Source: Oscillospiraceae bacterium (GTDB taxonomy: Bacteria; Bacillota; Clostridia; Oscillospirales; Acutalibacteraceae). From it: a stretch of 32,162 nucleotides of DNA. The notes below the pieces were generated by a model. The model was not told the DNA's origin, searched no databases, and worked only from the letters and a program-made list of their open reading frames with translations. This document shows, piece by piece, positions 1-32,162 of this stretch (positions are counted from its first letter, which is position 1; every line of letters begins with the position of its first letter). The stretch covers positions 1-32,162 of the forward strand of contig SVOC01000021.1 in NCBI GenBank assembly GCA_015066625.1, in the 5' to 3' direction. Made by a program: the position numbers and the translations under genes.

Positions 1-128
1 CAAATTCTTATTTATCGCTCTAATCATACCACAGTAAAAAGAAAAATTCCACCGTGTTTTTTATTCCGTTCATATACAAAGGTACTGATTACTCTGCCCA
101 TATGGAAATAAACAGACCGCTTTTATTT

Positions 129-152
129 GCCCCGCTTCGTGCGGGGCTTTTT
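129..152 (+). terminator. Rho-independent terminator
   Basis: A 7-bp GC-rich stem (GCCCCGC at 129-135 with GCGGGGC at 141-147, 5-nt loop) is followed by TTTTTCTTTTT. It would stop transcription entering from the left, before the ribosome site of the gene that starts at 274. The 120 bases before it show no supportable gene. Confidence 0.8.
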
Positions 153-273
153 CTTTTTGTTCCGCCAACTTGGATTTATTATAAAATTTTTCTCCAACCT
201 TTGGAACATTTTGGCTTTCTTGTGTCGTATATGGTTGGAGGGCAAAATCATTATCAAAAAAGGAGTGAAAATT

Positions 274-1122
274 ATGCAAACTTCAAATGACTCTCTTATT
301 CTCGGTATTGACCACGGATACGGGAATATCAAAACAGCAAACAAGACTTTTGGAACAGGTGTTTATGTGAGCGACACCGAGCCTGCTTTCAAAAACAATT
401 TGCTTACGTGGAACGGTAAATACTACACAATCGGTGAAGGCCACAAGGAGTTCGTTGCCGACAAAATTCAGGATATGGATTACTATGTTCTGACCTTGGC
501 GGCTGTCGCTTACGAGCTTCGGGCACGGGGGTTGCGTGAGGCTAAAGTTCACTTGGCGGCAGGTCTTCCTCTGACCTGGCTCTCTGCTCAGAAGGAAGGC
601 TTTAAACAATACCTTTTGCAGAACAAAGAGGTTGAATTCAGCTTCAACACCATTGACTACAGGGTCGAGTTCACGGGTGCGGATATTTTTCCGCAGGGGT
701 TTGCCGCTGTTGCGGACAGAATTAACGAATTTAGAGGAACAAATATGCTCTGCGACATCGGCAACGGTACGATGAACGTTATGCTTATCAATGAGAAGAA
801 ACCCGAAAACCGAAGATGCTTCACGGAGAAATTCGGCACTCAGCAATGCGTGATTCAGGCAAAAGAAGATATGATGCGCACTCACCACGCAACGGTTGAT
901 GAATCTGTTATCACCCGTGTGAGTGGAACGCTGTTTTCTCACCTTGCCGAAATCGACACTCAGGCAGAGGAAATGTTCTCTCGGCTGGTTGAACAAATGG
1001 CAAATGCCGAAGGCATCACCGAGCAGCTCAAAGAACAAAACCAACTCGAATGGGTACAGCAAATGAATAACATCCGCCACCGTGCCACCGAAATCGTAAA
1101 CGCAGAGCTTATATATGTATAA
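274..1122 (+). pseudogene. ParM/StbA-like segregation protein fused to a TnpV-like transposon tail (chimeric gene)
   Basis: The start is ATG 274, not an upstream codon, because AAAGGAGTG lies just before it; the product is 282 aa. Residues 1 to about 216 read as an actin-like ParM/StbA plasmid-partition ATPase. DHGYGNIK (about 12-19) is the phosphate-1 loop and DIGNGT (about 161-166) the phosphate-2 loop. The family normally continues for another ~80-100 residues with a glycine-rich adenosine loop (GGG-type), which is absent. From about residue 217 (SGTLFSHLAEID, nucleotide ~920) the sequence instead matches what I recall of the C-terminus of TnpV proteins of Tn4451-like elements (EGITEQLKEQNQLEWVQQMNNIR...EIVNAELIY). 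Two unrelated genes therefore appear joined in frame by a deletion. An ATPase without its adenosine loop is unlikely to form filaments. The frame is intact, so a protein may still be made. The ParM half is a confident call; the TnpV half rests on remembered family sequence. Confidence 0.75.
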
Positions 1123-1357
1123 ACATTATCTTAACGTGTAACTGATGATGATTTGTCAAACTAAGTGCAACACTTTTTGATGGAATCATCTTCAAATGAC
1201 AGAATATCAAATCGCTTAATATAAAAGTTGTAATAAAATTTTTGGCTCCTTAGAACACCTGAATTCGTTTCAACCGCATACTTCATCTTTTTTGAGGAAA
1301 GTATCACCTATCATTGACGACTGCACACTGAACCCTTTTAACAACACCCTCAACATC
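1123..1357. other. AT-rich intergenic stretch, possible mobile-element debris
   Basis: No convincing gene is seen. On the minus strand a short open frame (about 1157-1305) ends in IKKCCT-stop next to the imperfect palindrome AAGTG-CAA-CACTT (about 1163-1175). This arrangement recalls the terminal part of an insertion sequence but is too short to assign. The segment separates the chimeric gene from the glycosyltransferase promoter. Confidence 0.3.
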
Positions 1358-1386
1358 TTGACAAAATTCAATAGGAAAACTATAAT
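1358..1386 (+). promoter_or_regulatory. Consensus sigma-70 promoter of the glycosyltransferase gene
   Basis: TTGACA (1358-1363), a 17-nt spacer, then TATAAT (1381-1386): both hexamers are perfect. The GAGGGGA ribosome site follows at about 1394-1400 and the ATG is at 1411, so the untranslated leader is very short (about 15-20 nt). Confidence 0.85.
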
Positions 1387-1410
1387 TTCTGTTGAGGGGA
1401 GATAACGATT

Positions 1411-2367
1411 ATGAATAAAAATTTATATATGATTATGTGTCATAAAAACTTAGATCAAGTTTTATTATTATCCAAAACAATGCTTACTGCAGATTCCGAC
1501 GTGGTTGTCCATGTAGATTCGTCGGTTAGCGACGATAAATATATGTCATTTTTAAATGAAGCAAAAAACATTCCGAATTTTTATGTCACCGATGAAAGAA
1601 TGCACGGTGTTTTAGACACCAGGAGCCTTGTAGATATTGTTTTTATAATGCTTTCACATGTCAAAAAGAAAGATTTAACATATAAAAACTATTGTTTGCT
1701 TAGTGGGCAGGACTTTCCAATAAAGCCGGTAAATGAAATCAACAAAAACTTGTTAGAAAACTATCCTACACTACACATTGATTGCACACCCTATGACACA
1801 AGCAATTGGATTTGTCCGAAATTCAAAAGCACACCGTGGCTGCTAAAATTCAGGAAATCCACATTACGTAAATTGAAATCTAAAAATCCTGTCAGAAAAT
1901 TATTAGAAAAAGCAATTCCGAAATTGCAAAATTTCCTTGAATTATTAAAACAAACCTCATATGACAAACTGACAAGGATTGGCGTTAGTTTATATGGTGG
2001 TTCAGCCTGGTGGATTTTACCCGACACCGCCATCGATTTTATTTATAATGAATATATAAATTCATCAAAAACAGTTAAGTATCTTTTGGAAACCCGTACT
2101 CCCGAAGAAACATTTTTCCAGACTATGATCATGCGTTCTCCATATAAAAACGATGTTCATATTAACCCGGTTCACCAAGTTGAACAAACTTGTAAAACAT
2201 GGGCGTATTTTTCAGATAAAAACAAACCATTTACAGGTCATCCTTATGTTTTTACAATAAATGAATTTGATAAACTTCGTGATTCTTCCTTTTGGTTTGC
2301 AAGAAAATTTGATATTCAGCAAGATCATGAAATCATTGAACTCATACAAAAGCATCTTATCAATTAG
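1411..2367 (+). CDS. GT14-type beta-1,6-N-acetylglucosaminyltransferase (core-2/I-branching family)
   Basis: The 318-aa product opens with MNKNLYMIMCHKN, continues with VVVHVDSS (about residues 26-34) and has NYCLLSGQDFPIKP near residue 100. This is the typical arrangement of the bacterial branch of the core-2/I-branching (GT14) family, which transfers a sugar, usually GlcNAc, from a nucleotide-sugar donor to cell-surface or capsular glycans. GGSAWWILP (about 196-204) and EETFFQTMI (about 231-239) are the conserved acceptor-side and acidic catalytic-region motifs of this family. No signal peptide or membrane segment is present, so it should act in the cytoplasm. It has its own perfect promoter and a good ribosome site. 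The gene is visibly more AT-rich than the chromosomal genes from 4041 onward and sits beside mobile-element remnants, which suggests horizontal acquisition. The natural acceptor cannot be deduced because no other polysaccharide genes are nearby. Confidence 0.85.
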   Translation: MNKNLYMIMCHKNLDQVLLLSKTMLTADSDVVVHVDSSVSDDKYMSFLNEAKNIPNFYVTDERMHGVLDTRSLVDIVFIMLSHVKKKDLTYKNYCLLSGQDFPIKPVNEINKNLLENYPTLHIDCTPYDTSNWICPKFKSTPWLLKFRKSTLRKLKSKNPVRKLLEKAIPKLQNFLELLKQTSYDKLTRIGVSLYGGSAWWILPDTAIDFIYNEYINSSKTVKYLLETRTPEETFFQTMIMRSPYKNDVHINPVHQVEQTCKTWAYFSDKNKPFTGHPYVFTINEFDKLRDSSFWFARKFDIQQDHEIIELIQKHLIN

Positions 2368-2426
2368 CATAGTAGAAAATTCAACACTTATATTGATATA
2401 AAAGATTTACTAAAAAGAAGTATTCA

Positions 2427-2645
2427 TTGAGATTGGACAATAAATATTTTGTTGTAATCAATTTTCCTAAATTTCCTCGTAACAACTCAGGCAACAATCA
2501 AGAACTGATGGAGAATGATGTTTTGAAGATTACCGAGCTCACAATTACGCATGATGGTGCAAAGAAATTTCCCTATGCAAAATCTACTAAACACAGAGTT
2601 CATAACTGGTATGACATCAAAGTAAACCTCTATATTTTAAATTGA
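2427..2645 (+). CDS. Unidentified short ORF (72 aa), possibly a remnant
   Basis: The frame opens with TTG 2427 after the purine-rich stretch AAAAAGAAG and stops at 2645, directly before a terminator. I do not recognise the product. It is a soluble, charged 72-residue sequence without membrane segments, ending NWYDIKVNLYILN. The reading frame is open only about 30 bases further upstream (TGA near 2394). No ATG and no strong ribosome site supports the start. It could be the tail of a decayed gene whose terminator is retained, or a chance frame in AT-rich DNA. Confidence 0.3.
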   Translation: MRLDNKYFVVINFPKFPRNNSGNNQELMENDVLKITELTITHDGAKKFPYAKSTKHRVHNWYDIKVNLYILN

Positions 2646-2682
2646 CTCCCTCTGTTGATTACCCAGCAGAGGGAGTTTTTTG
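2645..2682 (+). terminator. Strong Rho-independent terminator
   Basis: The perfect 10-bp stem ACTCCCTCTG (2645-2654) with CAGAGGGAGT (2667-2676) has a 12-nt loop and is followed by TTTTT. It closes the glycosyltransferase/short-ORF unit and insulates the PadR promoter that begins about 25 bp later. Confidence 0.9.
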
Positions 2683-2705
2683 TTTGTGCGTATCACACTA
2701 TATGC

Positions 2706-2754
2706 TTGACAATATCGAATATCGACAGTATAATATATATGTCGATATTCGATA
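2706..2754 (+). promoter_or_regulatory. PadR-gene promoter with a perfect 15-bp inverted-repeat operator
   Basis: TTGACA (2706-2711), a 17-nt spacer and TATAAT (2729-2734) form a perfect promoter. A perfect 15-bp inverted repeat brackets the -10 box: TATCGAATATCGACA (2713-2727) and TGTCGATATTCGATA (2740-2754), with a 12-nt gap. Each arm contains two copies of the ATATCGA-type half-site. Binding here would block RNA polymerase, the usual autoregulation mode of PadR repressors. That the PadR protein at 2771 is the ligand is inferred from position. Confidence 0.85.
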
Positions 2755-2770
2755 TAAAGGTGGTGCGGTT

Positions 2771-3079
2771 TTGCCGAGATTAAAATTTCAGACATTGACC
2801 GAGCAGATGTTTTATATTTTATTGTGTCTTAAAGAGGAATGTTGCGGAATTGATATTATGGATAAAGTTTCGCAGATGACAGACGGCAGAGTGAAAGTCG
2901 GCTCAGGTACGCTTTATAATCTGCTTGAACAGTTTTTGGATTCGGGTATTATTATTCAGACAAAAGCAGAGGGCAGACGCCGCAATTACGTTTTGACAGA
3001 AAAGGGAAAAGATGTGCTCAGATGCGAATATGAACGTCTTTGCTCGCAAGCAGAGGATTACCGTAAAATGTTTCTGTAA
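2771..3079 (+). CDS. PadR-family transcriptional regulator
   Basis: I place the start at TTG 2771, 10 bp after AAAGGTGG, giving 102 aa. The longer frame back to 2642 runs through the promoter and terminator and is not coding. The sequence is a winged helix-turn-helix of the PadR type: LTEQMFYILLCL (helix 1), GIDIMDKVSQMTDGRVKVGSGTLYNLLEQFLDSGII (recognition helix with the hallmark GTLY) and a wing rich in basic residues (KAEGRRRNYVLTEKGKDVL). A short C-terminal helix would mediate dimerisation. It is translated just upstream of the DUF2812 membrane protein (15-bp gap), the common PadR-DUF2812 pairing in Clostridia. It is probably the repressor of its own operon through the inverted repeat at 2713-2754. 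The inducing signal is unknown. Confidence 0.9.
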   Translation: MPRLKFQTLTEQMFYILLCLKEECCGIDIMDKVSQMTDGRVKVGSGTLYNLLEQFLDSGIIIQTKAEGRRRNYVLTEKGKDVLRCEYERLCSQAEDYRKMFL

Positions 3080-3094
3080 AAAGGAGGTCGGGTT

Positions 3095-3958
3095 ATGTCT
3101 CAAGAAAAAAGCTTTAAGACTTTTCGGAAAAATTTCGGTTATTACGACCGAACAGGTATACAAGAATATCTGGAACAAAAAGCTTCCGAAGGTTGGAGAC
3201 TTGTTAAAAAACAGTTTGCGAGTGAGTGGGAATTCAAGAAAACTGAACCGCAAAAACTTCATTATGCAATAACCTATCTCCCGCAGTATTCTAACGAGGG
3301 CAGTTTTTTGCTGTCCAAAGATAAAAAAGAATATCTTGAACTTTGTGCAGCATCGGGATGGCAGTTTGTTTGTGCATATAAGAATATGGTTATCTTTTTG
3401 AACGAGGAAGAAAACCCTTTACCTCTTGAAACTGACCCCGAAGTTGAACTTACCTTAATACACAAATCATTTTTAAAACACGATCTGCCAAAAAGTATTT
3501 TCTCTTTTGCGTTTTTTATGATAGCATTCTTTTACTTGTTGTTTTCCGATACTGTTTCCAAAGGTGTAGATTTGGTTTTGGGCTTTTTCGCATTTCTTTC
3601 TTTTTACACTGCTATCGATTTCTTCGGCTATCTTCGTTGGCGAAAGAAAGCACTTGCAGCAGCAGCAACAGGTAAATTCAGCAGAACAGGTATTCCCGAT
3701 AAGCTCCTTTCAGCTTTGATGGATGTGTTTTTGATTCTATGCGTTGCAATAATTATTATAAAATCAATTATAATGAGCGAATGGGAAACATCTATTGTAA
3801 TTGCTGTCATCGCTGTTATGGTAATTCTTAATGAGATTTTAGATAAGTTAAAAAAGAAAGCAGAGAATAATTGGAAAAAGAATCTGTTTAAATTTGTTTC
3901 GTTTTTGATTTATGTTGCAACTATATTTTTTGCAAACTATATTCTTGATTTGTTCTAA
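3095..3958 (+). CDS. DUF2812 domain membrane protein
   Basis: The start ATG 3095 follows AAAAGGAGGTCGGGTT, an excellent ribosome site; the product is 287 aa. Residues 1-125 form a soluble DUF2812-type domain with two similar halves, each carrying the E-Y/L-L-E-x-x-A-x-x-GW pattern (QEYLEQKASEGWRL at about 23-36 and KEYLELCAASGWQF at about 78-91). Five hydrophobic segments follow at about 134-151, 157-180, 204-226, 232-249 and 264-284. The protein should sit in the cytoplasmic membrane with the domain on one face. Its biochemical role is not known. It is co-transcribed with the PadR regulator, and such pairs are often thought to respond to membrane-active compounds, but the sequence does not show that here. 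Confidence 0.85.
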   Translation: MSQEKSFKTFRKNFGYYDRTGIQEYLEQKASEGWRLVKKQFASEWEFKKTEPQKLHYAITYLPQYSNEGSFLLSKDKKEYLELCAASGWQFVCAYKNMVIFLNEEENPLPLETDPEVELTLIHKSFLKHDLPKSIFSFAFFMIAFFYLLFSDTVSKGVDLVLGFFAFLSFYTAIDFFGYLRWRKKALAAAATGKFSRTGIPDKLLSALMDVFLILCVAIIIIKSIIMSEWETSIVIAVIAVMVILNEILDKLKKKAENNWKKNLFKFVSFLIYVATIFFANYILDLF

Positions 3959-3989
3959 TGCTGGCATTAAAACAGAAGATAAAAACACA

Positions 3990-4032
3990 GACCTCCTTGT
4001 AATGGTATCATCAAATACAAGGAGGTCATTTT
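3990..4032. terminator. Bidirectional terminator between convergent genes
   Basis: The perfect 12-bp stem GACCTCCTTGTA (3990-4001) pairs with TACAAGGAGGTC (4016-4027). ATTTTTAT follows on the plus strand, and the minus strand reads TGTGTTTTTAT after the stem. It serves both the DUF2812 gene (ending 3958) and the beta-helix gene (ending 4041). Confidence 0.9.
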
Positions 4033-4040
4033 TATATTCG

Positions 4041-5960
4041 TTATTTTATAATCTCAACCTTAAATATCGCTTTATTTTTTGAAACTGAAAGGTTGCCAAA
4101 GAGAAGGCAGTTAAAATCTTTTACGGTTATTTCCTGCGGTGGAACAACGGGATATTCCGCGTTGTACGAATCGGAAGTATGCTTTGAATTAACCTTGGTG
4201 AAAAGATAATTATATCCGATTCTGTGAACAAAGAAGCCGTCAACTTCTATTTTCTCAGGCAGATAGCAGGTATAGCCGAAATCGTGGTCCTCGGAATTTT
4301 CTGCATTGATAATATGGCTTGCAATGCCCGTGGGGTAAAATTTGCAGTTGCGGATAATAAGCTCACCGTTCCAGGTTGAACCGTAATCCGCACGAAGGTC
4401 AACAAAATCTTCTGCTAAAACGGTTGTATTTTCAATCCGTGCCGTACCGCTGCCTATAAGTTTTATTCCGTGATGGCCGAGAACAGAGTTTATAACCGTT
4501 GCGTTAAGCACACCCTGATGAGCGTCAAAACGTGAAAGCGCACATCCGTCATACACAAGATTTTTGCAGTAGTTGGTACCTGCGATTCCCCAATAATCGA
4601 TATCGGTTATGTCGTTTGTCTGATTGCAGTTTATAAACTTTGCATTAACCGCCGTTGCGGCGCCGATATCGTAAGTGCCCATTGTAACGGATGTTCCTGC
4701 AGAACCCGTTGTTACATACTTCTTGTGACCCGTGAATGTGCAGTTTTTCACCGTCACATCGGCACAGCACGAAAGGCTGACAAATGCCGAATAGGGCGCA
4801 CCCGTTTTGCCCTCATTTTTTATATCATGATATAATCCGTCAATAACCGTATTTGAGCGTCTGACCTGAATACCTCTTGCATAATAGTTATATTCGGAAG
4901 CGGCATTATTTGCAAGGGTTGTGAAGCTGCCGCCTTTTACGGACAGTGTTTCAGTATCGACGGGATAAGCCACGGCGGAGGTAATTGAATCAAAATCCCA
5001 GATAAGCGGAGTTTCGGGCGAAATGTTTCCGTTTTCGTCAACAAGGATAACATCTGTCTGATTGCTGCCCGAATTCTGATTTGCGCCCTTGCGGATATAC
5101 CGCTTCACATTGGAATCCGTAAGCACAACAAGGCTTTTGCTCTCGAGAGGGGTGCCGATATTTTTTGCGTCAATTTTAAGCGGCGAAACCCTGTCGGTTA
5201 TATTTACCGTACCCTTTGACGGGGCGATGTTGAATATCCACGCACTTCTGTTTTCCACCTTCGTATCGTCAATTATAAAACGTGCGGTTGACCAATCGGT
5301 ATCGGTCATAATGACAGCGGTTTTGTTTGCACCGCCGATATAATATGCTGCGGTTTCATTTGCGAAAACGCTCAGACCGTTGGCGTTTGCATATTCGTGG
5401 GCTTTCACAATAGCTTCAAAATCATCTGCTTTGCCGTCACCCACCGCACCGAAATCCTCATATGTTACATAATCGGAGAAGGTTTTGATATACTCATAAC
5501 CGTCTTTGAAATCATAAGTGCCTTGCGAATTCACAAGAACTTCATCCGCAAAAGCGGTTATTCCCCTTGAAATTCCCGCACTCTTACTGCCCGTGATATA
5601 AACATTGGAGTTTTTAACCTTAAGGCTGAAGGTATCGGTATCATTCAGTGTTTCGCTGATTATAAAAGCTTTTCCGCCGTTTCCCTCTGCGGCAATATTT
5701 TTACCGCAAGCCTTATAAATTTCATCGCAAAGAGTATCCGCAGCGTTTGAATACAGAGTACCGTCAGCACTGACAACGCAGTATTCATCAACAGATACGC
5801 CGTTTACGGTTATTCCGTCAAGAGGTCTTACAATATACGGGCTTTCATAACCGCCCTTTGCAAGCTCAATTTTAAGCTCCGTTTTGGAAAAAATCTGTGA
5901 AAACGGCGCGGTAAAGACCGAAACAATGCACATTATAAATGCTGCTATCCGTGAAAACAT
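4041..5960 (-). CDS. Secreted pectate-lyase-like right-handed beta-helix protein
   Basis: The 639-aa product begins at ATG 5960 with AAGGGTGATG as ribosome site. Residues 1 to about 25 (FSRIAAFIMCIVSVFTAPF) look like a signal peptide. After an N-terminal region, YEDFGAVGDGKADDFEAI (about 167-184) is the signature that opens the Pectate_lyase_3 (parallel beta-helix) fold. Later sequence is rich in short beta-strand coils with N/C-x-F repeats (for example VKNCTFTGHKKY and FINCNQTNDI), as in polysaccharide lyases, epimerases or tailspike-type glycosidases. Substrate and catalytic residues cannot be fixed from sequence alone. No sortase motif, S-layer domain or dockerin is visible, so it is probably released or held by other means. 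It forms a single-gene unit with its own promoter and a shared terminator. Confidence 0.8.
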   Translation of the reverse strand: MFSRIAAFIMCIVSVFTAPFSQIFSKTELKIELAKGGYESPYIVRPLDGITVNGVSVDEYCVVSADGTLYSNAADTLCDEIYKACGKNIAAEGNGGKAFIISETLNDTDTFSLKVKNSNVYITGSKSAGISRGITAFADEVLVNSQGTYDFKDGYEYIKTFSDYVTYEDFGAVGDGKADDFEAIVKAHEYANANGLSVFANETAAYYIGGANKTAVIMTDTDWSTARFIIDDTKVENRSAWIFNIAPSKGTVNITDRVSPLKIDAKNIGTPLESKSLVVLTDSNVKRYIRKGANQNSGSNQTDVILVDENGNISPETPLIWDFDSITSAVAYPVDTETLSVKGGSFTTLANNAASEYNYYARGIQVRRSNTVIDGLYHDIKNEGKTGAPYSAFVSLSCCADVTVKNCTFTGHKKYVTTGSAGTSVTMGTYDIGAATAVNAKFINCNQTNDITDIDYWGIAGTNYCKNLVYDGCALSRFDAHQGVLNATVINSVLGHHGIKLIGSGTARIENTTVLAEDFVDLRADYGSTWNGELIIRNCKFYPTGIASHIINAENSEDHDFGYTCYLPEKIEVDGFFVHRIGYNYLFTKVNSKHTSDSYNAEYPVVPPQEITVKDFNCLLFGNLSVSKNKAIFKVEIIK

Positions 5961-6003
5961 TTCTCATCACCCTTAATCGAATTAATCGGAATCGCCTGCT
6001 TCA

Positions 6004-6032
6004 AGTATATCACAACCAATATATTAACGCAA
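6004..6032 (-). promoter_or_regulatory. Probable promoter of the beta-helix gene
   Basis: On the minus strand TTGCGT (6027-6032) and TATACT (6004-6009) are separated by 17 nt, about 45 bp upstream of the ATG at 5960. The -10 is one base from consensus; the -35 matches four of six. Confidence 0.55.
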
Positions 6033-6046
6033 GAACAGAACATAGG

Positions 6047-6074
6047 AAAACCCCCGTACCCATGAGTACGAGGG
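6047..6074 (-). terminator. Terminator of the kinase operon
   Basis: CCCCCGTAC (6051-6059) pairs with GTACGAGGG (6066-6074). Read on the minus strand the stem contains one U-G pair and is followed by TTTTCC. It lies just after the histidine kinase stop at 6081. Confidence 0.65.
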
Positions 6075-6080
6075 TTAAAT

Positions 6081-8768
6081 TTATGCTATGGGAAGTGCAA
6101 CCACTGCTTTGAACAGGTCGCCGTCAATTTGTAAACCGAGCTTGCCGTTCTGGAGTTCGCACAAATCCTTGGCTATTGAAAGACCCAGACCGCTGCCCTC
6201 GCCCGAGCGTGAAGCATCGCCTCTGACAAATCTGCGTGTAAGCTCTTCGGGTGAAATATCCAGAGGATTTTTTGAAACATTCTTGAAAATCACAGAGCCG
6301 TATTCCGCACCTACGGCAACATCAATATAAACTCTTGTGCCTTCAAGGGCGTATTTGCGGATATTGGAGAAAAGATTTTCAATAACTCTTGAAATCTTCT
6401 GTGCATCTGCCGTAACCATAACGGGTTCATCGGGCATTTTAAGCACAAGCTCAATTCCGTATTTTTTCAGTTCATCCTCGTGCTCGCCCACCGCCTGAGC
6501 CGCAAGCTCGCAAAGGTTAAGCTTCACGGGATGAATTTCCATTGCACCCGAGGACGCTTTTGAAGCCTCAACAAGATCCTCAATAAGCTTTTTCATTCTG
6601 TGTGCCTTTTCATCGAGAACCGAAACGTATTTAAGGGCTGTTTCATCCTGAATATCGCACTTTTTAAGCAGATCAACATAGTTGACGATTGAGGTAAGAG
6701 GTGTTTTTAAATCGTGAGAAACATTTGTTATAAGCTCCGCCTTCATGCGCTGGTCTCTGACTGCACTGTCAACCGCATTCTGCAAGCCTTCCTGCATACA
6801 GAGCACATCCTCTGCAAAGCGTTTCATAAAGGGAGGCATATATTTTGTATCAATTACCTTGCCCATTTCGCCTTTTCTGATATCGGAAACCGCCGCCATA
6901 ATTCTGTCAAGGGATACAATAAGCATAATGACGAATACGGCGATTGCGATATCGCCCAAGGCACCTATAACGTAAAGCATAAAGGCAATGAAATCATCGC
7001 CGCTACACATTATACCGCCGACTATGAAGTAATAGATACCCGTTATCACTATAAAAAGGCTGACTGCAAGGCAGGCAAGCACCTTGAATTTTGTGCTCTG
7101 TCCCCTTGAATAATCGCAGTTAAAGGCATATTTTATTTTATCGATAATTCTCTTTACCCAATTCCAAAGCTTTCTGAAAATCCAGCCCACGGGCTTCAAG
7201 ATAAGACACACAAGGGAGTGCTTACGGAATGTTTTGTTGCGTATATTGCGGACAAGGCTTGCGGTAAGCCCCGTCCAGAGCATAAAGAATATTGCAACAA
7301 ACACACCGATTAATGCGCTCGAATAAGGCACAGCAGAACATATGAAGGAAGTTACAAAGTCCCTCAATCCGCCAAGATCCGCCGCCATTAACGGGTCATA
7401 TTCATAAACCACTATTCCTACAACTGCTACCGCCGCCGCAAACATAAGGGCAACGACAAGCACGGTATTGATTTCAATGGGTACACGATCAAAAAAACTG
7501 ATTTTCACACTGCCATCGGCAGATTTGCCCGCAACGGAAAGAAGGTAAATGCACAGTACACAGGCAAGAACGAAGCAAATCGCAAAGGCAAAAAGAAGAC
7601 CCGTCAGAGATGCATCCTTGTTGTAATTATCAAAGGAGTATGACGTTGCAAAAAACGGGTCTGCTCTCATAGGCTCATCAATTGCAAAATATGCCGACGT
7701 AACTTCATCAGTGTTAATCCAGGTGTTCCAGCCAAGTGCGCTTTCTCGTGCATAATTGCTAAAAAGCCAATCGTGGAGAGTTGCGTAAACACCGACGGCA
7801 GACTTGTTTTCCTCGCCAGCAAGCAATTCATATTTGCCGTTTCTTACACATTCGGCCCACAACTTGCTGTCACCAAGCTTCTGAACAATCTGCTCGTGGC
7901 TGTCCTTGGCGGCAACACCGCAGTTTGTATATACACTTCCGTCTTTAAAAATAACGGCAAAGTTAACATTTTTTACGGCATCAACTTCGTTTGAATGTGC
8001 GCCGTAGCTGCTCTCCCAACTATACTGGTCACGGAGAGTTTCAATTCTGTTTTCTTCAATAACAGCAAGCATTTCATCAAGAGAGGTTTCGCCGTAGCAG
8101 GTGTATTCACCGATTGAATTAAGTCTGAGCAGCGCCTCGGAAACTTTGTTTACAAATTCAGGCACGCCGCCTTCTTCATAAGGGTCATAAAAAACAATGT
8201 TGCGTTCAGCAGGGGTTTCAGGATACGTTATTTCCGTGTTATCTCCGTAGACCGTTGTTTCAAACGCTGTCGCAGGCTCTTCAACTTCGGGGATATTAAC
8301 AAATTCATAATCCTGAAACTGAGTGTAGCTGATAAACTCACCGTTATACTGCATAAAATAGCGCACGCCTTTATAATCAAGCGTATAGCGATATCGGTTC
8401 TGTCCGTCAACATAAACCCTTATACCTGACGAATCAAGAAATTTCGTAAATTCCTCAGTTTCTTTCTTTTGAAGGTCATAATTTTCCGAATATGCTTTGG
8501 CATCTGCCGAATCAAGCCATTCCTCAAAGCTGCCTATATTTATAAATTTTCCCTTTCTCACAACATCGTTGATATACCTGTTCATCTGATATCTGAACGA
8601 TGCCGTGTTTGTGAAATCATGAGGATGAGCAAAAATATTGAAATCGGCAAAGCCCTTGATGAAAAGCCCTGCAAAATTGCCTGCAAGAAAGAACATCAAA
8701 ACCGCAAGCAGGAAGGCAACCGTTTTTGTCGCCTTATTGTACTTAATATTTTTCCATTTTGTATCCAA
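6081..8768 (-). CDS. Large multi-spanning sensor histidine kinase
   Basis: The likely start is TTG 8768, 9 nt after AGGTGG (895 aa, overlapping the regulator by 26 bp). A GTG at 8825 in the same frame would give 914 aa but has no ribosome site. The residues below use the 914 numbering. One membrane segment lies at about 36-57, followed by a ~340-residue extracellular domain. About four to five further hydrophobic segments lie between 405 and 640. The H-box VSHDLKTPLTS has the phospho-accepting His near 703. The ATPase part has an N-box-like NLFSNIRKYA and a G2 box GEGSGLGLSIA near 877. The usual DxGxG (G1) box is replaced by KNVSKNPLDISPEEL, a variant I associate with a clostridial kinase subgroup. 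It pairs with the response regulator directly upstream. The large ectodomain suggests an extracytoplasmic signal, which is unknown. Confidence 0.88.
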   Translation of the reverse strand: MDTKWKNIKYNKATKTVAFLLAVLMFFLAGNFAGLFIKGFADFNIFAHPHDFTNTASFRYQMNRYINDVVRKGKFINIGSFEEWLDSADAKAYSENYDLQKKETEEFTKFLDSSGIRVYVDGQNRYRYTLDYKGVRYFMQYNGEFISYTQFQDYEFVNIPEVEEPATAFETTVYGDNTEITYPETPAERNIVFYDPYEEGGVPEFVNKVSEALLRLNSIGEYTCYGETSLDEMLAVIEENRIETLRDQYSWESSYGAHSNEVDAVKNVNFAVIFKDGSVYTNCGVAAKDSHEQIVQKLGDSKLWAECVRNGKYELLAGEENKSAVGVYATLHDWLFSNYARESALGWNTWINTDEVTSAYFAIDEPMRADPFFATSYSFDNYNKDASLTGLLFAFAICFVLACVLCIYLLSVAGKSADGSVKISFFDRVPIEINTVLVVALMFAAAVAVVGIVVYEYDPLMAADLGGLRDFVTSFICSAVPYSSALIGVFVAIFFMLWTGLTASLVRNIRNKTFRKHSLVCLILKPVGWIFRKLWNWVKRIIDKIKYAFNCDYSRGQSTKFKVLACLAVSLFIVITGIYYFIVGGIMCSGDDFIAFMLYVIGALGDIAIAVFVIMLIVSLDRIMAAVSDIRKGEMGKVIDTKYMPPFMKRFAEDVLCMQEGLQNAVDSAVRDQRMKAELITNVSHDLKTPLTSIVNYVDLLKKCDIQDETALKYVSVLDEKAHRMKKLIEDLVEASKASSGAMEIHPVKLNLCELAAQAVGEHEDELKKYGIELVLKMPDEPVMVTADAQKISRVIENLFSNIRKYALEGTRVYIDVAVGAEYGSVIFKNVSKNPLDISPEELTRRFVRGDASRSGEGSGLGLSIAKDLCELQNGKLGLQIDGDLFKAVVALPIA

Positions 8769-9432
8769 TGCCCCACACCACCTGTAAGTATTTTGGCTCC
8801 TTGGGATTGATTTCGATTTTTTCACGGATTCTGTTGATATGTACCGTCACCGTTTTTTCAGAGTAGCCCGCAGGCTCATTCCATACCGCCTCATAAATCT
8901 GTCCCGTTGAAAAAACTCTTCCCAGATTTTCCATAAAGAAGTTGACTATTTTATATTCCGTTGCGGTAAGCTTTACCTTCTCGCCGTCAACGGTCAGCTC
9001 CTTTGCAAGAGTGTCAAGAGAAAGCCCCCCCGTTGTTATAACACCCTCCTTCTTCTCCATTGCGCCAAGTGAGGTGTAGCGTCTTATCTGTGACTTGACC
9101 CTTGCCATAAGTTCAAGGGGGTTGAAGGGCTTTGTCACATAATCATCCGCACCGAAGGACAGACCGGTTATCTTATCGGTATCCTCACTTTTTGCAGAAA
9201 GAAGAATGATGGGAATGTTGAGCTTCTCACGCATCCTGACAGTTGCACGAAGGCCATCCATCCCCGGCATCATGATATCAAGAATAACACAGTGCACCTC
9301 GTTATTCTTAACCTGCTCAAGAGCTTCCATGCCGTTTTCGGCTTTGAGAACATTGTACCCCTCTAACTTCAGATAAATTTCAACGGATTCAAGAATTGCA
9401 ACATCATCGTCGCACACAAGTACGGTATACAT
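8743..9432 (-). CDS. OmpR/PhoB-family response regulator
   Basis: The start ATG 9432 is preceded by AGAGGTG; the upstream in-frame codons to 9468 lack a ribosome site. The product is 229 aa. The receiver domain (about 1-120) has acidic residues DDD at 8-10, phospho-acceptor Asp52 in ILDIMMPGMDG, and Lys101 in DDYVTKPF. The C-terminal winged helix (about 130-229) has the OmpR pattern LTATEYKIVNFFMENLGRVF and TVTVHINRIREKIE. It is cotranscribed with, and overlaps, the large histidine kinase, so the pair forms one two-component system. A TATAAT lies at 9474-9479 on the minus strand upstream, but its -35 is weak, so activation may be required. Targets are not evident; the neighbouring beta-helix gene is a possibility only by proximity. 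Confidence 0.93.
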   Translation of the reverse strand: MYTVLVCDDDVAILESVEIYLKLEGYNVLKAENGMEALEQVKNNEVHCVILDIMMPGMDGLRATVRMREKLNIPIILLSAKSEDTDKITGLSFGADDYVTKPFNPLELMARVKSQIRRYTSLGAMEKKEGVITTGGLSLDTLAKELTVDGEKVKLTATEYKIVNFFMENLGRVFSTGQIYEAVWNEPAGYSEKTVTVHINRIREKIEINPKEPKYLQVVWGIGYKMEKY

Positions 9433-9524
9433 TTTTTCACCTCTGAAAAATTCAATCCCACGGAACAATTATGATTATAGGGGATGTAAATTACAAATAA
9501 ACAACCAAAAAGGTAACAAATTTA

Positions 9525-10133
9525 TTAAGGTTTCAGAATTCCCGCTTTGATTGAGGTGTTTATGATACCCTCAACAATGTGCCACAGCTCGGGGGTTGCG
9601 GTGCGGATAATATCCATACGCTTATAAATCTTATCCGATGTGACATCGCCCATTTTCCAGGTATGGCCGTCGGTCAGATAGTTAAGAATAAGAGGCTGAA
9701 TACGGTCAATGGCATTTGCATATTTGCTTTCCGCCGTTTCCATTGCTTCAAACTCATCCCACAGCTCACGGATTTCAGTACCCTGATCAGGGTCAAGCAT
9801 ACCGAAAAGCTTTTCCGCCGCCTGAATTTCCCTTTCGTGCTTATCCTCGTTGCCCTTGGCGTCATAAGCGAAGGTATCCCCTGCATAAACCTCGATAAGG
9901 TCGTGGATAAGTGCAATTTTCAGCACACGCTCAATATCAACTTTCTCCGCACTGTATTCTTCAAGTAGCATTGCAAGCATTGCCAGATGCCAGGAATGCT
10001 CCGCATCGTTTTCACGCCTTGAACCGTCGGCAAGCAGGTTACGGCGGAAAATATTTTTCATTTCATCTATGGTTATTGCAAATTTAATCTGATTGTGAAT
10101 TTTCTCATTCTTTATAAATGTGAAATCGGTCAC
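9525..10133 (-). CDS. HD-domain phosphohydrolase (YfbR/HDDC2-like 5'-deoxynucleotidase)
   Basis: I choose GTG 10133, five bases after GGCGAGGTGA, over the ATG at 10181 because the latter lies inside the promoter. This gives 202 aa. The metal-binding HD set is present: H46 (AEHSWHLAML), H77-D78 (ALIHDLIEVYAGD) and D143 (NAIDRIQPLI). Size and the EVYAGDT motif fit the COG1896 family, which removes phosphate from deoxynucleoside 5'-monophosphates in a metal-dependent manner. It is cytoplasmic with no membrane segment. It is divergent from a Nudix hydrolase across a 91-bp gap; both enzymes could act in nucleotide-pool cleaning. Exact substrate is not deducible. Confidence 0.88.
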   Translation of the reverse strand: MTDFTFIKNEKIHNQIKFAITIDEMKNIFRRNLLADGSRRENDAEHSWHLAMLAMLLEEYSAEKVDIERVLKIALIHDLIEVYAGDTFAYDAKGNEDKHEREIQAAEKLFGMLDPDQGTEIRELWDEFEAMETAESKYANAIDRIQPLILNYLTDGHTWKMGDVTSDKIYKRMDIIRTATPELWHIVEGIINTSIKAGILKP

Positions 10134-10152
10134 AAAAATCACCTCGCCTTTC

Positions 10153-10181
10153 ATTATATCACACAGTTGCAACATATTCAA
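10153..10181 (-). promoter_or_regulatory. Promoter of the HD-domain gene
   Basis: Minus-strand TTGAAT (10176-10181), 17-nt spacer and TATAAT (10153-10158). It overlaps the divergent Nudix promoter: the two -35 boxes lie within about 15 bp of each other on opposite strands. Confidence 0.7.
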
Positions 10182-10195
10182 TTTTATGCTAATAT
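10167..10195 (+). promoter_or_regulatory. Promoter of the Nudix gene
   Basis: TTGCAA (10167-10172), a 17-nt spacer and TAATAT (10190-10195), about 30 bp before the ATG at 10225. It interleaves with the divergent HD-gene promoter, so polymerases at the two sites would compete. Confidence 0.65.
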
Positions 10196-10224
10196 TTTAT
10201 TACATTATATACAGGAGTATTGCA

Positions 10225-10692
10225 ATGAGAATCGAAAAAGGCACTGTTGAATTCACCAATATGATTATGATTGAAGATAAAGAAAAGGGCAGGGTGCTTG
10301 TGCAGGAAAGAAGAAAAAGCTGGACGGGTCTTTCATTCCCCGGCGGTCATGTTGAGCCTTTTGAGAGCATTGTTGACTCCGCAAAACGTGAAGTGAAGGA
10401 AGAAACGGGGCTTGATGTTAAAAATCTGCATCAGTGCGGAGTTATTCACTGGGTACACAAAACCCGTGGCGACAGATACATTGTTTTTCTTTTCAGGACA
10501 TCGGATTTCAGCGGTGAACTGCTCAAAGAAACCGATGAAGGCAGAGTTTTCTGGATTGGCATTGATGAACTGAAAAGCCAAAAGCTTTCAAAGAATTTCG
10601 GCAATTACATCCCCATGTTTGTAAATGATGAATTAAATGAAGCATACGGCTTATGGCACGAAAATGATGAAGATGTTCTGATTTATAAATAA
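10225..10692 (+). CDS. Nudix hydrolase (MutT-like)
   Basis: The start ATG 10225 follows AGGAG at 10213-10217; the product is 155 aa. The full Nudix box G-x5-E-x7-REU-x-EE-x-GU is present at residues 41-63 (G41, E47, R55-E56, E59-E60, G62) within an alpha/beta fold. MutT-type members with this length hydrolyse oxidised or surplus nucleoside triphosphates to monophosphate and pyrophosphate, requiring Mg2+ bound by the REUxEE glutamates. VQERRKSWTGLSFPGGHVE is typical of the 8-oxo-dGTP diphosphatase branch, although the substrate is not proven. It is a single-gene transcript ending in a strong shared terminator. Confidence 0.92.
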   Translation: MRIEKGTVEFTNMIMIEDKEKGRVLVQERRKSWTGLSFPGGHVEPFESIVDSAKREVKEETGLDVKNLHQCGVIHWVHKTRGDRYIVFLFRTSDFSGELLKETDEGRVFWIGIDELKSQKLSKNFGNYIPMFVNDELNEAYGLWHENDEDVLIYK

Positions 10693-10696
10693 CAAA

Positions 10697-10730
10697 AAAG
10701 CCCACCGAAAAATCGGTGGGCTTTGGTTTT
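10697..10730. terminator. Bidirectional terminator between Nudix gene and rpsU
   Basis: The perfect 12-bp stem AAAGCCCACCGA (10697-10708) with TCGGTGGGCTTT (10713-10724) has an AAAA loop. On the plus strand it runs into TTTGGTTTT; on the minus strand into TTTTTTGTTA. It ends both convergent transcripts. Confidence 0.9.
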
Positions 10731-10740
10731 GCGTTTTCAA

Positions 10741-10917
10741 TTACTTGAACTTACGCTTACGAGCTGCCTCTGACTTCTTCTTTCTCTTAACAGAAGGCTT
10801 CTCATAGTGCTCTCTTTTGCGAACCTCCTGAATAACGCCGTCTCTTGAAGTCTGTCTCTTAAATCTTCTGAGTGCGTTTTCGAGTGACTCGCCTTCCTTA
10901 ACTTTTACCTGACTCAA
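10741..10917 (-). CDS. rpsU: 30S ribosomal protein bS21
   Basis: The start is TTG 10917, preceded at good distance by GGGGAGGGAA; this gives the classic 58-aa protein beginning [22 protein letters not shown]. The ATG at 10935 would add six residues and lies on top of the ribosome site. The C-terminal half is highly basic ([19 protein letters not shown]), as usual. bS21 joins the 30S subunit near the anti-Shine-Dalgarno region and assists initiation. It has its own promoter downstream of leuS and a shared terminator. Call and start are both well supported. Confidence 0.97.
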
Positions 10918-10969
10918 TGTATTCCCTCCCCTCATTTAATTAGGGACTAATTTTCATAGCTTGAAGGAC

Positions 10970-10999
10970 ATTATACTATATATTCACCCTGCTTGTCAA
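10970..10999 (-). promoter_or_regulatory. Promoter of rpsU
   Basis: Minus-strand TTGACA (10994-10999) and TATAAT (10970-10975), both perfect, with an 18-nt spacer. It lies in the 109-bp gap between leuS and rpsU, so rpsU can be transcribed independently. The leader is about 45-50 nt. Confidence 0.8.
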
Positions 11000-11026
11000 C
11001 AATAAAAAATGAATTTTTTTGAAACA

Positions 11027-13438
11027 TTAGGGGCGAACAACGATGTTAACAAGTCTGCCTTTGACATAAAGCTCCTTGACGATTGTCATACCGCTGATTG
11101 CCTCTGCAATCTTTTCAAGACTCTTTGCTGCGGCAATGGCTTCATCGGCACTTGCTTCTGCTGCAATAACAAGCTTTTCTCTGACCTTACCGTTAATCTG
11201 AACGGCAATTTCGATTTCGTTGTCAACGCACTTTGCTTCGTCGTAGGTGGGCCACTGAGCCTGATTGAGCATACCTTCAAAACCAAGCTGCTCCCAGATT
11301 TCCTCGGTAATATGAGGTGCAAAGGGATTGAGAAGTGTGATGAAGGTTTTAAGCTCTGCCTTGTTGATTGAGCCCTTTGCATAGATTTCATTGGTAAGGG
11401 TCATCATTGCGGCAATGGCTGTGTTATATTTAAGGTTTTCAATGTCACTTGATACCTTCTTGACTGTCTTATGGAAGCTGCTTTCAAGCTCCTTGGAATA
11501 GGCATCGCCTTCCGTTACCATATCAAGCATACCCCATACTCTGTCAATGAAACGCTTGCAGCCCTTAACCGCTGTTTCGCTCCAGGGTGCTGCCTTTTCG
11601 TAGTCACCCATAAACAGAACATATGCTCTGAGCACATCTGCACCGAATTCGTCAACAACCTCGTTGGGGTCAACTACATTGCCCTTTGACTTTGACATCT
11701 TTTCGCCGTCGGGACCAAGGATAAGACCCTGAGCGGTTCTCTTTGCGTAGGGCTCGGATACAGGCACTTCGCCAAGGTCATAAAGGAATTTATACCAGAA
11801 TCTTGAATAGATAAGGTGTCTTGTAACATGCTCCATACCGCCGTTGTACCAGTCAACAGGCATCCAGTATTTAAGCTTATCCTTATCCGCAAAGGTTTCG
11901 GTGTTGTGGGGGTCTATGTAGCGGAGGAAGTACCAGGATGAACCTGCCCACTGGGGCATTGTATCGGTTTCTCTCTTTGCTGCCGCACCGCACTTGGGGC
12001 AGGTGCAGTTAACATAGCTTTCAATCTTTGCAAGGGGGCTTTCGCCGTCTGTACCGGGCTCAAAATTCTCAACCTCAGGCAGTCTGAGAGGAAGCTCCTC
12101 ATAAGGCACGGGAACGATTCCGCAATGGGGGCAGTGAACAATGGGGATAGGCTCACCCCAGTATCTCTGACGGTTGAATGCCCAGTCGTTCATCTTATAC
12201 TGAACACCCTTTTCGCCGATGCCCTGAGCCTGAAGATACTCAGCCATCTTTTCGATTGAATCCTTTTTGTTGGTCATTCCGTTGAGGAAGCCTGAGTTAA
12301 CCATTTCGCCGTCACCTGTGTATGCTTCAACGCCGATATCTCCGCCCTTGATAACCTCAATGATATCAATGCCGAATTTCTTTGCAAATTCGTAGTCACG
12401 CTGGTCGTGTGCGGGAACAGCCATGATTGCACCTGTACCGTAACCCATCATAACATAGTCGGAAATATAAATGGGAACCTCTTTGCCGTTAACGGGATTT
12501 GTTGCAGTGAAGCCGCTGAGTTTAACGCCGGTCTTGTCTTTCACAAGCTGTGTTCTCTCAAATGCAGACTTCTTGCTGCACATATCTCTGTAAGCTTCAA
12601 CCTCATCCATATTGGAAATCATTGAAGCGTATTTGTCAATAAGAGGATGCTCGGGAGCCATAACCATAAAGGTTACGCCAAAAAGTGTATCGGGTCTTGT
12701 GGTATAAATCTTAAGCTTTTCGTCTGTGCCGTTAACAGCAAAGTTAACGAATGCGCCTGTTGACTTGCCGATCCAGTTTTCCTGCTGAAGCTTGATGTTG
12801 GGCAGGTAATCAACCTCTTTAAGACCTTCAAGAAGCTTGTCTGCATATTCGGTTATGCGGAGATACCATACATCCTTTGACTTCTGAACGATATCGCTGT
12901 GGCAGATATCGCACTTGCCGCCCTGCGAATCTTCGTTTGAAAGAACAACCTTACAGTGGGGGCAGTAGTTAACAAGAGTCTTATCTCTGAAAACAAGATT
13001 TTTTTCAAACATTTTGAGGAAAATCCACTGTGTCCACTTGTAGTAATCCTCCTGAGTTGTGTCAACAACCTTTGACCAGTCAAAGGAGAAGCCTACTCTC
13101 TTGAGCTGACTTGTGAATTTTTCGATATTATTATCGGTTACCTGACGGGGATGTGTGTTGGTTTTGATAGCATAGTTTTCGGTGGGAAGACCGAATGCAT
13201 CAAAGCCGATGGGGAAAAGAACATTGTAGCCTTCAAGTCTTCTTTTTCTTGAAACAACTTCAAGACCCGAATAAGCCTTGATGTGGCCAACGTGCATACC
13301 TGCACCGCTGGGGTAAGGAAATTCTACAAGTGCATAGAACTTGGGCTTTGAATAGTCCTCTGTGCATTCAAAGGTCTTATTGGCATCCCATCTGTCCTGC
13401 CACTTTTTTTCTACGTTTTTAAAATCATACTGAGCCAT
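11027..13438 (-). CDS. leuS: Leucyl-tRNA synthetase
   Basis: The 803-aa class I synthetase charges tRNA-Leu with leucine using ATP. The HIGH-type motif is HVGH (residues 49-52, in PYPSGAGMHVGHIKAY). A CPHC...CDIC zinc-binding pair lies at about 157-177. The CP1 editing domain follows (TTRPDTLFGVTF), and the KMSKS loop is at about 578-582. The C-terminal anticodon-binding and additional domains end in INGKVREKLV...LYVKGRLVNIVV. Length and motif order match ordinary bacterial LeuRS. The start ATG 13438 is preceded by AAAGAGGTT and lies 19 bp after rsfS, so no T-box leader is possible here; expression comes from the upstream operon. Cytoplasmic and essential. Confidence 0.98.
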   Translation of the reverse strand: MAQYDFKNVEKKWQDRWDANKTFECTEDYSKPKFYALVEFPYPSGAGMHVGHIKAYSGLEVVSRKRRLEGYNVLFPIGFDAFGLPTENYAIKTNTHPRQVTDNNIEKFTSQLKRVGFSFDWSKVVDTTQEDYYKWTQWIFLKMFEKNLVFRDKTLVNYCPHCKVVLSNEDSQGGKCDICHSDIVQKSKDVWYLRITEYADKLLEGLKEVDYLPNIKLQQENWIGKSTGAFVNFAVNGTDEKLKIYTTRPDTLFGVTFMVMAPEHPLIDKYASMISNMDEVEAYRDMCSKKSAFERTQLVKDKTGVKLSGFTATNPVNGKEVPIYISDYVMMGYGTGAIMAVPAHDQRDYEFAKKFGIDIIEVIKGGDIGVEAYTGDGEMVNSGFLNGMTNKKDSIEKMAEYLQAQGIGEKGVQYKMNDWAFNRQRYWGEPIPIVHCPHCGIVPVPYEELPLRLPEVENFEPGTDGESPLAKIESYVNCTCPKCGAAAKRETDTMPQWAGSSWYFLRYIDPHNTETFADKDKLKYWMPVDWYNGGMEHVTRHLIYSRFWYKFLYDLGEVPVSEPYAKRTAQGLILGPDGEKMSKSKGNVVDPNEVVDEFGADVLRAYVLFMGDYEKAAPWSETAVKGCKRFIDRVWGMLDMVTEGDAYSKELESSFHKTVKKVSSDIENLKYNTAIAAMMTLTNEIYAKGSINKAELKTFITLLNPFAPHITEEIWEQLGFEGMLNQAQWPTYDEAKCVDNEIEIAVQINGKVREKLVIAAEASADEAIAAAKSLEKIAEAISGMTIVKELYVKGRLVNIVVRP

Positions 13439-13457
13439 TTAATTCAACCTCTTTAAA

Positions 13458-13820
13458 TTAATCTTCTGTAATTACATCGCTTAAATCAATAACGCTTGCA
13501 TCTGCCCAGAGGCGTTCAAGGTTATAATAATTTCTGTCCTCGTGCTGGAATACGTGAACGATAACCGTGCCGTAATCAATAAGAATCCAGCCTGTTGCTC
13601 TGCCCTCAATGTGCTCGGGGTCAATGCCCAGACGCTGTTTGATTTCATATTCAACGTCATCTGCAAGAGCCTTTACATGAGTATTTGAAGTACCCGAAGC
13701 AATAACGAAATAATCTGAAACAATTGTTACTTCTTCGGTTTTTATTGCCACAATATCCATGGCCTTTTTCTCGTCAAGAACCTTTGCTATTTCTTTGACA
13801 AGAACTGCGGGGTCTGTCAT
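13458..13820 (-). CDS. rsfS: Ribosomal silencing factor RsfS
   Basis: Of two in-frame ATGs, 13820 has the better spacing from AAGGAT; 13826 would add only two residues. The product is 120 aa. The RsfS/Iojap signature is present: DIVAIKTEEVTIVSDYFVIASG, a central helix, and EGRATGWILIDYGTVIVHVF...RNYYNLERLW. RsfS binds uL14 on the 50S subunit and blocks joining with 30S during starvation. It overlaps or abuts nadD-yqeK upstream and precedes leuS by 19 bp. The nadD-rsfS neighbourhood is conserved across Firmicutes. Cytoplasmic. Confidence 0.96.
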   Translation of the reverse strand: MTDPAVLVKEIAKVLDEKKAMDIVAIKTEEVTIVSDYFVIASGTSNTHVKALADDVEYEIKQRLGIDPEHIEGRATGWILIDYGTVIVHVFQHEDRNYYNLERLWADASVIDLSDVITED

Positions 13821-13825
13821 ATGCA

Positions 13826-14977
13826 TTATCCTTTCAAGTGTAATATCATACTGTTATAGCAGTCAACGGTTGCCGGATGAACGGGCAAATCCGCCGAAAC
13901 CAATTTTTTTACCGTGTACCGTGCAGTATAAAGTATTGCTTCTTCAAGGCTTGTCTGTGCAAGCTTACGCACAACGCCCACATCCGGATAGCTTCTGTCC
14001 GCAGAGATGAAATCCGCAATATATACCACCTTTTCAAGCAGGGTCATATCCGCCCTGCCCGTAGTGTGCCATCTTACGGCACCGAGAATTTCTTCGTCGT
14101 CGGTAATTCCCTCCGATTTCAGAAATGCCGCACCGGTTATCTGATGCCACACCTTGGGATTCACAAGTTCGAGCTTTGAAAGTGTTTCACCCGTTTTTTC
14201 AATCACCTCAAGATGCTCGTCAGCAGATGCGTTTTTCATAACGTCGTGAAGCAGACCTGCAAGCCTTGCCTTTTCAACATCCGCACCGTAACGCTCCGCA
14301 AGGGTTGCCGCACATTCGCTGACACATTCGCTGTGATTTATTCTGAATCCGTCAAGCTTTGAATAAAGAATTTTTCTGTATTCCGAAAGCCCGTCGTCAT
14401 AAAGATCATTTTCTTCGATATGCTGACGCACCTTTTCGTCGAGCAAATCCGTTTCACCCTCGCCTGCAACTATGCGGCGAAGCTGAGTTGAGCTGACTTC
14501 AAAAGGCTCAATGTCAAGAATAACAATTCTTTCTCTCTGCTCAGGTGTATATACCGAAAGGTCGGGCTCAAAGCCTTTTTCCCTTGAAGCGGCACATATG
14601 TGAGCAAGGGTCAGAATTTCTTCCCAGCAATACCACCGAGTGAAGGTTGCAAGCATATCCGAGCCGATTATAAAATAGAATTCATCATCGGGGTAAAGCG
14701 TTTTAAGCTCCCGAAGGGTTTCCACGGTATAGCTTTTATCGCCTCTGTCAAGCTCCATTGAGGAAATCTCATAAAAATCTCCTTCAAAGGCAAGGCGGCA
14801 CATCTGCATACGGTCATAGCCGCTTGCAAGCTTGCCCGGAATTTTATGAGGCGGAATACAGGACGGTATGATTATCATTCTGTCAAGCTCCAGAATTTCA
14901 GCCGCCTTTTCCGCCAGCCGTGTGTGACCTTTGTGGGGAGGATTGAAGGTGCCTCCGAAAATTCCGATTTTCATCAT
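13826..14977 (-). CDS. nadD: NadD-YqeK fusion: nicotinate-nucleotide adenylyltransferase plus HD hydrolase
   Basis: The 383-aa product has two enzymes in one chain. Residues 1 to about 200 are NadD, which makes deamido-NAD from NaMN and ATP: GIFGGTFNPPHKGH (about 5-18) is the nucleotidyltransferase motif and SSTQLRR (about 162-168) the C-terminal ATP-binding motif. Residues about 205-383 are a YqeK HD domain with His in NHSECV (about 214), HD in LLHDVMKNAS (about 242) and a distal Asp in VYIADFIS. YqeK proteins hydrolyse Ap4A symmetrically to ADP. In many Firmicutes nadD and yqeK are adjacent separate genes; here no stop separates them. The start overlaps the permease stop (ATGATGA context), indicating translational coupling. 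Confidence 0.94.
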   Translation of the reverse strand: MMKIGIFGGTFNPPHKGHTRLAEKAAEILELDRMIIIPSCIPPHKIPGKLASGYDRMQMCRLAFEGDFYEISSMELDRGDKSYTVETLRELKTLYPDDEFYFIIGSDMLATFTRWYCWEEILTLAHICAASREKGFEPDLSVYTPEQRERIVILDIEPFEVSSTQLRRIVAGEGETDLLDEKVRQHIEENDLYDDGLSEYRKILYSKLDGFRINHSECVSECAATLAERYGADVEKARLAGLLHDVMKNASADEHLEVIEKTGETLSKLELVNPKVWHQITGAAFLKSEGITDDEEILGAVRWHTTGRADMTLLEKVVYIADFISADRSYPDVGVVRKLAQTSLEEAILYTARYTVKKLVSADLPVHPATVDCYNSMILHLKG

Positions 14978-15861
14978 TTCAGGTTAACCTTTTTATGCAT
15001 AATGTAGGAAGTCAGGAAGAACATTCCCACATCAAGAATAATGAACACAAAAATGGGAGTTATCTTCATGCCTGCGTACTGACTTGTGACAATGTATCCG
15101 CTTTCAAGCAAGCCAAAGCTGAGTGTGTAATCGTCATTGAAAATCATAACGAAATTGACAACATCCGACATCTTGAATGCAACGGCGATAAACACAATTG
15201 CGGTTGCGATAAAGATGGGAATTGATGCAAGAAGAGAATGCTTCTGAAGAATTCTCACATGGGAAAGTGTGATTGCAAAATAAATAATGGATACGAAGCT
15301 GAGAATCATAACAAAAAACAGCACCGTAACATACACCGCGTAGGCAATAAGCTGAGTCATTGAGGGAAAGTCGCCCAGAAGACCCATAAGGCTTTCAACA
15401 AAGGATATTTTCTCCTCACCGATAACCACATCCGCAGTGTAGTTAAGCAGAAAGCCGCCTGTAAACATAAACACAATATAGCTGAGCACAAGCCAGCCTC
15501 CGTATACGATTACCTTTGAGCCCAGCAGCTGATTGCTGGAAACAGGCAAGGTAAAACTGAGATAACCCTGCGGTCCGAACAGTGACTTGAAGAAATCGTA
15601 AACAACAAAAAAGAAGGTTACGAAAATAAGCATAAACGAAACGATAATTGTAATTGCTATGGTTGCGTTATGAAGGCTTGAAACCTTTGAAAGTATTTCG
15701 GCGCTGAGGAAATCTCCTCTTTGAAGAAATACGCATACGCCGAACAAACCGAGAAGAAGAACAAGTGCGATATAAAACAGACTTATGACTCTTGCGCTTG
15801 CGAGAAAATCGTTTTTGAGAAGCATAAGAAACTTGCTTTTGGGCTTAGAAACTCCAGTCAA
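14974..15861 (-). CDS. ABC transporter permease (ABC-2 type)
   Basis: I choose TTG 15861, seven bases after AAGGAGGTG, over the upstream ATG (15954), which lacks a ribosome site. The product is 295 aa and overlaps the ATPase gene by 17 bp. Six hydrophobic segments are visible, including ISLFYIALVLLLGLFGVCVF near residues 30-50, IAITIIVSFMLIFVTFFFVVY, IVYGGWLVLSYIVFMFTGGFLL, two in the middle and one at the C-terminus. The short cytoplasmic motif GYLSFTLPVSSNQLLGSK is often seen in permeases paired with an ATPase of the YtrB/CcmA-like type. It should form an exporter with the ATPase directly upstream; the substrate is unknown. Its stop overlaps the nadD start. Confidence 0.88.
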   Translation of the reverse strand: MTGVSKPKSKFLMLLKNDFLASARVISLFYIALVLLLGLFGVCVFLQRGDFLSAEILSKVSSLHNATIAITIIVSFMLIFVTFFFVVYDFFKSLFGPQGYLSFTLPVSSNQLLGSKVIVYGGWLVLSYIVFMFTGGFLLNYTADVVIGEEKISFVESLMGLLGDFPSMTQLIAYAVYVTVLFFVMILSFVSIIYFAITLSHVRILQKHSLLASIPIFIATAIVFIAVAFKMSDVVNFVMIFNDDYTLSFGLLESGYIVTSQYAGMKITPIFVFIILDVGMFFLTSYIMHKKVNLK

Positions 15862-16552
15862 CGCTGAACACCTCCTTGAAAATATCGTTGATTGATTTGC
15901 CGCTGTCCGTAATATTGGCAACGGTATCCTGCATAAGCACGGTGCCTCTGCCAATCATAAGAATTGAATCGAATATCTCCTCAACATCCTGAATAAGATG
16001 GGTCGACATGAGAATTGTTGAGCCCTCGGGACGGTTTTTGAGAATTGTTGTGAGTATGAAATCTCTTGCCGCAGGGTCAACACCGCCCATAGGCTCATCA
16101 AGAATATAGAGCTTTGCGTTACGGCACATCACAAGTATGAGCTGCAGTTTTTCCTGCATACCCTTTGACATTGTTTTTGCCTTCTGCTTGTGGGGAAGCT
16201 GAAAAACATCAAGCATATGCATTGCCTTTGCTTTGTCAAAATCGTCATAGAAATCCGCAATGTAGTTAACGGCATCGTCAGCCGTCATCCAGCTTGCAAG
16301 ATATGTTTTTTCAGGCAGAAACGCAACCTGAGCCTTGCTGATTTTACCGGGCTTGTTGCCGTCAATAAGCACCTCACCCGTATAATCGTTGATAAGACCT
16401 GTAAGTATTTTTATGAGCGAAGTTTTACCGCTGCCGTTGGGACCCAGCAGACCGATAATCTGCCCCGCCTCAAAACCGAAGGATACATTTGAAAGCACCT
16501 TCTGACTGCCGTAAGACTTGCTGAGATTTTTCACGGAAATTATTTCAGACAT
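15845..16552 (-). CDS. ABC transporter ATP-binding protein
   Basis: The start ATG 16552 follows GGGAGGATAAA; the 31 extra codons to 16645 overlap the promoter. The product is 235 aa. Walker A GPNGSGKT is at 37-44, followed by a Q-loop-like region, the signature SKGMQEKL and Walker B LYILDEPMGGVD with the H-loop STHL. The signature is the SKGMQ variant usual in ABC-2-type drug, antibiotic or lipid exporters. It powers the permease encoded next and heads the operon that continues into nadD-yqeK, rsfS and leuS. A TATAAT at 16611-16616 (minus), with a weak -35 near 16634-16639, is the likely promoter. Confidence 0.93.
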   Translation of the reverse strand: MSEIISVKNLSKSYGSQKVLSNVSFGFEAGQIIGLLGPNGSGKTSLIKILTGLINDYTGEVLIDGNKPGKISKAQVAFLPEKTYLASWMTADDAVNYIADFYDDFDKAKAMHMLDVFQLPHKQKAKTMSKGMQEKLQLILVMCRNAKLYILDEPMGGVDPAARDFILTTILKNRPEGSTILMSTHLIQDVEEIFDSILMIGRGTVLMQDTVANITDSGKSINDIFKEVFSVDWSF

Positions 16553-16750
16553 TTTATCCTCCCGATACCGGATTTCACGCAAAACCGCATTAAAATCCAT
16601 AATTAGGTTTATTATAACACCTTTACATATAAAATAAAAGACCATTTTTACTATTTTTTAGTTATAAATTAAACAAATTGTAAACTGACAGGCGAAAGCA
16701 CCCCTATTCAACCGCCTTCTCGTTTCATTTCAGAAAATTTCAAAAAAGTA

Positions 16751-16779
16751 TTGACAGAAGCAAAATGTTATGATAATAT
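16751..16779 (+). promoter_or_regulatory. Promoter of the tRNA-Ser genes
   Basis: TTGACA (16751-16756), a 17-nt spacer and TAATAT (16774-16779), 15 bp before the first tRNA. Confidence 0.8.
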
Positions 16780-16794
16780 ATTAAAGCATTTTAC

Positions 16795-16885
<91 letters not shown>

Positions 16886-16925
16886 TTTAAAATTCAATTT
16901 CATTTATATATTAAGTTACTGATTT

Positions 16926-17016
16926 GGAGAAGTACTCAAGTTGGTGACGAGGCGCCCCTGCTAAGGGCGTAGGTCGGGAAACCGGCGCGGGAGTTCGAGT
17001 CTCCCCTTCTCCGCCA
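16926..17016 (+). tRNA. tRNA-Ser (anticodon GCT)
   Basis: A class II tRNA of 91 nt with CCA. The acceptor GGAGAAG (16926-16932) pairs with CTTCTCC (17006-17012). The loop CTGCTAA gives anticodon GCT (AGC/AGU serine codons). The long variable arm is TAGGTCGGGAAACCGGC. It lies 40 bp after tRNA-Ser(TGA) and is probably cotranscribed. Its 3' end is duplicated 205 bp downstream. Confidence 0.97.
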
Positions 17017-17018
17017 TA

Positions 17019-17056
17019 AACAGAACTGATGCATTTGCATTGGTTCTGTTTTTTGT
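17019..17056 (+). terminator. Terminator of the tRNA-Ser unit (first copy)
   Basis: AACAGAAC (17019-17026) pairs with GTTCTGTT (17043-17050), with an inner ATGCA/TGCAT pair, followed by TTTTG and TTTTG. An identical copy lies 205 bp further on at 17224-17261. Confidence 0.85.
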
Positions 17057-17223
17057 TTTGTGAACGACCGCGCCGGGAACCGGCGTGGGGCGAACCGCCG
17101 ATGCGCCGCCTGTGGCGGATACAGCGAGGCGGTGAGGTGAAGAAACAAGGAGCAATGCCGACGCTCCAAGGAAGGCAGTGCGACTATGTTTCTGAGGGGG
17201 AGAGTCTCCCCTTCTCCGCCATA

Positions 17224-17261
17224 AACAGAACTGATGCATTTGCATTGGTTCTGTTTTTTGT
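17224..17261 (+). terminator. Second copy of the tRNA-Ser terminator
   Basis: Identical hairpin and T-run to 17019-17056, part of the 64-bp direct repeat. It has no intact tRNA in front of it. Confidence 0.8.
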
Positions 17262-17280
17262 TTTGCTGAAAAATATGCGG

Positions 17281-17309
17281 AAAGACAGCCCGAAGGCTGT
17301 CTTTTTTTC
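17281..17309. terminator. Hairpin terminator at the acyltransferase 3' end
   Basis: AAAGACAGCC (17281-17290) pairs with GGCTGTCTTT (17295-17304) around CGAA. Strong T-run on the plus strand; on the minus strand TTTCCGCATATTTTT follows, so it also serves the acyltransferase gene, whose stop is at 17308. Confidence 0.75.
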
Positions 17310-18378
17310 ACATTATATACTTGTTTACAAAAGGAATCTTGCTCAATAACCACACAACAACAAAACTGATTGCAAACACAAGAACCGTGTTGCAGGGCAC
17401 CGAAAAAATCGGATTATAAAGCAGTGTGGTGAATCCCCATTCCTTGAATGCGATGTTAACGAAATCGTGGAAAAGATACATCCCGAAGCTGAGTGCGGAA
17501 AGCTTTGAAATTATCCTTACATACTTTCCCCTGTGGTTTATCTTTGACACTCCGTATTTGAAAGCCACAAACACAGCCACGGACTCAGCCCAGACATTAG
17601 GCATAAAATTCTGATAGAGAACAGTTGTTGCACTGCCTCTGTTCAGCGACCATATTGAAGTGCCGATTACGGTTGTCATTGCACCGACCGCACCCAGGAT
17701 ATAGATAAGCCGTCTGATTTTTACGGCAAGCTCCGTGCTGTTAAGGTAATAACCCAGCACAAAGTACCCCGAATAACCCACAACAACATTCATTCCCATA
17801 TCGTTGGTTATTTCCGTAACCGCAGGTGCAATGGGCTTTATGGCTTTGAGAAGCTTGACAACAGATGTGAATATCACCGCAAGAATAATAAAATATTCCG
17901 TCGTCTTTTTATCTGCGGTTATTTTACGCAACAGCGGAGTTGCAAGGTAAAGCGCAAAAATCGCATACATATACCAGAGATGATATCTGCCGCAGATAAA
18001 CTCTTTGAACCACACACCGAAGGTGTAACTGTCCTTAGCAGGGCTGATGAAACAGAGCACCAGCGAATAGCAGAACGACCAGAAGAAAAATGCCGCCGCA
18101 ATTCTTGAAATATTCTTTTTAAAGAGCTTTTTTACCGTCAGTTCCCTTGAATTATCAAGAAAAAAACTGCCCGAAATCATTATGAAAACGGGCACGCAGA
18201 ATCTGACAAGCCCGTCGTACACATTGAAAACCTGCCATTCAAAGGTATCAACCGACACCTTGTTCCAGCAGCTTGCCGCAACGTGAAGCACCATCATACA
18301 GAATATGCTGAAAATTCTCAGCTCATCTATCCATAATATTCTGGACGGAACTGTTTTATTTTTCGATACCGATTTCAT
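17308..18378 (-). CDS. Membrane acyltransferase (acyltransferase-3 family)
   Basis: The start ATG 18378 follows GGAGAG; the 22 codons further upstream lie inside the lipid kinase gene. The product is 356 aa with about ten hydrophobic segments. RILWIDELRIFSIFCMMVLHVAASCW (about 13-38) is the family opening, with the conserved His in the first membrane helix. GRYHLWYMYAIFALYLATPLLRK is the second family motif. Such enzymes O-acylate cell-surface glycans, lipids or peptidoglycan in the membrane (OatA/WecH type) using cytoplasmic acyl donors. No extracellular SGNH domain is attached. The gene overlaps the lipid kinase by 23 bp, so both are made from one transcript and could act on envelope lipids or glycolipids; the substrate is unknown. 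Confidence 0.88.
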   Translation of the reverse strand: MKSVSKNKTVPSRILWIDELRIFSIFCMMVLHVAASCWNKVSVDTFEWQVFNVYDGLVRFCVPVFIMISGSFFLDNSRELTVKKLFKKNISRIAAAFFFWSFCYSLVLCFISPAKDSYTFGVWFKEFICGRYHLWYMYAIFALYLATPLLRKITADKKTTEYFIILAVIFTSVVKLLKAIKPIAPAVTEITNDMGMNVVVGYSGYFVLGYYLNSTELAVKIRRLIYILGAVGAMTTVIGTSIWSLNRGSATTVLYQNFMPNVWAESVAVFVAFKYGVSKINHRGKYVRIISKLSALSFGMYLFHDFVNIAFKEWGFTTLLYNPIFSVPCNTVLVFAISFVVVWLLSKIPFVNKYIM

Positions 18379-19297
18379 CAGCACTCTCCATTTCGTGAAG
18401 CAGAGGCGGTCTGTACATATTGAATGCGTGTTTGCATATATCAAGCGTAACCTTGCTTACATCGCCTGCAAATTCACCGTCGATTGTCCAGGGGATTTTT
18501 GAGCCGTCGAGAGTTTCAATTTCAATATGTGTGCCCTGAACAAACCTGAGGCTTCTATGCTCAAATTTCTTTTTGAGAACACATTCCGCAAGCTCAGCCC
18601 ATCCTTTTACCGTGCCGGGGTTTTCGGCAAAAAGAACCTCAAACTTACCGTCATTAAGGCATACAACATCCTCGCTGAGATGGATGATTTTACCTACGGT
18701 GTATGAATTTGAAATTGAGCCGAAAATGAAATTGCCTTCGTATACCGTACCGTCAACCACACAGCGCATAGGCACGGGCTTTATATCCTTCACTTCCTTG
18801 GCAGCCTCGTAGAAATATGCGGTTCTGCCGATTCTGTTTTTCAGCTTCTGAGAAGTTGCATAGGAACACTTTGTGAATGCGCCGAAAGACGCAACATATG
18901 TAAAATATCTGCCGTTGAACATACCCAGGTCGCTGGGTCTTGAGGACTCTTTCATAATAAGCTGAGCCGCTTTTTCACCGTCTGAAGGAAGACCGAGGGT
19001 GTTTGCAAGGTCATTTGTTGTGCCTGCGGGAACAAAGCCGATTTCGGGCTTTTTGTCAAGAGTCATAATGCCGTTCATCATTTCACAGAAGGTGCCGTCG
19101 CCGCCTCTGCACACCACAAGGTCATAATCCTGACCGTATTTTTTTGCATACTCGGTTGCATCACCCGATTTTGTTGTATTCATAACGGTAACGCTGTATC
19201 CGTGAGCACTGAAAACCTCCAATGCTTCGGAAATTTCGTCATTGCGTTTGTTTCGTCCCGAACGGGGATTGATAATCATAAGAAGCTTCTTTTCCAT
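18356..19297 (-). CDS. Diacylglycerol/sphingosine-type lipid kinase (DagK/YegS family)
   Basis: The 313-aa product starts at ATG 19297 after AGGTGCGTA. INPRSGRNKRND (about 9-20) is the opening motif of the lipid kinase family, GGDGT (65-69) the nucleotide-binding loop, and VPAGTTNDLANTLGL (about 88-102) the next conserved element. The C-terminal beta-domain ends in ETLDGSKIPWTIDGEF, where the D-G-E triad is usual. These enzymes phosphorylate diacylglycerol or related lipids with ATP and recycle lipids released during envelope synthesis. It is soluble and membrane-associated. It is first in a two-gene operon with the acyltransferase. Confidence 0.93.
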   Translation of the reverse strand: MEKKLLMIINPRSGRNKRNDEISEALEVFSAHGYSVTVMNTTKSGDATEYAKKYGQDYDLVVCRGGDGTFCEMMNGIMTLDKKPEIGFVPAGTTNDLANTLGLPSDGEKAAQLIMKESSRPSDLGMFNGRYFTYVASFGAFTKCSYATSQKLKNRIGRTAYFYEAAKEVKDIKPVPMRCVVDGTVYEGNFIFGSISNSYTVGKIIHLSEDVVCLNDGKFEVLFAENPGTVKGWAELAECVLKKKFEHRSLRFVQGTHIEIETLDGSKIPWTIDGEFAGDVSKVTLDICKHAFNMYRPPLLHEMESADEIGIEK

Positions 19298-19337
19298 TAC
19301 GCACCTGCACTTTTGTTACATATTTTTCGTTTTTGTA

Positions 19338-19366
19338 ATTATAGCACCTAATTTCGCCTTTATCAA
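19338..19366 (-). promoter_or_regulatory. Promoter of the lipid kinase operon
   Basis: Minus-strand TTGATA (19361-19366), 17-nt spacer and TATAAT (19338-19343), about 40 bp before the ATG at 19297. Confidence 0.75.
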
Positions 19367-19445
19367 GACAGCAAATTTTTTTGGTTTGTTTTCAACAAAG
19401 ATGTTAAAAACTTTGATGAAAAGTGCACTGTTTTAACGGATTTTG

Positions 19446-19474
19446 TTGACACACGCTTTAAAAAGATATATAAT
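19446..19474 (+). promoter_or_regulatory. Consensus promoter of tRNA-Ala
   Basis: TTGACA (19446-19451), 17-nt spacer and TATAAT (19469-19474), both perfect, 13 bp before the tRNA. Confidence 0.9.
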
Positions 19475-19487
19475 TTTCTCTGCAAAC

Positions 19488-19563
19488 GGGCCTGTAGCTC
19501 AGTTGGGAGAGTGCTACATTCGCATTGTAGAAGTCGTGGGTTCGACTCCCATCAGGTCCACCA
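19488..19563 (+). tRNA. tRNA-Ala (anticodon CGC)
   Basis: A 76-nt tRNA with encoded CCA. The acceptor GGGCCTG pairs with CAGGTCC and includes the G3-U70 pair that identifies alanine tRNAs. The anticodon stem CTACA/TGTAG encloses TTCGCAT, giving CGC (GCG codons). D-arm and T-arm (TTCGACT) are regular. Confidence 0.97.
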
Positions 19564-19569
19564 TATTCC

Positions 19570-19602
19570 GCACGGGTGTATTTACGCCCGTGCATTCTTT
19601 TT
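19570..19602 (+). terminator. Terminator of tRNA-Ala
   Basis: GCACGGGTGTA (19570-19580) pairs with TACGCCCGTGC (19583-19593) with one G-T pair; ATTCTTTTT follows. The remaining ~150 bases to 19750 hold nothing I can support. Confidence 0.8.
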
Positions 19603-19750
19603 GCAACGGCTTTTTGAGAGAAGAAAAGCAAAAATTTCTATGAACCGATGTTTTTGCGAGCAAAAACGAGGATTTCAAAACCTTTATTTATCCGAAAATG
19701 AAATTTAAAACTGATGTGAATTTGTTCGACACGGTTTGAAAAAAGGCTCA

Positions 19751-19782
19751 AAAATGGGCAGACACGGCTTTGGTGTCTGCCC
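19751..19782 (-). terminator. Terminator downstream of the recombinase remnant
   Basis: The perfect stem GGGCAGACAC (19756-19765) with GTGTCTGCCC (19773-19782). On the minus strand ATTTTTGAGCCTTTTTT follows. It lies just after the recombinase stop at 19797. Confidence 0.75.
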
Positions 19783-19796
19783 AAACTGTTTTCTGT

Positions 19797-20480
19797 TTAA
19801 CAACATTTTTTGTATTTCATTCTCAATTCATCCCAGAAAGTTTCCCAATCTTTAATAGTTATTTCTATTCCGTCTGTTGATTCAATATCTTTTCTTAAGA
19901 ATACTTTTCCAATAATCATAGGATTATCCGATAAGTTGATTATATTATTCTCTGAAGTATCTGGGTTTGGAAGTTTTAAATAAAGTTTTATTCTCTTATC
20001 TCCGATTACTATTTTGTCAATGACTTTTGAAAGCATTAACTTTGTCTGCTCTATGCAATCTGATTCAATGAATCTGCTTTTAAAATCTTCAAGATTATCC
20101 TTAATTTGTTCTTTCGTTATAGGTGTATCGGAAAGTGTTTTATAGTTGTTTATGAATTCGTTTGCATTGGCTATTTCTTTTTCCAATATTTTTATTCTTT
20201 CGCATATTTTAGGACTATTATCGGATTCTGCAAGAGCATCCACAAGGATATCCAACATTCTGGCATTGGTTTCTCTTGTTTCTTTAGCTTTACGGTACTT
20301 TTCATCATCATAAAGCATTTTTCTTCTGTGTTCGTTAATGCTCACAGTAAGCTCATCCAATGCCTCATCAGTAAAAAACGCCTTGAATAATTCATCAATA
20401 ACAAAATTGTCTACATAAACGGTTTTTATTTCTTTAGATGTGCAACTGTGATTGTTGAATCTGTTATTGCAACGGTATAA
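19797..20480 (-). pseudogene. C-terminal remnant of a large serine recombinase
   Basis: Reading upstream from the stop at 19797, the frame is open past TTG 20360 to about 20480 and begins with YRCNNRFNNHSCTSKEIKTV. This is the end of the zinc-ribbon (recombinase) domain of large serine recombinases. A coiled-coil region follows (about 20180-20330), then the family-like tail IDKIVIGDKRIKLYLKL. The N-terminal resolvase catalytic domain with its serine and the first part of the DNA-binding domain are missing. At about 20480 the frame runs into an Rhs-type gene fragment. It cannot catalyse recombination. It probably marks the edge of a once-integrated element, with its own terminator preserved. 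Confidence 0.82.
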
Positions 20481-21463
20481 GTGTTTATATAAGCTGTTCC
20501 CGAAGAGCCAAGGGAGAAGCCCTCGTATGTCCAGTAATCTTCAACACCTATATTATTAACATATTGAATAGTTACAACAGGATATTTAGCAAGAATATTT
20601 CTCGATGAATAAAATGATGTTTTCTCTTTTATAGATTCATCTGAAGAAGCAAGCATAAGTCCAAAATTGTTTCCGCTTTCATACCAGTTCTTAACAATTT
20701 TGGTGATATCAAGATTATATTCAGCACTCATACCTTCAACAAAATTTGTATAATCAATAGGTTTAACAGTTGAGAGGTCTGAAATTGGCTGGTTTTTCCA
20801 CTTGATTGTATCAAAATCCCAATCAGAAGTACACTGATAAACGTTCAAATAAACATCTGTATTGCTGAAATTTCTTGCCCAGTTTTGAACAAGTTTAAGA
20901 TTAGCTTTTGTTACAACACTGCAATCAGGTAAATCGGGCAAATCATATTTTATATATGTTCTGAAAACATTATTTAACCGTCTGCCCACTTCAAGCTGAT
21001 AATCAAGGTCATAATTTATATTCGGATTGTCTTGGTTGACATGAATGTCGTGAACGGCTGAACGACCAAGATCTAATATGAATGTAGGGTCAATAACAAT
21101 AGGGAAATTTCTTTCATCGCTGTTAATCCATTCGGCATTTGCTTCAATAACAAGAGTATAGTCAGTTGTATTCTGAACAAGTTCCATTGTTACCAAATCC
21201 GAAGTTTCATTGTTGGCATCAAACATATATGGCGGAGCTATTGCCATGACTGCACTTTCTGATTCTGCGGTTTCATAGATATAAATACCTCCGCAATCAT
21301 CAACAACGGGATGATAATTTCCAAAATCAATTGAAAATTCATATCTGTAACGGTCTGATTTTTCCGGAACAACTATGCTTTCTTTAACCATTGAAGAAGA
21401 AGCTTCATATTCCAAATATGCATTATCAAATGCATCAGGATACGCTACTTCGTTGACATACAA
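20426..21463 (-). pseudogene. Rhs/wall-associated DNRLRE-domain protein fragment, both ends broken
   Basis: The frame encodes ~345 aa. APPYMFDANNETSDLV, EANAEWINSDERNFPIVIDPT and YQLEVGRRLNNVFRTYIKYDLPDLP are characteristic of the N-terminal part and DNRLRE module of Rhs/YD-repeat surface proteins of Clostridia. YWTYEGFSLGSSGTAYINTYT normally leads to thousands of bases of repeats; here it is replaced after about 20490 by a short unrelated tail (VAITDSTITVAHLKK) that is the recombinase gene read in another frame. The front also lacks a signal peptide and a credible start; the frame is open only to about 21510. The fragment therefore has a rearrangement junction at each end and is probably non-functional. 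Confidence 0.8.
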
Positions 21464-21488
21464 TGCAATTTCGATATTAAGCGGGATA

Positions 21489-21520
21489 CCCCCACAACAG
21501 TTTTTAGTCTGTTGCAGGGG
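21489..21520. terminator. Hairpin at the junction between the orphan ORF and the Rhs fragment
   Basis: CCCC plus CAACAG (21489-21500) pairs with CTGTTG plus GGGG (21509-21520), with a CA/CA interior mismatch. The T-run is only inside the loop, so termination is uncertain. It lies immediately downstream of the stop at 21521 on the minus strand. Confidence 0.4.
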
Positions 21521-21871
21521 TTATCTTTCCTCTCTACCGTGTTTGATATTTTTCTTTCGACTCGGAGTTGTTTTGTGCTGTGAGAGTCTTTGTGATACCG
21601 AACGGGAATCATCAGGTTCACCGAGGAAATAATTAATATCACGGATACTGTAGTTAAATCTTGAAGTGACAAGCTCTTTTCCGTTACTGCGAATTATCTG
21701 ACTGCTCTGTACTTCTTTATCGTAGCGAAGTTTAAGCTGTTCTTCACGAAGCTCGGCAGGGTCAAAATCGGTTGCACTTTCTTTCATTTCTTTGTACTCC
21801 GCAACGGCTTTTTCAATTTCTTCCGAATATTTCTGTTCTTGTTTTGAAATAACATCCAGTTTCTTTTCCAA
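21521..21871 (-). CDS. Unidentified coiled-coil ORF, probable mobile-element remnant
   Basis: The frame has only a TTG at 21871 and no clear ribosome site; it is open to about 21900, where a TGA stands. The ~116-aa product has a predicted coiled coil in the first third (EKKLDVISKQEQKYSEEIEKAVAEYKEMKE split across about 30 residues) and a basic tail (SRKKNIKHGREER). I do not recognise the family. The tail DSRSVSQRLSQHK resembles the C-terminal style of several ICE-encoded accessory proteins, but that is only an impression. Its location between an Rhs fragment and a hairpin-rich segment suggests it is the back end of a truncated mobile-element gene. Confidence 0.4.
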   Translation of the reverse strand: MEKKLDVISKQEQKYSEEIEKAVAEYKEMKESATDFDPAELREEQLKLRYDKEVQSSQIIRSNGKELVTSRFNYSIRDINYFLGEPDDSRSVSQRLSQHKTTPSRKKNIKHGREER

Positions 21872-22023
21872 AGCAGCAACATATAACTGCTTTTCTATTC
21901 ACCACAAATGAGCCGCAGTCATATATGTATTTGGTGGTAGAAACCACCCTTTACATATTAACTCTTGTATGTTGTTACTATTGTTTTATGCAACGAGTGG
22001 CTTTATGTTAAATACAGAATAAC

Positions 22024-22140
22024 CACTTTGTAAAAGTGCGCAATTATACACCGCGTCGGTGTCATTGCGATTTTCAATATTCTCGGAACACAGTTCCGCT
22101 GATTACATCAGACCAGGTAAACCTTGCGCTGCGTGGCAGC
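22024..22140 (+). other. Hairpin-rich non-coding segment, possible transfer origin or RNA
   Basis: Between 21900 and 22190 no gene is supportable, but four compact inverted repeats occur. They are CACTTT-GTA-AAAGTG (22024-22038), CGCAAT/ATTGCG enclosing ACACCG-CGT-CGGTGT (22039-22069), CGGAAC-ACA-GTTCCG (22084-22098) and GCTGC-GTG-GCAGC (22128-22140). The first arm is followed by AAGTGCGC, similar to nick-region sequences of some mobilisable plasmids (TAAGTGCGCCCT type). An oriT left from the mobile element, or a small plus-strand RNA ending at the terminator at 22156, are both possible. Confidence 0.4.
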
Positions 22141-22155
22141 TAACCAATAAATTAT

Positions 22156-22187
22156 CCCGTTGTTTCGTTTGAAGCAACGGGATTTTT
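22156..22187 (+). terminator. Plus-strand terminator-like hairpin
   Basis: CCCGTTG (22156-22162) pairs with CAACGGG (22175-22181), followed by ATTTTTATG. The T-run is on the plus strand, although no plus-strand protein gene precedes it; on the minus strand only ATAATTTATT follows. It may also end the exporter operon poorly. Confidence 0.6.
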
Positions 22188-22249
22188 ATGTTTTAAAATA
22201 TATTCTTATTGTTTTGCAATGAAAATGAAATCAGAAATACAAGAAACTA

Positions 22250-23545
22250 TCACAATCTTTTTTCATCCTCTTTGCGCTGTTTGTTTGAACGGACTGCATA
22301 AGGAATTCCGAAGCCAAGAGAGCCACCGATGATTGCACCGATAAGCATAAACAACCACCAGAGAGGATTTTTCTTTTCTTCCTCTTCTTCAATATCTGCC
22401 GTGACAACTTTTTCTTCGATAACGGTTGAAACATCAACTGTTTCTGTATAGGTTTCGCCGAAATCATCTTCATAGCTTATTGTGATTGTACCTTCGACTT
22501 TGCCGAGAATTTCGTTACTGACACGAAGGTTTACACTTCCTGTTTTGCTTTCGCTCTGAAGAATTTCTCCGACAAGAACTGTGCCGCCGCTGTCGAGACC
22601 TTTGACGTCAATATCAATCATTGCATTATGAATTGTGCTTTTGCCCGTATTCATCAGATTGATGCTAACGGTTACGGTTTCGCCCTGAATTGATTTTGAA
22701 GGCAGTCTTGCGGAATCGTATTTCAGCATCACGCTCTGCTTGATATTGACTCTGATGATATCACTTGCGGAATATCCCGAATGATTTGAGTCCTCATATT
22801 CCATTGAGAGTGTCAGCGGATGTTCGCCCGTTTTTGCCGTGTGAACAGCAGTTAATCCGACAGTCCATACATAAGTGCCGTTTGCAGAAATGCTCTTGAC
22901 GTAAGCGGTACCCATACCATCCGTTTTGAGTTCACCGCTTTCATCAGCAAGAGAAAGCTTTATGTTGCTTACCGATTTTGACGGACTTGTGTTTTTGATT
23001 GTGATGCTCACATTTCGGCTTTCGCCAGGAATGATACTATCATTTTCAACGGTGTATCTCGTAACCATAAGACGGGGTTGAGAAGTGTCCTGTGGTGCGG
23101 TAGTTGTTTCAATCTCTTTTTTACCGATTACGTTGAGATTGATTACGTCAGATGATGAACCGCTGCCTGCTTCACTTTCGAATTCACACATTATGTTAAC
23201 TGTGTGGTTTCCGTCGGTTGCAGAATCAGAAATTCTGACATCAATATCCCACGTCACGGATTTTTTTGCGTTAAGTCTTTCAACATAACCCGATGCAACT
23301 CCGACAGGAACAATATCTCCGCTTGAATCGGAGAAGGTCAGCTTCATGTTTCTAACATAATCGGTTTTGCTTTTGTTGGTGAGCGTAATTGATATTTTTG
23401 CCGTGTTACCTGCTTTAAGTTCACCATCGGTTTTGTAATCCGTAACCATAACTTTCGGCTGTGTGGGTATTTCTTCAGCAAAAGCTGTTGTTAACGGTGC
23501 AAAGCAAAACAGCAAACACATTATTAAATTGAATATTTTTTTCAT
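22250..23545 (-). CDS. Secreted, membrane-anchored CARDB/S-layer-like beta-sandwich protein of the ABC operon
   Basis: The 431-aa product has a signal peptide (residues 1 to about 23, cleavage after AFA). Three tandem ~110-residue beta-sandwich units follow (about 30-145, 155-270 and 275-375). Each unit starts with an Ig-like phrase such as LKAGNTAKISITLTNKSKT or IIPGESRNVSITIKNTSPS, resembling COG1361/CARDB domains. An acidic linker (EEEEEKK), one membrane helix (about 394-418) and a basic tail face the cytoplasm. It follows the second permease by 5 bp and shares GGGAG as ribosome site, so it is the last gene of the transporter operon. It could present substrate to, or form an extracellular extension of, the transporter. 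No enzyme motif is seen. Confidence 0.82.
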   Translation of the reverse strand: MKKIFNLIMCLLFCFAPLTTAFAEEIPTQPKVMVTDYKTDGELKAGNTAKISITLTNKSKTDYVRNMKLTFSDSSGDIVPVGVASGYVERLNAKKSVTWDIDVRISDSATDGNHTVNIMCEFESEAGSGSSSDVINLNVIGKKEIETTTAPQDTSQPRLMVTRYTVENDSIIPGESRNVSITIKNTSPSKSVSNIKLSLADESGELKTDGMGTAYVKSISANGTYVWTVGLTAVHTAKTGEHPLTLSMEYEDSNHSGYSASDIIRVNIKQSVMLKYDSARLPSKSIQGETVTVSINLMNTGKSTIHNAMIDIDVKGLDSGGTVLVGEILQSESKTGSVNLRVSNEILGKVEGTITISYEDDFGETYTETVDVSTVIEEKVVTADIEEEEEKKNPLWWLFMLIGAIIGGSLGFGIPYAVRSNKQRKEDEKRL

Positions 23546-23550
23546 AGATA

Positions 23551-26412
23551 TTATAACTCCCTGATATTTTCAACAATGCTGTATTTCATCTGCTTTTTAA
23601 CTTTTGAATAGAGGTTGAGCGAGCAAACCGCAAACAGCACAAGACAGATTGCTGCCGCTGCAAAAATGCGGAATTCAAACGGGAACATTAAATGAATGCC
23701 GTATTTACAGATAAGCTTTGCCGAGAAAAATACAACCGTATAAATTCCGAAGCCGAGTCCGCAGCCCGTTCCGAACATTGAAAGAAGCTGATAAATATAA
23801 ACCATTGTCAGTTCTTTCGCACTTGCACCGACCGCACGGAGTGTTCCGATTTCACGCTTGCTTTCACGGATTTTGGAAGTAAGAGCGTTGTTGACAAGAC
23901 TTGCCGCAACGCAGAAAAGGAGAAGAATTATTGACGAAACGCCTGCGACAAGAGTTTTCATCTCGGTTTTCTGAAGCTCCTGCATACGGTAATTTGAATC
24001 ATATTCATAATCCGCCGCACGGAAAAAAGCTTCAATTTCTTCTTCGATTTCGGGGGTCATTTCTTCAACCGTGTTTATATCAATGAATTCATAACGAAGC
24101 GGACAACCGAATGCCGAGATTCCCTGATTTGTGGTTAGAAACATCGGCAATCTGTTCCAAAAACCGTTATTTGTGTTGTTTGAAATAATTGCACCGATTT
24201 TCACCTCTCGGTCATATCTTTCGTATTCATAGTCATAGGCTTTTTCGTGTTCAAGAGTTTTGTTTTCTTTTTTGTCAAAATTAAACAGCATACTGAGCAT
24301 TACCGTGTCACCTGCTTTGAACGGCATTTTTTCGCGGAGTATTTCCGTATATCCCGAGCTGTAGTTTGCATAATATCCGTCGGTTATATAATCATGACCG
24401 TAGCTTGCGTATGAACCGTCGGAATTGTATTTAATGCTGTAGGAAATTTCCTCGGGTGCAACAAGAATAACCTCTTCGCCCGAATTCAGCTTTTCGATAT
24501 TAATTTCGCCGTCAAGAAGATATTGATTGAGAGAAAGAAGCGACTCTTCGCTCTGGGTCTGAATACGTGTTCCGAAAGGCTCGGCTTCATAATTCACCGT
24601 TTTTTTTAATTCAAGGTATTCATCTGAATAATCAGGTCCGTTTTCATAATATTCAACAATTTCTTCGGGTTTCAGATTTTCACCCTCACCGAAACCGTAC
24701 TCATATTTATCATAGTTTACGGCTCTGTTAAATTCGGCAAGCTTGAGAAATTCGGGATATTCTCCGTCAACAAGCCAGTTTACTGCGTATTCAAGTCTTC
24801 CCGTTGCATTTATAACATGACGGTTTGACGAAATATCATCAACATCGTTTTCCTTCAGCATTGAATCAAAATCATAGAAGAAATTTGCAAAAGCATATTC
24901 AGGAACACCGTATGAATAAACCCTGTAGTCATACTCATACTCGGATTTTTCCGTGTAAAATTCAAGAAGCGAAACACAGAAACAGCTGACAATGATTGTT
25001 GCAATCAGAATAAAACTCACGCTCACCTGTCTGAAGCGGTGGAAAACAAGGCTTCTTTTGGCAATGAGCTTTTGTGAGTTGAAGACCTTTACGGACTTTA
25101 TTTTTTTGTTTTTCATTTTTCTTCCGAGCTCGGTATTTCTGATAGCCTGCATGGGAGTTACTCTTGCAGCATAAAAAAGAGGGATAAGTGCCGCTGCCAT
25201 AACAAAGCAGATTCCGAGAACACCGAAGCCGATTACCACATACCACTCGGGATTGAAAACGTATATTTCACCCATTAAATACGAGAAAATCCAGACTGTA
25301 AAATAGCCGAGAGCAACGCTTAAAGGTGCGCAGATAAGGCTGATTAAAAGTGCCTCTCTGCCGAAAACCCTGATTATCTGCAGCTTTGTTGCACCGACTG
25401 CACGGAGCATACCTATCTGCTTTCTTCTTTCCTGAAGATTTGTGTTGAATGCGTTGATCACTCCGAAACAAGACGCAACCGCAAGTACTGCGGCAAGGAC
25501 AGTTCCGAGAGAGGTTATCTGCTTCATATCAGCCAAAGCCCAGTCGTTCATGGTGTTTTCGCCGCCGGTATTTATAAAATATCCGCCTTCAAAATATTCA
25601 TCATAATTAACCGAGTTCTGATTTGAAAGTATCTGTGACTGATAGGTTTTTAAACCGCTTTGCCTGATATATTCTTTATAGCTGTCATAAAGAGGTGTAA
25701 TGCTTGTTTTCCCGTCAATGTTAAAATCAACAAGACCTGTTATCCAAGGTCTGCCGCCGATTTCGACCTCTGCGCCGTCATATACTATTGCGGCGGGATA
25801 TTCGGGACACTCTTGACTGAAATTCAGCATATACCATTGCTCATAGGTATATCTTCTGTCTTTAATAATGCCGACAAGGGTATATGTTTTCTGAGTTTCT
25901 TTTTCAAGAAATCCGTCGCCGTTTGCCGCACGGAGATTGAGGGTTATTTCATCGCCGATTTTTGCGTCATATAAATTCATACGGTAAAGAGCATCACTCT
26001 CAATTGCGATTTCGTTTTCGGTTTCGGGATATCTGCCGTCAAGAAAATAAAAATACGAAAGCTCTCTTGATTTATCGTTATGCACAGCAATACCCATGCC
26101 GTCGTCAAAATCGTCATCGGGCGAATAGCCGTAAGCAATAACCTCGAAGGTTGCATAGTCAATAACAGAGCCATCCTGTTTGAAGCGTTCAAGGTCAAAA
26201 CCGTCGCATTTTTTGAGAATAAAATCTTGCTTGCCGAGAGAAATCCATTTTCTTTGTTCTCTTGAATCTTCGTTACATACCGCAAAAAACATTGATGCAC
26301 TTGTAAAAACCATGGCAAGAATTATGCCGATAATCATTAATGTATATTGCTTTCTTCTTGCTTTTAAATTGCCGAAAGCCAATTTATTTACGGTTAAATT
26401 TTTGTGTTTCAT
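23551..26412 (-). CDS. FtsX-type ABC transporter permease (two FtsX domains)
   Basis: The 953-aa product follows the MacB/BceB-like plan with two FtsX units. Segments are seen at about 23-45, then a ~240-residue extracellular domain. Three helices lie at about 295-415, including the coupling region RRKQIGMLRAVGATKLQIIRVFGREAL. A second unit starts near 455 (VSVSFILIATIIVSCF). After a second large extracellular domain come three C-terminal helices around KREIGTLRAVGASAKEL. The ERRKQIGxLRAVGA motif is the FtsX/MacB hallmark that contacts the ATPase. The gene sits 27 bp after the paralogous permease, with GGAGG as ribosome site. It shares the identical final 19 residues with that paralogue, so both arose by duplication. 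Together with the ATPase they form a mechanotransmission-type exporter, perhaps for peptides or envelope components. Confidence 0.9.
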   Translation of the reverse strand: MKHKNLTVNKLAFGNLKARRKQYTLMIIGIILAMVFTSASMFFAVCNEDSREQRKWISLGKQDFILKKCDGFDLERFKQDGSVIDYATFEVIAYGYSPDDDFDDGMGIAVHNDKSRELSYFYFLDGRYPETENEIAIESDALYRMNLYDAKIGDEITLNLRAANGDGFLEKETQKTYTLVGIIKDRRYTYEQWYMLNFSQECPEYPAAIVYDGAEVEIGGRPWITGLVDFNIDGKTSITPLYDSYKEYIRQSGLKTYQSQILSNQNSVNYDEYFEGGYFINTGGENTMNDWALADMKQITSLGTVLAAVLAVASCFGVINAFNTNLQERRKQIGMLRAVGATKLQIIRVFGREALLISLICAPLSVALGYFTVWIFSYLMGEIYVFNPEWYVVIGFGVLGICFVMAAALIPLFYAARVTPMQAIRNTELGRKMKNKKIKSVKVFNSQKLIAKRSLVFHRFRQVSVSFILIATIIVSCFCVSLLEFYTEKSEYEYDYRVYSYGVPEYAFANFFYDFDSMLKENDVDDISSNRHVINATGRLEYAVNWLVDGEYPEFLKLAEFNRAVNYDKYEYGFGEGENLKPEEIVEYYENGPDYSDEYLELKKTVNYEAEPFGTRIQTQSEESLLSLNQYLLDGEINIEKLNSGEEVILVAPEEISYSIKYNSDGSYASYGHDYITDGYYANYSSGYTEILREKMPFKAGDTVMLSMLFNFDKKENKTLEHEKAYDYEYERYDREVKIGAIISNNTNNGFWNRLPMFLTTNQGISAFGCPLRYEFIDINTVEEMTPEIEEEIEAFFRAADYEYDSNYRMQELQKTEMKTLVAGVSSIILLLFCVAASLVNNALTSKIRESKREIGTLRAVGASAKELTMVYIYQLLSMFGTGCGLGFGIYTVVFFSAKLICKYGIHLMFPFEFRIFAAAAICLVLFAVCSLNLYSKVKKQMKYSIVENIREL

Positions 26413-26439
26413 TTTATCCTCCTTTCATCGGAGTAAACA

Positions 26440-29217
26440 TTATAATTCTCTGATATTCTCAACAATGCTGTATTTCATCTGCTTTTTAACTTTGGAATAA
26501 AGATTAACAAAACAAACCACAAGCAGAGCAATGCAGATGAGTGCAGCCTGCCAGATTTCATAATTGTAATCAAGAGTTCTGTCAGATGACTTTGCGGCAA
26601 AATACATAAGAATCCAGATGAAAGTATATAAGCCAAAACCAGCACCGCAGCCCCAGCCAAACATTGAAAGTAGCTGTCTGAAATAAGATTGCGTGAGCTC
26701 TCTTGCGCTTGCACCGACTGCACGCAGAGTTCCGATTTCTCTTTTGCCGTCACGAATCTGTGCAGTCAATGAATTGTTGATAACGCTTGCACAGATTGAG
26801 AAGAAAAGGATAACAACCGAAAGAAGAGCGATAAGTAAGCCTCTGTAGGTGTTTTTGTTTTCCTCATTGCGCTCAAATTGAGAACGCAGATAATGATTTG
26901 AGCCTGAAACATACTGATTGAGGAATTGCATCATTTCACCGTCAATTTCAGATGTGCATTCTTCTTTCAAGGTGATGTCCAGATCAAGATAAGGATAATT
27001 ATCAACAAAAGAAGAAAAGCCTTCAACGGTTGTGTAAAAATCCAGATAATCATTATGATGTATCGAAGAAGGCGATTCTTTGATTATCGCACCGATTCGG
27101 AATTCCTTATCTTTTCTTGTTGTATCAGCGGGAACTGAATTCGGCACATAATTCTCTTCGGATATTCCGCTTCTGAGAACACTCAAGGTTACGGTATCGC
27201 CGACTTTATATTCATTTTTGGCTCTTGCTTTCAAAGCAGCAAGCCTTTCTTCAGTTTCATCGCCGTCAATGCTGCCGCTGCCCCTGCTGCCTTGTTCGGT
27301 ATCAATAAAGAAACCGATTTCATCGCAGACATATAGAATTATTTCTTCACCCGAATTGAGCTTATCAATATTTATTTCACCTTCAATTTTGTCTTTGTCA
27401 ATTTCGGATATGATTTCATTACAATCCAATGCGTGAATCGAAACGGGGAAAAGCTCCTGAGTGTATATGAGTTTTTCTTTGACAGCGGAGTATTCGGGAC
27501 TGATATTATCATCGTATTTTTCTTTATATTCTTCAAAGGGAATTGATAAACGGTCAACTGAATCATCATACCGCGCAGAACCGCCGTAATCGAGCACGGT
27601 CATATATTCGGAATATTCATCAACAAGCAGATTTGCATTGCATCTTTTTACGCCTTCAACACTGCCGACGTAAGGATGGGAAAGAATTTCCTGCCTGTCA
27701 TTTTCACTGAATCCGCTTGTGAAATAGTTGAAATTCAGGTTAATAAGATTGGAGTTCATCGAGCCGCCAGAACAAACAATTTCATAATCCTCGGACTCAT
27801 TGATATAATTTTCAGACCATTCAAGCTCACTTGTAATCCATGGAAAACCGAAGCACGACACAATGATTGTTGCCGCAAGAACAACACTTACTCCGATATG
27901 CTTAAAACGGTAGAACATAAGATTTCTGCCTGCAAGAATCTTCGGTGCATTGAAGTTTTTCTTTGAACGGATTTGTTTGTTCTTCATTTTTCTTGAAAGG
28001 TCTGTGTTGCGGATAGCCTGCATCGGCGGTGTTCTTGATGCCCTTAACAGAGGAATCATTGCCGAAGCCATAACGCAAATAACGCTGAACGCTCCGCACG
28101 CAATCAGAACAAAAAAGTTAGGAATAAAAATGAAGTTTTCGCCCATAAGCGAGATAATGCCTTTTGAAGCAAAATAGGAAATCACCAGACTTAAAGGCAC
28201 GGTCATAAGGCTGATTATGAGAGCTTCTCTGCCGAAAACGGTTATTATCTGCCTTCTTGTTGCGCCGACCGCACGCATAAGACCGATTTGTTTTCTGCGT
28301 TCCTGCAAGTTGGAATTAAACGCATTGACTATTCCAGTGCAGGAAGCGATCATCAGTACACCTGCAAGAATAAGCGCAAAAATCATTGTTAAAGTAATAT
28401 CGCTTTTTTCATCTGTACCAGAGTAAAAAATGTGCTGATTTGCAAATGTAAAATAATACAGATCGTTATCGGCATTTCCGTATTTATCTTTGAAGCCTTG
28501 ATTTTTAAATTCTTCTCTGAATTTTTCCAAACCGTTTGTTTTCGAATAGAATTTGACATACGCAGAAAGGTTTTCTTTTCCGCCAAGTTCAACATTTTCG
28601 CTGTCGCAGACAAATGCGGCGGGATAGTTGTTTCCTGAATACGCAGCTTCAAGATTGCATCTTTTATCGGCAAGAATTCCGACAAGCTTATATGTTTTTT
28701 CAACGGTTTCGGGGAGATAACCTTCGCCGTCAGCAATTTTCATTGTGACGGTTATTTCGTCGCCGACTTTTGCACCGAGCAATTTCAATCTTAAAAGTGC
28801 ATCTTTTTCAAGTGCAATTTCACCGATGTTTTCGGGATACTTTCCTTCTTTTACGGTGAGATATGAAATTTCTTTTGCCTTGTCATCAAGTTTTGCAAGC
28901 GGTGTGCCGCCGCCCTCGTCATCATTTGTGTAAATGAACCCGATTGAAGCTGCAATACCGTATTCGGATATCACTTTATTATTCTTTGCGGCATCAAAAT
29001 CAAATTCTTCCGCATTGTGAAGAAATATGTTCTGTGTGCCGTAAGATATATTTGTTATCTCCTGTAATGATGAAAGCATTGTAAATCCGAAAAACATAAC
29101 TCCCGACGAAAAAATCATCGCAAGAACAATGCCGATTATCATTAAGGTGTACTGCTTTTTTCTTGCTTTGAGATTACCCATCGCAAGACGGTTGACGGTA
29201 AGTTTTTTCTTGTTCAT
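26440..29217 (-). CDS. FtsX-type ABC transporter permease (paralogue of the next gene)
   Basis: The 925-aa product starts at ATG 29217, 3 bp after the ATPase stop. It has the same two-FtsX layout as the permease at 23551-26412: an N-terminal helix (KQYTLMIIGIVLAMIFSSG), a large extracellular domain, the coupling motif ERRKQIGLMRAVGATRRQIITVF, three helices, a second extracellular domain and a C-terminal unit with KREIGTLRAVGASARELTQ. Its opening and closing stretches match the paralogue nearly residue for residue, while the extracellular domains have diverged. Heterodimeric permeases of this kind sit with one ATPase dimer in the membrane and act on substrates outside or within the membrane. 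No substrate can be named. Confidence 0.9.
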   Translation of the reverse strand: MNKKKLTVNRLAMGNLKARKKQYTLMIIGIVLAMIFSSGVMFFGFTMLSSLQEITNISYGTQNIFLHNAEEFDFDAAKNNKVISEYGIAASIGFIYTNDDEGGGTPLAKLDDKAKEISYLTVKEGKYPENIGEIALEKDALLRLKLLGAKVGDEITVTMKIADGEGYLPETVEKTYKLVGILADKRCNLEAAYSGNNYPAAFVCDSENVELGGKENLSAYVKFYSKTNGLEKFREEFKNQGFKDKYGNADNDLYYFTFANQHIFYSGTDEKSDITLTMIFALILAGVLMIASCTGIVNAFNSNLQERRKQIGLMRAVGATRRQIITVFGREALIISLMTVPLSLVISYFASKGIISLMGENFIFIPNFFVLIACGAFSVICVMASAMIPLLRASRTPPMQAIRNTDLSRKMKNKQIRSKKNFNAPKILAGRNLMFYRFKHIGVSVVLAATIIVSCFGFPWITSELEWSENYINESEDYEIVCSGGSMNSNLINLNFNYFTSGFSENDRQEILSHPYVGSVEGVKRCNANLLVDEYSEYMTVLDYGGSARYDDSVDRLSIPFEEYKEKYDDNISPEYSAVKEKLIYTQELFPVSIHALDCNEIISEIDKDKIEGEINIDKLNSGEEIILYVCDEIGFFIDTEQGSRGSGSIDGDETEERLAALKARAKNEYKVGDTVTLSVLRSGISEENYVPNSVPADTTRKDKEFRIGAIIKESPSSIHHNDYLDFYTTVEGFSSFVDNYPYLDLDITLKEECTSEIDGEMMQFLNQYVSGSNHYLRSQFERNEENKNTYRGLLIALLSVVILFFSICASVINNSLTAQIRDGKREIGTLRAVGASARELTQSYFRQLLSMFGWGCGAGFGLYTFIWILMYFAAKSSDRTLDYNYEIWQAALICIALLVVCFVNLYSKVKKQMKYSIVENIREL

Positions 29218-29220
29218 TGC

Positions 29221-29904
29221 TTAAACTCCCGCCTTTGTGTCACGAACGATTTTTCCGTCTTCAATTGAGATAATTCTCTCCGCCTGCTCTGCAACATTGA
29301 GGTCGTGGGTTACAAGAATAAGTGTGATTCCGAATTCTTTGCTGACATATTTGAGAAGTGAAAGAACCTCACGTCCGCTTTTGCCGTCAAGATTACCCGT
29401 AGGCTCATCAGCAAAAAGGATTGACGGCTTGTTCGCAAGTGCACGGGCAATGGCGATTCTCTGCTGTTGACCGCCCGAAAGTGCCGACGGAAGATGTTCA
29501 AGTCTGTCCCCGATTCCGAGAACGTCAATAACCTTATTGATATAAGCTTCGTCAACCTTTTTCTTGTCAAGCATAACTGGTAGAACTATGTTTTCATATC
29601 CCGTCAATTCCTGAACGAGGTTATATGCCTGAAATACGAATCCGAAACGTCTGCGGCGAAGAACGGAAAGCTGATTATCGTTATAACCCGAAAGCTTTTT
29701 GCCGTTATAGATAACATCGCCGCTTGTGGGGTTTTCAAGACTGCTCAGAACGTGGAGAAGTGTTGATTTACCCGAGCCGCTCGGTCCCGTTATTGCACAG
29801 AATTCGCCCTGTTCAAAAGCAACGGTTATTCCGTCAACGGCATTAACAATATTTTCGCCGCTTAAGTATTCTTTTCTTAAATCTACGCATTCGATGATAT
29901 TCAT
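29221..29904 (-). CDS. ABC transporter ATP-binding protein (MacB/LolD type)
   Basis: The start ATG 29904 follows AAGGAG at eight bases; 11 extra codons to 29937 overlap the promoter. The product is 227 aa. Walker A GPSGSGKST (40-48), Q-loop FVFQAYNL (about 89-96), signature LSGGQQQR (about 142-149), Walker B SILFADEPTGNLD (161-173) and the H-loop LVTHD are all intact. The FADEPTGNLD form is typical of MacB/LolD/BceA ATPases that work with FtsX-type permeases, fitting its neighbours. It is the first gene of a four-gene operon (ATPase, two permeases, beta-sandwich protein). Confidence 0.95.
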   Translation of the reverse strand: MNIIECVDLRKEYLSGENIVNAVDGITVAFEQGEFCAITGPSGSGKSTLLHVLSSLENPTSGDVIYNGKKLSGYNDNQLSVLRRRRFGFVFQAYNLVQELTGYENIVLPVMLDKKKVDEAYINKVIDVLGIGDRLEHLPSALSGGQQQRIAIARALANKPSILFADEPTGNLDGKSGREVLSLLKYVSKEFGITLILVTHDLNVAEQAERIISIEDGKIVRDTKAGV

Positions 29905-29935
29905 AAAATCGCTCCTTTTCATCTTTGATGAGTTC

Positions 29936-29989
29936 ATTATAAACCCCTATTCTTTCAAAATCGTGACAATAACCTTACAATTTCGTAAG
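29936..29989 (-). promoter_or_regulatory. Promoter with response-regulator palindrome, ABC operon
   Basis: On the minus strand, TTTATAAT (29936-29943) is a good -10, but the -35 position has no TTGACA-like hexamer. Upstream, 30 bp from the -10 element, stands the imperfect palindrome CTTACAATTTCGTAAG (plus-strand 29974-29989). The same arrangement (15 of 16 bases identical, 31 bp gap) precedes the response regulator gene. An activator bound here would touch the polymerase at a weak -35. Confidence 0.8.
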
Positions 29990-29994
29990 ATAAG

Positions 29995-30019
29995 AAAAAA
30001 TCCGAAGAAAATCTTCGGA
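29995..30019 (-). terminator. Terminator of the two-component operon
   Basis: The perfect stem TCCGAAGA (30001-30008) with TCTTCGGA (30012-30019); on the minus strand it is followed by TTTTTT (29995-30000). It separates the regulator/kinase operon from the ABC operon promoter. Confidence 0.85.
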
Positions 30020-30021
30020 CT

Positions 30022-30918
30022 TTACATTTTTAAATTTGCGTTTATCAACGGAAAACACGCTGTAATTTTCAAGCCGTCTTTGCCGTTTTCGGCGGTAACG
30101 GTTGCGTGATGTTTTTCAAAAATCGCCTTTGAAATCGCAAGACCTATACCCGCACTTTCGGGTGCAGCATTATCCGCATGGTAAAAACGGTTGAACAAAA
30201 GCGGGAGTTGTTCTTTCGGCACTCCGCCGCCGTTATCTTCAATAACGAGCGTGACAGAGCCTTCGTTTTGTGAAACAGAAACAGTAATTCTGCCGTCAGT
30301 TCCGGTATGTTCACACGCATTTTTGATGATATTTCCGATTGCCTCAATCATCCATTCCTTATCAAAACGAAAAACTGCCTTGCCGCTTATAATGAATTCT
30401 TTTTCTGGGAACAACGGTTTGAAGTTTCCGATAATTTCACCAACGATTTCATCAAGACTTTGCTCGACAAATTTCATTTCGTATGCATCGCTTTTAATTT
30501 TCTCAAGCCTTAAAAGATTGAAAACAAGACTCTCCATTTTCGCAATCAGTTGAAGCTCTTTTTCTGTGTACGCGGTCGGTGTTGAACTCTGCTCCATTTC
30601 GCAGTAAAGGCGAAGTCCTGCAAGCGGAGTTTTGAGCTGATGCGAAATGTCTGCAACAAAATCTGCGTTGCTTTTTGCCTGCGATGCCGAGTTGCTTTTT
30701 TCAAGAAGCAACAGATTTTCAAGCTCAGCAACAGCATTCTGAAGGCGTGCGAAATTGCTGTCGGCTGTGCTGTATTCAGTCTTTTCTCCGCCTTCAATAA
30801 AGCTCTCGATATTTTCTTTGAGATTATTTATCTGTTTGTTTTTTCTTGCGTTCAATATGATAAAAATGGTTGTTGCTACAATTAAAACAGCGATTGCGCA
30901 AATCAAGAAAGGAATCAT
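30022..30918 (-). CDS. Sensor histidine kinase of the exporter module
   Basis: The start ATG 30918 overlaps the regulator stop (ATGA) and follows GGGAGGATT; the product is 298 aa. A single N-terminal membrane helix (about 3-23) leaves almost no extracellular part. A short linker and coiled coil (about 25-78) follow, then the H-box DISHQLKTPLAGL with His93. The ATPase part has the N-box NIIKNACEHT, G1 DNGGGVPKE and G2 AGIGLAISKAI. Lack of a sensing domain recalls intramembrane-sensing kinases (BceS type), which take their signal from a partner transporter. The FtsX-type permeases encoded next door would be the natural sensor; this is inference. Confidence 0.93.
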   Translation of the reverse strand: MIPFLICAIAVLIVATTIFIILNARKNKQINNLKENIESFIEGGEKTEYSTADSNFARLQNAVAELENLLLLEKSNSASQAKSNADFVADISHQLKTPLAGLRLYCEMEQSSTPTAYTEKELQLIAKMESLVFNLLRLEKIKSDAYEMKFVEQSLDEIVGEIIGNFKPLFPEKEFIISGKAVFRFDKEWMIEAIGNIIKNACEHTGTDGRITVSVSQNEGSVTLVIEDNGGGVPKEQLPLLFNRFYHADNAAPESAGIGLAISKAIFEKHHATVTAENGKDGLKITACFPLINANLKM

Positions 30919-31580
30919 TTTGAATCCTCCCATCTGTAACCGATACCTCTTACGGTAACAATGTGACCGCTTCCGATTTTATCACGCAGGCGGCTCATAT
31001 GAACAGAAAGAGTGTTGTCATCGATGTAGTTTCCGTCGCTGTCCCAGATGTTATGCAGAAGCTGTGAACGGGTAACGATAATTCCGCTGTTGCGGATAAG
31101 CACGGAAAGAATCTGAAATTCCGTGGGAGTCACAAAAATATTTTCTCCGTTTTTTCTGACAGACATATTGAGAGTGTCGATTGTTATATCATCACTGTTG
31201 TAAACCGTAACAGCCGATGTTCTGCGGAGTAATGCACGGATTCTTGAAAGAAGTTCACGAAGCTTGAACGGTTTTGTGACATAATCATCCGCGCCTGCAT
31301 CAAGTCCACGCACAATCTGAATTTCATCATCGCAGGCTGTAAGAAACAAAACAGGAACATTATTGCCCGCCGCACGAAGCTCGGTGCAAAGTTCAAGACC
31401 GTTGCCGTCAGGGAGCATAACATCAAACATAATTAAATTGAAAGAGAAAAACTTCATCAGCTCACGGGCTTTCATGCAGTTATCTGAACTGATAACCTCA
31501 TAACCTTCGCCCTGCAAAACCTCCGTCAATCCGTCACGCAGAAACGAATCATCCTCAACAAGCAAGATTCTCTGTTTCAT
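30915..31580 (-). CDS. OmpR-family response regulator of the exporter module
   Basis: The 221-aa protein begins at ATG 31580. The receiver has EDD at 9-11, phospho-acceptor Asp53 (MFDVMLPDGNG) and Lys103 (DDYVTKPFKL). The winged helix (about 130-221) has FVTPTEFQILSVLIRNSGIIVTRSQLL and NTLSVHMSRLRDKIG. It is overlapped by the kinase gene, so the pair is made in fixed ratio. A 16-bp palindrome stands 31 bp upstream of its own -10 and a near-identical one before the ABC operon. This makes it the likely activator of both, comparable to BceR-type regulators. Confidence 0.94.
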   Translation of the reverse strand: MKQRILLVEDDSFLRDGLTEVLQGEGYEVISSDNCMKARELMKFFSFNLIMFDVMLPDGNGLELCTELRAAGNNVPVLFLTACDDEIQIVRGLDAGADDYVTKPFKLRELLSRIRALLRRTSAVTVYNSDDITIDTLNMSVRKNGENIFVTPTEFQILSVLIRNSGIIVTRSQLLHNIWDSDGNYIDDNTLSVHMSRLRDKIGSGHIVTVRGIGYRWEDSK

Positions 31581-31620
31581 ATTTTATCATCCTTCGGCGG
31601 TTACTTGAAATTATATTTTC

Positions 31621-31678
31621 ATTATAAAGGTAAGCAGTTATTTTTTCAACCAAAAGAATCTTACGATTTCGTAAGATT
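31621..31678 (-). promoter_or_regulatory. Autoregulated promoter of the response regulator
   Basis: Minus-strand TTTATAAT (31621-31628) lacks a good -35. The palindrome CTTACGATTTCGTAAG (31660-31675) extends to a 10-bp arm pair (AATCTTACGA with TCGTAAGATT, 31657-31678, 2-nt gap) and lies 31 bp from the -10 element. The architecture matches 29936-29989, supporting positive autoregulation. Confidence 0.8.
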
Positions 31679-31791
31679 AAGTGGGTAATATCTATATCTT
31701 TCATAAATATTTGTGCATAGTTATACAGAAAAAAACAATAAATTTAATTGTAAACTTTCTGTTAACAATCAACTTGTGCCCAACACTATCC

Positions 31792-31820
31792 TTGACAAAA
31801 AAGTTGGTCAGAATTATAAT
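31792..31820 (+). promoter_or_regulatory. Consensus promoter before the structured RNA
   Basis: TTGACA (31792-31797), 17-nt spacer and TATAAT (31815-31820), both perfect. The start site is expected near 31827. No plus-strand protein frame with a ribosome site follows in the window. Confidence 0.85.
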
Positions 31821-31829
31821 TTTATCAGA

Positions 31830-31843
31830 CGAACAATTGTTCT
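31830..31843 (+). promoter_or_regulatory. LexA-type SOS box over the transcription start
   Basis: CGAACAATTGTTCT matches the Gram-positive LexA (DinR) consensus CGAAC-N4-GTTCG in 13 positions; the core GAACAATTGTTC is a perfect palindrome. Its position immediately after the -10 box is where LexA represses. It is the only such box I noticed in the window. Confidence 0.75.
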
Positions 31844-32006
31844 TTTGATAAAACAAAGATTTTAATTTTTTATAAAAACATAAGCTTCAGAGAAGCGCCG
31901 CTTGAAATATTTTTGCAAAAAATATTTCAATTCCGGGGATTGGGGTTATCCCCAACAAGCGGCAAAAAGAGTGGTGCAAAAATTTGATTTTTCAAATTTG
32001 GGTACC

Positions 32007-32123
32007 CACTTGCCCTGCTTGCAAAGTTAGTGAATGGTTGAAAACCCGAACGGTTTTGCAAGCAGAATTTGCAAGAGTGTACTTACACTTGCCCTGCTTG
32101 CAAAGTTAGTGAACGGTTGAAAA
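32007..32123 (+). repeat. Two tandem 38-nt repeats, period 79
   Basis: Bases 32007-32044 and 32086-32123 are identical except for one base (GTGAATGG versus GTGAACGG). Each copy is the 5' half of a stem-loop whose loop carries the shared GTTAGTGAAYGGTTGAAAA, so the repeat is a duplicated RNA module, not a CRISPR unit. Confidence 0.85.
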
Positions 32124-32162
32124 TCGGAACAACTCGCAAGCAAAATTCGGTAAGTTTGTGTC

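Follow-up and report, generated by a model that had tools for sequence, protein, structure and literature searches.

A putative LexA-controlled promoter and hairpin leader at a contig end of an Oscillospiraceae genome, probably part of a CcrB-like serine recombinase element

Genes and features at the end of the contig

The stretch of DNA analysed here (the window) is an entire contig of 32,162 nucleotides (C8) from the genome of an Oscillospiraceae bacterium comprising 2.37 Mb in 32 contigs. Toward its right end, minus-strand genes for a histidine kinase (positions 30022-30933, recognized by domain scan) and a response regulator (30915-31580) lie to the left of a block composed of a promoter, a palindromic box, a hairpin-rich leader and a 79-base direct repeat that occupies positions 32007-32162 (Table 1). 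The feature is cut by the contig end at position 32162. The stretch that forms the left edge common to the copies of this block is lacking from one of them (L035). We did not find an empty counterpart of the window's insertion site among relatives: its response-regulator side is present, and beyond approximately position 31679 the sequence is different in each relative read.

Table 1. Coordinates of features of the block in the window
Position	Strand	Feature	Basis
31731..31791	+	Left edge of block common to copies, TTTAATTGTAAAC..CCAACACTATCC	Similarity between differently placed copies begins approximately here
31792..31820	+	Sigma-70 promoter, TTGACA-17-TATAAT	12 of 12 consensus bases
31820..31853		34-bp palindrome centred on the box, two 20-base arms, 90% complementary	Sequence
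31830..31843		Probable LexA (SOS) box CGAACAATTGTTCT (short form GAACAATTGTTC)	recA and uvrB boxes in same position; invariant in eight copies
31884..31896	+	Small hairpin GCTTC-AGA-GAAGC, terminator-like on opposite strand	Fold, alignment
31897..31963	+	Three-way junction, closing arms GCCGCTTG (31897-31904) and CAAGCGGC (31956-31963)	Fold, alignment
31980..31999	+	Hairpin AAATTTGATTTTTCAAATTT	Fold, alignment
32000..32007		GGGTACCC, putative target site where right ends of DUF4368-recombinase elements abut in relatives	L011, L040, L041
32007..32085	+	79-nt hairpin repeat, unit 1	Direct repeat, alignment, fold
32086..32162	+	79-nt hairpin repeat, unit 2, cut by contig end	Direct repeat, alignment

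The block is multicopy. A second copy in the same genome, on contig C25, is 97% identical and likewise stops where its contig does; contigs C31 and C12 carry the repeat part. The presence of multiple copies would explain why C8 and C25 both break at the block. The preliminary description had overlooked this multiplicity, as well as the direct repeat and the truncation by the contig end. A search of 45 genomes of the genus returned matches at an E value of 0.001 or better in nine of them, and the promoter-leader block is present as eight copies in six. Two of these eight copies, both in the window's genome, end at contig ends, and the other six are uncut. In a search of 300 genomes from the family, few of them from the genus, a good match was obtained in the window's genome and weak ones in three others; on reading, two of these three had no further relation to the block, and the third holds a hairpin resembling the one that precedes the recombinase gene of relatives.

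The repeat pattern was recovered in 12 stretches from a collection of named genomes, all of which are in contigs among those examined here and derive from Clostridia bacterium MAGs of gut samples from deer, sheep or water buffalo. Phage and plasmid records contained nothing that matched the block, and the repeat pattern gave zero matches in IMG/VR. A 17-base leader pattern recovered five stretches from IMG/VR, but these were taken as chance matches because the best similarity to the leader covers 18-27 bases around the search word.

Promoter and box

The preliminary description of this locus named a perfect TTGACA-N17-TATAAT promoter with a LexA-like box at its predicted start, and both elements are present, the box CGAACAATTGTTCT lying at about +4 relative to a predicted transcription start near position 31827. 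Note that the promoter by itself is unremarkable because perfect promoters (TTGACA-16..18-TATAAT) are common in the window, with five in 32 kb versus 0.04 expected. The combination of a perfect promoter and GAAC-N4-GTTC within 20 bases occurs once in the window, whereas a one-strand scan of 40 Mb generated by a first-order Markov model gave none. In one relative (L035), the spacer and the -10 element are changed and the box is kept.

The box resembles those of the SOS genes of the same genome, where AGAACATTTGTTTG and AGAACATTTGTTCA stand directly after the -10 elements of recA and uvrB, respectively; lexA carries two related boxes, both of which fall outside the pattern GAACAWWTGTTY. In the genome (G000) this pattern has 10 occurrences, among them those at the promoters of recA, uvrB and the window's block; by our own reading, nine of the 10 fall in sequence that resembles a promoter and the remaining one within an ORF. 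As a control, the reversed pattern returned three forward and seven reverse rows versus eight and seven for the real one. Given this control, the count alone is no proof and it is the placement that is informative. In this respect the window's box is like those of the genome's SOS genes, being located at a promoter, and all 14 of its bases are invariant in the eight copies, whereas adjacent bases and the outer palindrome arms vary. Judged by this placement and conservation, the window's promoter is very probably under LexA (SOS) control, as had been suggested at the outset.

It is improbable that the box is instead the operator of some other repressor that recognizes a similar palindrome. Such an operator would account for a palindrome of 34 bp, which is longer than a LexA box, and for the central AATT, which is one base removed from the ATTT found at this place in recA and uvrB. 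However, the core falls within the genome's SOS pattern and is placed as at uvrB and recA, and the outer arms of the palindrome vary among copies. Moreover, a copy of the same promoter in another genome (L044, in G020) carries the recA-like box CGAACATTTGTTTG ahead of a DUF3847 gene. By eye, the L044 promoter region adjoins what looks like a relaxase gene. In the window's genome, another gene whose promoter has a LexA-type box encodes RepA_N and DUF6017 domains (L072, G000:C31:94136).

Hairpin leader and the genes that follow it in relatives

More than 300 bases after the promoter had been described as devoid of reading frames and rich in hairpins, and this holds. No ORF of at least 60 amino acids was found in positions 31792-32162, where the longest stop-free stretches are 67 codons on the plus strand and 51 on the minus strand. 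The predicted fold of positions 31827-32162 has a free energy of -105.5 kcal/mol versus a shuffle mean of -75.5 (z -6.1), and none of 100 shuffles was as good. The three-way junction with 8-bp closing arms that had been proposed exists, but its last three base pairs compete with a 13-bp hairpin (31902-31930), and the closing stem in the MFE structure is 6 bp. On the minus strand, positions 31884-31896 form a terminator-like site directed against the leader (GCTTCTCnGAAGC followed by a T-rich stretch) that is also present in all five of L031-L035.

These features, together with the retention of the hairpins among copies, are what would be expected if the block were a free-standing, SOS-induced structured non-coding RNA whose recombinase neighbourhood is incidental. 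We nevertheless consider the large-RNA interpretation offered by the preliminary description to be unlikely. Covariance-model searches gave no match to GOLLD, ROOL, OLE, raiA or any other Rfam family at gathering score with the window and four relatives, and permissive searches (E of 10 or less for the window's block and 5 or less for the full L032 block) returned only low-scoring, unrelated families. Covariation is nearly absent as well. In a leader alignment of seven of the eight copies (A2, in which L037 is omitted owing to its deletion, the window row is the longest and two rows begin inside the box), one of 45 pairs is doubly changed, in a single row, and the covariation term is unfavourable (+0.88).

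The repeats were aligned separately (A1), using 23 of 38 repeat-core matches; those omitted are mostly final units whose similarity is lost beyond the core. Their two-stem hairpin is paired in 95.5% of cells versus 26-44% when the pairing is slid, which favours a structured RNA; one of 500 shuffles reaches the pairing percentage and three of 500 the covariation score, although related rows can produce such values without structure. Only one of the 14 pairs is doubly changed, in three related rows, and 284 of 500 shuffles equal that. By hand count there are six wobble pairs on the transcribed strand versus four mirror A-C pairs, and with frequencies this similar nothing indicates that an RNA, as opposed to a palindrome in the DNA, is under selection; the covariation is too sparse to tell these two apart.

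An argument against a free-standing RNA also comes from what lies downstream. A large serine recombinase (LSR) gene follows the block in five of five intact, uncut relatives, so that the alternative of a protein gene with a long leader is realized there. The LSR gene is the first gene in L032, L034 and L035, about 400, 440 and 510 bases past the box, respectively; in L031 and L033 a K+ channel gene comes first and the LSR gene is about 1.2 kb away. Over the five copies, some 400 to 530 bases separate the box from the first gene, and in a sixth (L037) a deletion joins the leader to the 3' part of an LSR gene. In the five intact copies, neither a leader-strand terminator-like site between the block and the first gene nor another leader-strand promoter scoring above 9/12 before that gene was found. 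L031 and L033 carry a 9/12 promoter with an extended -10 element before the channel gene, so that expression of the LSR gene there may be independent of the SOS promoter. The channel genes, which appear to be cargo, occupy 6136-6864 in L031 and 6254-6982 in L033 (reverse-complement coordinates), and the L033 protein has an Ion_trans domain.

We scanned the recombinases of L034 and L035 (P0001 and P0002), and each comprises Resolvase, Recombinase and Zn_ribbon_recom domains; in the window, the contig ends before any LSR gene. The best NCBIfam match of both proteins is CcrB, at 168.5 and 125.4 bits versus a cut-off of 900. The window's genome contains a single LSR of this type at an E value of 1e-30 (on C31), located behind a repeat array that is preceded by another recombinase gene and not by the window's promoter. 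The LSRs of the genus are not generally under SOS control, as the box GAACAATTGTTC is within 1100 bases upstream at two of 20 readable loci (L098, equal to L034, and L117, equal to L032). This survey covered 30 of 68 listed matches, and at 10 of these 30 loci no N-terminus was found in the stretch read; L035 is outside the 30, and at L099 (equal to L031) the box is present further upstream than 1100 bases. The LSR 3' ends of L031, L032, L035, L037 and L041 run into differing DNA, whereas L011 and L034 stay similar to each other past the stop codon, and therefore the right end is not uniform and the limits of the element are putative.

Two further observations concern the LSR genes. By eye, all three copies of one LSR type (L032 near 2197, L035 near 9198 and L041 near 3815) have an apparent ATA start that fits the ribosome-binding site, with an in-frame stop two codons before it and no ATG, GTG or TTG at that place. 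In addition, the hairpin TGTGGnAATGTGGGAAA..TTTTCCATnATTTCCAC that precedes the LSR gene is also located before another gene in a different genus of the family (L095).

Because an LSR gene follows the leader in relatives, we interpret the feature in the window as probably belonging to a small CcrB-like LSR mobile element, of which it would comprise the left end, the SOS promoter and the 5' leader; the LSR gene would lie past the contig end. LexA bound just past the start site would hold the promoter off, and DNA damage would free it. Transcription would then traverse the leader hairpins and the 79-base repeats to reach the recombinase gene, whose product could move the element. The hairpins most likely damp readthrough or translation and so keep recombinase levels low, which is the least certain step in this scheme. 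A specific attenuation-like terminator formed by the last repeat and the next segment (GCCTTG..CAAGGC and a T-run, or GCCCTG/CAGGGC in L033) was considered and rejected: its outer stem forms in one of four isolated folds and the terminator scan does not call it. The preliminary description was half right: LexA control of the promoter is very probable, and the 'large RNA' is most likely the leader and repeat array of a serine recombinase mobile element. Highly structured DNA that lacks genes and adjoins an SOS box where a contig breaks off does not have to represent a new RNA class.

Repeat array, module exchange and relation to known systems

Leader and recombinase do not diverge in step. Among the five readable copies, leader DNA is 83-90% identical and LSR protein 42-99% identical. 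L032 and L035 have LSRs that are 99% identical and leaders that are 86% identical, whereas L031 and L032 share 89% of the leader and 42% of the LSR. Between L032 and L035, identity is lower and uneven across leader and repeats; starting at the hairpin that follows the final repeat and continuing almost to the LSR end, it amounts to 37-40 of 40 bases in each 40-base block. The interval between array and LSR gene also varies, containing nothing, the K+ channel gene or, in L011, a small ORF. Leaders that are alike while their LSRs diverge mark the block as an exchangeable module, and the control unit of promoter, LexA box and hairpin leader appears to move between recombinases in ruminant-gut Clostridia.

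The repeats also have an existence of their own. At five loci (L012, L036, L038, L039 and L042, termed type B) they lie between host genes without promoter or LSR; L038 and L039 have the same neighbours on both sides in two species, and L036 and L042 share the right-hand neighbour. Uncut copies hold two or three repeats, and L042 holds a chimera of the two repeat types. At L011, L040 and L041, a few tens of bases separate the end of a DUF4368-type recombinase gene from the array that follows, the joint lying at GGTA/CCCAC, and by eye another element is joined at a later repeat in L043. From these junctions we read the DUF4368-recombinase elements as having inserted into the array.

It is conceivable, though we hold it only tentatively, that the hairpin repeats act as DNA, namely as binding or target sites of a recombinase that is driven by the adjoining SOS promoter. 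The solitary arrays, the single motif at which the DUF4368-element right ends meet the array, the varying repeat number and the chimera all favour such a role. However, no pair of empty and filled sites was found to show that the LSR element itself crosses over within the array, and homologous recombination explains changes in copy number and chimeras equally well. A role as DNA sites is compatible with the preferred reading of the feature as the leader and left end of an LSR element.

A second type of LexA promoter, unrelated in sequence, precedes what by eye are three tandem hairpin repeats at two further loci of the window's genome (L063 and L064, at G000:C3:44263 and C7:5613), and 12 of the 45 genus genomes match it at an E value of 0.001 or better. 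Among 18 loci of this second type that were read, 12 lead to one gene, another is truncated at that point, and at L128 a recombinase remnant follows. The gene has weak similarity to sigma factors (TIGR02937, E 0.001, below the cut-off) and, by eye, seemingly only an ATT or ATA start. A much bolder proposal, which we regard as a long shot, is that a genus-wide, exchangeable module of SOS promoter and tandem hairpins, with divergent LSRs, a twin at the sigma-like gene and landing sites, constitutes an integron-like serine recombinase platform tied to DNA damage.

An SOS-controlled recombinase would link DNA movement to damage, and the repeats seem to double as sites where other elements sit. The block therefore lends itself to testing how mobile elements connect to the damage response of their host.

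GOLLD and ROOL are tied to mobile DNA, and the block is long and hairpin-rich like these and similar ornate RNAs, OLE included. Unlike them, it has no covariance-model match and little covariation, and in relatives it leads into a recombinase gene. Another parallel is provided by the ccr genes (CcrA, CcrB and CcrC) of SCC/SCCmec, as the LSRs of the type found here are likewise mobile-element LSRs and have CcrB as their best NCBIfam match. PMC9728531 credits Liu et al. 2017 with a report that ccr genes are SOS-induced via LexA; under the conditions used in PMC9728531 itself, no significant ccr induction was seen. The LSRs described here differ from those of SCC in scoring far below the CcrB equivalog cut-off, in being present as one per block and in following a long leader with 79-nt repeats. 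In literature on serine recombinases or integrases and LexA, we found no exchangeable hairpin leader of this kind, although this coverage was limited and proves little.

Integrons combine a LexA-controlled intI with an attC array. The recombinases of the block are serine and not tyrosine enzymes, and only serine recombinases were seen after it; its repeats are adjacent, with no gene in each, and no attC core motif was seen in them by eye. Nevertheless, the block resembles integrons in joining a recombinase under probable SOS control to an array of imperfect hairpin repeats, and in the differing content between array and recombinase (the K+ channel gene, the small ORF or none).
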